Position numbers and translations under genes: made by a program
Part shown: piece by piece, positions 1 to 64,000 of the stretch
Numbering within the stretch: position 1 is the stretch's first letter
Layout: each line of letters opens with the position of its first letter
Source of the DNA: Ustilago trichophora
Taxonomy: Eukaryota; Basidiomycota; Ustilaginomycetes; Ustilaginales; Ustilaginaceae
Assembly: GCA_900323505.1 (NCBI GenBank)
Contig: OOIN01000024.1
Span: 1-64,000, forward strand
Reading direction: 5' to 3'
Length of the DNA: 64,000 nt
The notes under the pieces: model-generated
The model's database searches: none
Told to the model about the DNA's origin: nothing
Seen by the model: only the letters and a program-made list of their open reading frames with translations

Positions 1-162
1 TAACCCTAACCCTAACCCTAACCCTAACCCTAACCCTAACCCTAACCCTAACCCTAACCCTAACCCTAACCCTAACCCTAACCCTAACCCTAACCCTAAC
101 CCTAACCCTAACCCTAACCCTAACCCTAACCCTAACCCTAACCCTAACCCCAACCCTAACCC
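1..162. repeat. Telomere repeat array (CCCTAA/TTAGGG)n
   Basis: The first ~162 bases are an almost perfect head-to-tail CCCTAA array, C-rich strand 5' to 3' at the left edge, as expected for a left chromosome end. One variant unit (CCCCAA, TTGGGG on the other strand) lies near 147-152. The array passes without spacer into unique sequence at about 163-170 (CCCTGACCTG). TTAGGG is the usual telomere unit of basidiomycetes. The array is short, so the contig may not reach the physical end. Confidence 0.98.
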
Positions 163-798
163 TGACCTGAAGGTATCACAGAGACCAGAGTGGCCATTCT
201 TGATGATGGGGAGAACAAACTTGCGGGTGAACTCTTTGAACCAGATGCAGAACTCCGCCACAGCTTGCCTGCCTTCCTCCCTGCCTGGCTGCTGAGTCTC
301 TTCCAATAGAGTCAAGCTGACCATCATCTTGTCGTACCAGATGCCAAAGTGGTAGTGTGGAAAGTGCTGCTGCTGATCCACTGTCTGCCGAGTGTCTGCC
401 TTGTGTTTCTTGCACTTGGCTGTCTCCATGACCTTGCGGAACAAGGTGGCACCTTTGCTATAGCTCTTGGTCATGCTGGAGGCAGCAGACTCAGTGGCCG
501 GACAGAAGCGCTGGAGGAAGACATTCCCGGTCTTGCTGTCCTGGAGGCTGATGTTGTGGGTGTAGACTGTGTTCTTGCAGTCATCAAAAGAGGTGATGGC
601 CTGGCCGGTGATGATGGGCAAGGTCCAAGAGCACTTTGCCTGCCGATCCTTCTCCATTACCTTGTACTGTTTGTCAAGGGTGTACGTCTTGGCATTGATG
701 GACGCAAGGCTGTACTGCAGCCTCTTGATGCGCTTCTGATCTGCTTGAGAAGTGCCGCCAGGTACAGGTATGTATGTCATTGTGGTGTGATGTACCAT
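163..798 (-). CDS. Unrecognised subtelomeric protein, 3' end cut off by the telomere
   Basis: Read on the minus strand, an ATG at 798 (or in-frame ATG at 780) opens a frame with no stop down to position 1. About 210 residues of ordinary-looking sequence are followed by Leu-Gly repeats where the frame reads TTA GGG. The unique part is rich in Lys and Gln, has scattered Cys (motifs DKQYKVMEKDRQAKCSW, QRFCPATES, ETAKCKKHKAD) and ends KFVLPIIKNGHSGLC before the junction. I recognise no family. The simplest reading is a larger gene broken here and healed by telomere addition, which would make this a truncated relic. It could also be expressed with a Leu-Gly tail, or be an accidental open frame. 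The 36-bp repeats lie just upstream of its start. Confidence 0.5.
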
Positions 799-812
799 GG
801 GAAGTGTGATCC

Positions 813-1064
813 AACTCAAAGAGACGTGTCCAGTTTGGATTTTGATCCATCTCTTTGAGACATGTCCAGTTTGGATTTTGATCCATCTCTTTGAGACGTG
901 TCCAGTTTGGATTTTGATCCGTCTCTTTGAGACGGACTGATTTTGAATTTTCATCCATCTCTTTGAGACTGACTGATTCTTGGAATTTGCGCGTCTCTTT
1001 GAGATGGACCAATTTCTGAAATTTGCGCGTCTCTTTGAGATGGACTCATTCAACCTCATTGACG
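813..1064. repeat. 36-bp minisatellite, seven units
   Basis: Units begin at 813, 849, 885, 921, 957, 993 and 1029 at an exact 36-bp spacing. Each starts with a core like (A/G)TCTCTTTGAGA(C/T) followed by a 23-bp arm; the first arms contain GTCCAGTTTGGATTTTG and the later ones diverge. The core arms CTC/GAG form a small inverted repeat, and in the first unit the centre is flipped (CTCAAAGAG). Since 36 is a multiple of 3, the minus strand stays open as a 12-residue repeat (LKEMDQNPNWT-like) across most of the array. It lies between the truncated gene and the 3' end of the helicase gene. Confidence 0.9.
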
Positions 1065-1150
1065 CGTCAGGCCTCCACTTTGTCTGCATTTTCACAGACT
1101 CTGGAAATGCAATTAATGATTTATTTTGAGAAACATGCAAAGTCTTCTAT

Positions 1151-4100
1151 CTACATAGCCGCTGCTTCTACAGCCGCTGCAAACATGGCAAATGCCAGAA
1201 GCATACTCTCACCTTTGTAGGTCACGGCTGTACCTAGCTCACCTTGTACCACTACCGCATGTGGGTCCATCTGATCCAAGCCAATCAACCGCAGCACATT
1301 GGCAGTGTGCTCTCTGCATCTGAGCACTGCCGCAACTACGGGCAGCACAATGTCAGCATACCTGCGTGAGCATGCTGTAGAATTGGTTGAGCTGGTGTTG
1401 GCGCAAATGTTGATGGGAACCAGACATGCGTAACAAGCAATGTGCTTTGCTTTCTGCATGCGGCGCTTGAGGCCGCCAATGTAGGTTGCATTGATGCGTG
1501 GCTCTGATTGTGGCAACTTGTCCTTGATTTGCGGCCAGCAGTTGCAGTTGCTGAAAGAGTGTCGGATTCCATGTTGTCCAGAGCATGTGTGCTGGTTGCG
1601 GAAGAGGTAACACAAAGAGCACACACCGGCAAGGCTCTGCAGTAGCGATCTGCTGCTTGATGTGTCAATGTCAATGTGCACAGGTGGATGTGCCGGTGAT
1701 GGACTTAGGCTGAATGCAAATGGCGGAGGCGTAAAACTGAGAACCGGCAATGCTGGCTGAAGCTGGTTTTGAGCAGTGGAGGATAATATCTGGTTTGGCG
1801 CTCCTCTGCTTGCTGAGTGCTGATGGTTCAGGTCTAGAGCTGCCGTAAAACCTTGATGCCGCCGCTGACGTGGTGTAGGTGAATCCAAGGCCGTGGTGCT
1901 GACTTGCAACCGCCTACTGCTGCTGTTTGCAGCTTGGAGTTGACCAGCAGTCTGGGTCTTGCCATTCTGCTGCCGCTCACGCTTGTCAGACTCTGGCGGT
2001 GACTCCAAGCCAATGATCTTCTTTGGCGGTGTGACTGGTCCTTCCACACGCTGCTGGCAGAGGTCGCACAGCGCAAAGTCTGGCTGGCTGAGGCAAGTCA
2101 CCGGCATTCCGTCCAGATAGCGTGAGATGGCCAGACGCCGGCAAGTACGCTCCTCTATGTAGAGCTGCACCTGTGCTTCACGTGTTTGGACTCTGGTGGC
2201 CAACAGCACCGCTGATGCTCCACTGCCACTACGTCCAGCGCGTCCTGACTCTTGCACGTAACTGACCATGTCCCATGTATCACCGCAATGGACCACCAGA
2301 CTGACATGTTGCGGATTGATGCCTGTGCCGATAGCTGTTGTTCCAACAATGACGCGTTTGCCAGTGTTGGTCTCTGTGGCAGAACACCGCAACCATGTTG
2401 AAACCGTTCTCTGCTTCTGCTCCTCTGGCATGTCTGCGATCACGCAAGTGCAATTGAGATCCTCCGCTGTGGTTTGTGCTGCAGTGGTGGACTTGCAGAA
2501 GATCATCACTGCACCGGCAGGGTGAGCTTCAAGGAGACGCTTGATTTGGAATGGCATTTCCACACTTGATGTAAGTTGCTGGACCTTGTAGGAGATGTTT
2601 TTGCGGTTGGTGGCCGCCCTGATCATGCCAGTACCATCTTGCGGGAGACAGAGTGTGGTCTTGAAGGTGGGAACCAGAGTTGGTGGCAGCGTAGCCGTAA
2701 GGAAGTACTGCTGCACCCGCACAGCAGAGATGAGTGCCTTGATCTTCTCCATTGCCGGACGGAAGGTGTTTTGAGTTACGCAGACATGGCACTCATCAAA
2801 GAAGATGGCTGCCAACCGCTTCTGCTGATCCAACTCTTGCGCCCAGTTGGCAAATGCTTGACTGTAGCAGTTCTCTGCTGCAACAAAGACCAGCTGACTG
2901 CCCTCTACTCTGTCTGCACTCCGGTAGCCTGTCCACTTGCTTGCCACAATTCCAACCCACTGACACTGCTCCATCAGATCATCTGTGAGTGCAATGAATG
3001 GCACCACCACAATAATGACAGAGGCTGGCGGCAGCCAATGCAGCGGTGCCATGAAAAGTGCAGACTTGCCGGACCCAGTGGCCATGACAATGATCAGTGG
3101 TGTCTCCTTGGCATAGATGGCATTGAGCGCATAGGCCTGCTCCAGTGTCTTGGTGCGGTGGCTGCCGGTCACCTTGAAGAGTGCATTGCTGACTGGTTCT
3201 GCTAGCACAGCAGAGCGTGAAATGGGGGCAGCAGGCACCGCACTTGTAGCGCTTGGTGGAGCAACTTCAATTGGATGCTCCAGCCTTTGCTTGACACACC
3301 GCATGTCCTCCTGCAAAGCATCCAGCTGCCGCTTCAGTGAAGATACTGCCTTGCAGTCATCTCCTGCTGCCTTTCCTGCCATGAGGTGGTCATATGGCTT
3401 GACGTCCTCTTCAAAGCGGGATGGCATACCCCAGAATGCATGCCACCGCTCTGACACTTCCAACATGACATCCATGCTCTCTTGCGTGAGCTGATGCAGC
3501 ATGCTTGCATCCAGGCCATAGTGCTGCTCTGCAGTCCGTGTTGAATGTCCAGCTTGAAGATCGTGAGCGCTGTCCAACACCTCTTCTGCAGTCATGGACC
3601 TCGGACGGATGAGCTTGCGGTCAATGCTCACTGCCAGTTGCCGCCAAGTGCGCATGTTGAGGCCAGCCGTGATAGAGCTGATGTGCTCCTGGCAGAGTGC
3701 TTGCAGCATCTTGGTGACGGCATTTGTCTCCCATGCATTGCCGTGATGGTCCACCAAGAGCATAGAGCTGGCCGCACGGGGCTGCAGCACTGCATTATGT
3801 AGGAGATGGACAAACGGCACCACCTGAGCTACGTAAAAGACCACCATGCATCCCACTGGGTATGGCAGGAAGCGTGGAATCACCTTTTGACGTCCAGTGC
3901 CTTTCTTGCTGGGCAGAGCGGTGAAGACACTGCCATCATGCACAAAGAGGTTGCGTGGACCAACAAGCGTGTTGGTGTGCTGCAATTGGAGCAGCTCTGT
4001 ACCTCTTGCAGGCAGACCGCTACCAAGCTCAATGAGCACCGCAAGCAGCTTGGTGAATTCCTTGTGCATGCTGAAGTACGCATTGGCAGCATCTGCATCG

Positions 4101-6140
4101 AACTCCAACTCATCAGAGTATGGATCCATGAGGGGTTGCGCAGCAGGTACGTTACCAGCAGCAGCACGGCAGAGAACACTGCTGATGCTCTGCAGCTCCG
4201 GAGAAGCGGCCACAAAGCTGAAGTCTGGTTGCATGTTGCGGTGATCATCCAGAATGTGCTTCAGGTTGAGCGCAAGTGATGCATCCTCTGGCAAAAGGCA
4301 GAGCTGACGTAGCAAAGCTTCTGCCCGCTTTTGCGCACCATGCATCAGAGCTTGGAGACGGTCCACTTGGATGGTCTCTGTTCCAAACTTGACGCTCTTG
4401 AGATCTTGCTGCCAGGAAAAGTGGAAGTTGGTGCCATCATCTTGCGCAAGTACTGTGCCATACCGGTGAAGGGATTGTAGGTATGAGCTGGCGGAGCTGC
4501 TGGTGCTGTACAGATAGCGCTTCATCTGTAGATCAACCTCGGCAGCAATCTCCTCAGCAGAGCGCTCAATGAGCACACCATCTTCTGGATCCAACAGCCA
4601 CTGCCAGAGCACTGCACGGCAGCAGAACTCCAAGCTGGCAATGATGGACGTAGCGGCATTGACGGGAATGGGAGTGCCATCTGCGCTGACGCAGAGGTGG
4701 AGGAACAGCCGTACCAAAGCAAGCTTGTCATTCTCACCATACACCTCTGGCTGTTGCGTGACCAAGAGGTGAGAGAGTTGGAGGAGGAGCGGCACTGCCT
4801 TGCTTGCCAGATCTTCATCAGTGAGCGGATCAATGTCTGCATCTGCACCGTAGTAAAGATCATGCAGATCTTGCAGTACAGAGTCCAGGTGTGCGCTGAG
4901 ACCAAGATGCTCAGTCTGGTCACTGTCACCGTAATAACCAAAAGAGACACCGTCAAAGACCGCATGGATAAGCAGAGCAAGTAAAAAGGCCCACATGTCC
5001 GCACGTTTCTTGACTGTTGGTAGGCTGAGGTTGTACGGCTGGCTTGGTTCAGGACTGTAGGCACGGAAAGTCTGTTGCACCTGCCTGCCAGTCTTGAGGA
5101 AAGCCATCATCCATGTTGCGGCTGCTTGCTGTGTCATGACCAATACCCAATGGACAAAGTCTATATGAGCACCAGGCCACACCTTTTTTGACTTGCTGAG
5201 TGCGCCGATGGCCACAATAGGCTTGCCAGCCCAGTACGCATGCCAACCCAGCTGCTTGGCCCAAGGACCAATGTTGCCGCTGGCAGATTCAGGCTGAATG
5301 CCTGGCTTGAGCAGGTCTGCTTCACGGAGGCAATCTTCATTCTTCTTGAGGAAGGCATCCACCTTTGTCTTGATATTGGCGCTGATGGTGCTGGCATCCA
5401 GAGCGGTGGTGAGAATGGCAGGAGGCGGTGTGGGATCCAGATCTTGATTGCGGACGTGAAGGTAGCGGATCTTCTTGCCGCACTTGTGCAACTTCTGCAT
5501 GGGAACAGGATGGGTGTATGATGCTCTGCCTTTAGCATCAGGATGCCCACGCAGATGCTCGTAGAAAGCAGACTTGGCTTGGACGGCATAGGAGCACAAG
5601 TTGCAGCGGTAGCCTTGGAAGAGCTCACCCAGCTCAGGAATCATGCGCTCTGGCAGAAGATCCTTGTTGATGCAGACCGTGCCAGGAGACGGTACATCCA
5701 GTTCATCAAGGAGGCTACGCAGCATATCCTTGGCAGACCCAACCAGCGGCTTCTTGTGGACCTTCTTGATGTGAGCCGTGACGTGCTTGAAGTCTGGGAT
5801 GAGCGGCAATTGAGGACAACAGCTGTCCAGGGTGCAGAGCAGGATGCAGGGATGGTCCACCAAGCGTAAGTTGAAGCGTGCCAGCTGAGCGGTGTGCTGA
5901 GGATCCACTGGAGTGGAAATGGTGGTTTCTTGATTTGCGGCTTGGTTGGCAGCAGGGAGAGCGTGACTGAATTCAAAAAATGCAAATAGTGATGTCAGCT
6001 GCTGATCATTGATGATGTGTGGTGATGATTGCCCAAACATACCTGTCCGTATCACTGACTGCGTCCATTGTGTTGATGCCTGCATCAACAAGTTCAGCAG
6101 CAAGTATGCTGTCATCAGGATGGAAAGATTGCTGAGACAT
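1151..6140 (-). CDS. Telomere-linked helicase: OrsD-like zinc domain, tyrosine-recombinase-like core and RecQ-type helicase
   Basis: Proposed exons run 6140-6043 and 5966-1151 with a 76-bp GT-AG intron (donor GTATGT, acceptor TTCAG), giving about 1637 residues. This model gives a polar N-terminus starting MSQQSFHPDD; the unspliced frame has only a late or non-ATG start. Residues ~70-185 show paired C..C...H..H motifs (CTLDSCC, HIKKVH, CNLCSYAV, HLRGH) like the fungal OrsD/DUF3505 domain. Residues ~680-850 look like a tyrosine recombinase: GLPARGTELLQL (box I), MRTWRQLAVS, then AGHSTRTAEQHYG (H...Y). Residues ~990-1290 are an SF2/RecQ helicase: Walker A ATGSGKS, DECH box, LTATLPP, and motif VI QESGRAGR. 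A Cys-rich tail follows. It resembles the RecQ-like genes known at Ustilago chromosome ends. Helicase identity is certain; the recombinase part is inferred from motifs. Confidence 0.85.
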
Positions 6141-8134
6141 GGTTGAAGAATTTGCTGGCGGTGGATAAAAGTGGTAGAGTACGGTAGAGAGAAGCTGGAA
6201 TGGATTGTTGGATTGATGAGCAATGACGGTCAGCAACGGTCAGAAAGGCACAGTATATATGCTTCAGAGGAGACAAGCAGCGCACATAGCAAGCACAGTC
6301 AGATGTACACTGTCAAGGATTCCAGCAAGCGTAACGGGTTACAGCAACAGCCACTTGAAGCACACAATGTGTCCAAGAGGGAAACGTACAAAGGTAAGAT
6401 GGTTTCACTTGCGCTCACACTCACGCAGACACACACCGTAAAGCAATCAAGACAAGAAAGGATAGTGCAGAGCTGTGAGCGGTGTGGAAAATTTTGTTTC
6501 AGTGACGGACAGACAAAGCTGTGTGGTGAGCAACAAGCAGACAAAGATGTGTGGTGTGTGACGGACAACAGACAACGGACAACAGACAAAGGTGTACAGC
6601 GTGTGAAGGACAGACAAGCATGTGGGTGCATGGCGGACAAAGGACAAGTACGTCAAAGTCAAGCTGTGAGAAAATCTGTCTGTCAAACACAAAGCTCACT
6701 CAAAGCAAAGGTCCGCACTTGGGAGCATCTGAGTTAGCTTTGTTGGTTCCAGCCGTGAGAGTCATTGACTGTTGTCTCAACATTGTCCTTCACACGCTTC
6801 CAGACAAAGGAGCCATGACTTGACGGACCAGCTGCTGTTCAGAGTGCTGTTGAAGGATGTACACGCTGCCAAGATGAAATTACTGAAATTTGACGCGTCT
6901 GTCAGTCAGTCAGCGCAGACGCGTCTGTCAGTCAGTCAGCGCAGAGTCAAATTGTGCGCGGTGCAATTAGAATCTGTCTACTCATGCCCAGACACATCAC
7001 GCTCCTTGCTCCAAGGACACATTGCGCTCTCAATTTTGAGGCCAGCATTCTGATCAGATTTTTGGCAGACATATTTTTTGACATTGTCCGTCAGTGTTGA
7101 CATTTGAGCCTTGTCTGTCTGCTGCAGTCCATGGGTACACATTGGTCACCGTCACACATCTGATCACTGCATATGTCTGCAGCACGGGTCACTTCCTCAA
7201 TCATGTCCGCCAGTCAGTCACGTCTGTCACTTCACCAAGTCAGTCAGTCAGTCATGTCTGTCACTCATGCTGTCTGCCAGTCAGTGAAGTGACGGACAGC
7301 TCAGTGAGTCTGCTCCATGAGTAGGCCGCTCAGCCAAAAAAGTTGGATTGGTCTGTCAGGCACTAGAGAAGTGTGGGTGAGCGTGTCTGTCACGCTAGCA
7401 ATTTCCCTGAATTTTGACGCGTCCGTCACCCACCTGTCCGCTGCCCAGCCAAGGAAAAAGAATTTTCCGTTGCGGCACTGCACCAGTGTTTTTTGACGCG
7501 TCCCTCAGGCTGACGGAGCGTGGTCAGGTTGGCCATTTTGGCGGGACGGACTGGTGCTTCTCCTGCGGCTGGCGCACCGCAGCCTAGGGCTAGGGTGGTG
7601 GTGGTGGTGGTGAGATGCAGCGTTGAGCGCACATGCAACCACGCTCACCAAAAGAAATTTCGGCTTTCGGTATACACATGGGCGCTCAGTAGTGAGGTTT
7701 TGGCCGTCCTTTGTCTCACTCAGAATTGCCTCGGCAAGCTCGCTTGTTGCAGGTTTTATGCACATGTGCATGAGCTTGCATATGCAAGTTGAGTCGAGCT
7801 CAATTCGTTGTTTGTCTCACCACAAAATGATAGGAGACTTGTGTCGATCTCTCTCAACCTTTCCGTCGAGCTCACTTCTGTTCGTTTGTACGTAGTTTCT
7901 CTCAATGTAACACACTTTCATGATTTTTATTACAAAGCATGGGTATTTGAGACAAACAAAGCGTGGTCGTCGTCTCATCCTCCATAACTTCTCTTCTCCG
8001 TGATGGTGCATACTCGGCTGGCCCTTTGCATTGATGACACTTCCACACAGGCAAGGCTCCTGGCCTTCACATCCGACTCATACTATCTGACTGGAAAAGG
8101 GTACTACGGGCGCGTCGCTATTACATGAAATAGC
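6141..8134. other. Subtelomeric non-coding region rich in short repeats
   Basis: No convincing gene is present; reading frames here are short, repeat-derived or lack ATG starts. The region holds degenerate GACAGACAAAG/TGTGTGG-type repeats (about 6505-6660), a perfect 26-bp tandem duplication (6892-6943), (CAGT)n runs near 7205-7260, an imperfect inverted repeat (about 7218-7233 against 7285-7299) and a (GTG)n run near 7598-7612. Four TGACGCGTC words lie at 6892, 6918, 7416 and 7495. Part of this must be the helicase promoter and 5' leader. Confidence 0.7.
6892..6943. repeat. 26-bp perfect tandem duplication containing ACGCGT
   Basis: Two identical adjacent copies (6892-6917 and 6918-6943) begin GACGCGTCTG and continue into a CAGT run ending AGCGCA. 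Each carries an ACGCGT hexamer, the core of the MluI cell-cycle box bound by MBF in yeasts. Regulatory meaning is an inference only. Confidence 0.85.
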
Positions 8135-11100
8135 TTAGCTAGATGTTCTGCCACTTCTGCTTTGAGCTTCGATGCTGATCGTGTCGGGTATACACTCCGT
8201 CATGTTCAAATGTCCTGCCTTGACCACAGCGGCTCGGTCGCTGTATCTTGCCAAATGCGAGCCGGCCTCACGAATGTACTCGGTCATGTCATAGCCGTGA
8301 TCGTCGTCCCCTGCTGTGGGGAGCCCAAAGAGGATTGGGATCTTGAGTTTAGCAGAGTCATCGAGTTCCTTCACAAAGGGAAAGGTGGCCGAAGAGTTGC
8401 CTCTGATCACAAGGCGATGGACGTCCTGGAAAGGGTGATTCTCGTGAACTTTGTGGCTCAACGAGACCTCTGCCTGAGGTGCGCGGATGTCGAAAAACAG
8501 TTCCAGTGAGGTAGTCTTGTCACCCGTCACCAACCCAGGAAGCGAGGGGCCGATGGTCGTGGGCGGCTGAGGTCTTGCTGCCCAATTTTTTATTTGAATG
8601 GCAACATACGAGAGCTTGCTTGCCAGGAAAGGCTCGTCTCCGATGGGAGGAGAGTCGGAGTCATGTTCATACACGGGGAAAAGAATGTCCCAACCGCACT
8701 GATTGGAGACTCCTCGCATAGCGGCGTGGCGCATCCATAATTCGCCGAGGATGTTTCGATTGATGCTTGTGCCTGTTTGGACTTGATTGTGCAGCTCAGC
8801 CGTGTGTTTAAAATTGACCCACTGGCGTGAGCACCACAGCCAGCATGGGTCATCAGAGGCCTCATGTTGCCGTTCGGCTCCGACAAGACATGCCAGCCAT
8901 TCGCTCAACTTGATCAGGCCCGTGATGCCTTCGTAGCTCGACCGCCTGAGCACCAGCGACTGATGCCGACGGTTGGCTGCCAAGTCAGCAGCGATGCTGC
9001 AGAGGATGCGCACCCCCTCTTTGCCCTGTAGGCCAACGTTGAGTCCGATCGACGAGTGAGCAGATCCGATCATGTCGATCGCCATCGACCATTTCTCCAA
9101 GACACGCTCTCGAGTACCGCAGCGGAACGACCAAGTTGCGGCTAGGCTCAGTGGAGGTTCGCTGGGGATGGTAGTGGTGATCACGTTGCTGTCCTGACAA
9201 AAGTCACAAAGGAAGCGCAAATGGTGCGAAACTTGTCCACGGAGGTAAGCAAGCCACGACTGATCTCTAGCTAGGATCGAGTGCTCTAGGGCTACTCGTT
9301 GGCTGACCAGGGCGAGGATGTTCTGAAGTGCCTTCGAGTCGGACTTGTGATCCTTGTTGCCAGAGATGCTCGCTGGCCATTCCCATGTGAAGGGTTGGAC
9401 GAGCTTTGCAAAGATGTAGCGTGGTTGGAGGATGTGCTCGGGATGTGTGTAGGGCTTGTCGTTCCACAGAGGGCGTCCAATCCTGGTGATGAGCTTGTTG
9501 ACATCTCGGAGCGTGAAGTTTCCATCGGCAATTTGCTGCCGGATGAAATTGCTGTCCTCTGGGGTGATGTAGACGTCAAGTGGCATGTCAACAAATGGCT
9601 GAGTGAGGCGTGAGATCTCTTTCTTGGTGCGGTGGGTCGAGTCTCTTGCTTCACGTCCGATTATGGGGGCGATACGGCTGTTAGTGTCGACGAGGAGCAG
9701 CCAAGTTCGGTCTGGTTTGGCCGCATGCCAAACCCTTCGTATATGAGGCAGCATCCTTAAAAAAGGCATACACTCATCGAAAGCGAGGAAGAAAAAGGTC
9801 CTTTCCTTGATCGATGACGGTACGAGGCTCTCGAGCTGCAGAAGCGCTGGGCGGAGGTGTTTGTCGAGGGGAACAAGATACTCGCGAGATGTTGCAGTAG
9901 GTGTGTACTCGGCGAGGTATTTTTCAGCTTGGTCGCAGATGCGCTTGAGCATGTCCGCGCGTGTGGTTGGGCCAGCAAGCTTGCCAACGAAGTCCCTGTG
10001 TTGAGAGGGGAAACGTCGTTTCAAAGCGGCTATAGCGGAGGGAGTGGGGTTAGCAAAGTCTTGGCCCCGAACCTTACTGTGAGGACAGATTGGATGCTGC
10101 GGCTGGAACTCAAGTTGTGCAAGAAAGTCAGGCTTGACGTGGATTGCTGTGGCAAGGGCGTGGATGGCCGAGTTCCAGCACTGAGCGACCTGATGCGTAT
10201 CGTTGGTGGCGGACGGCGATGAATTGGTGGGGTGGGTGGCGGCAGGGTCTCCAAGGGATGGAGATAGGGGAGGGCAGCCCGAGATGAGCATGATCTGGCT
10301 CAAGAGGCTATGTAGCTCGTTGCAGTAGGCAGCGAGAAAAAAAACGACGTAGACGTGAACATGATTCTGCTCGAGGATGTCCAGCCCAAGAGGAACGCCA
10401 CCGACATCAACGAAATACTTTTCATAGCACTTGTTGAAGTACTCGAAAACCTTGGTGTCTTGTGGCGGAAACGAGACTGCCACCTTTGGCTCTGAGACTG
10501 CCACCACCGTTGACTCTGGGCGCATGCAAATCAACATGCCGGGATGGGAAGCGCTGAGTGTGACGCAGAGCTTGGTCTTGCCGAAACCAGAGGATTGGAT
10601 GATAGGGAGTACCTTGGCATAGTACATGTCTTGTTCCTCGGACGAAGTTGAGGGTGAGGTGGAGCTGGGCACAGTCGGAGCCGTATTGGAAGCTGCCAGA
10701 CGTCGTTCAAGAGGCGAGGAGGAGGGTGTGGACGTTGAGGCTGGAAGTAAGTCAGCGTCTTGCATTTCCACGTCGTCTGATTCTTCTGCTTGACGGCGTT
10801 CTGCTTGACGGCGGAGTGCAGCAGCATCTCGATGACGCTTATTACCACGTTCGTGACTCTCGAGGTGTGCCACAAGTAGTTCGACAGCGGGACCCCTAAA
10901 GGTGGCGGCGAACGACTGGCGTACTTCTGAATCTGCCTCGTCCTTGTTCAAGATCTCGGGTTCGTTGTGGCTTGACTCAGAATCAGGCGGATCGAATAGA
11001 GCGTCGGAAAAAAGGATCAGCAGCTCGAAATTGTCGAGGGATTTGAGGTATTCAGAGAAGCCATCTTTGTGAGATGAGACGAGTTTACCGATTCGAAGCT

Positions 11101-11410
11101 CGGCCTCTTCAATAGTGATGGTCTGATGAACAATCTTGGCAACCAGGGGCGAGTCGAGGTTGGCGTCGGAGTTTTCTCGGATAAATTTGCAAAGATCGGC
11201 AAGGACTGGCAACATTGAGATGGATCTGAGATAGTGGACAAGATCCGGGGTCTTTTTTGACCATTTGCGAAGCACGTGCTTGATCTGATAGACCATAAGC
11301 TGGAAGTCGGACTCATCTGCAGAGCTATGCCAGTGCTTGAGGTGCTGGTAGAGATTGTCGTCATGATCATCGACGGGGTGATCGTGGTCATGTTCGTTGA
11401 CGCTGAACAT
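8135..11410 (-). CDS. Large P-loop NTPase with C-terminal PD-(D/E)XK-like nuclease domain, CRN-related
   Basis: The product is 1091 residues. The ATG at 11410 is the first after an in-frame stop. The N-terminus is His/Asp-rich and followed by a helical region; residues ~200-260 are low-complexity Ser/Pro/Thr. A Walker A-like motif SSGFGKTK lies at ~273-280, a Walker B FFFLAFDEC at ~541-548, and a sensor-like strand LLLVDTNS soon after. Near residues 905-942, CGWDILFPVYE followed by SYVAIQIKN fits the D...(E/Q)xK pattern of restriction-endonuclease-fold nucleases. This layout (NTPase plus nuclease) matches large uncharacterised protein families in agaric fungi and the NTPase-nuclease modules of Crinkler-type proteins. 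No signal peptide is visible, so secretion is not supported. It is the first gene inside the subtelomere. Function is inferred from motifs only. Confidence 0.7.
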   Translation of the reverse strand: MFSVNEHDHDHPVDDHDDNLYQHLKHWHSSADESDFQLMVYQIKHVLRKWSKKTPDLVHYLRSISMLPVLADLCKFIRENSDANLDSPLVAKIVHQTITIEEAELRIGKLVSSHKDGFSEYLKSLDNFELLILFSDALFDPPDSESSHNEPEILNKDEADSEVRQSFAATFRGPAVELLVAHLESHERGNKRHRDAAALRRQAERRQAEESDDVEMQDADLLPASTSTPSSSPLERRLAASNTAPTVPSSTSPSTSSEEQDMYYAKVLPIIQSSGFGKTKLCVTLSASHPGMLICMRPESTVVAVSEPKVAVSFPPQDTKVFEYFNKCYEKYFVDVGGVPLGLDILEQNHVHVYVVFFLAAYCNELHSLLSQIMLISGCPPLSPSLGDPAATHPTNSSPSATNDTHQVAQCWNSAIHALATAIHVKPDFLAQLEFQPQHPICPHSKVRGQDFANPTPSAIAALKRRFPSQHRDFVGKLAGPTTRADMLKRICDQAEKYLAEYTPTATSREYLVPLDKHLRPALLQLESLVPSSIKERTFFFLAFDECMPFLRMLPHIRRVWHAAKPDRTWLLLVDTNSRIAPIIGREARDSTHRTKKEISRLTQPFVDMPLDVYITPEDSNFIRQQIADGNFTLRDVNKLITRIGRPLWNDKPYTHPEHILQPRYIFAKLVQPFTWEWPASISGNKDHKSDSKALQNILALVSQRVALEHSILARDQSWLAYLRGQVSHHLRFLCDFCQDSNVITTTIPSEPPLSLAATWSFRCGTRERVLEKWSMAIDMIGSAHSSIGLNVGLQGKEGVRILCSIAADLAANRRHQSLVLRRSSYEGITGLIKLSEWLACLVGAERQHEASDDPCWLWCSRQWVNFKHTAELHNQVQTGTSINRNILGELWMRHAAMRGVSNQCGWDILFPVYEHDSDSPPIGDEPFLASKLSYVAIQIKNWAARPQPPTTIGPSLPGLVTGDKTTSLELFFDIRAPQAEVSLSHKVHENHPFQDVHRLVIRGNSSATFPFVKELDDSAKLKIPILFGLPTAGDDDHGYDMTEYIREAGSHLARYSDRAAVVKAGHLNMTECIPDTISIEAQSRSGRTSS

Positions 11411-11785
11411 GACGGACGTTGCCTCACCACCTTCATGCTGTTAGATATGGAAGTGATGAAGATGATGGTGGTGGTGGTGGTGGTGGCGGTGGATGGTGTG
11501 ACGAGAAAGGCGAGCAGCTGAGTGAATGCGTGCGTGCGTGAGTGCGTGGCACAGTAATTTTTCCGAGTTCCGAGTTTCCGAGACAAGCCTTACTTGGTGT
11601 TCGCACTCCGATGAGATTCAGCTCTCATGACATCTCTTGTGCGCAGAGAAAAAAACGGCATCCGACGCTTTCCTTTTCATCCTTCCAAGACGCCGCTCAA
11701 AGAGACCGACCGACACAGATCCCGAGATCCGATCCGAAGCTCACTCTTTTTCCGAAGAGAGAGAGAGACGCATCAGTCACCTGAA
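11411..11785. promoter_or_regulatory. Divergent promoter between the NTPase-nuclease gene and ATP11
   Basis: The 375-bp gap separates two divergent start codons. It contains a (GGT)n tract around 11466-11490 and purine-rich GAGA runs before the ATP11 start. No specific factor site was identified. Confidence 0.5.
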
Positions 11786-13021
11786 ATGTTCTCCTTCACT
11801 AGCCTCCATCACAGTGTCACCAAAGGCAAGATGAGGTCGCTGGGCAACACTCTGCGCAGCACGTGCGCCTCGATTGCTTCTGGATCCCATACTTGTGCGA
11901 TTCACCACGCTAGACCTCGCCTCGCGCAGGTGTCTCCTCCTCTTCCTCTTTCATGGTCCCATCTTAAGTCCGACGACCAGTCTCGAGCTTTCAGCGAATC
12001 CGAAGCAACAGCAACATCCTCCATCGTCCAAGATCATCGTGCATCGGTGCAGCTCAAGCGCGACCGTAAACTACGCGAGTACGAAGCAAAGATCAAAGTC
12101 AAGGCAATGCAGAAAGGCCTGTCTCCAGAAGAATTCAAGCGGCGTTCACTCGAGTCTGCCGCTGTCAAGCCTCCGCAGTCAGCCACCACCAACACTGCAA
12201 CCAACGAGACAGTGATGGTCAAGACTGGCTCCTTATCTGAGGTGGAAAAGCGCGATCTAGCGCTAGCGGAAGCCATGAAACAACGATCGAAAGCCGAAGC
12301 AGCCAAAAAACTCGCTTCCGGTCAGGTCCATTCCACGCCTACAGGCGCACAAGAAGGCCCCATCAAGCCGCTCAGCAAGATTCTCGACGTGGAAAGGCTC
12401 ATGACGCAAGACAAGGAGACCATCACCAAGCTCTGGGCTGGCTATCACACGATCAAGAACAAGCTGTCAGCTGTCATCCCCACGGAAAAGTACCTCGAGA
12501 TGCTGGCCAATGCTCGCAAATATCCTCAATTCGTCCTTCCGCTCCCGCGTCAAGTCATTGATGAAGAATCAGATGCAGCAGGCAGCTCCAAGGAGGCTTT
12601 CGAGATGCAGTTCCTCGAATGGGCTGTGGTACCCAACACTGCTGGCGAGGGCCTGCCACCTTCTGCCACCACGCTCTTCACGCCGTTGGCTGAATACAAG
12701 CTCAAGCAAGATTTCAGTCAACCCGTTCTCATCCTCACTTTCTATACCGACTTATGCCAGAGCAATGGTCTGGTGCTCATGAGGGGCGAGGTGACCGGTC
12801 TCAACGAAAAGACTGGAAAGGGTGGCCGCATCGATCAGGCGCAAGCACAGCTGCTCGCTCTGACCCTTCAGCGATTCTATCTTCCTTCCTCTTCCTCCGA
12901 CACCCCTTCCCAGAGTGAGAGCAGTGATCAGTCGGCTTGTGCCAAGCTCTTGCACGACTTTCACCAGCAGCCAGAGAATTTCGACGTCGAGGAGCTCGTC
13001 AACGTAGCTTTCCGTCTTTGA
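11786..13021 (+). CDS. ATP11: Mitochondrial F1-ATPase assembly factor Atp11
   Basis: Atp11/ATPAF1 proteins are matrix chaperones that bind the F1 beta subunit and keep it soluble until the alpha3-beta3 hexamer forms. The product from the ATG at 11786 is 411 residues. I chose this start because the next ~25 residues (MFSFTSLHHSVTKGKMRS onward) are Arg/Lys/Ser-rich without acids, as in a mitochondrial presequence; the frame is open further upstream to 11627 but that part looks like leader. The central part is charged and possibly coiled-coil. The conserved ATP11 domain fills the C-terminal half (LWAGYHTIKNKLSAVIP, YPQFVLPLPR, FLEWAVVP, LILTFYTDL, LMRGEV). It converges with UTP6, with only ~210 bp between stops. 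Confidence 0.9.
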   Translation: MFSFTSLHHSVTKGKMRSLGNTLRSTCASIASGSHTCAIHHARPRLAQVSPPLPLSWSHLKSDDQSRAFSESEATATSSIVQDHRASVQLKRDRKLREYEAKIKVKAMQKGLSPEEFKRRSLESAAVKPPQSATTNTATNETVMVKTGSLSEVEKRDLALAEAMKQRSKAEAAKKLASGQVHSTPTGAQEGPIKPLSKILDVERLMTQDKETITKLWAGYHTIKNKLSAVIPTEKYLEMLANARKYPQFVLPLPRQVIDEESDAAGSSKEAFEMQFLEWAVVPNTAGEGLPPSATTLFTPLAEYKLKQDFSQPVLILTFYTDLCQSNGLVLMRGEVTGLNEKTGKGGRIDQAQAQLLALTLQRFYLPSSSSDTPSQSESSDQSACAKLLHDFHQQPENFDVEELVNVAFRL

Positions 13022-13230
13022 TTGTCGTTAGGCTAACTTGACACCCACCTGAAAGATTGAGAATATCTTGTAATCTATACATTCCAACCGAAACTCATAG
13101 AGGACCGCAATCAGCACCCACAGTACAGGGCAAAAGACTGTGGCCTTCCGGTGACATTGATTTCGTTGGTGGAGTACAAAGTGCAACATGTGTGTAATCT
13201 GGATGTCTTGACAAGAGCAACACATCAGAC

Positions 13231-16095
13231 TTAGTCATCCGCCTCGCTGACTGGGTTGTCTTCCTCATTGCTGAAGATAGCATTCGACTGAGCTTGTAGC
13301 TCCTCACAGATGCGTTGCCACTCCTTCTCGACCAGCGTGTATTCGCTCTTCTCCATGATGCTCCTGCAAGTCTCGAGAGCCTTGAGCGCCTTGGTCATGT
13401 CTCTGGCCGCCAGATATTGCAGGTAGCTGATCCAGATTTCGACGTCGCCTGACTTGATCTGGAGCAACTTTGTGAAAATCTTTTCGACCAGCTGAGCATC
13501 TTTCTGAGTTTTTCGAGATTCGTCGTCATCATCTTGCTCCTCTTCGGCTCGCAGTTCCGAGATGACGTCAAGCCAGGCTTGGTGCGAAGCAAAGGAAGAC
13601 TGAAGCAGCCACGAGATTGAATCGTCGTGCTTGCCGAGCGGGCGGCTAAGTCGGACGTAGCGAAGCACGCACAAGTCGTGCACATCTTGGCGATATCGCT
13701 GCACAGCTTCAAGATCGGCGACCGGACTGTTGTTGCTACGGGAGAGCAAGGAACCCGTCTCTCGCACTGCCCATCGATACTGTTCCGAGCTGTAGCGGAA
13801 CGCTGTCTTGATCTCCCTGCGACTCGATTCCTGAGCGCCTACAACACCGTTATCAAGCCAGTCCAAGAAGCGCGTCCACAAGCTGTTCTCGGCTGACAGC
13901 GTTGAAGCTTCCGTATCCACGCTCTCGGAGCAAGCTTGCAGCCCTCGACGCCATTCTGCCGCGATCGAGTCTCGGCTGATTTCATTGCTCCTTTCCGACA
14001 TCTTGGCCAGTTGGGACGAAACCAGGATGCGGAGGCTCCAAAGTTCGTCGCTTGCGGGAAAGCCGCCACTACCGGTGGCATCCTTGAGCTGGTCTTTGAG
14101 CTTGATTAGCTTCTTGTTGCGCTCCTTGTCACTTTCGATCGCGCTGGCAGCGTTAATCTTCTTGCGCAATGTAACAGCACGCATCTGCGCAGTCTCGATC
14201 TCGGGTCCAGCTGCTTGAGCTTCTTTGATCAGCTGCGCTTGCACAGATTCGAGATAACGCAAGAGATTGGGTTCGTCGATGCCTGAGCGTGACTCGTCGC
14301 TCAGCATCTCGATGAGCAGCGCCGTGGTGGCGTAGAACTCGGACTTTGCGCTCTTGCCTGCTCGCTTTGCAGCGTCGATGGGTGCTTGAACGCAAAGAGC
14401 TCGCAGCTGGGTGATGGCGTCACTGACAGCAGTGGGGAGCACGCCCGACTCTGCCAACTTTTGATAGGCGGGAGAAGCCCTTGTGCTGGCATTGGTCTTG
14501 ACAGTCAATAGCGACTGCAAGAGCTGCAGGATAAGGAGAACAGAAAGCGAGGACGATGAAGATGCGGATGCCTTTTGCAAGTTTGAGGCAGTGGAGCTTC
14601 TGAGCTGCGATGCAAGCTCGAGTAGGCCGTCGGTCTCGTTGGAAAAAGTGGTGCGAAGAAGGCTGGCTGAGGAGAGAAGTCGGTGCGAGTCCATTTCTTC
14701 TGTGTTGGCAACTTGGGCTGCTGTGCGATCGGACTTGTGGGCATAGTAGGGAGTCTCGGGTCTGAAGGATCGGAGACAAGAGGCGAGTGCTGCCGGGGCA
14801 AAGTGGCTCCAGCCCCATCGTTGACGATGCGAAAGATGCTGGTAGACGCCATCCAGGAGACGACGTCGAAGTGCCTGTCCAGTCTTTGGGGCATCCATAC
14901 TTACGGGCTCGGCAAATGGGAATGTCTGAAGCAGTTCGATGAGAGCGATGAGAAAGACAAAGTGGAGGTGTGGAGCCATGGACTCAAGAGCGCTGCCGAT
15001 GAGGAAGAGTGGGATATTGCCTCGAAGGATGGCGATCTGTGTTGAAGGGATTGTGGTCATCTTTCTGGGCGTAAAGGTGTTGGGCTTGGACTTTATGGCT
15101 TCGACGAGCTCGGGCTTGGCGTCGTCGTCCTTGTCTGGCACCTGACTGAGCAAGATACGCTCCTGATCTTGGTCGTCATCACCCGTAGCTACGCCATTGT
15201 GGGGCCTCAACTCGGAGTCGATGTCGACAGAGGCTTGCTGTGCCTCTGCAGAATCATTGGAAGAGCTGAGGATGGTTTCGGCTTCGGTAGCTTGGGCGTC
15301 CCATTCGAGGCCGAGTACAAGCCACCTCCTGCGAAGGCGCTCGATGAATACAAGCTCCATGCGAATGTACTCGACCCAAAGGCGAAGCAGATCAGCCTCT
15401 CGAGATGACAAGGTGAGAAGGGCAGGTCCGGAAACGGAGGCGGTGCTGAGATCGGTGCTGGCTGCTGCGTCGTCGTGGCGGAGACGCTTGTTGGAGTCGG
15501 ATGCATCAGCATTGCTAGAGCGCTTGTTGGCGGTGGAAGAGGTGGACTGGTTGGTAGGTTGCTTTTTCCACGGAAGGCGATTCAAGCGAAGAGCGCGCTG
15601 CAGGAGTGAACGGGCGGCTGTGGTGGAAGCATTGTCGTTGAGTTCGTGGGCAGCGGCAGCAAGCCAAAGCGGAACATTGTTGGGATGAAGGGAGAGGGCT
15701 CGGGCGTATACACGGCCTGTGACTAGGCGCATCTTTCTGCTCTTTGCGAATGCGATGTATTGGAGCCAAGCGTCGACATCGTACTTGAACTTGAGGACGA
15801 GACGCTCGTAGATGGCAATAATGTGACCGGTGTGGAGAGTTGCATTGTCGCGGTGAAAAGCGCGAGGCAGACCAATGCGGTTTGCCTTTACGTTGATGAG
15901 ATCGGCGAGATTGCGCTCAAACTCGGCATATCGTAGGTAGTCGTTCTTGTCGGGGCCTCTCCGCAGCAAACGGCCCTCGAAGGTCTGACGTTGTGTGGTG
16001 ATGGAGCGAAGCTGCTCTTTGGAGAAGACATTGTTTTCGTCGAGCAGTTGGAGCTGCGGAACGGACCGTTCTAGCTGATACTGCACCCTGTCCAT
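13231..16095 (-). CDS. UTP6: U3 snoRNP / SSU processome protein Utp6, HAT repeats
   Basis: Utp6 is a nucleolar component of the UTP-B subcomplex needed for early 18S pre-rRNA processing. The product is 954 residues from the ATG at 16095. The N-terminus is diagnostic (MDRVQYQLERSVPQLQ, then EFERNLADLINVKANR), followed by HAT (half-a-TPR) helices such as KYDVDAWLQYIAFAKS and HPNNVPLWLAAAAHEL, where aromatic residues recur every ~34 residues. More HAT-like units appear at the C-terminus (SGDVEIWISYLQYLAARD). The middle carries Ser/Ala/Asp-rich insertions that make it longer than yeast Utp6 (440 residues). It is divergent from the Rab gene. Confidence 0.9.
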   Translation of the reverse strand: MDRVQYQLERSVPQLQLLDENNVFSKEQLRSITTQRQTFEGRLLRRGPDKNDYLRYAEFERNLADLINVKANRIGLPRAFHRDNATLHTGHIIAIYERLVLKFKYDVDAWLQYIAFAKSRKMRLVTGRVYARALSLHPNNVPLWLAAAAHELNDNASTTAARSLLQRALRLNRLPWKKQPTNQSTSSTANKRSSNADASDSNKRLRHDDAAASTDLSTASVSGPALLTLSSREADLLRLWVEYIRMELVFIERLRRRWLVLGLEWDAQATEAETILSSSNDSAEAQQASVDIDSELRPHNGVATGDDDQDQERILLSQVPDKDDDAKPELVEAIKSKPNTFTPRKMTTIPSTQIAILRGNIPLFLIGSALESMAPHLHFVFLIALIELLQTFPFAEPVSMDAPKTGQALRRRLLDGVYQHLSHRQRWGWSHFAPAALASCLRSFRPETPYYAHKSDRTAAQVANTEEMDSHRLLSSASLLRTTFSNETDGLLELASQLRSSTASNLQKASASSSSSLSVLLILQLLQSLLTVKTNASTRASPAYQKLAESGVLPTAVSDAITQLRALCVQAPIDAAKRAGKSAKSEFYATTALLIEMLSDESRSGIDEPNLLRYLESVQAQLIKEAQAAGPEIETAQMRAVTLRKKINAASAIESDKERNKKLIKLKDQLKDATGSGGFPASDELWSLRILVSSQLAKMSERSNEISRDSIAAEWRRGLQACSESVDTEASTLSAENSLWTRFLDWLDNGVVGAQESSRREIKTAFRYSSEQYRWAVRETGSLLSRSNNSPVADLEAVQRYRQDVHDLCVLRYVRLSRPLGKHDDSISWLLQSSFASHQAWLDVISELRAEEEQDDDDESRKTQKDAQLVEKIFTKLLQIKSGDVEIWISYLQYLAARDMTKALKALETCRSIMEKSEYTLVEKEWQRICEELQAQSNAIFSNEEDNPVSEADD

Positions 16096-17141
16096 GGCGT
16101 ATAGCGCAATTTAGAACAGTAAGAGAGTGAAGGGGATGTTGTCGAGTTGAATGATGCAGACCACCCCGAAGCAACGTTGGATGGGCAGTTCCAAGATTGG
16201 TCAGAGAGCGAGCGGAACGAGGGTCCAAGAAGAAAGTTCTTTTCCTTTTTTCCAAAAAAAATTGGTTGCAGTTCTGTTTTCTCTTTTGTCTTTTTGGCGG
16301 AAAGAGAGAAAGTGAGGAGTGGAGGTTGAGGGGCTGCTTTCTCGCACGACATGAACAACGGGAGTATTGGACCGAGCTGTGCTGTGCCGTGCTGCATTGA
16401 AGATCCCTCTTTGGTATGGTGCCGCTTTTAGACGTGTGTGACGCGGTACGGTACAGTACAGAACTCGACCAGAGCAGACTCGCACGCTGAGGTTTGCTCC
16501 GGCCTGAGGCGCAACACGGCGTGAGCATGTGCGTCAGGTGAAAAGCGTTGAGTGGTTTGGCAGCTCCAACCTCCACTGTGTTCATCGTTACATCGTCGTT
16601 TGCATCCTCCACGCTTCCGCCACCATCTACTGTTCATCCTTATCTATCACTTCTTCTTCGTCTTCTTCTTCTTCCTCTTCCTCCAGTATAGTGTGAGTAC
16701 ATTCGTGCTTGATCGGGCCGCCTGTCCCGTACAAACTTGTGCTCGCTCTTCTCCGGCTCTGATCTCGGGCGCTTCAGAGTACCAGAAGCGGCACGCCAAC
16801 TATGCATAGGATTCTCCCACACACCCTTTCCGTATAGAGCCCACGCAAGAATCTCGATCCCTGGACAGCCACGCCTTGTCGTTGTTTCTCATCTCGATTG
16901 CCTAGGTGGGACGCCTGGTCATACTTGCTTCAAGCGTCACACGGACCATCTTGCTGCTCCAATTACTCGCTTCTCCCTGCGGTCCCTGCGGGGCTCCTAT
17001 CCCATTTGACATGAAAAGCCCAGCTGACCCTTGCTTCTTGCGTACCATTCTCTTTCGTACCTCACTATTCACGTCACCGCTCTTCCTTCCGGATTCAATC
17101 TGGCTTACGTCTCAACCTCATTCCACGTCATTTCGGCCACC
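16096..17141. promoter_or_regulatory. Divergent intergenic region, UTP6 / Rab GTPase
   Basis: About 1.05 kb between divergent starts. It includes a TACGGTACAGTACAG motif near 16446-16461, a TCTTCTTCTTC pyrimidine tract (16650-16682) and a CT-rich probable leader before the Rab start, whose context is GGCCACCATGA. No gene is supported; short frames on both strands are of biased composition. Confidence 0.5.
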
Positions 17142-18047
17142 ATGACATCCAACGCTCCATCCACCGACACCAATCTACCCAATGGTCACCAACTTGGCCG
17201 CACTTCTAGTAACCCGCAGCCATCGCTCGCCAAGCCAGAGCTTCCTCAGCGTAGCCAGCAGCGTCTACGAACATCTTCGCTCGTCGAACCATCCCAAGTC
17301 GCATCTAGCACAACTGGCAACGCACCATCTTTGCCCGTCGCAGCTACGCCTGTCTCTGCCACTTCGACCGCATCTCCTTTGCTAACATCCGGAGCGAGAT
17401 TCGCTTTCACGAGCCGCAGAATGCCCAATCCTCACTACGACTTTCTCATCAAGCTCTTGCTGATCGGCGACTCTGGTGTCGGCAAGTCATGCTTGTTGCT
17501 TCGATTTTGTGATGACGCCTGGACGCCCTCTTTCATTACCACCATCGGCATCGACTTTAAGATTCGCACCATTGAACTCGACGGTAAGCGCATCAAGCTG
17601 CAGATCTGGGACACTGCGGGTCAGGAGCGCTTCCGTACCATCACCACCGCCTACTACCGTGGCGCCATGGGCATCCTGCTCGTATTTGATGTCACTGACC
17701 AAAAGTCGTTTGAAAACGTACGAACGTGGCACGCCAACATTGAGCAGCACGCAAGTGAAGGTGTCTCCAAGATTCTGATCGGAAACAAGTCGGATTGGGA
17801 AGAGAAGCGAGCGGTGACGACCGAGCAGGGTGAAGAACTGGCCAAGGAGCTGGGCATTCCTTACATCGAGACATCAGCCAAGTCGAACTCGAACGTCGAG
17901 GAAGCCTTCTTCAACTTGGCGCGCGAGGTCAAGACCAGGCTGATCGACACGGCTGCCGTGACACAAGCCTCGCCCGCGGCGGCCTCGGGCAACGTCAACG
18001 TCAACTCGGCACCCAAGACTGGCGCTGCCGGTGGTTGCTGTAGCTAG
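17142..18047 (+). CDS. SEC4: Sec4/Rab8-type small GTPase with long N-terminal extension
   Basis: Sec4/Rab8 drives tethering of post-Golgi vesicles at the plasma membrane through the exocyst. The Rab core starts at [16 protein letters not shown] (ATG at 17421) with G1 GDSGVGKS, switch [23 protein letters not shown]3 [12 protein letters not shown]4 GNKSDW and G5 ETSAKS. Switch I and [19 protein letters not shown] are typical of Rab8/Sec4. The end GGCCS offers a double-Cys prenylation site. The frame is open upstream to an ATG at 17142 in good context, adding 93 Ser/Thr/Pro-rich residues unlike normal Rabs (301 instead of 208 residues). The core start at 17421 would give the usual Rab length, so the longer start is uncertain. 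Confidence 0.9.
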
Positions 18048-20684
18048 ATATTGAGTTGATCCGCAGCTTTTGATCTGTCCAGCGGAGCGAAGCAAACTAC
18101 AAGGGGCTAAAGCTAGATCCTAGATTGCCTCCTAGGTTGCCGCCTATCACCACCCCTAGCCTCTGCAGCTGACCCTCGCGCTGCGACGCTGCCGACGAGA
18201 CGTTTGTGTCAGCATCTCGCCGCTCCCGTTCTTGTATATGTACATCTAATGACTCATTTGCCTTTCCAACTTGTGAAGCATTGCGCGGTCCAATCCCCCG
18301 ACTGCGTTGAGCTGAGATGAGTTGACAAGAGAAGAGCTATGTAGCAGCAAGGTGACTATGGGCAACTCGGCGCAGCGCGACCATCGGCTTACTGAACCCA
18401 AATGGTGGTGAGAAGCCAAAGGAAGAGGACCGTATCGCCGGGTGGCATCTAGATACGATTCGGCATGACCAAACTGTCCACGATGGCCAATTGACGCGCT
18501 TCGAAGGCAAGATGGGGCTATGCGAGCAAGCCATCTTGGTATCGCTGGCGTTGCTCGATTCCTAGACAGAACGAGACGGAAAGGCCGAGGGAGCATGAAA
18601 GAGCCGATGAGCGGTATGACGATCATATAAGCGGAAAGAGAGCCGACAGAATGGACGCATCTGATGCCGCAAGCAGATGAAGGCGATTCTAGTACTGTAC
18701 TGTGAACTGTGATTGACGCCCAGACCAAGTTGTGCCTGTCTCGCTTAGACAGCTGCAAAACAACAAGACCAACTCGGGCGTAGAGTGAGTCGATAAGCGA
18801 ATGGCCTTTTCTAGACTTGATGGGAATGTCTGATTCGCCATCGGTTGGTTGCAAAACGTACAAATGCAGAACTGCGAACGACAGCACAGGCTAGAGGCAG
18901 CATGGCCAAGGTGAGTGAGATCGAGTTGGACCATGGCCAGGGTGCCAACAAGTGGGAGAGGCAGCAGCATCGAGCGGGATCCCCAAATTTTAGTGTTTTC
19001 CGCCTTGCCCGCGTGCAGCTCCAAGCATCTCGCGGGGAGAATGCATTTGCGTGAGCGTCGAGGCCAAGGTGACAAGAGGATTGGCAAAGTGCAGAATTTC
19101 ATGTCTTTGATTTCGCCAAGATCCGACAAGGAATGATGCTACCTGGGTCGAATACTATCACCAGACAGAAGGCAGACTCAAGTACTGGGGCTGTTGGCAT
19201 TTTCTTGTCTGGGCTGCTTGTACACGACGACTTTGCCATTTTGGTTGAGTGTTGATCAAAGAGACCGACGCCATGATGTACGCCTCGGATGAGTTGGACG
19301 CCATCTGCTCAAACATTGCCGACGCACAAGGCAAGAACCGGCTCGGAATTCACCGGCATGTTGGCAGGTCACTCTTGAATACTGTACTGTACTGTACACA
19401 TGCTGTGTGGTTCTGTTTGCTGGACCCTCGATTATAGCTTGATCTTGTGTGCAGTACAGCCAAGTACAGCAGACTGCAGGCGGTTTGCGGGCGTGCCTGC
19501 GTGTGGTGTATCGTGGGAAAGGGTGGCACACTACACGCAACTCAAGTACAGTACAGCGGCAACCACTTTTTTCAAGGTCCCACCTCTTTGTGTCCTATAA
19601 AAAATAATAATAATAAATAAAACCCATCTCTCGACGTGCGCGTGTATGTTTCAGTGCCACGTCCTCCTGGTCAGCTAACTTGGTCTGCGTTGCTTGGCGG
19701 TGCGAAGAACTCAAAAAATATCGTCGCCAGAAGATGGCGTCGGGAGTTTCGACGGCTGATGGAGGCGAGGATGGAAGATGGACCGAGGAAATACTTTACC
19801 TCTGAGAATAGATGCAGCGGACAAGGTGGGATGACCGCGTTGGTCCATTGCTCAACAAGAACCAAAAGAGGGGAAAAGGCCCTGCATCTTCCAGCGTGCA
19901 ACGCTAAGCAACCCTAAGTAGGCAACACTCCAACTTGGCTGTGCATGGCCAGCACAAGCACGCTTTTCTTCTTGTTGGATCACTGTGCTTTTGCCTGTCT
20001 CATGAGTCCCGCAAATCACACACACACACCCAAGCCTTACTCCTCACTCATCCTCATCGGTCACTCCGACACGATTCCACGCAGCAAGCACACACACACG
20101 CATTTCCAACAAAGTCATGAATTCTCTCTGACGCCACCATCCTACCCTCTACCCTCTCTATATCCTTCCTACCTCTCCTCAATCACCAACACCATCCGTC
20201 CCAGCTCGCTCTGACCCCTTCTCAGCCTTCGATATTTCGTCGTTACTTGGCAACTTGTTCTTCGTCATTGTTGCTTCTCTTTCACCGCTGGTCTCGGTCT
20301 TTTCTTTTTCTCGCTGATCTGGCATTGTATCGCCAATTCTTCCTTATACCTCGACACTTGGCGCACCACTCGATCCGCCCATCAACTCCTCTTTGACAAT
20401 CCTCGCGGGCATCGCATCTAGTAGCCTCCCCCTTCAGTCCAGACGCACCACACCGCCCACTCAAACTTCGACTGTCACATACTACACTCACTCACTCACT
20501 CACACCGTTCTTGATTCGCAGTCATTTGCAGCTTCCTCGAAAGCCAACATCGCCTCGACTCCCATCGTGTACCAGCACTCTTACCCTAGCCAAACTTTCC
20601 CGCTGCTGAGCCCACTCATCTTGGCCATCCCGATCCCAGCCTCTCTTCCTCCCACCTGGGCCGCTACAAACGCCCTCGCACATA
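18048..20684. other. 2.6-kb intergenic region with TACTGTAC motifs
   Basis: No supported gene. A minus-strand frame at 18246-18887 begins at GTG and shows no family features. Motifs of the TACTGTAC type lie at 18691-18703, 19381-19397 and 19546-19556. CA-rich microsatellites occur near 20018-20032 and 20087-20100, and a CACT run near 20484-20500. The last ~600 bases before 20685 are CT-rich, like long leaders of fungal genes. Confidence 0.6.
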
Positions 20685-23600
20685 ATGCCTGCGCTTCTCC
20701 AAGAGCAAATGGCCCTTCGCAACCGTGACGCTCTGCACACTCCCTCTGTCGAGATCGACGATGCCCATGTTCACGAGGTCGAAGATGAGCTCCCAGAAGC
20801 CTACTGCGGCGGATGTGGCCGTCTCATCGACGAAGAGAGCGTCGAAGAAGGCGTCATTCAGTTTGCGACCAAACTCTGGCATATCGAGTGCTTCCGTTGC
20901 GCAAAGTGCAAAAACAGAGTTAGCACAGAACGAGACGACATTCTCCTTCTTTCCGATGGACATCCCATCTGCGGCGAGTGCAACTACTCTTGCAACATTT
21001 GCAACCTTCCCATCATGGAAGAAGCCATCATGACTGGTGACGAATCCTATCACGCATCCTGCTTCACATGTCGCTCCTGCCATTCCAAAATCGAAGAACT
21101 CGTCTTTGCAAAGACCAGTCAAGGCATCTACTGCATGAAGTGTCACAACGAGCGTGTCGCACGCAGTCGCAAGCACGCAGAGCAGAAACGCGCAAAGGCT
21201 CGCCGTGAGAAGCAGCTCCAAGAAGCCCAGTCGAACGAGCAAAATCATTGCAGCAACGTGACATCCAACGTTTCCGTAGCCACTCCATCACCATCCATCG
21301 ATCAGCCTCCATCGCTTCCCTCAAAAGGCACCCCGCCGCCCTCGGCATCAGTCCTCGCTTCTCCAGCGCCCAATGGTGCAACTCTTTCGCCCTGGATCAG
21401 TCAAGGAGGTTCTACGGCCGCCGCCGCCGCCGCCGCCGCTGCTGCCGCTGCTCGTCCTGGAAGTGCAGGCGGCAAAAGACCTATGCACGCTCCACCGCCG
21501 CCATCGCGCGAGACCCGCAGTCCTGCCATTGGCGCCACAGCCAAGCTCGAAGAAAGATCCGCCTACGCCTCCAACAATTCGCAGGCGTCCCTCTCTTCCA
21601 TAGCTGCCGAACACCCGTCCCAGTCGCTGCCCAGAGAGTTCGAGGGTACAGCACCTCTTTCTCCTCGAAAGAAGAACATTGGCAGTGGTCTCACCTCACC
21701 TCTCGGCTCGCCTGCCGGGGCAAAAGCCAAACTCCCCACCAACGATGCCATCTCTTCGAGTCCCACCACTTCTCCGCTCAAGAAAAGCATCCCACTAGAC
21801 GGTTCACCTCGTCGAGACTCTCGTCGCGCTCTCCGCCCATCCAACAGCCGCGAGGGTCTCGGCGTCAGTCTTCGCACTTCTAGCGTCAAGTCCAATACAA
21901 GCTCCGGAGCAGCTTCCAGAAATCCTCTCAGTGCATCCGCCTCTTCCTCTCGTCTTTCCAAAGTCTACTCGTTTTACGATCCAGACTTTTTGAGCCTCGT
22001 CGAGTCCTTTGGCGACTTTGACTCAAATGAGGAGCTGCGTTCACAGCCACCCCCGGTACCTGCTCTGCCGGCTTCGCTTCCTGCCGCCTTGACTGCCTCC
22101 TCTGCGTCAGAGCCGGCAGCAGCACCATCACCAGTGCATCCTGCTGCCACCGAAAAGTCTGTTTCGGGAAAAAGTCCTGTCATGGAAAAGGCGGCTCTCG
22201 ACGCGGACGCACCAAGCAAAAGGCGGGATGCTGGTTCCAGCGCTCGAGACAGTGCCGACAGCGAAGAAGAGCTCTTGGCTGACGTTCGCAAGAATACCGC
22301 TGCATCCGGTGGCTCGCTCAAGGAGGTTTCCTCAAAAGTGCGCGCTTCAATGCAGCAAGCCCGCGATGGTCTCGTCAGCATGGACATTTCCTTTGTCGAG
22401 ACGATCTTGCAAGACCTTGAGCAGACACGTCAACGCATGGAGTCGCTTCAGACCCGCTACGATCGCATCCGACGTGCCAGTCAGCAGGCAGCGCACGGTT
22501 TCTCGATGGCCAAGGAGGAATTCGAGCAGGAGGTCAATGCCAGGCATGAAGCGGAGCTCGAGATGGCGCGTCTGCGCAGGCAACTTGCAGAGCAGGCACT
22601 CAAACTCGCCACGGCCAACAGCGAGCGACGCCAGCAAGAGCAGCTTGAGCGCCGTTCACAAGACGTCAAGGCCTCGCTCAAGGGCATGGAACGCGATCTG
22701 GCCAAGCTCACCGTGGAGCGAGATTTGACCGTGGCCGAAGTGGCCGAGTTGGTTGCGCTGCAGGACGGCACAGCTGGCTCGTCACCTTCCGTATTCTCGT
22801 CCTCCAACGGCGCTCGTTCATCCACCGGTACCGTTGACGCAGCCATCACACAGAACCTCACCTCCCGCCTCGAGGCAGTCAAGAGCCGCTACCGCAAAGA
22901 GATTGATGAGCTCACCATTGAACGCGACTCGCTGCTCATCGAAATCGAAGAACTCAAACAGTCCAAAGAGCTCTTCCTCGAAGAAGCACAGAGCCTCAAC
23001 GCAAAGAACGAGGAGCTCAACACCATGCTTGGCCAGCTCAACCGAAAGATCGAGCTGGCAGCACAGTCGAGAGATCAGCTTCCGCCCCTTCCTGCTCTAC
23101 CAAAGGACATTTCATCGACCACAACGAAGAGCTCTGGCGGATTCAGCTTTGGCTCGCGCCACAAGCACATCCACAAGCACACGCCGCACAATGCCTCCAT
23201 CTCTTCACACGATGCTCCACCCAGCAGCGCAGGTTACGACACCATCTCGGTCGACACAGCCGTTCAGCAGGTCATCAAGCCGGGCAGAGTCGAACCAGCT
23301 CCCGTCGTCAAAAAGTTTAAATGGATGAAACCCAAGCTGTCCGAGACGACCAAGGCCAACGTCTACCCGACGTCAAGTGGCGCCGTGCCACCTGTACCAC
23401 CCAAGGGCACAGGTATGAGCGCGGGAGCACCTGCAACATCGATGACCCGCGCCACTTCGCACGACGTCGTGGTGCGCGAACATCTCTTCCAGCCCTTCAA
23501 CGTTCTCCGACCCACACGCTGCTTCGCGTGTCAAAAAAACATGTGGGGGCAATCCGAGATGCGATGTGCGCTCTGCACCCAGGTCTGCCACTCTCGCTGT

Positions 23601-24269
23601 CTCCAGAACCTCCCAGTGTCGTGCAACCAGCCGTATACACGACCCGACGAGGGTCAGGCAGAAAACACGGGCCCGTCCATGTTTGGTCGCTCTCTTACCG
23701 AGCAAGCCGCGCACGAAGGACGCGATGTGCCCCTCATTGTCGAGAAATGCATCCAGGCAGTCGAGGCGTTCGGCATGGACTATGAGGGCATCTACCGCAA
23801 ATCGGGCGGCACTTCGCAACTCAAAGTCATCACCCAGCTATTCGAACGCGGCAATTCGTTCGACCTCGAAGACACGGACCGTTTCAACGATGTCTCTGCC
23901 ATCACCAGTGTGCTCAAGAATTACTTCCGCGAGCTGCCCACGCCCTTGCTCACATTCGAGCTCTACGACGATCTCATCCAAGTAGTCGAATCCAAATCAG
24001 AGGACATGGCAACAAAGCAAGAGCTTATGAAGGAGCTCGTCGACCGCCTGCCAAGACAGCACTATTGCACCTTGCAGCATCTCGTTCTCCATCTGTATCG
24101 CGTTCAACAACGCAGCGCCGATAACAGGATGAACGCTCGCAATCTCGGCGTTGTCTTTGGTCCAACCTTGATGCGTTCGGCGGACCCGACACAGGAGTTT
24201 GCCCATATGGGTGGCAAGGCTATGACAATCGAGTTCTTTATCGATCATGCTCCGGATCTCTTCGTCTAG
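20685..24269 (+). CDS. LIM-LIM-C1-RhoGAP protein (Rga family)
   Basis: Rga-type proteins switch off Cdc42/Rho GTPases at growth sites and septa. The product is 1194 residues. Two LIM zinc fingers lie at ~41-99 (CGGCGRL...HIECFRCAKC...CGEC) and ~103-154 (CNICNLP...HASCFTCRSC...CMKC). A long Ser/Pro-rich middle follows, with a GCC-encoded poly-Ala run (~residues 244-258, DNA 21416-21450) and SP-rich sites, then coiled coils (~560-650 and ~720-800). A C1 zinc domain is at ~930-980 (HLFQPFNVLRPTRCFAC..C..C..CH..C). RhoGAP fills ~1005-1194 with the arginine finger in GIYRKSGG (R1038) and NLGVVFGPTLMR. The order matches yeast and filamentous-fungal Rga proteins, where a C1 insertion is usual in basidiomycetes. 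Convergent with RPB1. Confidence 0.93.
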   Translation: MPALLQEQMALRNRDALHTPSVEIDDAHVHEVEDELPEAYCGGCGRLIDEESVEEGVIQFATKLWHIECFRCAKCKNRVSTERDDILLLSDGHPICGECNYSCNICNLPIMEEAIMTGDESYHASCFTCRSCHSKIEELVFAKTSQGIYCMKCHNERVARSRKHAEQKRAKARREKQLQEAQSNEQNHCSNVTSNVSVATPSPSIDQPPSLPSKGTPPPSASVLASPAPNGATLSPWISQGGSTAAAAAAAAAAAARPGSAGGKRPMHAPPPPSRETRSPAIGATAKLEERSAYASNNSQASLSSIAAEHPSQSLPREFEGTAPLSPRKKNIGSGLTSPLGSPAGAKAKLPTNDAISSSPTTSPLKKSIPLDGSPRRDSRRALRPSNSREGLGVSLRTSSVKSNTSSGAASRNPLSASASSSRLSKVYSFYDPDFLSLVESFGDFDSNEELRSQPPPVPALPASLPAALTASSASEPAAAPSPVHPAATEKSVSGKSPVMEKAALDADAPSKRRDAGSSARDSADSEEELLADVRKNTAASGGSLKEVSSKVRASMQQARDGLVSMDISFVETILQDLEQTRQRMESLQTRYDRIRRASQQAAHGFSMAKEEFEQEVNARHEAELEMARLRRQLAEQALKLATANSERRQQEQLERRSQDVKASLKGMERDLAKLTVERDLTVAEVAELVALQDGTAGSSPSVFSSSNGARSSTGTVDAAITQNLTSRLEAVKSRYRKEIDELTIERDSLLIEIEELKQSKELFLEEAQSLNAKNEELNTMLGQLNRKIELAAQSRDQLPPLPALPKDISSTTTKSSGGFSFGSRHKHIHKHTPHNASISSHDAPPSSAGYDTISVDTAVQQVIKPGRVEPAPVVKKFKWMKPKLSETTKANVYPTSSGAVPPVPPKGTGMSAGAPATSMTRATSHDVVVREHLFQPFNVLRPTRCFACQKNMWGQSEMRCALCTQVCHSRCLQNLPVSCNQPYTRPDEGQAENTGPSMFGRSLTEQAAHEGRDVPLIVEKCIQAVEAFGMDYEGIYRKSGGTSQLKVITQLFERGNSFDLEDTDRFNDVSAITSVLKNYFRELPTPLLTFELYDDLIQVVESKSEDMATKQELMKELVDRLPRQHYCTLQHLVLHLYRVQQRSADNRMNARNLGVVFGPTLMRSADPTQEFAHMGGKAMTIEFFIDHAPDLFV

Positions 24270-24712
24270 TTCGCCGTGGGTTTTGCAGTTTGTCCCTCAG
24301 CATTATACATCGGCCATCAAATTTTCTACATAGCATGCATAGCAATCTCACATTGTTCTCTCGCAGCCTCAGCAAATCTCGCGATTGCGACCTTCGGTTT
24401 CCGTCTGATCCTGACTGTGGTCAGCACGCATCGGCCTCACCGAGCGTCTCATGCACATCATCGTTCAGAGACGTCGGACAATCATTCTGTGTGACAAGCG
24501 ATTGCATTTTCGCAAACGTAGATGGAATCCTTTCATGTTGTTTGACATATGTAACTTTTGGTGGTGATATGAGTGGGGGAGAAACCCTTTTGAAGTGATG
24601 CTGCGATGGAATGTTGATGTAATTTTGATCGAGTCAAGGCAAAGTGAAGTGGTCTGACTTGTGAGGAAAGAACGAGATGGTGACGTCAAGCGACTGACGC
24701 GGGAGGGCATGC
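24270..24712. other. Convergent 3' intergenic region
   Basis: 443 bp between the stop codons of the LIM-RhoGAP gene and RPB1. No gene or repeat was seen; it should contain both 3' ends. Confidence 0.6.
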
Positions 24713-27700
24713 TCAACGCTGCCATGCCGGCTTGTTTGACATGCGACTGCGACGAGGCGAGGCAGCACCTCCGGCACCGGGCCCGCCAGGACCCGAAGCG
24801 CCTCCCATTGCGGGACTGGTCGGCGAGTACTGCGGCGACGTCGGCGAGTACTGAGGCGATGCCGGAGAATATTGAGGCGACGTAGGCGAGAAGGCAGGTG
24901 AGGCAGGCGAATACTGCGGCGAGGTGGGTGAGTAAGCCGGCGAACTTGGGCTAAAGCCCTTGGCGCCGCCTCGACCCGCCAACGCAGGAGAGGTAGGGGA
25001 GTAGACGGGCGAGGTCGGTGTGTACGCTGGACTGGCTGGGCTGTAATTTGGGCTGGTCGGCGAGAATTTGGGCGATGCAGGCGAGTACTGTGGACTCGTC
25101 GCCGCGCCGTAGCGACCTGCTGGGCTCGTTGGGCTCATGCGCGGGCTCGTTGGCGAGTAGCCTGCGCCCGCTGGACTCGAAGGCGAGTAATTGGGCGAGG
25201 CAGGGCTGTAGCTGGGCGACGTTGGCGAGTACGACGGGCTCGTAGCTCCACCAAAGATGCGCGGCGAAGTGGGACTGTACGCAGGCGAGGTTGCGCCGTT
25301 GCCGGTCCAGGGACTCATCGCGCCCAAGGCACCAGCAGGCGAGGTGGCATAGCCTGGCGAAGTAGGAACATAACCGGGCGAGACAGGCGAGAAACCGTAT
25401 CCAGCCGGGCTCTGCGCACCCAGGGGTGTGCGCATCGGACTTGTTCCGGAGAGGAGGTAGTCGTTGTATCCACCCTCGTCGCCACCGGTCTGCGCGAGAG
25501 GACTGAACATGGCCTGCTCGTGAACACGGAAGGCGTCGTCGGAGGCGGGCGAGCTCGAGTCGTAGGGCGTCATGGCACCAGGCGTCTTGCCTCCAGCCGC
25601 GTCGAGCGAACGAGAAGCAAGGAGCGTGTCGTAGGGCAGAGCGTGGTTGACAATGGTGTCCTTGAGCATCTCGAGATCCAAGTTAAGGTCAAAAGCACCC
25701 GTACCCATGGGCGCCATCTGGCCGAGCAAGACGTTCTGGGCCACACCCTTGCAGTCATCAATATCTCCCATTGATGCTGCCTCGATCAGAAGCTCGACGG
25801 TCTCTTCGAAGGTACAACGCATCAAGGCACCCTGGTTGGTACGGTTGATACCGTGACGAGTAATGGCCATCAAGGCACCCTGACTGGTCATGATATCGCA
25901 CAAGAGCGCCAAATGACGATAGTTGACGTACGAACCGTCGAACTCGATGACCGCTCGGGTCTCCCTGAGCAGCGAGTTTCGGGCAGCCTCGATACCAAAT
26001 ACGCGGAAGATCTCGACCGGGTTGTTGCAGCTGGTTCGGATGGCGTCGACACCTTCGACGGCGAGCACCTCGGCCAGGTTGCTTCCATCGGTTTCGAGCA
26101 CCCACTCGGACACAGTGCGCCAGTCGCCCGTGACGGGGTCGATGCGCCTCGTCTTGTTGTCCTGCTGAACAATGTAGACCTTCTTGATACCCTTGATACC
26201 CTTGAGGTCGATCTCGGCAAGCATCTGCGAGGCGAGGTTCTTGAGGAAGATCTCCTCTTCACCTTGCGCCTCCTTCTCGGGATCGTTGTCGACGACACGA
26301 ATACGCAGGATGAGATTCTCGGCGTTGTCTTCGGAGTGCATCACAAAGATGTCTTGTCCGAACATGGCACTGATCTTGGAAGCAACGTCCGCCATGGTCA
26401 GGTTCTTATCGAGCATCTGAGCACGATCCAGCTCCAGACGCAAGAGCCAGGGCGACTGGCGCTCGAGACTCGCTTCGACCTCCTCATCGGGAATGGCAAA
26501 GAAGGCCTCCACGAAGTCCTTGTCCTCCTCGATGACGGTGGCCGACGGATCAGGGTCGTAGTGAACCTCGACCGCCGATGTCACTGTCTGCAACGTCGTG
26601 TGGGCCAACGCGGTCTGGATGACCTTGGCTGACTCCTGCGATTGGCTGTATTGCTCTGTGAGGTAGACGGTCACCGAGGGGGTCTTGATATTCTCGGCGC
26701 AGTTGATGATCTCCTTGAGACGAGGCACACCGAGCGTGACGTTCTTACTCGACACACCGGCATAGTGGAAGGTGTTGAGCGTCATCTGCGTGGCGGGCTC
26801 TCCGATACTCTGGGCAGCCAACGTACCGCACATCTCACCGGGATTGGCGACGGATCGGGCAAACTGACCCTCGATCTCGCCGAGGATCCACTCCCAAGCC
26901 TCCTTGTTGATGTGGTGCTGCTCGATGACCATCTTAGAGCACAGGTACGAGCGCAAGTGGATCTTGAAGAGCAGTGTGGCATTCATCTGGGCCTCGCGAG
27001 AGATGGGGTCGTCACCACGAATGACTACCAAGCGATCGAGAACGGTGCGGAGACCAGTGATGACCTCGGCGGGCGAAAGGTCACTGGGCTTGCGCTGATC
27101 GATGTGGAAAATCTGCTGGGCGTTGAGCACCAGACGCGCGACGTTCATAGGAAGACGAACCTGCACCTGGTCCGACTGGAAGATCTCGGTGCGGAGCAGG
27201 TGTCGGTCAAACTCGAGCTGGGCGAACTCCTCGTCGAGCAAATCTTGCAACTCCTGCGACCAGTCGCCAAGACCAGGGCGAAGCGTCCCCTTCTTGAACC
27301 CACCATCGTGCAAATCGACGCGGAACATGTGACGGAAGTCGGCATCGTTGAGCTTGAGCGTCAAGAGCGTCTGCGTCTCGACCTGGGCACCATCGATACC
27401 ATCTTCTCCGTAAGCAAACTGAATGACGTTGTTAGTCGAGTTTCGCACCGTGCCGTCGTAGCAGACCATGACATCTTCGAGCGCCTTGACCAGACGACGC
27501 TGGATATAACCCGTCTCGGCAGTCTTGACGGCCGTGTCAATCAGACCTTCACGACCAGCCATGGCGTGGAAGAAGAACTCCTGGGCAGTGAGACCTCGCA
27601 GGTACGAGTTCTCGACGAAACCACGACTCTCGGGGGTAAAATCGTCCTTGGTGAAGTGAGGAAGACTGCGGTGGCGGAAACCAAAGGGAATACGCTTGCC

Positions 27701-30271
27701 TTCGACGGATTGCTGTCCGACACAAGCCGACATCTGCGAGATGTTGATGAAGGAACCCTTGGATCCGGAAACCACCATCTGCTTGACATTGTTGAAGTCG
27801 GGCAAGCTGGTCTCGGCGTGGTTACCGACATCGTCACGAGCCTGGTTGAGCACACGGTTGACATTGGCCTCGAACGACTCTCGCAACGTCATACCCGCTT
27901 CGACCTTGAGCCAATCGTGCCTGGCGTATTTGATGTAGTCCATGACGGCCGCCTTAGCTGAGCTGATGGTCTGGTTGATGCTGTCCGTGGTAGCCTTGTC
28001 GGCCACCGTGTCTCCGATACCGATCGAGAAACCATTGTGCAAGAGCCAAAAGTTGACGACGCGCTGCACTCCAGAGAAGAAGCGCTTGCAGACCACCGGA
28101 CCCTTCTCTCGGAAGATAATGTGGATGAGACCACCGGCCGAGGCACCGACGACCTTCTTGTTGATAACACCGTACATGATCTCACCGTTCTCGATGTAGA
28201 CACCGTCGTCCTTGAGGAAGTTGTTCTTGAGACCCTTGTCCTTGTCCAAGAAGACGTTGATACCCTTCGGAATGCACATGGACAGAATCTGCTTGCCCGA
28301 CCAGTACGGCTTGGGCTTGAGGATGCAAGGCATAGGGACGACGCCATCCCAGTCGGCCACCCACAGCAAGACCTGCTGGACCTGTTGGTAGTCCAAGAGA
28401 CAGTCTCGCAACGAGAACTTTCGGATACCGCAAAGTGTGTCCTGCACAATACCCATGACGGGCTTGTTGGCCTGGGGCGAGACAATCTGACGAGGCACCC
28501 AAGCGATTTGGGAGAGCTCGGCACGAGTCTCTTCGCTTTGGGGTACGTGCAAGTTCATCTCGTCACCGTCGAAATCGGCGTTGTATGGAGGCGTGACACT
28601 GAGGTTGAGACGGAAGGTGGAGTAGTCCATGAGCTTGATCCTGTGCGACATCATGGACATCTTGTGCAACGAGGGCTGACGGTTAAAGAGGACGTAGTCG
28701 CCATCCTTGAGGTGGCGCTCGACGATCCAGCCAGGCTGCAGTGCCATATCGCTGCGTCGGTTGTATTTCAAGTCGATACGCTCGCCCGTGTCTCGGATGA
28801 CGTACTTGGCACCAGGATAGTCGTTGGGGCCGTTGCGGACCAGCTCCGAGAGCCACGCTCGGTTGTACGGAGTCACCCGCTCCGGGTATGTGAGGTTACG
28901 GGCGATCGACTTGGGCACACCGACCTCATCGAGCTCGAGCAGAGGGTCACCGGTGATGACGGTACGCGCCGAGAAGTTGACACGCTTCCCCATCAAGTTG
29001 CCACGAAGACGACCCTCCTTACCCTTCAAACGTGCACGGATCGACTTGATGGGCCTGCCACTCGACTGCATGGCTTGAGGCTGACCAGCAATATCGTTGT
29101 CCATGAACGTAGCGCAATGGAATTGGAGCAGCTGCTCGAAATCGGCGAGGATATGGGCAGGTGTTCCTTCTTGCTCCATCTTTTTGAGCGTTGCATTTGC
29201 GCGGATGACGTCGGCGAGCTTGTAGGTCAAGTCATCCTCGCCTCCGTCTTGGACGGAGGGTCGGACGGGAGGGGGAGGAACTGGGAGCACGGTCAAGACC
29301 ATCCAGTCGGGGCGCGCATTCTCCTCAGAGAGACCTAGGACGGCAATGTCCTCGCTCGACATCTTCTTGAGGATGGTGTGTGCCTCTGATGCCGGCAAGG
29401 GACGCTTCTCTGCTTGGGCGATGGCATTCTCCTCGCCATCCTCGTCCTCACCCTTGCCCTTCTTCCACTGGGTAAACAGCTTGAGACCTTCGCGACGAAT
29501 GTTGGGCTGGACTCGACCACAACCTCCGTGACCCGGCTTGGGCTGCTCCTCGAAGCCCATATCATCTTCCTCCTTTGGATCGTCGGCCTCGCACACCATT
29601 TTCTTGGAGCAGTATTCCCAGACACGCTGAAATCGGCGCTTCCTGCTGCCACGTGTCGCCTTGACGATCTGATCAAAGACGGGGTCGGTGACGACGTCGG
29701 CCTTGAGCTTACCGCAATGGAAGCAGACGCATTCGAGAATCTTTTTCACCTTGCCCAGGTAGCCGATATGAAAGACGGGTTTGGCCAGGTCGATGTGACC
29801 AAAGTGTCCTGGGCATTCCTGATGGCCTTCACCGCAGGTCTGACACTTGTAATTCCTGTCAAGCGTACCGAGGCGCGGGTCGGAAAGACCGCCGATTCTT
29901 GGCTTGCCGGCCTCATCCTTGATTTCGGGTACCTCGATCTTGCAGACCGAGAGGGCTCGCTGTGGCAGGAGGAAGGAAAGGAAAGGGTAAGTCGGACGCC
30001 AGAGGCATTGGAGAGGGACAAATCCGACAGTCGTCAGCAATGTGCACTAATGACACCGTGATCTTCCCCCCCCCACGGACGCGATGCATGTCTATGTCCA
30101 AGATTGTGAGCCACGAGGAAGCGACGACGGGGACATGATGAGGAAAGATAGGATGAGGGCGTGCTGAATACCTACAATCTCTTCGGGGCTCAAGATACCG
30201 AATTGCACCTCACGCACGGGGCGAATGGGCGCAGTGGAATGAGCAAATGATTGACCTGCCTGAGCGCTCAT
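24713..30271 (-). CDS. RPB1: RNA polymerase II largest subunit Rpb1
   Basis: Catalytic subunit of RNA polymerase II. Two exons are supported: 30271-30176 (32 codons, [10 protein letters not shown]...[16 protein letters not shown]) and 29959-24713, with a 216-bp intron (GTAGGT...CACAG, phase 0). Joining gives the family-typical [12 protein letters not shown]; total ~1780 residues. Visible motifs are the N-terminal zinc region [17 protein letters not shown], the active-site loop [10 protein letters not shown] near residue 490 with three Mg-binding Asp, and the trigger-loop region around [25 protein letters not shown]. The CTD (last ~240 residues) has about 20 heptad-like units (YSPTSPx, YSPASPx, FSPTSPx), many interrupted by Gly/Ala spacers. 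It ends in a basic non-heptad tail. Long plus-strand frames inside are antisense shadows. Confidence 0.97.
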
Positions 30272-31900
30272 GATGGATCGATGCGTGTGGTCGTAAAGCT
30301 GGAAAGCGTGGAACGATGGCGGTCAAAGCTAGGTTGGAAGAGAGGAGGCTGTGCCTGAGATGGTTATTGAGGTGAATTGGGAGACGAGAGTCGGCAAAAT
30401 GGGCTGGTGCGGGATAAAGATGCGCAACTGGTTTCGTTTTTGTTTTGTTGTTTTTTGCTTTGGTATTGAAACGGACCAGGTGCGCTGAAGGGAGAATCAG
30501 GGACGATAGCCGAGAAGAGGTGAGGTTGAGACGAATGCCTTTCGACAGGCCTGTGTGTGGAGACGCAGACGAGATATCGAGATCCACGGCAAGAGGTGAC
30601 GAGTTCAGATGCTGAGCATGTATGTAGATGTTGGGCGACGAAAGAAACAAGCAGGTAGCCGAGTCGGCAGAGCACGGGAAGCAGTCAAGACAATGAAGAG
30701 TATGGTTTGATGCAGGTTGATGTAGGGAGTTCGAACAGCGTGTGATACGGAGGGCGATCGAGAGGTTTTGATGTACGCGATGCAGAGGGACGACGAGGAA
30801 GAGGCAGACGAAACGAAGGAAAGGAGCGAGGATTGTAAGTCGGCTTAGAGAAACGAGTTGGAAGAAGCGTTGTTGTCGGCTGCAATGATGTGGAAGAACG
30901 GCAGAGACAAAGTCGACACGAATGAGGACAAAGTAGGAAAGGAGACAGAGGAGAGAAGAGGATGAGAATGGATGGTGGATGGTGGCAAGAGGGTGGTGGT
31001 GATGGCGACCAGAGAAGCGCAACCCAGCGAAAACGCGCAGTCTCTGTCGAATCGAGCCACGAGAAGCCAAATCGCGAGTGAGTGAGTGAGTGAGAGTGAG
31101 TGAGTAACTGCGCAACTGTGCGCGCGCTCTCTTCTTTTGGCCGAGCGAGAGAAAAGGCGGCTCAACGCTTTCCTGACCCAAACCAAAGTCGAATAAATAA
31201 TGAAATGAATTGCTCGACTCAGTTGAAAAGGCCGTTTTGTATTGGTGCAACGCTGATTTTGAAATGAGCCCGCTGTATGCTCATGCTCATTCGACTTTTC
31301 AAATCTCTGAATACGTGATCGACCTTTCGTGGTTTTGGCTTTTTTTGTGTTAGTTACTAGCTCTAACATGATTCGCATCCGCGCTCGCTCGGGCTTGTCA
31401 CTCAGCACACAATAAGTGGAGCCTGCCTCGACACAACTGCTCTGTACCTGGACTGAGCACAAGCTGAGCTGCAGCCGAGTGCGTCAAGGCACAGCTGTGG
31501 CACAAAAGGTCCCATCTACTTTACTGCACCCAACACGCGCACGCAATCTACCACACACGCAAGTCCAACCGAGCTTGAATCTCGATCCCATTATCCCTCC
31601 GCTCGCCGTCTCAGTTGCATCCTCTCTCAATCACCATCTCTATCCTCATCCACTTGCTCGCTTCTCCTTGGCGTTACGTCTTGCACTATCTTTTCCACCT
31701 CTGCCTATCTTTACCTCGCAATACAATTTTACGACAAGTACGACATCCGCAGCCGATTCCCTGCAAAGCACTCAGTGCTTCCTACGAGCACACATCTCGC
31801 ACAAGCCCGGAGGTGGATCGTGATCGGATCCCACATTCCGCTTCAGCTTTCTCCCCATCCTTCATACCCTTTCATCCCGATTCCCCAAGAGCTGCCTACC
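30272..31900. promoter_or_regulatory. Divergent intergenic region, RPB1 / VPS27
   Basis: 1.6 kb between divergent starts. It contains a GAGT microsatellite (about 31077-31107) and long CT-rich stretches on the sense strand of both genes, as in fungal leaders. A 346-codon minus-strand frame overlaps RPB1 exon 1 in another phase and has no family features, so I treat the region as non-coding. Confidence 0.6.
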
Positions 31901-34540
31901 ATGTCTGCACTGTGGGGAGCATGGGGCGCCGATGCCTTTACAGAGCAGGTCGAAAAGGCCACATCGGAACTTCTTCCCGTCGGCTCAGAAGACATTGCAC
32001 TCAATCTCGAAATCTGTGATCAAGTCCGAGCCAAGCAAGTCCCCGCCAAGCAGGCCATGCAAGTGCTCAAGCGTCGCGTCAGCCACAAGAATCCCAACGT
32101 CGTTCTTCTCGCCCTCGGTCTCACCGACATTTGTATCAAAAATGGAGGCGACCATTTCCTCCAACAAGTAGCCTCGCGCGAGTTTATGGATAACCTCGTC
32201 TCTGTGCTTAGCAATCCAGCGGGCTGCAACAACGACGTCAAGTCCAAAGCCCTCGGTCTCGTCCAAAATTGGTCTCAGATCGCCCAAGCCAAGCCCGCAC
32301 AGATGAGCTACATCATCGACATTTACAACCAGCTCAAAAATGACTCCAACTTCGACTTTCCACCACTCGACCCCAACGCTGCCACAACCGCCGCTTTGGT
32401 CGAAACCCTCACTGCTCCCGAATGGGTCGATGGCGAAGTGTGCATGCGATGTCGTACCGCCTTCACCACTTTCAACCGCAAACATCACTGCCGTAATTGT
32501 GGCAACGTCTTTTGCCAGCAGTGCTCGAGCCACAACATGGCGCTTCCCTGGTTCGCAATCGGCCAAGACGTTCGTGTCTGTGACGGATGCCACGCTCGCA
32601 AAGGCCCGCCGAAGAATGCTGCCAAGCTCTCTCGATCCAAAAGCGCCAGCTCCCCGTCGTCTTCCAACAAGCATGTCCCCTCGGGTCGCGGCGCTTCATC
32701 TTCACATCACCGTTCCGCAACCGTCGGCGGCAACTCCAAGCGCAGTGCTCGTCAGAAGGAAGAGGACGACATTGCACTAGCCATCAAGCTCTCCCTCGAG
32801 GCTTCCGGTCAAGCTGCTTCCCAATCGTCGCGACCCGAGACCTTTGGTACCCCAAGTCAGCCCTCTGCTGCGCCCGGAAGCGTAGAAAGAGCCCCCAACG
32901 GTCGTGTACTCGAAGGTACAGATGCCGATGACGATCCCGATCTCGCCGCTGCCATCGCTGCCAGTCTGCGAGACTGGGCGCCCCCGGCTCCTAGTGCACC
33001 CGACAGTCTCAACGATGCGGCCACTGCCACCTCTGCTTCAGGCGCTGCAGCTCCGGGTGTCAACCGTTACGAATCGGCACAGTCCAACTTGCCGTTGCCA
33101 CCCTCACTCGATCTGGCACCTCGGGATGTGGACAATATCCTCACATTCTCACAGACCATCCAAGCTCAGCAGGCACACAACCAGCGTAGCGGTACAGTTG
33201 GTGCACCTGTGCCCCAGCCCGTGCAGGCGTTGTACGAAAACGCCTCGGCTGCACGACCTCGAATGGCGAGAAACCTCGAAGAAGGCCATCGACGCCACAA
33301 CGTCTTGGTCTCGATGCACGACAAGCTCACCGAAGCGGTGCGTCTATACGATCGTTTGCTCGATGCTCAAATGACCCGTCCGGCGCAAGCATATCCCTCC
33401 AACGGCTACGCGCAGACCAATCATCCCGCGCAGGCCCCGCACGGATATGGGTATGGATACGAGCCGTATGCGCCGTCGCTTGAAGCTCCTTATGCACCCA
33501 TGCAGGCAGGTCCATCGTCTCTGTACCCACAAGCTGCGCAGCAGAATGCTGGAGCCAGTGCCGAATACGCAGGTGCAACACAGCAATGGCATGCGCAGCA
33601 GCACCAGCCGCAGCATGACGCACAGCAGTACCAGCAGCAACCCCAGCAGCCATATGGACTGCAGCCGCCTCAGTCTCACTATCCAGCGCAGCAGCAGCAG
33701 GAGCAGCAGCAGCAGCAGCATCATCATCATCATCCCAGCCAGCAGTATCAGCAGTATGCCGCGCCGAGCCTGGTCGGAGCCTCTCCGAACGGCGCTTACG
33801 CTGATCCGAACCAGGCATCCTCCTCGGCCGCTGCAGCGGCCCCAGCTCAGTATACGCCCTATGACTACTCGGCAGCGCCAACAACTCACCCATCGCACCC
33901 ACATCCAAATGGTGCAGCTTACAATACGACAAGTCCGTACGCCGAAGCAGGCGCAACATCCGGGTCTCGAGGCCCCCTCTCGGTGCGCACAGATGGCATT
34001 ATGGGCGGTGCTCCATCCAACGTCTCGGGTCCCGCTCCCGTTGAGAAGATCACGGTGGTTGAGGAAAGTCAAGGGGACGACTCGATTGCAACGTCTCGAT
34101 TGTCAGCCGACACATCAGCTTCAAGTCGCAACGGATGGAATGCAGTACCCATCCAAGCTGTTGCACCGCCCTCGCAACCAGAACAAACCGCTCATCCTGG
34201 CCAAGATGCGCCGCAGCAGCAGCAAGCGCAACATCAGTACCAAGGTTATCAGCAACCGCAGCAGCAACAACCACACTCACCCGCTGCGAGCCGTAATGCT
34301 TCTCATAGCGCTCAGCAACCGTCTGCCAAGGCCGACACAAGCTACCTTCCGCTCTTTCCTGTTGCACCCCATCCCGACAACGGATTCGGCCAGGATCGAG
34401 CCACGGCAGAAGGCGCCTCGCCCATGGCCAGCCCCTACACCAACGCGCCGTCGTCGGCTGGCATGTGGCAGAGTTCGGCGGGTAAGAGTCCAGCTGCCGC
34501 GCACACAGTTGCTACCGAATCTCCATTGATCGAGTTCTGA
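31901..34540 (+). CDS. VPS27: ESCRT-0 subunit Vps27 (VHS-FYVE-UIM)
   Basis: Vps27 with Hse1 forms ESCRT-0, which binds PI3P and ubiquitinated cargo on endosomes and recruits ESCRT-I. The product is 879 residues from the ATG at 31901. A VHS domain occupies ~1-145 (LNLEICDQVRAKQVPAKQAM, ALGLTDICIKNGG). The FYVE finger lies at ~178-240 with WVDGEVCMRC, RKHHCRNCG and a CQQC pair. Two ubiquitin-interacting motifs follow: DDIALAIKLSLEAS (~288) and DPDLAAAIAASLRD (~345). A helical segment (~395-485) fits the Hse1-binding/GAT region. The C-terminal third is Gln/Pro/His/Tyr-rich with CAG runs (about 33600-33760). The extreme end PLIEF is a clathrin-box-like peptide. Confidence 0.95.
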   Translation: MSALWGAWGADAFTEQVEKATSELLPVGSEDIALNLEICDQVRAKQVPAKQAMQVLKRRVSHKNPNVVLLALGLTDICIKNGGDHFLQQVASREFMDNLVSVLSNPAGCNNDVKSKALGLVQNWSQIAQAKPAQMSYIIDIYNQLKNDSNFDFPPLDPNAATTAALVETLTAPEWVDGEVCMRCRTAFTTFNRKHHCRNCGNVFCQQCSSHNMALPWFAIGQDVRVCDGCHARKGPPKNAAKLSRSKSASSPSSSNKHVPSGRGASSSHHRSATVGGNSKRSARQKEEDDIALAIKLSLEASGQAASQSSRPETFGTPSQPSAAPGSVERAPNGRVLEGTDADDDPDLAAAIAASLRDWAPPAPSAPDSLNDAATATSASGAAAPGVNRYESAQSNLPLPPSLDLAPRDVDNILTFSQTIQAQQAHNQRSGTVGAPVPQPVQALYENASAARPRMARNLEEGHRRHNVLVSMHDKLTEAVRLYDRLLDAQMTRPAQAYPSNGYAQTNHPAQAPHGYGYGYEPYAPSLEAPYAPMQAGPSSLYPQAAQQNAGASAEYAGATQQWHAQQHQPQHDAQQYQQQPQQPYGLQPPQSHYPAQQQQEQQQQQHHHHHPSQQYQQYAAPSLVGASPNGAYADPNQASSSAAAAAPAQYTPYDYSAAPTTHPSHPHPNGAAYNTTSPYAEAGATSGSRGPLSVRTDGIMGGAPSNVSGPAPVEKITVVEESQGDDSIATSRLSADTSASSRNGWNAVPIQAVAPPSQPEQTAHPGQDAPQQQQAQHQYQGYQQPQQQQPHSPAASRNASHSAQQPSAKADTSYLPLFPVAPHPDNGFGQDRATAEGASPMASPYTNAPSSAGMWQSSAGKSPAAAHTVATESPLIEF

Positions 34541-36231
34541 GCAGATACCAGTCACGTTTGACGCCGATCCGGCGCCTCACATTTGGCACCATTCATTTAG
34601 CAAGCATTGGATGCAAATCTCATTTTTGGCGACCGACATGAGATTTGACATGTGTGGACTATGCTAAACGACATGATGACTGCAAGCATCGGGATTCGGG
34701 AGGATGAAAGAGGCGTAAAATCCACGGGAAAATATTGAGCAAAGAATCGAGCATGGTGATTGTCAAGTGAACATTTGTGTGTGCGTCGAGGGTGTGATTT
34801 AGAAGAATTTGGTTGGTTCGGCGCGATGTGATCCGCCAGCTGCAATTCGGATGTCAGCGATTTTGCTGCGCACCAAGATTTCTGCATTTCGTCTTAGCGA
34901 GATTACTTGACAAAAGCAGCCTGCGACGGTGCTGAAGAGAAGTCCAAGACTCGGATTTGGTCGTTGTGCGCTTCGACAAGACCGAAGGGTCGTTTTCCAT
35001 GCTTTGTTCCTGATAGCAGAGCAATGCTGTGCAATTCACACTTTCGCATTTATTAATATACGACCATGGAGGAAATCAAGGCTGTGGCTTGAAGTCAGGC
35101 TTTACTTGCACCATGACTCCTTATAAGTCTGAGGTTACGACGTCTCCATGGACTCGCTAGGATTGATTGTGACTCGAAGCTGCCTGTGACTCCAATTTTT
35201 TCCCGACAGCAGAACTGAGCCGTCGGCCACAAGAAAGAACAACAGGGTCCAACTGATCACCAAGATTAGCTGTGTGGTTGTCTGTCTGAACACCTTGAGA
35301 GCGAAGTTGGAAGTAATACAGTAGCTGCTGTTGCATGCTATTATGCTTTGGCTTTTGTTGGTGATCAACAGGGTCGAGCCGAGACTGCAGGAGCTTGGTA
35401 CAATACTGCACAAATCCACGGAGAGGCGTTTTGAACCATGACTCGCTTGGCAACGGCGGGAACAGCGAGGACACACATCCTCCCCAAGCTGTCACAATTT
35501 ATAAAATTCATACAATAGTGTGTGTGGTGTAATGCACGGAAACCGGAATTGAGCGCCCCGATCCTTGAGAAATTTTGGTGTGACAGGAGAGCGTGTTTGT
35601 GCATGGCTGTGCGTATGCGTCAGCGTGGGCGTGGGCGGAACGCGTGTGTGGTGAGTGTGCCGTAAGTTACTGTAAGTTGTCGGTTGGACAAGGGAGCAAG
35701 CAAAGTTAGGAATTTCAGGATTTTGTAAAGCTCTCTCCGCTTTTTCCTTTTGGAGCTCAAGGTCAACTATGTATTGTACTATACAGTACTGTACAGTACT
35801 GTACAGTACAATAGGTCCAAAAAGTCGAGGTTGACGTTGCTTCCTTGGTTCTTCTCGAACTCTCTTCCATCCTTTGCGCAACTGCTCCCTCATTCATCCT
35901 TCTTGCTTCTCGTCCATTCACATCTCAGATCGTGTCCCTTCTATCTACCCGCCGGCGTCCGTCGCTGCTCAACTTCGTTCGGGTCGTCGGTACTTGTCAC
36001 TCATTTCAACATCGTCCAAGGCGTTGCGTAGCGCCTCCTCGTTCAACTGCATCAACTGCAGCTCTTCTTTCAGCTCAGCCCATAAATCGATCGCTTCTGG
36101 AGACTTTGAATCCCTTTGCTCTAACGCCAGCCCAATCATCGGTCAAACTCTCTAGCGCAACAAGAATCGGCAGAAAGCACCAAAAGTAGCAACAAACCAT
36201 TCCGTACCGACGCAATACCATCCTGCCCATC
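34541..36231. promoter_or_regulatory. 1.7-kb intergenic region upstream of the ABC transporter
   Basis: No supported gene. A palindromic TACAGTACTGTA array lies at about 35779-35811, roughly 420 bp before the ABC start. The last ~400 bp are CT-rich and probably leader. Short frames lack ATG context or family features. Confidence 0.55.
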
Positions 36232-39200
36232 ATGCCGCTCTCCAGGAGCTGTGCAGGACGCCCTATATGGAACGGCATCGACTGGGACGTATGCTTCCAG
36301 CAGCATGTTCTCAACTCATCCATACCTCTGGCGCTCGTCTTGCTCTCCTTGTTCTCTCTCATCTTGCATCAAGTCCGTAGACGCCGTGCACTGGCCGCTT
36401 CAGCAAAGCATGTCGCTACCCTCGACCCGGGCGCTTCCTCCTTTTCGGCCGTGCTTCATGCCCAATCCGCGCAGCAACAGAGCGCCCCACGTCGTGCGGC
36501 TCCTTCACGCTTCCTGGGTCTGCCTCGTCGCCTGCTGAACGCCATCTTGCCCTGGAACTCGTCCCGAATCCTCCGCAGCAACAGTGTCTCATCGGCTCAC
36601 TCGTCGACGCTTCGCTTCGCTTCCACCAACGGTGCTTCCAAGATCGACTCGGCAACTGCCGCATCTCAGGCTGCACTCGAAGTCTTCCACACCGAAAATG
36701 CCGTCATCCTCAATGAGGTCCACCTTACTCCACCCACCGCCCGCGACCAGCACGTTGTCGAACGACTCCGTCGCCTCGAACTGCTGCGTCGTGTCATCGA
36801 CGTCTTTGGCTCGGTCACTCTCGCTGCGCTGCATGCTGGCGATTGGGCTACCGGATGGCACTCGAGGAGCTACCAGATCTACTGGTCTTTCCTCTGGTTC
36901 TACCTCGCCTCTCTGTCCGCCTACTCTCTCGCCTCCAAGCACTCGTTCTTCTCGCACAAGGCAGCTCTCATGTCCGTCTACGTCGTTGTTGCTCTCTTTA
37001 ACCTGCGAACTGCGCTCCTCAACCACCACACACACCCTGCTCTTCACTCAAGCGGTGCTGTTGTGCTCACCGCTGTCGAGCTGCTCATCGGCTGCATCGT
37101 CTTGGCCCCCACCTTGCTCTTCCCTCTGCAAACCGTGCTCCCTCGCGATCTCCGTGCCATCTACACCACCATGTCGCCAGAGACCCAGCATGGCGTACCC
37201 GGAACTGCTTTCCCTTCGCCTCGTCTCACGGCTGCCGATCGTCTCCAACCGCAACGGGCCGTCGATTCGGCTGCCGATCCAGCTGCCAGTGATCTCATCC
37301 CTGCGCCAGAGGAGACCGCTTCTCTCCTTTCCCGTGCCACCTTCGGATACGTCACCCCCGCCATCGTCAAGCACTACAAGACCCAGTTCACGCTTGCTGC
37401 TGTCCCCGATCTGCCCGTGGCTGACAAGGCTGCCGCCGTTGTAGCCTGTTTCCGTGCTTACACTTCGGCTCGCTCCGATGATGCTCATGCCCCTGCTTCA
37501 TCTTCGCGCTCCCCACCCAAGCAGGGCCTGCATGCCGGCCTTGCACCTTCCACTCGTCCGCTCTGGCGCCGTCTTTTTGGACACTTCAGGTGGTTCCTTG
37601 CCCTCCAGTTCTTCTGGGCTACACTTGAAGCGGTACTCGACCTCGTACCACCCTTCTTCCTGCAAAAGATCCTCGCATTCATCGCTGCAAGGGACGAGCA
37701 GAGGCGCACTGGCAACATGGAGGGCGCAGAGCCTCTCCATCTTGGTATTCTCTATGCCTTTGGAATGTTTGTCGGTCAGATCTTTGCGTCTATCTCGGCT
37801 TCGCGTGCTCTTTTCATTGGCAGGCGAATTTGTATCCGTCTGCGTGCCATCTTGATCACCGAGATCGTCACCAAGACTCTCCGACGCAAGGATATTGGTA
37901 GCACCGGCGAAAAGGAGGATGCTGACAAGGATGGCGAGGAGGAGGAGGATGCCGATTCCACCGCTGCTGCCAACAAGGCAAACGGTGAAGACGCCGACGG
38001 TGACAAGGACAGCGCGACACCCAAGCGCGCAACAGACGGTCAGGTCGTCAACCTCATCTCGGTCGACGTCTTCAAGGTTTCCGAAATCTGCGCCTACCTT
38101 CACTTCCTTGCCCCGCGTGCACCGCTCGTCATTGGTCTTTGCCTTGTCTACCTCATCGTTCTTCTTGGTTGGTCTGCCGTGATCGGCTTCCTCGTCTTGC
38201 TGGCTTCGCTTCCCATCCAGACCCTCGTCTCGCGCTGGTTCGTCAAGCTGCAGAAGCGTCTGCTCGAGACCACCGACAAGCGTTTGAACCTCGCTACCGA
38301 GGTGCTCGGCTGCATCAAGACGGTCAAGTTCTTTGCTTGGGAGCGCTCCTTCAACGCCCGCATGGACGAAGCTCGCCAGCGTGAGCTTCACGTCCTCAGT
38401 CTCCGCTACCTTGCCTGGCTCTGCAACACGTTCACGTACATGGGCACTCCCATGCTGGTCACCTGTGCCACCTTTGGTGCACACACCAAGATCTTCCACC
38501 AGCCGCTTACCGCTGAAAAGGCCTTTACCGCATTGGCGCTCTTCAACACGCTCCGCAACCCGCTTGATGCGCTCCCCGACATGATTGTCCAGATTCTCAA
38601 CTCGCTCGTCTCGGTGCGACGTATCGACACCTATCTGCGTGAGGAGGAGACTCAAAAGTATCAGCAGCTTCTGCGCGACGAAGAGTCGTCGAGCGATTGG
38701 AGTGACGCTGATGGCAGCAGCAGCACGGACGGCACAGCCGCTCCCGGAAGCTCGGCTTCCTACCGTCGACTTGGATTCGAGGACGCTAGCTTTACCTATG
38801 TCGATGATGACAGCGAGGTCGACGAGGGTGCATTCTGCCTGCGCGAGATCAATTTGCGATTCCCCGTCGGCAAGCTCAGCATTGTCGCCGGACCCGTTGG
38901 TTCCGGTAAGACAACGTTGCTTCTGTCGCTGCTTGGTGAAACCCGTCAGTTGAGCGGCCGCACATTCATGCCCTGCCCCGTAGCCCGTGCTACCGCCCCT
39001 GTCGATCCCGCCACTGGCTTGAGCGAGTCAGTTGCCTACTGCAGTCAGAGCCCCTGGCTTCTCGGTACCACGCTTAAGGAAAACGTCCTGTTTGGCTCTC
39101 CCTACGACGAACGCCGCTATCGAGCCGTGATCAAGGCATGCGCTCTCGAACCCGATCTCAAGATCCTCGAATACGGCGACGAGACCGAAGTCGGCGAGAA

Positions 39201-41994
39201 GGGCACTTCGTTGTCCGGTGGACAAAAGGCTCGTATCGCACTTGCGCGTGCCCTCTACTCGTCAGCCAAGCATGTTCTCATCGACGATGCACTCTCGGCC
39301 GTCGACAGCCATACCGCCAAGCACCTCTACCGCCATGCACTCAAGGGCGCGCTCGCCAAGAACCGTACCATTATTCTCGTCACGCATGCCATCAGCCTGT
39401 GCCTTCCCGGCGCCGCCTTCGCTGTCGCCATGGACAACGGCAGTGTCGTTGTGGCTGGAACACCCGATGTCGTCAACGCCACCGGCGTCTTCTCTGAGGA
39501 GGGTGAGGCTCTGCAGTCTAGCCTCAAGGCTGGACACGCAGCCGAGCACGACGGTGAAGAAATGACGATCGAGGAGCTTGCCGCAGGTGGTACCGATGAG
39601 GCGGAACGTGAAGAGATGGCCAAGAAGCTGGAAAAGAAGAAGGCTCACACCAACGAAGAGACTTATAGCTCAGGTGCAGTGGGTACCAAAAACTACGGAC
39701 TCTACCTGGGATCTGTCGCGAGCAAGGCGAGATACGCCGTGCTTCTTTGGGGTTCGCTGCTTCTCTTCTTTTTTGCTGTTCGTCTGCTCGACATTGGCTC
39801 AGGCGCTTGGCTCATGCGATGGGCCAAGTCGCACGACTACCGCGAGGACGAAGCTAGCTTCCGTGTTGCTGCAACCAGTGCGCCAACCTTGCGTATGCCA
39901 CATTTCACGTATGAGGAGGTGCAGACTTTCATGACTACCCCGATCATCGACTCTATCTGGACAAACCGACCCTCCCTGCTCGGAGGGCTTCGATTGGACG
40001 ACATCCTGCACCGCCTGCCCGATCCTTTCGCGACGACCAGCCCAGTGCAGGTAGCCACCACGAACGCATCCGACTACGTGCTGGCCAATCACTACTCGGC
40101 AACCGAAGGCTTCCCAGGACAGCACGTGCTCACTCTGGCCGCTCGCAGCCTGGCGGAATCAGCTGAATCTGCACGAGATTCACGAAGCAACAGCGGAGAT
40201 CTGGACACGTATTACCTGAGCATCTACCTGGCCATCTCGCTCGGATTCATGACCATGGCGGTATTGCGAGACGGATACGAGTTCTTCATCTCGCTTCGAG
40301 CTTCGCGACGCATCTATCGACGATTGACGGACGCCATCCTGAACGCCAGACCTCAATTCTTCGACCGCACGCCCGTGGGACGTATCATGAACCGTCTTTC
40401 CAAGGATGTTGAGACGGTGGACCAGGAGATGGCAGTGTGCATGCTCTTCTTGCTGGAATGCACACTTACGGCCACTGCGATTTTGACGCTGATCTGCTGG
40501 GCCACGCCGATCTTTTTGGTTGTTGCGCTGATTGTCATCTGCGTCTACACGGTGATTGGTGCGCTGTATCTGGTCAGCTCGCGTGATCTGAAGCGAATCG
40601 AGTCGGTGGAGCGATCGCCCATCTACACAGTGGTGGGCGAGGTGCTCAACGGCTGCGTCATCATTCGAGCATATGGCGATGCAGGACGCTTCACTCGTCA
40701 CTGCCTGCGACTGGTGGACAAGGCGAACCGGGCGTTCTTCTTCCTGTGGTACGAGAACCGATGGCTTTCGGTGCGTGTCGATATTGCCGGTGCTTCGGTA
40801 GCCTTCTTGTCGGCTGTGTTTTTACTGCTACGAACGGACATCAAGGCGAGCTTGGCTGGATTCGTACTGGCCTACGCCATCACGTTTGTCGAGTCGGTGC
40901 TGTGGATCGTACGCATGTACACACAGACCGAGATCAACATGAACAGTGTAGAGCGCATCAGCGAGTATCTCGACTTGGAGCCGGAACGCCAGTCGGGGCA
41001 GGAGCCTCCAGCATACTGGCCTAGCAGTGAAGGCAAGATTGTGATCAAGAATCTGGCGGTTCGATACACGCCCGAGTTCCCTCGTGTTCTGGACGGCATT
41101 GACCTCGAGTTCCAGCCGCGAGAAAAAGTGGGCATTGTTGGTCGCACTGGATCAGGGAAATCGACGCTGGCACTGTGCTTTTTCCGCTTCCTGGAGGCGG
41201 AGCAGGGTTCGATCGAGATTGACGGCGTAGATATCGCCTCGATCCCAATTCGAACGCTGCGAGAGAGACTGACAGTGATTCCGCAGGATGCTCAGCTGTT
41301 CAGCGGCACGGTACGATCCAACTTGGATCCTTTCAACGTGTACGACGACGGCGAGCTATGGATGGCGCTCGAGAGGTGTCGACTGGCATCGTTTGCTACG
41401 CCTGCAGCCTCTCGCGCTGTCAGCCGTGCTCCCAGCCGTCCTGGATCGCCCGGACCAGACGGTGAAGAAGCTGGAGCTGAAGGTGAAGAGGACACGGTTG
41501 CCGACGCCGAGATGTATGGTCGCACCAACATCATCACGTCTCTGGACGCGCCGGTTGAGCAAGGTGGGCGCAACTTTTCGGCAGGACAGAAGCAACTGCT
41601 CGCGCTGGCACGTGGATTGCTCAAGCTGCGCGATAGCCGAATCTTGGTTTTGGACGAAAGCACGGCCAACTTGGACTCTGCTTCGGATGCACAGATTCAA
41701 AAGACGATTCGACAGGAGATGGCACCGCAAGCTACCATCATCACGATTGCTCACAGGATCAAGACGATCGCCGACTACGACAAGATTGTGGTGCTGGGAA
41801 AGGGCAAGGTGGTCGAATGCGGCTCGCCACTGTCGTTGATGGAGGATGAATCTAGTGTCTTCCACTCGATGTGCCAGCAGAGCGGCGAGATGGGTGAACT
41901 GTTGAGGATTGCCAAGGAGGCGGATGCACAGCGAGCATCATTGTCGCCGTCTAGGAGCGCGAGCGCCACTGCTTCTGCGGGTGACGACAAGTGA
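36232..41994 (+). CDS. ABCC (MRP)-type full ABC transporter with extra N-terminal membrane domain
   Basis: A 1920-residue ATP-driven exporter; ABCC proteins move glutathione conjugates, bile acids, metals or drugs, often into the vacuole. An N-terminal hydrophobic block (~25-310, about five segments such as SIPLALVLLSLFSLIL and VVLTAVELLIGCIVLAP) fits TMD0. TMD1 follows (~460-790) with an acidic Glu/Asp insert at ~560-595. NBD1 has Walker A GPVGSGKT (~887), signature LSGGQKAR (~994) and Walker B VLIDDALSAVD, where Asp replaces the catalytic Glu as usual in ABCC NBD1. TMD2 is at ~1160-1580. NBD2 has GRTGSGKS (~1637), FSAGQKQ (~1782) and LVLDESTANLD with the catalytic Glu. A Ser/Pro-rich Glu-containing insert sits between Walker A and the signature of NBD2. 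Substrate and membrane cannot be told. Confidence 0.93.
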   Translation: MPLSRSCAGRPIWNGIDWDVCFQQHVLNSSIPLALVLLSLFSLILHQVRRRRALAASAKHVATLDPGASSFSAVLHAQSAQQQSAPRRAAPSRFLGLPRRLLNAILPWNSSRILRSNSVSSAHSSTLRFASTNGASKIDSATAASQAALEVFHTENAVILNEVHLTPPTARDQHVVERLRRLELLRRVIDVFGSVTLAALHAGDWATGWHSRSYQIYWSFLWFYLASLSAYSLASKHSFFSHKAALMSVYVVVALFNLRTALLNHHTHPALHSSGAVVLTAVELLIGCIVLAPTLLFPLQTVLPRDLRAIYTTMSPETQHGVPGTAFPSPRLTAADRLQPQRAVDSAADPAASDLIPAPEETASLLSRATFGYVTPAIVKHYKTQFTLAAVPDLPVADKAAAVVACFRAYTSARSDDAHAPASSSRSPPKQGLHAGLAPSTRPLWRRLFGHFRWFLALQFFWATLEAVLDLVPPFFLQKILAFIAARDEQRRTGNMEGAEPLHLGILYAFGMFVGQIFASISASRALFIGRRICIRLRAILITEIVTKTLRRKDIGSTGEKEDADKDGEEEEDADSTAAANKANGEDADGDKDSATPKRATDGQVVNLISVDVFKVSEICAYLHFLAPRAPLVIGLCLVYLIVLLGWSAVIGFLVLLASLPIQTLVSRWFVKLQKRLLETTDKRLNLATEVLGCIKTVKFFAWERSFNARMDEARQRELHVLSLRYLAWLCNTFTYMGTPMLVTCATFGAHTKIFHQPLTAEKAFTALALFNTLRNPLDALPDMIVQILNSLVSVRRIDTYLREEETQKYQQLLRDEESSSDWSDADGSSSTDGTAAPGSSASYRRLGFEDASFTYVDDDSEVDEGAFCLREINLRFPVGKLSIVAGPVGSGKTTLLLSLLGETRQLSGRTFMPCPVARATAPVDPATGLSESVAYCSQSPWLLGTTLKENVLFGSPYDERRYRAVIKACALEPDLKILEYGDETEVGEKGTSLSGGQKARIALARALYSSAKHVLIDDALSAVDSHTAKHLYRHALKGALAKNRTIILVTHAISLCLPGAAFAVAMDNGSVVVAGTPDVVNATGVFSEEGEALQSSLKAGHAAEHDGEEMTIEELAAGGTDEAEREEMAKKLEKKKAHTNEETYSSGAVGTKNYGLYLGSVASKARYAVLLWGSLLLFFFAVRLLDIGSGAWLMRWAKSHDYREDEASFRVAATSAPTLRMPHFTYEEVQTFMTTPIIDSIWTNRPSLLGGLRLDDILHRLPDPFATTSPVQVATTNASDYVLANHYSATEGFPGQHVLTLAARSLAESAESARDSRSNSGDLDTYYLSIYLAISLGFMTMAVLRDGYEFFISLRASRRIYRRLTDAILNARPQFFDRTPVGRIMNRLSKDVETVDQEMAVCMLFLLECTLTATAILTLICWATPIFLVVALIVICVYTVIGALYLVSSRDLKRIESVERSPIYTVVGEVLNGCVIIRAYGDAGRFTRHCLRLVDKANRAFFFLWYENRWLSVRVDIAGASVAFLSAVFLLLRTDIKASLAGFVLAYAITFVESVLWIVRMYTQTEINMNSVERISEYLDLEPERQSGQEPPAYWPSSEGKIVIKNLAVRYTPEFPRVLDGIDLEFQPREKVGIVGRTGSGKSTLALCFFRFLEAEQGSIEIDGVDIASIPIRTLRERLTVIPQDAQLFSGTVRSNLDPFNVYDDGELWMALERCRLASFATPAASRAVSRAPSRPGSPGPDGEEAGAEGEEDTVADAEMYGRTNIITSLDAPVEQGGRNFSAGQKQLLALARGLLKLRDSRILVLDESTANLDSASDAQIQKTIRQEMAPQATIITIAHRIKTIADYDKIVVLGKGKVVECGSPLSLMEDESSVFHSMCQQSGEMGELLRIAKEADAQRASLSPSRSASATASAGDDK

Positions 41995-43638
41995 GCCTCA
42001 AGTGGCTGCCAGCGCAGATGCTCATGTTGATGATGACGCTGCTGTGGTGGTACTACAGTTCGCACGCATTTGACCTTGTGTATTTGAAATAGAAATGCTA
42101 TTATACATAGTGTATTTGAAACCATGTCGTTTTGTGTTGACAGTCGGCGAGCCGATAGAATCAAAGGGGGTGAAAAGGAACAATTGCTGTCAGGAGGTAG
42201 AAGCAAAATGAAGGAAACGGAGGGAGAGCCGATCGGGCCGAAGAAGTGATTCTAGCGAGAGATTGCATCTCAGACCGAATGACATTTGTGTCGGAGAGGT
42301 GCGCTGCAAGCAGTTGAGGCAAATTTTAAGTTGATAATCCGACGGGCGAGACTGCCTTTGCCAACCTGCAAGGGAAGAAAAGAAGCCTTCTATTCGGTGT
42401 ACTGTACAGCACAGTAAAGCACTCGAATCGAATACTGCAGCAGCATACTGGACTCCTGAACTCCTCAAGGGCAATCCCCATCCCACCTTGACCCAAGTAC
42501 CTCAGCTTGGCGCTTGTCACCACCACCACACGAGTACCCCCACCGATCTCCATACTTGGAAGTGAAGGAGAACGGATCTGATGTTGACTTGGACTCAATA
42601 CAGTACGCACAGACCTGAGAGAGGGAGTGCGGTGGATCGAGATGCAAGAGTTTCAGGCACCGTTCGCTAAACACGCTTTCCCGCCACAAGCGAGTCGACC
42701 AAACAAGAAAGCAAGAGAGAGTGAAATACAAAAAGAGAAAGTACGGCCCTCAACAGTTTCATACTGTAATACTAGATTGTACTGTACTGTATGCTGCTGA
42801 AAGTTAAGTTGACAGTTTCCAAGACGAAAACCCTTGCGCGCCGATCTCTATTCAAACCCAGCCAAAAGCCACACACACATACTGTACACACTGATTTTAC
42901 GCCCGCCCCACGTTTTGAGCGGCACATGAACAGTTGGCATTCTCAGTGGGAATCAAGTCAGATTCCACCTCCGCTTCTGCCAACTAGCAAGCTGCTTGTC
43001 TCTTTGGTTGTGTGGGTGTTGGTTTGCCAAGAGCATACAGCACTGTACTGTACTGTACTGTACTGTACAAGCACACAAGCCCAACTTAGCGTGTCTCTCT
43101 AACTTGGCTTTCTCTTCTCGACATCATCACACAACACTCTCTGCCGCTGTCTCACAGTACTGTACTGTACTGTACACGGCCGTCTTTGTCTCTGGTGATT
43201 CGCTCAACTCGGGCCTGTCATTTGTCACTCTTCTTTACCACACTCTTTTTGTCCTCCCCAAACATCATGTCACGCTAATCTCTCCGCTCCGTCTCTTCTC
43301 CCTATACAGAGCAGCAACAAAGCCAACAGCAGCTGCTTGTCCCTTCCATCTGCCCATACCTTTCTCTCTCCGACTTTGGTTGACAACACCCTGCGTCGTC
43401 TCTTCCTCCTTCTTCTCACCGCTCCGCTCTCGACCATCTGTCAATCGGACAACCACGCAACACGCGATCCATTGCCGCGCGTTCGTGACCATTCACCGTT
43501 CACCGTCCACCTCCAAAATCAGTTTTGCTTCTCGCATCCAAAACAACCTCTCCTCGATTTCGACCTATAAAGTAGACCTCTGGTAGATCTTCTTTTGTAC
43601 ACCTTCTCCGTCACCAACTCACCACACCAACTCTAGAC
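41995..43638. promoter_or_regulatory. 1.6-kb intergenic region with the densest TACTGTAC motif cluster
   Basis: No supported gene. TACTGTAC-type motifs occur at 42400-42409, 42779-42790, 42880-42888, 43042-43068 (a five-unit run) and 43154-43176. The 3' part is CT-rich and likely the leader of the aspartic protease gene. Confidence 0.6.
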
Positions 43639-45204
43639 ATGAAGTCCACTGCCGCCATCGTCGGCCTTGCTGCCACAGCCACCCTCGCCAGTGTTGCCTT
43701 TGCCAAGCAACACCTCGATGTTTCCCACGAGCCCATCACGGCTCTCTTTGCCGCCGACGGAACCCCCTCTCACCCGCACTTCCTTGCCTCCAGGTGGGAG
43801 ACCTCCGAGCTCCCTCTCGACTTCCGCAAGCGCGACCTCTCCGGTGCAGGCTCCAAGCGCAGCGTAAAGGCTTGTCGCTCTGAAAAGGGCAAAGATCACT
43901 CCAAGCAGCACGATCACCGAGGTCATTACAAAGATGACACCAAACACCGCGGTCAACATGGCATCCATAGCACTCTTGACCATCTCGGCCACAAGGTCAA
44001 CAGCTGGATCGAGGGCGGCAAGTACCACGACCACTCACTCGGCATTGTCATCAACAAGGCCACCGACAACTCGGCGGACAACGAGTGGCTCGTCAACGTC
44101 GGCTTCGGCACTCGTCCTCAAAAGCTCAAGATGGTCTTTGACACGGGTAGTCCCGACACCTGGGTCTACTCCCCTGCCTGCTGTTACGCCAACAACCACA
44201 CTTTCTTCGACCCCGCCAAGTCGTCCACCTACCACAACCGCACCGTCGTCAACGGCACTGCTCAGGCTGCTCCCGCTGGCACTCCTGGCCAGCCCTGGTC
44301 TTCCACCTACGGTTCTGGATCCAGTGTTTCCGGCTACGTCGGTCTCGATGACTTTACGTTTGGCCAGCAGAAGCTCAAGGTCGACCAGCTTCCTCTGGCA
44401 TTGACCACCAACATTACTGGCTCGCGTGCTTCCCGTGGCATGGAGGGTCTCATCGGTCTCTCGGCTGGCAGTGGCTCCTACACAAAGGGTGGCTGGACTA
44501 CCCCTTTCGAGGCCATGTCGTCGCGCGGTCTCATCAACGAGACTTACATGACTGCCACCCTCAAGAAGGCCAACCGCAAGACTGGCAAGGGCGGCGGAGG
44601 ACGCTACACGTTCGGTGAGGTCGATGATGACCACCTTCAGGGCAACATCACCTGGACCCGTGCTCTTTCGCCTTTCCTCTGGGCCGGCTACTTTGACAAG
44701 ATGACCATGGGCGACACTCTACTTGCTGCTGCTCCCGGATCCAACGACCGACCGATCCGCTTCATGGTCGACACTGGTTCCGCTGTCCTCTACCTGCCCC
44801 CACCCATTGTCAAGCAGATCAACAGCCAGATCGCCGGCTCGTACGTCGCCAACGCCTCCAGCGGTCTTGCCTTCCCCTACCTCATCCCCTGCGACACTGG
44901 TCTCAAAAAGCACGAGAAGAAGTTCAACAACCCCACTTTCAGCCTTCAGGTTGGCGGTACCAACTTTACTATTCCCAAAGAGGACTACGTCTTTTACGCC
45001 AACCAGCCCGTTCCGGCTGCCGCCGCTGGAGGTCAAGAAAACATGTGCTACTCGGCCTTCCAGACTGGTCCAGCGCAGATCTCCATCATTGGTTTGAGCT
45101 TTATCAAGAACCACGTCGTTGTCTTTGACCAGGGTGGACGTAACCTTACCGCCTCGGCTCGACGCATCGGTCTCGGTCAGCGCAGCGATGTTCGCTACGA
45201 TTAG
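43639..45204 (+). CDS. Secreted pepsin-like aspartic protease (family A1)
   Basis: A 521-residue endopeptidase precursor. Residues 1-22 (KST then hydrophobic AAIVGLAATATLASVAFA) form a clear signal peptide. The propeptide contains dibasic sites FRKR (to 65) and SKR (to 74), possible Kex2 sites, and an unusual His/Lys/Asp-rich stretch (~80-135). The two active-site motifs are FDTGSPDTWV (~167) and MVDTGSAVLYL (~376), with SSVSGYVG and GLIGLSAGSGS between them. Several NxT/NxS sequons support secretion. There is no obvious C-terminal GPI signal; the end is basic and polar (RRIGLGQRSDVRYD). Such proteases serve nutrient release or wall/virulence processing in fungi; which applies here is unknown. 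Confidence 0.92.
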   Translation: MKSTAAIVGLAATATLASVAFAKQHLDVSHEPITALFAADGTPSHPHFLASRWETSELPLDFRKRDLSGAGSKRSVKACRSEKGKDHSKQHDHRGHYKDDTKHRGQHGIHSTLDHLGHKVNSWIEGGKYHDHSLGIVINKATDNSADNEWLVNVGFGTRPQKLKMVFDTGSPDTWVYSPACCYANNHTFFDPAKSSTYHNRTVVNGTAQAAPAGTPGQPWSSTYGSGSSVSGYVGLDDFTFGQQKLKVDQLPLALTTNITGSRASRGMEGLIGLSAGSGSYTKGGWTTPFEAMSSRGLINETYMTATLKKANRKTGKGGGGRYTFGEVDDDHLQGNITWTRALSPFLWAGYFDKMTMGDTLLAAAPGSNDRPIRFMVDTGSAVLYLPPPIVKQINSQIAGSYVANASSGLAFPYLIPCDTGLKKHEKKFNNPTFSLQVGGTNFTIPKEDYVFYANQPVPAAAAGGQENMCYSAFQTGPAQISIIGLSFIKNHVVVFDQGGRNLTASARRIGLGQRSDVRYD

Positions 45205-46081
45205 AGTGCCTACACTTGGATCTGCATTTTCTCTCCTTAGACACAGTAGCTCTTTATAGGTCACCGGATGCTTGTTTGCTTTCTTTGTAAATATGCTTAT
45301 CGTTTTGCAAGTCGTTCTGTGTTTGGCTCGCTTATCAGAACGAACACGAGATAGCCTGTTGTTCTTTTCTGTTCTTGATTGCACCTAGGGCTCTTGTGGC
45401 TGTTTGTTCCCTTGGTCGTTGCTCCTGCGGCTTGCAAAGTGTCGATCATGCAGAGCAGAAGCACCTCAGAAGCATGCTAACTTTTCAATCGAATAAAGTG
45501 TGTGCATAAAATCAGGCTTGAAAAATCGGTCTAAAAACGTGGCTGTGGTACGCCAAAGTCGAATCAATCGAAAACGTGTGCGGAGAGAGCTTTCACTCTT
45601 CGGCCGCTTACCGCTTCTCCCACGCACACTCTGACGCACTCAGGGTTCACCAAAGCCTATGCCTGCAGCCCTCTTTCTCCAAAGACGATTAATTGTTGTT
45701 GACCATAATACCCACTTCGCTACAAGGTTTTGCTGATATCATCACACCATTACCTAGCCCGAGATAGGCTCATGCGTCAACGATCAACATCGCAGAATTG
45801 TTCTAGCATACTGAGACAGTGTCCAACAGCTCCGTAATCTACAGCACTTCAAGCTATCTAGTCAACCATAAAAACCAATCCGGTTTGGAACGACGACTCT
45901 TCCCACCAGGCGACGATGCAAGGCTGAACAGAACGTTCCTTGGACATTCACACAGAGCTTGGACTTCTCTCCACTGCTGAACAGCGCAAGCGGCTCGCTT
46001 GATTGAGGCTTCCAGCAGCGCTGAACCAGAACATCTGCATGACACTGCAGCTTACCGTTGCCGCCTGCGACCATAGCTGCA
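45205..46081. other. Intergenic region
   Basis: 877 bp between two same-strand genes, AT-richer than its neighbours. No gene, motif cluster or repeat was noticed before the AGC-rich start of the next gene. Confidence 0.5.
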
Positions 46082-48694
46082 ATGTCTAACAACAATAACA
46101 ACGACAACAGCAGCAGCAGCAGCAGCAGCAATAATGCCCGGTCTGCCTTTGCAACATCTTCCACTGCCTTTGCAACATCTTCCACTGCCTTTGCAACATC
46201 TTCCACCGACTTTGCGCTCCCTTTCGGCAGCTCAAGACCCAGTACCAGCAGCAGCGGCGTTGCGGGAGGCTCGAGCCACGGCTTCTTCCAGTCCGCATCC
46301 TCGTCAGCCCCAATCTCCATTCCTTCGAGCCCATCTCTATCGCTGAGCTACAATCAGGCAAGCAGTCATCACAATCCTTTGCTATCCTTGTCTGCCGGCA
46401 TGGCATCCTCGCCTTCCAAACTCGCAACCTCGGGAGCGGGATTGGGAATCGGCAATCTGCCATCGCCCTCAGCAAGAGATCACATCAACCCGCTTGCTCA
46501 GTCACACTCAAATGCGTTCAATGGTCAGCCACATTCGCCGACATTGTCTCTCGCAGGCGAAGGCTGGCCTCCACCGCCATTTACAGCTTTCCCGTCCACA
46601 GCCTCTTCATCTTCATCCGGAGGCGTCACGACACCGGCTGCTTTGTTAAGACGTGCACAAGGCATGAACTCGCCCGGCTTTGCGATCGCTTCTCCCGCAC
46701 GCTTTCGTCGAGCAAGTATGCTCGGGCGCGAGATCACACCTTTTCATCTTGATGACGACGATCGCTCTGACGACGAAAAGCACTCCCACGTTGCGAATGC
46801 CGCAAGATCCGCAAGATCAATGGACACCTCGACGGCTCAGCAGCAAACAAGCGCTCGAAGAGGTTCCAACCAAGACCCCGACGACGGCGACGACGAGATG
46901 ATGCAGATCGAAGAGGATGATGCTACAGCCTCACGTGCACCAAGCACACCGGTCATGGGCCCTCCGCTTTCGCTCTTCAGCACGCCCAGCACGCCGCCTC
47001 CAGCATCGTCGCATTTACTGCATGCACGGCCAAGCATATCAGCACTCGCACGCGCATCTGCGTCCGATTCCGGCCAGGACAGCTCCTCATCTGCAGGTGG
47101 TAGTGGTGGTGGTGGTGGAGGAGGAGGAGGAGGAGGAGGAGGAGTTTCTTCTGGCCTATCACGCACCGTGCCCCGTTCTCCCTCTGCAGGCCCTTCGATG
47201 GGGTCTCCACTAGGACATGGCGGCAACCGATCCCGCTCCTCTTCGCTTCTATCTTCAAACGTGGTCCGCAAAGCTGTCACACGTCGAGGCAATCTTCTTC
47301 CCAAAGATCGTTCCGTCGCCCGTGTCGCCGCCTCGTTGCAAGACGAAAGCAAACCGGAAGACTCGGAAATCGCCTCGGAAGCCAAGCTGCAGAAACGACT
47401 GGGTGGGGAAGCAACGCTCCCGCGTACGCCACGGTTTGGTCCCAGTGCCGGCTCCGCAGCTGGCAGCACGGGGGCAAGTGGTAGTACCATGCGCATGTCT
47501 AGATCGCCATTCTTCGGTGCAACATCTGGTAACGCAGCGACGTTGGGTGCGGGATTTTCGAGGAGAAAATACATGTGGGATGATGATGTGGATGATATAC
47601 GTGGCGTGTTCACCGCCGATGGGCTGGACGATGGAGATAGTTCAGCCATGTCGTCCGAGGAGGAAGAGATGATGATGTACTACTCGCGGACTGATTCGCT
47701 TTCGGACGAGGAGGATGAGTTGCGTAGTCGTGCTGGGCTCGATTCGAGCGTGATGCAAGACGAGACGTCTTCTTCTGCAACGACGACTGCTGTTAACGAC
47801 GCAAGCAGATCCAATGGTATTGGAGGAAGCAACGCTGACTTGTCATCCAGCTTCGGCGCCTCCTCTGCAACCACACCAAATGCAGCCGCTGCAGGCGGTG
47901 GTACTGTAGGATCGTTACCCAAGCGCAAAAACAATTCGCTCTGGATGGGATTCCGGGATAAAGGCAACGCGCACAAGTGGTCTCCCAGTGGCAGCAGCGG
48001 CAGTGGGGGTGCTTCTGCCCACACTGGTGGTGGAGGAGGAGCGAGTGGGATGTTCAGCGGCGAGAGAGCGGCGTGGCGTCGAGCAGGTGGTGCTTCAGCC
48101 TCGGCGATGGGGATGGATGTGGACACTTCTCCTCGGGTGCTAGGAGCTGCTGGTGCTGGCGCTCGTTTATCCAAGAGGAAAACGATGGGTGATGACAGGT
48201 ATGAACCGTACAAACGTCGCGCCGTCTCGCCCATGAATCTCGGTTCCAGTCTGGGTACCACTCCCACCAACGCCAGCTTCGCCACTGCGGCTGGCAACGC
48301 CCCCAATGCTGCTACCCAAGGCATGGGCGTCAACAATTCCAACTCACCCTTGATGATGCCCATCTCCTCCCCCTCAGGAGGCATTCTTTATCGAGGCATT
48401 CACCATCATCACCATTTTAACGCCGCATATGCCTCTCGCTACTCGACTTCGCCCACCATTTCAAGACCGTGTACACCAGTCAATTCCACCTCTGCTACAA
48501 CGGGTCCGGCGGGGATGGGTTCTTTTTCCCCCGCTGCAACCGGTAGCGGTCCTGGATACGGCTCGGGTGCGCTAGGCCTGAGCATTTCGGCAAATAATAA
48601 CCCGCAAAGTTTGGAGACTAGAGTTCAGATGGAACAGCTCCAGGAAAATGAGGCTTTGATGGATCAACGTGTGGGAATGCTTGGGTTGTCGTAG
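46082..48694 (+). CDS. Low-complexity conserved fungal protein of unknown function
   Basis: The product is 870 residues from the ATG at 46082 and I cannot name it. The N-terminus is Asn/Ser homopolymer followed by three copies of AFATSST (a 21-bp DNA repeat). Most of the chain is Ser/Gly/Ala-rich and predicted disordered, with a poly-Gly run (DNA ~47100-47142) and acidic patches. Three islands look conserved: RKAVTRRGNLLPKDRSVARV followed by an acidic-charged segment (~400-450), KYMWDDDVDDIRGVF with SSEEEEMMMYYSRTDSLSDEE (~505-550), and DRYEPYKRRAVSPMNLGSS (~705). The first and third resemble blocks I associate with uncharacterised nuclear or regulatory fungal proteins, but the recollection is weak. 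The basic NLS-like KRKTMGDDRYEPYKRR suggests nuclear location. Confidence 0.75.
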   Translation: MSNNNNNDNSSSSSSSNNARSAFATSSTAFATSSTAFATSSTDFALPFGSSRPSTSSSGVAGGSSHGFFQSASSSAPISIPSSPSLSLSYNQASSHHNPLLSLSAGMASSPSKLATSGAGLGIGNLPSPSARDHINPLAQSHSNAFNGQPHSPTLSLAGEGWPPPPFTAFPSTASSSSSGGVTTPAALLRRAQGMNSPGFAIASPARFRRASMLGREITPFHLDDDDRSDDEKHSHVANAARSARSMDTSTAQQQTSARRGSNQDPDDGDDEMMQIEEDDATASRAPSTPVMGPPLSLFSTPSTPPPASSHLLHARPSISALARASASDSGQDSSSSAGGSGGGGGGGGGGGGGVSSGLSRTVPRSPSAGPSMGSPLGHGGNRSRSSSLLSSNVVRKAVTRRGNLLPKDRSVARVAASLQDESKPEDSEIASEAKLQKRLGGEATLPRTPRFGPSAGSAAGSTGASGSTMRMSRSPFFGATSGNAATLGAGFSRRKYMWDDDVDDIRGVFTADGLDDGDSSAMSSEEEEMMMYYSRTDSLSDEEDELRSRAGLDSSVMQDETSSSATTTAVNDASRSNGIGGSNADLSSSFGASSATTPNAAAAGGGTVGSLPKRKNNSLWMGFRDKGNAHKWSPSGSSGSGGASAHTGGGGGASGMFSGERAAWRRAGGASASAMGMDVDTSPRVLGAAGAGARLSKRKTMGDDRYEPYKRRAVSPMNLGSSLGTTPTNASFATAAGNAPNAATQGMGVNNSNSPLMMPISSPSGGILYRGIHHHHHFNAAYASRYSTSPTISRPCTPVNSTSATTGPAGMGSFSPAATGSGPGYGSGALGLSISANNNPQSLETRVQMEQLQENEALMDQRVGMLGLS

Positions 48695-48776
48695 ATGCTT
48701 CCTATTTTTGTATTTGTATCTTGTTTGATTCAGTTAGGGTTCGCACGCTTCTTGGTTAATTTTTTTTCGTTGCAAT

Positions 48777-49690
48777 CATATCGTAAAAAAAAGGGAAATT
48801 GCCGGCCTCGGAGCCACCTACCGAGCCACCATGGCTGGCGCTAGAGTGGCTCCGATGAGGAGACAACCGCTGAAGGTGGCTGCTGAAGTGGCTCTGTGGC
48901 GGGCTCTTGAGGTTGGTGGCTGCATTGGATGGCTGGGGCAAGGAGCCATCCAGCAAAGGTGGTTCCGTGGGTGGGTGCTTGGCCTGCAATTGCGTATCCT
49001 GGTAAGTCGGCAAGCTCAGCCACTGCTTGATACTGACATCTGTGCAGGAGGAGACCCAAGCGCAGGTTGCAGATATAAAACACTTGCTGACATGCGAGAC
49101 CTGCTCCTTCCCTTGCTCGACCATCATGCCAGCCAATGTTGCCGCCACCATCATCTTTTCAGGTAAGTATCATCCTGTCTTGGCTCTACGCTTGTCTCTG
49201 CTTTACATGAAATGACTTCTGCCTCAACCTTCTTCCAAACCACACTGAATGATCTTATCAACATCTTGCCCTTTGCTGCTACCGCCACCGCCACCACTGC
49301 CACTGCCTGCAAATACCACTCCCATTGCTGCTCCCATTACAACTCCTGCCGCTGCTCCCACCCGACACTGCCACCCCCACCGCTCCCATCCACCGCTCCC
49401 ACTGCCACTCACACCGCTCACACCATCATTTGCTCTGCTGACTGTACTACATGCTTCTGTTTGACATGACACCTGAATGCAATGATATACAAAATTTCAA
49501 TTCAATGTGCAATGCTGAGCATGCATGAGCATCTGGCTGTTGAACCATCCTGGGTGGTTCTGCTCAGGAGCCACCCTTCAAGGGGCCATCCAATCGGGGT
49601 TGGCTCTATGGGTGGCATCTAGGTAGGAGCCAACCTGGCTGACTCTGTGGGTGGCTCCGAGGCCGTCGATTTCCTTTTTTTTACGATATG
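48777..49690. mobile_element. Candidate non-autonomous DNA element with ~42-bp terminal inverted repeats
   Basis: The left end (48777-48818) reads CATATCGTAAAAAAAAGGG then a 23-bp tail ending GGCCTCGGAGCCACC. The right end (49650-49690), reverse complemented, gives the same sequence with two substitutions and one single-base gap. Both ends are flanked by AAT (48774-48776 and 49691-49693), a possible 3-bp target duplication. The 914-bp body has GGAGCCACC/GGTGGCTC-like words inside both ends. It encodes no recognisable transposase. A 111-codon ATG frame on the plus strand starts at 48831; it contains a GTAAGT...TGCAG intron-like segment (49002-49047), and another GTAAGT lies near 49163. Short coding exons therefore cannot be excluded. 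Superfamily is unknown. Confidence 0.7.
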
Positions 49691-49860
49691 AATCATGTCT
49701 GTTTGACGTTTCTTTGTGTTTCTGTGGGCGGTGTGTGTGCAGATGGGGTGGAGAAAGTGCTAGGATTGCAGTGAGACAAAGAGTGTATGATGAACGACAA
49801 GCTTTTATCGGGGGAAGAAGATTACATGGACAAGTTTAGCTTTAGGCACTGTTTGCGAGA

Positions 49861-51729
49861 TCACTGCTTGGAAATGGCGCCGGCACCAGCAGCCACATCC
49901 TCCCTTCTAACTTTGAAACCTTTGTTGAGCAAGGTGGTTTTGACCTCATCGATAGAGCATTGTTTCCTGTGAAAGATACCCGCGGCGAGAGCAGCTTCTA
50001 CTGTACCCTCGCCTGGACTGGTACCTTGTTTGGGGTTGGTGAAAACGTCGACAAAGTGTTGTGCAGTTCCGGCACCGGAAGAAGCGATGACAGGAATGTC
50101 AACTGCGTTGCGTACAAGCTCGACGAGCTGTCGATCGAAACCTTTGTTGGATCCATCGCGATCGATCGAGTTGAGAAGCACTTCGCCTGCTCCCAATCGC
50201 TGAACACCACGGGCGAGTTGAATCACATCAACATCACGATCCTCTCGACCACCTTTAACGGTACAGCGATACCACCAGCGCTTGCCCTCATCTTCAGTAC
50301 CTTTTGCACCGGAAACAACACAAGGTGCATGTTTGGCATCTACCTCTTCGCCTTGACCAACATACACCCTACGAGGATCGATTGAAACCACCACGGCCTG
50401 AGCACCATACCCTTTACTGATAGTCTCGATACCCGTCTTTCCCGTCAAACACGCATCGCCAAATTTCAACGCATTCGTCTCTGCTTGCTGTCCATTCTCG
50501 GCCGCACGTGCATACAGCTCCTCTACAGCATACACCGCCTCAGACCCAATCGAAACTTTATCAGCTCCCGCGCGGAAGTATGCATCCGCAACCTCTTTGG
50601 CAGGTCTAGGCGTTCCATCGGGATCAACACTATCCTTAATTCCACCACCGATGGTGAGAGGGACAAAGATCTTGGCGGCGGCAGCTTCGAGGAGGCTCAA
50701 CATGGGTTGGTCTTGCAAGGCGCAGGAACGGAAAGAGGTGATGTTGAGGAATGTTACTTCGTCGGCGCCTTCTAGGTAGTAGCGCAAAGCGAGGTCGACA
50801 GGTTTGCCGAGGTTGCGAACTTGACGTTTGGCTGCTGGAGTGGCCGAGGACTCTGTTGTGGTGTCTGCGGTAGTGGGTTCGGGTTGGGCTTTTTCACGGA
50901 CGTCGTATGATTCACCCTTGGTGACGACGAGATCGCCATCGTCGTTACTGCGCACATCGAGGCAGGCTACGATACGCTTTGTGAGACCGTCTTGTGCACT
51001 GGGGACGGCGACTTGGTTGGGATCCAAAAGCAAGCGCTCTTTGCTAGGGTCGATGGTGCCCGGCTGGCTGAGCCAGGCGCGGAGGAGCTCGAGACCGGCG
51101 CGACCACTCTTTTCGGGGTGAAACTGGGTAGCAAACACGTTGCCCTTTTGGATGCTGGAAAGGAAAACTTCGGATCCGTACTGGGTAGTGGTAAGCACCC
51201 AATCTGCGTGCTTTTCGGGTTGATATGCTGCGCGATAGGTGTGGACAAAGTAATAGTGGCTCTTTTCGCCCGAAGCTGGGTCTGGGAAACCGTATTTGAC
51301 TCGATCCTTGTCTCCGCCGTCATTGCGGGTCTTTACGACTTGGGCAGTGTTCCAACCCATCTGAGGTACACTCTTCTTGGTCTTGCCATCCTGTTCGTAG
51401 GGCGAGAATGCTGAGACGATACCGGGTACGACACCCAAGCCAGGCACGCCGGGTGCCTCGTCGGAACCTTCAAACAAGGTCTGAAGACCGACACAGATGC
51501 CCATGTACGGCTTTCCCGAAGCAATATACTCCTTCAACGGCTCAGCATACCCTTTGTCACGGATAGATTGCATGGCAGAACCAAAGGCGCCGACACCAGG
51601 GAAGAGGAGCTTATCGGCCTTCTTGAGATCTTGGGGCGATTGGACCCATTTGAACTCGAAGCCGAGCTTGTTGATCGAGTTGGCGAGACTGCGCACGTTG
51701 CCTGCGCCATAGTCGAGAAGGTACAGCAT
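49861..51729 (-). CDS. HIS7: Imidazole glycerol phosphate synthase, glutaminase-cyclase fusion
   Basis: His7 converts PRFAR plus glutamine-derived ammonia to imidazole glycerol phosphate and AICAR, linking histidine and purine synthesis. The product is 622 residues. The N-terminal class I glutaminase domain (~1-215) shows the oxyanion strand PGVGAFGSA, nucleophile Cys79 in YMGICVGLQ, and His204/Glu206 in TQFHPEKSG. The cyclase (HisF-like barrel, ~240-610) starts KRIVACLDVRSNDDGDLVV with the catalytic Asp and has phosphate-site motifs such as LTIGGGI, GADKVSIGSEA, NSIDRDGSNKGFD and ASSGAGT. The ATG at 51729 places the glutaminase start as in yeast (552 residues). The 3' end lies ~170 bp from the inverted-repeat element. 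Confidence 0.96.
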   Translation of the reverse strand: MLYLLDYGAGNVRSLANSINKLGFEFKWVQSPQDLKKADKLLFPGVGAFGSAMQSIRDKGYAEPLKEYIASGKPYMGICVGLQTLFEGSDEAPGVPGLGVVPGIVSAFSPYEQDGKTKKSVPQMGWNTAQVVKTRNDGGDKDRVKYGFPDPASGEKSHYYFVHTYRAAYQPEKHADWVLTTTQYGSEVFLSSIQKGNVFATQFHPEKSGRAGLELLRAWLSQPGTIDPSKERLLLDPNQVAVPSAQDGLTKRIVACLDVRSNDDGDLVVTKGESYDVREKAQPEPTTADTTTESSATPAAKRQVRNLGKPVDLALRYYLEGADEVTFLNITSFRSCALQDQPMLSLLEAAAAKIFVPLTIGGGIKDSVDPDGTPRPAKEVADAYFRAGADKVSIGSEAVYAVEELYARAAENGQQAETNALKFGDACLTGKTGIETISKGYGAQAVVVSIDPRRVYVGQGEEVDAKHAPCVVSGAKGTEDEGKRWWYRCTVKGGREDRDVDVIQLARGVQRLGAGEVLLNSIDRDGSNKGFDRQLVELVRNAVDIPVIASSGAGTAQHFVDVFTNPKQGTSPGEGTVEAALAAGIFHRKQCSIDEVKTTLLNKGFKVRREDVAAGAGAISKQ

Positions 51730-52643
51730 GATGGTGGTGGTGATCTATCGCAGCTACTTGATGGCGTGCGGTAGGCTTGGTCGATAGAGAGGCAAGGGGA
51801 AGGGGATATGGTGGGAGGACTGGAGAAGCTGTGTTTAAAAGGTGTTGGATTCATCTTGGGTGTGCTGGGATCTTCTGAAAATCCAAAAAAAAGCAGAGGT
51901 GTGGCGTGTCGCCTTTATCAAGTGAAGTTGACTCGAAAGTGACTCTTCTGCCGTTCAGTTAACCGCCCACGCTCAAAATTGATAGCCGCATATCGAAAAT
52001 CGGATTGCTTAGATTTGAAATCCTTCCATCGGGAGATCAGATCTATATCGACCGCAACACACACTCCACATGAGGCTGATGCGGATGCGGAAGGGAGGAC
52101 AACGCCCACATTCCTGCCTGTCAGCCGGTGCTTGAATCAATTGCAGATCGTCGTTGCCTGCACGTAGTATTGTCTGCTGCCGAGTGTTGAATGGCTGACT
52201 CAGTGGCTTGACAAGACGCCAAACAGATCCATGCTGAGTCGCTTTGGGGTCTGCTGAGCGCGGATGTGTACTCGATACAGTACTGAACACCATCAACAAA
52301 AGTGATTTGTGATCATCGCAAAACAATTACAGCAGCGCACAGGCAGTCCATTGGATCGGGGTGTCGTCTGAAAGTATGCGATTGCGAAGAAGAAGGTCAA
52401 GTTTTCCGAGGTGCGAGGTTGGGTAGGTTGCCATTTTTTTTCCACTTCCGCGCTGTGCTTTTGCAACCGTGCACCTTCTTCCTCCACACCAAAACAATTC
52501 CGCAAACCATCCGCTCATCATTGTTCCCCCCCTCTCTCTCTCTATCTTGACAATCATCATTCGCCATCAAGTCATCAGCGGATTGACCTAGTAAATATCA
52601 GTCGATTTTCACCTCATCTCGACCCGTCAGCCATCTTTCAGCA
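51730..52643. promoter_or_regulatory. Divergent intergenic region, HIS7 / PhoD-like gene
   Basis: 914 bp between divergent starts. A TACAGTACT motif lies at 52276-52284 and CT-rich runs precede the PhoD-like start. I looked for a Gcn4-type TGACTC word in the HIS7 promoter: TTGACTCG occurs at 51929-51936 and GTGACTCT at 51939-51946, and TGACTCAG at 52195-52202, consistent with general amino-acid control but untested. Confidence 0.55.
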
Positions 52644-55163
52644 ATGCCTGGCAAGCGAGAGCCTGGCGTGATGCCAGACGCCAATCGCCCACACAAGCAC
52701 TACGCACACGACCATGACCATATCTCACCCTTGATTCACCTGCCCTTTCGCAAACCTTCCGGTGGTCTGTTGGGTCTCATCCAGGCAATTTCCTCCCTGC
52801 TCTTCAAGTTTGCCGTCTATGTCTTCCTGCGTTGGATCCCCACATCCCTCGCCTACCCCGTCATCCCTGCCTTGTACGCCGTCTACGTGCTTACCTCCAT
52901 CTACCGCGATCGTGTCATCCGTAACGCCATCACCGATCATATTTCCAGACATGACCAAGCCGCTGCTCGTGACCTCCAGCAATTGGCGGAAAAGGTCGAG
53001 GTCACCGATACCAAGATCCAGATAAAGGCCACCGCCAAGCCAATCGAGAACAAACCCTCGGATCAGAACAATGGCATCCCCGTCAAGCCAGCTTCTTCCT
53101 CTGTATCCTATGCAGATGTCGCCAAAGGCGCCAAAAAAGCACCTTCAGTGTCAAACACATCCACTTCGACTAGCCACCGGGCTGCACACTCAAACCTCGG
53201 TCGCACCTCGCCTTTCGAAGTGCTCAAGGCTCTCGTCTTCGGTACCTCGACTCGATCGTCGCGATTCAACTTTTACGTCATCCTCGCGCACACACTCGCC
53301 TTTGCAGTCTTCCTCGACAGCTTCCTCTCGCCGTACTTGTTCCCCTCGCACTGGGACTACAACCTCGCTTTCGCCCGCACCGGCGCTCTCGGCCCCACGT
53401 ATGCCAAGGTTCACGTCCGCTACCCGCCCCCTGAGCTCGCAGGTGTGCCCAACGCATCGCCTGTCCTTACTCCACCCCTTGCCAACTCGTTTGACAGCCT
53501 TGCTGTCGATACTCCACTCGACACTGCTGGCTCCATTCAACAAACCGTTCAGCCCATCGAGCTGCTCGTCAAGTATCGACGTGCGCTCAACCTCACTGAG
53601 GAGGACGATGCTTTCCGCAAGACGACCCGAGCTTACGGCAAGCAGTATCTCGCCAGCCACGACAGTCTCTGGCTCAACGGACCACTCATCACCTTGCGTC
53701 CCGAGAACGATTGGACTGCCACGGCGCTCATTGACGACCTGTGGCCCTCGACCACGTACGAATGGGGTCTATCTCAGTTCCAGCCAGAGCACGTGGACCA
53801 GTCGGATGAGGTGCGCGTCATCGAAAAGTTTGTCGCCAACGATGCTATCAGCCGTCGCAACTTTTTCACCACCTGGCCTGATCCGAGGTTGAGCTCGTAC
53901 ATGCAGTCCAAGAGCCTTGGATCGCGCCGTATCGACCTGGGTGCTACCCAAGTCGCGCAAGAGACCAACCCATTGGAAGACCCCAACCACTTTACGTTCG
54001 CCTCGACTTCGTGCGTCAAGCCCGACTTCCCATATCACCCAGCCCAGTTCTGGGGCTGGAACTGGCTGCTTAGGCTCGCTGGCATCGGAACCGAAGAGGG
54101 CGGTATCACGGAGCGCAACCGTATCCCCGGCTTCGACTTGCTCTACAAGAGGACAGTGGCTGGTCGCGAATCTCACCCCTCGATCCGCTTCCTGCTTCAG
54201 CTTGGCGACTTGATCTACGCCGATGTGCCGCACTACGCCGGTGCCGAGACGGGCGCCTACCGAAAGCTGTACCGCAACCTCTTTGCTTCGAACAGCTTCA
54301 AGCGCTTCTTCAAGCACGTACCTGTCATTGGAATCTACGATGACCACGAGGTAGTTAACAACTGGTCCGGCCGGGATGAGAATGACGAGGAGATCGCCGC
54401 ATACCCTTCTGCCAACACCGCCTGGAAGGAATACATTGGCCATGTTAACCCCGAGCCGCTGGAGGAAGGCGAAAACTACTACACTTTCCAATACGGCGAG
54501 TCAGCTGCCTTTTTTGTCATGGACACCCGCCGCCACCGCACCCATCACACCGCTGACGATGACGAGGACAAGACCATGCTTGGCTACCGTCAGAAGGAGG
54601 ACCTCTACAAATGGCTCGCGGCAGTCAACGAGACGGTCGCATTCAAATTTGTCGTCTCCTCGGTCCCCTTCAACACTTTGTGGGGAGGTGAACTTGACGT
54701 AGACGGTCAAAAGGACAGCTGGGCAGCTTACAATACGGAACGACTCGAGATCGCCCAGGTCCTGCGCTACGTACCCAATGTGATCGTCCTCAGCGGCGAC
54801 CGCCACGAGTTTGCGGCCGTCAGCGTTCTGGACACCATCACCGAATTCAGCACGTCGCCACTGAGCATGTTCTACCTCCCCATCCGCACACTCTCGCAGG
54901 ACCACGGTGATGGCAAGATGGGCGTAGACAAGCTGCTCAAGTACCTGCCCGATGGCAATCACAAATGGACCGAGTTCGAGGTGGATGCACGCGATCCGTA
55001 CAATCCGATGGTAAAGGTCTCGGTGCAGATCGACGGAAAGGAGGCATGGAAGACGACGTACGTGGGCAAGTCGTTGAGAAAAACACAGGGTGGCATTGGA
55101 GGATTGGTGAGAAACTTGTTGGAGTCGTTGGGCTTCCGATTCGACTTTTTCTACAAGGTGTGA
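52644..55163 (+). CDS. Membrane-anchored PhoD-like metallophosphatase
   Basis: An 839-residue protein of the PhoD-like phosphatase group. Near the N-terminus are one or two hydrophobic segments (~40-90, LLFKFAVYVFLRWIP and AYPVIPALYAVYVLT) and another at ~205-225 (FYVILAHTLAFAVFLDSFLS), so it is probably a membrane protein. The catalytic region (~445-760) shows FASTSCVKPDFP, LLQLGDLIYADVP (metal-binding Asp), GIYDDHEVVNNW (Asp-Asp-His-Glu), FFVMDTRRHR and VIVLSGDRHEFAAV (Asp-Arg-His), all typical of PhoD. Long fungal proteins of this layout are common and mostly uncharacterised; substrate is unknown. Confidence 0.9.
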   Translation: MPGKREPGVMPDANRPHKHYAHDHDHISPLIHLPFRKPSGGLLGLIQAISSLLFKFAVYVFLRWIPTSLAYPVIPALYAVYVLTSIYRDRVIRNAITDHISRHDQAAARDLQQLAEKVEVTDTKIQIKATAKPIENKPSDQNNGIPVKPASSSVSYADVAKGAKKAPSVSNTSTSTSHRAAHSNLGRTSPFEVLKALVFGTSTRSSRFNFYVILAHTLAFAVFLDSFLSPYLFPSHWDYNLAFARTGALGPTYAKVHVRYPPPELAGVPNASPVLTPPLANSFDSLAVDTPLDTAGSIQQTVQPIELLVKYRRALNLTEEDDAFRKTTRAYGKQYLASHDSLWLNGPLITLRPENDWTATALIDDLWPSTTYEWGLSQFQPEHVDQSDEVRVIEKFVANDAISRRNFFTTWPDPRLSSYMQSKSLGSRRIDLGATQVAQETNPLEDPNHFTFASTSCVKPDFPYHPAQFWGWNWLLRLAGIGTEEGGITERNRIPGFDLLYKRTVAGRESHPSIRFLLQLGDLIYADVPHYAGAETGAYRKLYRNLFASNSFKRFFKHVPVIGIYDDHEVVNNWSGRDENDEEIAAYPSANTAWKEYIGHVNPEPLEEGENYYTFQYGESAAFFVMDTRRHRTHHTADDDEDKTMLGYRQKEDLYKWLAAVNETVAFKFVVSSVPFNTLWGGELDVDGQKDSWAAYNTERLEIAQVLRYVPNVIVLSGDRHEFAAVSVLDTITEFSTSPLSMFYLPIRTLSQDHGDGKMGVDKLLKYLPDGNHKWTEFEVDARDPYNPMVKVSVQIDGKEAWKTTYVGKSLRKTQGGIGGLVRNLLESLGFRFDFFYKV

Positions 55164-55927
55164 AGAAGCACACTTGCAAGGTGGTCATCTTATTTGTATT
55201 TGTATACCCCATCTGCTCCGACCTTTTCTCCCGTGTGTACGTACCATGTTTTGCAATCCTGTGCCAGGAGCAAGACAACCCATGACGAGAGTGGCATAGG
55301 CAGCATGTATGTTGTGACTTTTGGGGATTCTTGTGAGCAGGAAGGATCTCACAAAGCTATTTTGTTCGCGCAGAGAGGCTGAAAGACGCGTGAGAGATTG
55401 AATACTAGGCACCGACGAAATTGATTCCAATCTGAATTGAATTGAATTCTCAAAAGCGGATGCAACTCTGTTTTTACAGATCGGGCTAAAAGGCAAAGCA
55501 GCTCAGATTGAAACTAAACAGCGCGCTCTTGGCCAGCCAAAACCAGAACGACACGACTCTCAATTCGACGTGCGGGCCTCTCTGTCTGTCAAGCGAAATT
55601 CCAGTTGACGGTCTGTTCTTCCTCCATACACTTTTCCATCCGTCCACTCCATCATCATTACCATCTTGAACACACCACCTCACCACATCCTTGTTACCTT
55701 CTCACACATTATCTGAATCGCAGTGTAGTCAGTCGCGAATCAACACCGCACCCTTTGCTCTTCAGCCTAGTTCTGGCTCGCTAGAGACTGCTCCCGACGC
55801 GTGTCTTGGGTCGCAACCCTCCCCGACCTGTCACAGGATCCCAGCAGACATTGACGATTGCACAACACGCAAAGCCGCTTGAATCTCAATATCCGACTTC
55901 TAGCGCTGCAGCACATCTTTGTTCACC
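55164..55927. promoter_or_regulatory. Intergenic region upstream of the SWI3/RSC8 gene
   Basis: 764 bp with no supported gene. The second half is CT-rich and probably 5' leader; the start context is TTCACCATGT. Confidence 0.5.
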
Positions 55928-58900
55928 ATGTCGACGCTCAATCTCACCGGTCACCCTGACCCAAAGCTGCGCGCCGATCCCCTCCTCTTGCAAGCGCTCG
56001 AGTCTTACCTCGAACCAATCAAGAGTGCTCTCGCTCAGCAGAGCATCGATGCCAGCGCCATCCCATCCAAATCTGGCTCGCTCTCTGCCATCGATCTGGC
56101 GGAACTCGTATACGACTTGCAAAACTTCCAAGAAGAGTCGCTCGGTGTCAACGCCCCTCGTCCAGCTGACCCTTCCGCCTCGACTCCACAAGCACAACAT
56201 CCTGTTCGCATCCCCGCAGAACTCTTCTTACCCACAACTTCGCACCAAAGCACATCCGTCGTAGCTCCGGAAGCCAGCCATCTCAAGCTGCTCTTGCAAG
56301 AGGCGCTTGCTTACCTCGCATCCAATGCAAAGTCGACCTGGAACTTCTCCGACCCTAGCCAAAAAATCGACAATGTTCAACTCATCGCACATGTTCGACA
56401 GCAGCTCTCCAAAGCTGGTGCACTAGAGCACCCCACCATTGCCGCTTCGCCATCCATCACCGAAGCAGAGGCTGCATCGCTCAAACACATGGCCGAACAG
56501 CTCGAGTGCAAGTGGTCCGACGACGTTGCCTCCGCATCTCACGTACTCTATCCATCCGACGTGACACCTCCATCCTCTCCCAAACTCGGCGAGCCCTCGA
56601 CCAGCTCCAGCTCCGAAGAATACTTCAGGACCATTGCCTCGAGATCTGGTCGTGCACTCATCCACGTCTGGTACCGCCCCGACTCGTACGACACCTGGCT
56701 CCCAGCTGCCGACTTTGCCGACCCGGATCCGGCGCCCGAGAAGCGCCTTCCATGGAAGCTCGGTGCCAAGTGGCTCCGTGACAGCGTACGCTTCAACGAG
56801 CTCATGAACCCAGAAGACTACGAGCAGGAGGACGCGCTCGAGGCAGCCACCGATGAAGCTGAGGCCGAAGGTGCCGCTGCTCCCGCAGGCGATGTCAAGA
56901 AGGGCAAGAAGCGTGGACTTCCCGAAGAGATCACTGATGCTTCCTCGGCTGCAGCTGCTGGCGAGTCCAATGGCAAGCGCATCAAGCTTCTCGTCGCAGC
57001 TCGTCCCGTTGGCGCTCTTCCCATCGACCTCTCCGGCTCCCAACCCATCCCAGGCAAAAAGTACGAAAACGAGGCCGTCCCGAGCGGTGTTCTTGGCAAC
57101 TTGCCTGCCGAGTCTGTTGGCCCAACAAAGCTCGAAGGCGAGCAGCCGGCTGTCAGGGCTGCCAACGACGGTGATGCCACTATGGCTGATGGTACCAGCG
57201 ACAAGCCCAATCAGGCAGATGCTGCCGTTGACGAGCCTACCGAAGCGACTGCAGATGCCAACGCACCCGTCATCCAGCCTGACGCAGCCGCCCTCGAGCA
57301 GCAGCGCATCCGTGCTGAGGAGATCGCCAAGAAATACCTTGCTTCCCAGACACAGGAAGTCATCATCCCTTCCTACTCGACCTGGTTCGATATGTCCACC
57401 ATCAACGCCATCGAGAAGCGATCGCTCCCGGAATTCTTCAACAACAAGAACCGCAGCAAGACGCCCAGCATCTACAAGGACTACCGTGACTTTATGATCA
57501 ACACCTACCGTCTCAACCCCAGCGAGTATCTCACTTTCACCGCATGCCGAAGAAACCTTGCGGGAGACGTCTGCGCAATCATGAGGGTCCACGCTTTCCT
57601 CGAGCAGTGGGGTCTCATCAACTACCAAATTGACCCCGAGACCCGTCCCGCCACCCTCGGCCCCCCCTTCACCGGTCACTTCCGAGTACTTGTCGACACA
57701 CCTCGTGGTCTCCAGCCTCTTCACCCTGGTGCACGCGTTAACCTGCCTACCTCGGCCTCTTCCGCCGGTCCTGAGAGCGCCGCTGCTGGTGCTGCTGCGG
57801 CTGCTGGTGCTGGTGCGGACAAGCCCGACATGAACCTTGAGCTACGAAAGACCATCTTCCAGTCCACCATGAAGGGTTCCAAGCCGGTCGATCTTGCCGA
57901 AGCCAACTCGCTCGCTGCCCAAGCCGACGCTGCTGTAGCTGGCGGCGCCGGTGGTGCGCCTCGTTACACCTGCGACACGTGCGGTACCGACTGCACTCGC
58001 GTGCGATATCACAGCATCAAGGCCAAAAACTACTCGCTTTGCCCATCGTGCTACCTCGAGGGCCGGTTCCCTAGCTCCATGTACTCGGGCGACTTTGTCC
58101 GTATGGAGGATAGCGCGCTCAAGCAGACCGGTGGTGTCACTGGCGGTGCTTCTGGTGTCCAAGATGACTGGACCGACGCCGAGACTTTGCGTCTGTTGGA
58201 GGGTCTCGAGATGTTTGACGATGACTGGTCCGCCGTTGCCAACCACGTCGGAACGCGCAGCCGCGAGCAGTGCATTACCAAGTTCATTCAGCTGCCCATC
58301 GAGGACAACTTTTTGGACGGTGCATCGCAAGCCGACCTCGGACCGCTGCAATACGCCCGTCGCGATCAGGTTGACAAGCTCGGCAAACCCATCGTACCTT
58401 TCGCTCAGGCCGACAATCCGGTGATGAGCGTGGTTGCCTTCCTCGCCAGTGCCGTCAATCCTGCCGTTGCGGCTGCTGCTGCACAAAGCGCGCTCGGTGA
58501 GCTGACTGACAACCTTCGCAAGCGTCAAAAGGAAGCTGGTGAGTCTGGCGAGAAGGACGCCGCCACTGCTGATGCAACTGCAACTGCAACTGCCACTGCT
58601 GAGAGTGAGAAGAACAAGGAAAACGGCGAGCCGCACGCGAATGGCGGAGGAGATGCAATGGACGTTGACGCCGATCAGCCGACCAAGACCACCACTACCG
58701 TTGCCGTAACCGACCCCAAAGCAGTGCCCCGAAACGCTGTTGAACGAGCGGCCGCGATCGCCCTCGGCGCAGCTGCTGCCAAAGCCCACGTTCTATCGTC
58801 CTTTGAAGAGCGCGAATGTCAACGCCTGGTTGGTAGCGTCATCGAAGCACAACTTCGCAAGCTCGAATTGAAAATGACTCAATTCGAACAGCTCGAATCC

Positions 58901-59158
58901 CTTCTGGAAGCAGAGAGACGAAGCGTTGAAGCTGGTCGACGTCAGCTTTACGCTGATCGCCTGGCGGTTCAGAAACAGTTGGGATTGGTCAATGAGCTTC
59001 TGGCAAAAGCGGCTCAGGCACCGGAAAAGGTTAGTCAGCACGAGATCGTTCAAGCTTCAAGCGCCGCTAATGGTTTACCGCAACAGGGACCCGTGGTTAG
59101 AGAGGCTAGCGTGGCAGGGGAGACGCCGAGTGGCGGAAAATTTGCCCAGATCGGTTGA
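55928..59158 (+). CDS. SWI3/RSC8/SMARCC-type chromatin remodelling subunit (SWIRM-ZZ-SANT)
   Basis: Core scaffold subunit of SWI/SNF or RSC complexes, which slide or evict nucleosomes. The product is 1076 residues from the ATG at 55928. The N-terminal region (~1-300) matches the SMARCC-type N-terminal module (WHVWYRPDSYD-like segment LIHVWYRPDSYDTWLP, AKWLRDSVRFNELMNPEDYE). SWIRM is at ~475-570 (IPSYSTWFDMSTINAIEKRS, FLEQWGLINYQID). A ZZ-like finger is at ~677-720 (CDTCGTDC, CPSCYLEG). SANT is at ~747-800 (WTDAETLRLLEGLEMFDDDW, CITKFIQLP). A conserved AFLASAVNPAVAAAAAQSAL segment and a coiled coil near the C-terminus (~955-1030) complete the family layout. The N-terminal module and ZZ finger favour a combined Swi3/Rsc8 homologue serving both complexes, which I cannot prove here. 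Confidence 0.95.
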   Translation: MSTLNLTGHPDPKLRADPLLLQALESYLEPIKSALAQQSIDASAIPSKSGSLSAIDLAELVYDLQNFQEESLGVNAPRPADPSASTPQAQHPVRIPAELFLPTTSHQSTSVVAPEASHLKLLLQEALAYLASNAKSTWNFSDPSQKIDNVQLIAHVRQQLSKAGALEHPTIAASPSITEAEAASLKHMAEQLECKWSDDVASASHVLYPSDVTPPSSPKLGEPSTSSSSEEYFRTIASRSGRALIHVWYRPDSYDTWLPAADFADPDPAPEKRLPWKLGAKWLRDSVRFNELMNPEDYEQEDALEAATDEAEAEGAAAPAGDVKKGKKRGLPEEITDASSAAAAGESNGKRIKLLVAARPVGALPIDLSGSQPIPGKKYENEAVPSGVLGNLPAESVGPTKLEGEQPAVRAANDGDATMADGTSDKPNQADAAVDEPTEATADANAPVIQPDAAALEQQRIRAEEIAKKYLASQTQEVIIPSYSTWFDMSTINAIEKRSLPEFFNNKNRSKTPSIYKDYRDFMINTYRLNPSEYLTFTACRRNLAGDVCAIMRVHAFLEQWGLINYQIDPETRPATLGPPFTGHFRVLVDTPRGLQPLHPGARVNLPTSASSAGPESAAAGAAAAAGAGADKPDMNLELRKTIFQSTMKGSKPVDLAEANSLAAQADAAVAGGAGGAPRYTCDTCGTDCTRVRYHSIKAKNYSLCPSCYLEGRFPSSMYSGDFVRMEDSALKQTGGVTGGASGVQDDWTDAETLRLLEGLEMFDDDWSAVANHVGTRSREQCITKFIQLPIEDNFLDGASQADLGPLQYARRDQVDKLGKPIVPFAQADNPVMSVVAFLASAVNPAVAAAAAQSALGELTDNLRKRQKEAGESGEKDAATADATATATATAESEKNKENGEPHANGGGDAMDVDADQPTKTTTTVAVTDPKAVPRNAVERAAAIALGAAAAKAHVLSSFEERECQRLVGSVIEAQLRKLELKMTQFEQLESLLEAERRSVEAGRRQLYADRLAVQKQLGLVNELLAKAAQAPEKVSQHEIVQASSAANGLPQQGPVVREASVAGETPSGGKFAQIG

Positions 59159-59707
59159 AGAAGGATTTGATGGTAGAATCATGGTTGTTTCTGTAGTGTT
59201 TGTTTTTTTTTTTTTTGTGATTGTTTTTTTCTGAATTTATTTTGTGTTCTATCTTCGGGCAGAGTGTAGAGTGAAAGATTGCAAGCAGATGTGGAGTGAA
59301 GGGTGTGGGGGTGATGGTTTGGATGTCGACAAGTGTGTCTTTGTATGGTGTGATATTGTGTTGAATTTGGGCAAAGTTTGAGACTTTAGTCTTGTAAAAG
59401 CAGTAGGATCTTATAAAACAAAAGCGAAAGATCCTCACTGTACAGTACAGTTTTGCTGTGTATGACTTGTGTAATCATTTGTGCAAGGTAGGCAACGTCA
59501 TACCTTGCAGCCTTTACGTTTTTTCTGCATTTGAACGAGGACCTTTGTTGCGCCCTACTATGAACGCTGTTTACACTTCTTTGGGATTCCTTACACACGA
59601 AACCACCCTGCGCAGATATGGAACATTATACAAGCAAAGCAAGAGAGAAGCTTGGCAAACGAAAAAAAAACGAAAACTTAAAATTGAGATGAGAATTTAT
59701 ATTGGGT
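59159..59707. other. Convergent 3' intergenic region
   Basis: 549 bp between convergent genes, AT-rich with a T-run (59203-59216) and a TGTACAGTACAG motif at 59439-59450. No gene was seen. Confidence 0.5.
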
Positions 59708-60338
59708 TTAATGGTGTTCATCGTGGTGCTCGTCATGGTGTCCGTGTCCATCCCAAGGATGTTTCAAGCCCTGGTTTTTTTTTTTTTTTTTTTTTGGATG
59801 GGTAGTGATGAGTAGAGTTATGGTGTGCACGATTGTAGTGATGGTTGAACGAGTATTGGAGGGTAGGAGGGTAGAGGAAAGAGAGAAGGGGGGAGGTGTT
59901 GTTAGTGAGTGTGATTCTCTAGCGGTGTCTAACGAGGTGCCTGCGCCTGTGCCTGTGCCTGCAGGGTTGTTGACCAACTGATCACGTTCTCTCGAACATG
60001 TCCATTCGCTATCCATCATAGGCCTCCATTGCGCAAGTGCAACGAGCTTCAAACCCAACACAATGCTTCGCAACCCAAATTACCGCTCCACCAGGCATGC
60101 CTTTATCCCCTCTCCTCTAGTGCAACCCTGCCATCCCACCACACATTTTACCCAAGAAGTAAGTACTTACAAGAAGAACAGCACCATCCTGCTTAGCACG
60201 GTAAAAGATCCAGAACCACATGGTGGCACCGAGCAACTTGGCGCCCCAGCGATGCTTGAAAGCGGGTTGGTGTGGATGAAACCCAGGCATAGGCTTGTAC
60301 CATCGCGACGACGATGCGGCTCCTGCTGGTCCTGCCAT
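59708..60338 (-). CDS. Mitochondrial complex I accessory subunit, NDUFB2-like, two exons
   Basis: Exons 60338-60171 (56 codons) and 59770-59708 (20 codons plus stop) are joined by a 400-bp intron with donor GTAAGT and acceptor ACCAG, phase 0, giving 76 residues. Exon 1 reads MAGPAGAASSSRWYKPMPGF then HPHQPAFKHRWGAKLLGATM and WFWIFYRAKQDGAVLL; exon 2 continues GLKHPWDGHGHHDEHHDEHH. The TMWFWIFYRxxxDxxxLLGxxHPWD block matches the single membrane helix and following motif of NDUFB2 (AGGG) in the complex I membrane arm. The acceptor is preceded by a 21-base A-run on the sense strand (59775-59795) instead of a pyrimidine tract, which is odd. Splicing is inferred from frame and similarity; without it exon 1 reads on for 17 codons. 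Confidence 0.8.
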
Positions 60339-62680
60339 ATTTGCTGTATCTTTTTATTTTTTTCAAGTTAGAGAGATGCGATACGATGAATTACAATGCC
60401 CGTTCAATGATGGTTCGAGAGAAAGATAGGTTCCGAGTTGGAGGTCGATTCGAGATGCAAACACAAGGTATGTGTGTGTGAGTCTCGCAGATCTCGCAAT
60501 TCTTGTGTATACACAATACGGACAGCACTGCATACGTCGTTGGCAGACTACTCACAATGTGTTGTGCGAAGGAGAAGAGGAACCAGAGTTGATGGAAGCT
60601 ATCAGAGACGGACTAGAAGGAGGGATGTGAACTATGGCGGTAGTGCAGCCCCGCGTCAGTGGTGAGGTTCCAACCACGAAATCAGGTCGGCTCCGAGCAT
60701 CACGATTTTTTTTTCGTCAATTTGTTACATGCCACGATCGAACATCTTGTCGGAAATGATGGAATACGTTGTCTCGCCTTTCATGATCTGTCTAGAATCC
60801 AAGCAATCGGTCTTAGATGGCACAATCAATCCAAAAAAAAAAGTGATTGCGAAACAAGATGGCATTGCAAGAGGTACAGACGGTTCGAAAAATCAGTCGT
60901 CTCACATCGGTCAACGAGCTCCCTCGTTCCCCCAGCAACCGTCGTCGTAGCATCGACATCAGCAAGCGAAGACCGAGCCAGCATTCGAAACCTCCTCTCA
61001 TCCGACCAAACTTTCCTCACCTGCAACCTTCTTGAAAACCTCGCATTTGCCGTTCCGAAGAGCCCAAAGATCGCCAAAAGCCGATGTAGAGAAATCCGAG
61101 CGCCGCGAAACATGTGTGTCAGAAAGAAACAAAAAAAAGTTATCGCCAGATGGTACGCTTCCACGTTGGGACCACGACCATGTTCCGTGCTTGACTCTAT
61201 GTATTTGGTATTCATCATGTTAAAGGTATGTTTCGCGGCGGTTTCGAATTCGACGGTTAGGGATCTTTGGGATGGGGAGGGCAAGATCGAGATTCCGAAG
61301 AAAGGTTGAGTGGTAGGGTTGTTTTTCGGATGGGGTGAAATATGCTGTCGGTGAGATTGCTGTGAGGAGCTAGGGGGGGCAAAAGAAGGAGGTGGGTCAG
61401 TAGCACAGTCGGATGGGAATCGTATTGATGTTGTTGTTGTGTGTGAGGTGTTGCTATTGCTGAAATGAGTGAAGTCGGTGGGTGACATTGGATTGGAGGT
61501 ATTGGTCGGGAAAGAAGAAGTGTTGTGGTGCAAGAGGTTTTTCTGTGTCGTCTGAAGTTTGTCTGCTCCGGCAAATCTGCTTTTGTCGACATTTTCGAAG
61601 AAAAAAACCAGACGTTGTTAGGCCTTGCCGCAGTGATCGAATTTATACAACTCTAACATCTTTGCGCCAAAATTCGCATCCATCAAGTTGGGGTTTTTTG
61701 GCGAGCGTTCTGCCCCAAACTTCCCTGATGTCTGTTTGACAAGCCTGATATAGACACCTCTGCAGACAATGCTCCCCTCACTGCTTGGAACATGTGCTTG
61801 AATCTCAATGTGAGCTCTTATTATGGCATCTCTAAACATACCGATTGTCTCGCACCTGCCTAATCACCGATGCGAACTTGTAGCAGCGTCTTTATGATCC
61901 TCTGAAAGGGCAACCACGCAAAAGTAGCCTTTTGATATCGATGGTGTCGAGTATGCGTGTTGTGTGTTCAGCGGCGGACCAATTTCGGCGAAAGCGACAC
62001 ACGCCAAAAGGAGAAGGAGCTTTCCGAACAGACGGACGGAAAAGGAGGACACGGACAAAACGCTCATTTTTTGGTTGCAAAAACGGTGCACCGAAGCCAA
62101 CGATGCACAACACAGAGCGCACAGACGGATCGATACGACTTGCCTGCCACCTCTCTGATTTCGCAAAGGGTTTACCGTAAAGCAGACGCGCGAATTTCCA
62201 TCGGTCAAATGTCGGGCAGTGAGAACAAATAAAAACAAAAACAAAAAAAGAAAAGTTGGGATTCCCACACAACGCGCGCGGTGATGGCTGCAATGCCGGG
62301 TGTGTGTGTGTGTGGTTGAGAAGAAAAGAAAAAGAAAAGAAAGAAAAAAAAAAGAAAAAAGTTCGGTCAAATTCAAAGAAAGACGTGTCTCGTGGTGGCC
62401 AACCAACGCACAATCCCTTTTTTTCGAGTTCAAGCGCGAAACCCCCCAATCTAAGGTAGGGATCCTCCAACACCATCCTTACAATCTCACCCTTCACCCT
62501 TCCTCATCGTCGTCGTCGTAGGCACTCGTCACACTGGTGCGTTATTTTTGCTCCTGAACAACCAGGTTCAATTGCAAGTACAGTCGCCCAATCAAGTACT
62601 GACAGAAACAAATCATTGCTTCTCGTTCGAATCCACCAACCAACTTCACTCGCATCACTCATTCCGGCCACCAGATCACG
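60339..62680. other. 2.3-kb intergenic region upstream of PDA1, no supported gene
   Basis: Open frames on both strands (for example 60826-61533 minus and 61618-61839 minus) have biased composition and no recognisable family. GTATG words at 60469 and 61227 could be donors of unseen exons, so a small spliced gene cannot be excluded. A homopurine AAAG-rich stretch lies at 62317-62360. The last ~200 bp before 62681 are probably PDA1 leader. Confidence 0.5.
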
Positions 62681-64000
62681 ATGGCTTCCCTTTCGCGCAA
62701 CCTCCTCCGCACTGCGGGCAAGGCCAAGAGCCTCGTACGTATCATTGGCACCATGTTACGCAATCTGCGGATGAAACATCGAGCGCTGAACCACGATTAC
62801 TGACATCAACACCTCTACTCCTTGACTCGCCATTTGCTCACTTGCTGCGATTCCACACCAACAGCCCGCCTACTCGCGCAACGCCATCCCCTCGTCGTCG
62901 CGCTTTGTTCAGCTCACCGCCGAGGCTTCCCGTCCCCAGCAGCAGCTCCCCGAATCCAAGTCGGAAAAGTTCAAGGTCGACCTCAACGCCGACTCGTTCA
63001 AGGGTTACAAGTTTGACGTCCCCAAGCTCGAGTGGGAGACCTCCAAGGATGAGCTCGTCCACCTCTACTCTGAGATGGTCAAGATGCGAAGGATGGAGAT
63101 GGCTGCCGACCAGCTTTACAAGCAGAAGCTCATCCGTGGTTTCTGCCACTTGGCCATTGGTCAGGAGGCCGTCGCCGTCGGTATGGAGGCCGGTATGAAG
63201 CCCTCGGACAAGCTCATCACTGCTTACCGATGCCACCCCTTCACCGTCCAGAAGGGCGGTACCATCAAGTCGGTCATTGCCGAATTGTTCGGTCGTGAGG
63301 CTGGTATCTCCAAGGGTAAGGGTGGTTCCATGCACATGTTCACCCCTACCTTCTTCGGTGGTAACGGTATCGTCGGTGCCCAGGTCCCCGTCGGTGCTGG
63401 TATCGCTTTCGCCCAGCAGTACCTCAACACTGGCGACGCCACTTTTGCCATGTACGGTGACGGTGCCTCCAACCAGGGTCAGGTCTTCGAGGCCTACAAC
63501 ATGGCCAAGCTCTGGAACCTCCCCGCCGTCTTTGTCTGCGAGAACAACAAGTACGGCATGGGTACCTCGGCAGAACGCTCTTCGATGAACACCCAGTACT
63601 ACACCCGTGGTGACGTGATTCCCGGTATCCAGGTCAACGCCATGGACGTTCTCGCCGTCGCCGCCGCCACCAAGCACGCTTCGGACTTCACTCTCGGCGG
63701 CAACGGTCCCTTGCTCATGGAGCTCGTCACTTACCGATACGGTGGTCACTCTCTCTCCGACCCCGGTACCACTTACCGTACCCGTGACGAAATCCAGACC
63801 ATGCGTTCCAGCTCCGACCCCATCCAGGGCCTCAAGACCCGCATGCTCGACTGGGGCGTTGTCGAGGAGGCCGAACTCAAAAAGATCGACAAGGCCGCAA
63901 AGGAAGAGGTCGACCAGGCCGTCGAGGAAGCCAAGCAATCTCCACAGCCTAAGGAGGACACCCTCTGGACCGACATTTACTACCCTGGCACTGAGCCTGA
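62681..64000 (+). CDS. PDA1: Pyruvate dehydrogenase E1 component alpha subunit, 3' end outside window
   Basis: E1 alpha with E1 beta carries out thiamine-diphosphate-dependent decarboxylation of pyruvate in the mitochondrial matrix. Exon 1 is 62681-62734 (18 codons, MASLSRNLLRTAGKAKSL, a typical presequence). A 130-bp intron (GTACGT...AACAG, phase 0) follows, and exon 2 runs from 62865 to the window edge, giving 396 residues so far; roughly 15 are missing at the C-terminus. Motifs: FCHLAIGQEAVAVG, YRCHPF, GGSMHMF, GNGIVGAQVPVGAG, the ThDP motif GDGASNQGQVFEAYNMAKLW then NNKYGMGT, and the regulatory-loop sequence YRYGGHSLSDPGTTYRTRDE with the family's phosphorylatable Ser. The gene uses a strongly C-ending codon set, suggesting high expression. 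Confidence 0.97.

Follow-up and report, generated by a model that had tools for sequence, protein, structure and literature searches.

A telomere-linked helicase of Ustilago trichophora with a predicted tyrosine recombinase domain, and the probable mobile element that carries it

The window analysed here is a stretch of 64,000 nucleotides from Ustilago trichophora (assembly GCA_900323505.1, contig OOIN01000024.1, positions 1-64,000 of the forward strand), in which the feature under study lies at 1151..6140. The contig ends in a telomere repeat tract of the (TAACCC)n type (1..167, plus strand; tandem repeats with 98% matches), and such a tract was present at the contig end in all 19 terminal stretches fetched (L009, L016, L027, L031, L033, L035, L036 and L041-L052). 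About 1 kb away from this tract is the helicase gene, an ORF open from stop to stop over 1692 codons (P0001; 1151..6229, minus strand); both this reading frame and the motifs quoted in the original prediction are genuine. The ORF listing also gives a truncated element ORF (168..1146, minus strand), with 36-base tandem repeats inside it (807-1051). In comparisons with other copies, the common DNA extends from about 162 to 7594-7600, and the sequences differ past that point. We therefore place a probable telomere-proximal mobile element at 168..7594 (minus strand), whose outer, left part is cut by the telomere and whose inner end is exact. The core of this inner terminus, GCCTAGGGCTAGG, occupies 7582..7594 (plus strand) and is joined to a flank at 7595..7685 (plus strand).

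The helicase ATPase domain covers residues 1030-1184 (2678..3142, minus strand; PF00270, E 3.5e-14) and the helicase C-terminal domain residues 1229-1335 (2225..2545, minus strand; PF00271, E 1.3e-14). Moreover, the family profile A2 matched RecQ5/BLM in the PDB at E 2e-69, and, being a RecQ-type helicase that adjoins telomeres, the protein agrees with the telomere-linked RecQ helicases in what defines them. An OrsD-like zinc module had also been proposed for this protein. Pfam at E up to 10 detects the OrsD domain (PF12013) in 18 of 30 family members, at best with E 3.5e-20, and does not detect it in the window's own protein, in which a C2H2-type zinc finger at residues 205-238 (5516..5617, minus strand), with CNLC...H...H visible, stays under the cut-off (PF23075, E 0.018); the OrsD match is a feature of the family that went undetected in this member. 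All 28 helicase copies scored in the genome are at contig ends. Full protein length was found in 22 of them, 21 of which are stop-free, and protein identity is 98-100% in 27 copies and 89% in the remaining one (C35).

The structure prediction covered residues 560-990 (3260..4552, minus strand) and bore out the proposed tyrosine-recombinase-like core: by structural alignment, the catalytic domain is predicted to have a fold of the tyrosine recombinase (YR)/topo IB superfamily type. Conservation was read from an 80-row alignment (A2, window included), with residues numbered from stop to stop, so that the positions first given as R687, R808, H840 and Y849 are R742, R863, H895 and Y904 (an offset of 55). 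These residues are conserved, with His or Arg at the third of them. Catalytic Arg I, R742 (4004..4006), is Arg in 79/79 non-gap rows; the beta-strand Lys K776 (3902..3904) is Lys in 80/80; Arg II, R863 (3641..3643), is Arg in 76/79 and His in the other three; the His/Arg III position, H895 (3545..3547), has Arg in 57 and His in 22 of 79; and the nucleophile Y904 (3518..3520) is Tyr in 79/79, all these codons being on the minus strand. The first residue of the HxxR motif (860) is Arg in the window protein, as claimed; in the other members it varies, the rows listed having L 36, H 21, R 14, Q 4 and S 3. In addition, the two catalytic Arg, the Lys and the Tyr belong to the invariant columns of a 12-row alignment of two smut sequences, Parastagonospora nodorum, Schizosaccharomyces octosporus and further relatives. 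The complete catalytic set is under strong constraint across the family.

Sequence searches returned no YR family, either among the five Pfam families of the window's protein (E up to 10), among the 25 listed of 44 Pfam families for 30 full-length members (E up to 10) or among the four Pfam families for 12 trimmed members. Against the PDB, the trimmed profile A5 had zero matches, and the best 60 of 270 matches of the full profile A2 were helicases only. This lack of a profile match bears on neither the fold nor catalysis. The YR assignment depends on the structural alignment and the catalytic residues. Foldseek gave weak best matches for the window model (E 0.16) and for the P0040 model (E 0.19, rows being unrelated from rank 3); with the viral library the best E was 5e-3, with several integrases in the top ten. 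Foldseek by itself is insufficient to settle the fold. As modelled, the domain is a tyrosine recombinase of XerH/Cre fold with the full catalytic set R742, K776, R863, H895 and Y904, and we infer that it has recombinase activity.

The sequence GCCTAGGGCTAGG is the inner terminus of 27 of the 28 copies found by their protein, the 89%-identical copy included. This 13-mer has 73 sites in the genome, against one for the reversed control, and all 67 sites near contig ends are in the same orientation. It lies about 1.35 kb upstream of the helicase ORF, which reads away from it. Further terminus types (L053-L063) were retrieved with the 13-mer itself, and their sharing of it is by construction. The terminus is telomere-like (CTAGGG), at times with a third unit (L022, L026, L034, L061), and this tract of 2-3 units runs in the opposite orientation to the telomere of the chromosome itself.

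The junctions read fall into 32 flank groups. For the flank in the window, the unoccupied copies on C13 and C16 have GCGGAGGG and then TGGTGGTGG. Nine junctions were compared with such unoccupied sites, which are paralogous copies and not alleles: the window with C13 and C16 (counted once), the nested junctions 2516, 4145 and 6946, C2 right, C31 left, C4 right, C5/C30 right and the inner flank of C2 left, the last of which has many copies, one (C44) being used. The second-copy flanks of L021 and L023 are outside this comparison, and the second copies of the L020 and L022 flanks match partially only. AGG was already present at the target junction in eight of the nine cases, and the terminus and target of the junctions compared overlap by 1-6 bases only. 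At the right end of C7, CTAGGG|TCAAATT stands against CAGAG|TCAAATT in the window, with G alone in common (AGAG). Unlike classical YR sites, the junctions show no half-site on the flank side other than AGG; the crossover region of a YR is usually longer than 3 bases. Some flanks recur at more than one end (C5/C30 right, C41/C30 and a five-member group of L056-L058, L062 and L063), so segmental copying does occur.

Outer ends are cut at variable places and then capped by telomere repeats, and newer copies are joined onto truncated older ones in nested arrays. Neither an outer terminus nor a circular form or an excision was seen among the element copies of this genome. Further element ORFs are weakly similar to TET dioxygenases. 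The truncated ORF at 168..1146 has no meaningful Pfam match (DUF3297, E 0.91), and a longer version of it (499 codons, C22) resembles these TET-like ORFs, by eye only. Reverse transcriptase was absent by Pfam from the window's protein and from three other element ORFs scanned.

Based on these data, we probably deal with a telomeric YR-helicase mobile element whose inner end joins AGG sites, the element becoming the chromosome tip. The original prediction regarded such helicase genes as mobile elements, or derivatives of them, that target telomeres. The fixed terminus, the many flanks, the AGG overlap and the single orientation support mobility, but the target appears to be AGG in other DNA and not telomere repeats. 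The gene would be the mobility gene of the telomeric element, and its predicted protein combines two engines, with an N-terminal zinc-finger/helical part, the YR and a C-terminal RecQ helicase. We infer that cleavage by the recombinase takes place at the inner terminus and that the cut end is joined to AGG in another chromosome. Since the outer end is the telomere, one crossover would swap or replace an entire tip, with the element as the chromosome's new end. Unwinding or copying of the tip by the helicase may allow the donor to be kept, and nested arrays may result from repeated rounds of erosion and re-capping.

We consider it unlikely that a linear DNA element, whose inner end is telomere-like (CTAGGG)n, was captured at chromosome breaks through microhomology end joining in which the recombinase had no part. 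The resemblance of the terminus to the telomere repeat, with its occasional third unit, the overlaps of just 1-6 bases and the capping of ends by all copies in a single orientation are in line with such capture. End joining should nevertheless leave varied microhomologies and trimmed ends, whereas AGG was observed at the same place in 8/9 junctions and the same 13-mer ends 27/28 copies, the divergent C35 copy included. Somewhat less probable still is a host-domesticated YR that only binds DNA, with the helicase genes spreading passively with subtelomeres through homologous recombination or break-induced replication, in the manner of Y' elements. The flanks shared by some ends and the protein identity of 98-100% in all copies except one (89%) are consistent with passive spread. 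Homologous exchange, however, accounts neither for a single exact terminus next to 32 groups of flanks nor for such short overlaps; the inner CTAGGG, being inverted, cannot pair as a Y'-type internal telomere tract; and constraint on the full catalytic set argues against loss of catalysis. A chance resemblance of a helical nucleic-acid-binding domain to the YR fold, with which the lack of YR matches to sequence profiles and the Foldseek E values of only 0.16 and 0.19 would agree, is strongly disfavoured and most improbable.

The presence of telomere-linked helicase genes at the chromosome ends of fungi has been known for more than two decades (cited in PMC10532341 and PMC4522978), and their role is still open. 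The conserved recombinase domain and the exact end of the element make this role simply testable. With a telomeric YR-helicase element, the known ways of rebuilding chromosome ends would be joined by one that is site-specific and DNA-only; such an element would also help to explain the rapid movement of fungal subtelomeric genes. More tentatively, telomere-linked helicases across Dikarya might be the integrases of 'tip transposons', which move as whole chromosome ends by means of YR plus RecQ, from a fixed inner site to AGG. If so, telomerase-free telomere maintenance (survivors), subtelomere turnover and the unexplained helicase genes would be effects of active site-specific recombination, and the TET/JBP-like dioxygenases would be cargo with a possible role in marking the tips.

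HeT-A/TART, MoTeR and telomeric Penelope elements also attach by one end, are truncated to a variable extent at the outer side and form head-to-tail arrays at chromosome ends. These are retroelements, whereas the present element has no reverse transcriptase by Pfam in the ORFs scanned. The Y' elements of yeast are not known to have a YR, and the internal telomere tracts by which they spread have the normal orientation. The inner tract described here differs in being inverted and 2-3 units long, with overlaps of 1-6 bases, unlike spread by homology via internal telomere tracts. PMC4522978 names Y' elements as telomeric and helicase-bearing and also covers telomeric Penelope-like elements.

Starships have a YR gene near one end, transcribed away from it, and direct repeats of 2-12 bases that reflect the target (PMC12153272). 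The present element is similar in that the YR gene comes first at one end and reads inward, with a target-derived AGG overlap, and this likeness concerns one end only. It differs from Starships in being shorter, ending in a telomere and residing in a basidiomycete. The Starship captain domain DUF3435 (PF11917) was neither among the five families that Pfam gave for the window's protein nor among the 25 listed of 44 families for 30 members; a genome search for it was silent, as was its control, and is not evidence of absence.

The telomere-linked helicases described for Ustilago maydis in PMC10532341 (UTASa/UTASb), Magnaporthe TLH and fission yeast tlh1/tlh2 are likewise RecQ-like proteins at telomeres, and many members have OrsD. 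A recombinase domain or an element with a fixed end is not mentioned in the open-licence PMC excerpts covered here. In the same literature, telomere-linked helicases were not found combined with cryptons, nor OrsD with tyrosine recombinases, and among the matches listed tyrosine recombinases were not combined with telomere-linked genes.

The order of motifs had also been likened to that of Cryptons; the YR fold and residues agree with this, and the assignment stops short of derivation from Cryptons in particular. GCR1_C, the fungal CryptonF domain, is absent from the five Pfam matches of the window's protein (E up to 10), and no Crypton-type domain is among the 25 listed of 44 families for the 30 members. 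According to PMC3212892, Cryptons are eukaryotic DNA transposons that encode a YR, and their short terminal direct repeats are the likely crossover substrates. The present element would, like them, be a YR-encoding eukaryotic DNA element, and it differs from them in its fused RecQ helicase and in its position at chromosome tips.

The telomere-linked helicase (TLH) of the window is encoded on the minus strand by an ORF of 1692 codons (1151-6229), and the protein shares 98% identity with Ustilago trichophora UTRI_00931. Pfam searches of this protein gave clear matches for the helicase part alone (DEAD, 1030-1184; Helicase_C, 1229-1335), and we regard the helicase as RecQ-type because the TLH family profile matches RecQ5 and BLM (E 2e-69). 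A tandem (TAACCC)n telomere tract opens the contig (window 1-167), which places this RecQ-type helicase next to a telomere. Homologues show ~50-65% identity in smuts over the searched region, and were also found in Didymella, Cryomyces, Parastagonospora, Fusarium, Botrytis and Schizosaccharomyces octosporus. In a predicted 2189-aa protein of Fusarium oxysporum (P0023), TLH-like N-terminal parts flank a hAT transposase region, probably through nested insertion or the merging of gene models.

The assembly comprises 38.8 Mb in 45 contigs, the window being the left end of contig C23. Many DEAD-box matches came as contig pairs with equal scores, a pattern that suggests two haplotypes or a hybrid. 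A protein search scored 28 of 68 candidate places, so that 28 copies is a lower bound; all 28 lie at contig ends and read towards the end, and 22 are full-length. Using a 51%-identical protein (P0013) as query, we found three more copies, on C10, C12 and C43.

In the aligned loci that reach that point, the DNA common to the copies stops at window 7594-7600, where they read GCCTAGGGCTAGG and then diverge. The exact 13-mer forming this inner terminus (the core, window 7582-7594) lies, by position, 1.2-1.6 kb upstream of the ORF in 27 of the 28 copies found by protein search, the remaining one (C19 right) reading GCCTAGGGCTAGAG in its place, and it is also upstream of all three additional copies. 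The 42 junctions read, which include a few single places covered by overlapping loci, form 32 flank groups. Genome-wide, the 13-mer occurs 73 times and the reversed pattern 0 + 1 times. Sixty-seven cores were counted as lying at most 20 kb from a contig end, one of them on C22, a contig of only 27.9 kb; all 40 at left ends are on the plus strand and all 27 at right ends on the minus strand. The other six are on C6 (one), C15 (two) and C43 (three). The C6 core is not an element end. Those of C43 (70625, 77479 and 79920 of 168,011 bases) are internal and in both orientations, which might reflect the fusion of two ends, insertion at an internal site or a join made in assembly. At one end of C1, three cores (806, 1512 and 2218) with an exact spacing of 706 bases are probably a tandem array of a truncated inner end.

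Besides the window's terminus type (A), three others were recognized (one in L051, one in L053 of C12, and one in L054-L059 and further loci). All three retain TTTGGC(A/G)G at a distance of 43-45 bases ahead of the core, with variable sequence in between. They were found through the 13-mer, so they share it by construction; their place, orientation and related upstream sequence are independent of it. Just inside the element junction, the window carries a 1101-codon ORF (8135-11440, minus strand) that had no Pfam match and has related DNA on several other contigs.

A flank copy without the element could be read for nine junctions, always a paralogous and not an allelic one. In eight of them, AGG was already present in the target exactly where the CTAGG of the element joins: GGAGGG/T in the window, GCAGGG/T and GCAGG/T at element positions 2516 and 4145, TTAGGGG/T at C2 right, GAAGG/C at C31, GCAGG/C at C4 right, CCAGGGG/C at C5/C30 right and ACAGG/C at C2 left inner (slashes mark the junction). 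At the ninth (C7 right, position 6946) the target has AGAG versus AGGG in the element, with only G in common. Given that 1.5-1.6% of the trinucleotides of the window interior are AGG, the probability of at least eight in nine is 5e-14.

On the outer side, copies extend to different points, where telomere repeats cap them: at 162, 1069, 2907, 3069, 3915 and 7158 (window coordinates) within the element and further out in longer copies. The longest copy read, on C22, spans ~14.2 kb from telomere tract to core, and no outer terminus was found among the copies read. Three junction types place a new inner end on an older copy, cut inside the TLH gene (2516, 4145) or upstream of it (6946). On C28, an internal telomere tract, (TAACCC)6 (L034:1466-1501), directly caps a TLH copy truncated at window 3436, and beyond it lie other DNA and, further out, a second TLH subfamily.

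The element combines a predicted tyrosine recombinase fold and its catalytic residues with an exact inner end, AGG overlap, a single orientation, telomere-capped outer ends and nested re-capping. Passive exchange between subtelomeres and a linear element captured through microhomology are less probable alternatives, and both account less well for the exact inner end and the recurrent AGG. In the most probable mechanism, the recombinase would cut at CTAGG and swap strands with an AGG on a different chromosome; as the far side ends in a telomere, one crossover would be enough to move the whole tip. A gain in copy number would require copying too, a step in which the RecQ helicase could plausibly assist.

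On C22, three ORFs (326, 360 and 499 codons) lie between TLH and telomere. In the family of the 360-codon ORF (alignment A4, 15 rows), H260xD262 and R330 are invariant. Searched against PDB (E up to 10), its profile matched two distinct sequences, both Tet-like dioxygenases (E 0.004 and 0.01); two of the 15 members matched Tet_JBP weakly (best E 0.047), and single members had weak matches to TauD (0.015), BrnA and DDE_Tnp_1. The family is thus likely, though not proven, to be TET/JBP-like. Among four small ORFs of the telomeric element (L050:1925-2905, plus; L050:5134-6216, C22:6390-7886 and window 168-1146, minus), two belong to a family with likely TET/JBP-like 2-oxoglutarate dioxygenase motifs and the other two are alike by eye only. 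One family member, UTRI_02572, shares a contig with the second TLH, UTRI_02570, and is two locus tags away from it, so a diverged element shows the pairing as well. A telomere-linked TET/JBP-like ORF beside a helicase recalls JBP2 and the telomeric base J of kinetoplastids.

TLH genes are known from chromosome ends of smuts and other fungi (PMC10532341, PMC4522978). Within the open-licence PMC literature, we found no report of a recombinase domain in their proteins. To our knowledge, no tyrosine recombinase fused to a RecQ helicase was previously known in a telomere-ended element. Tyrosine recombinase transposons include Cryptons (PMC3212892) and Starships (PMC12153272). We place our element with such recombinase-encoding DNA elements, its apparently new features being the RecQ fusion and the telomere end.
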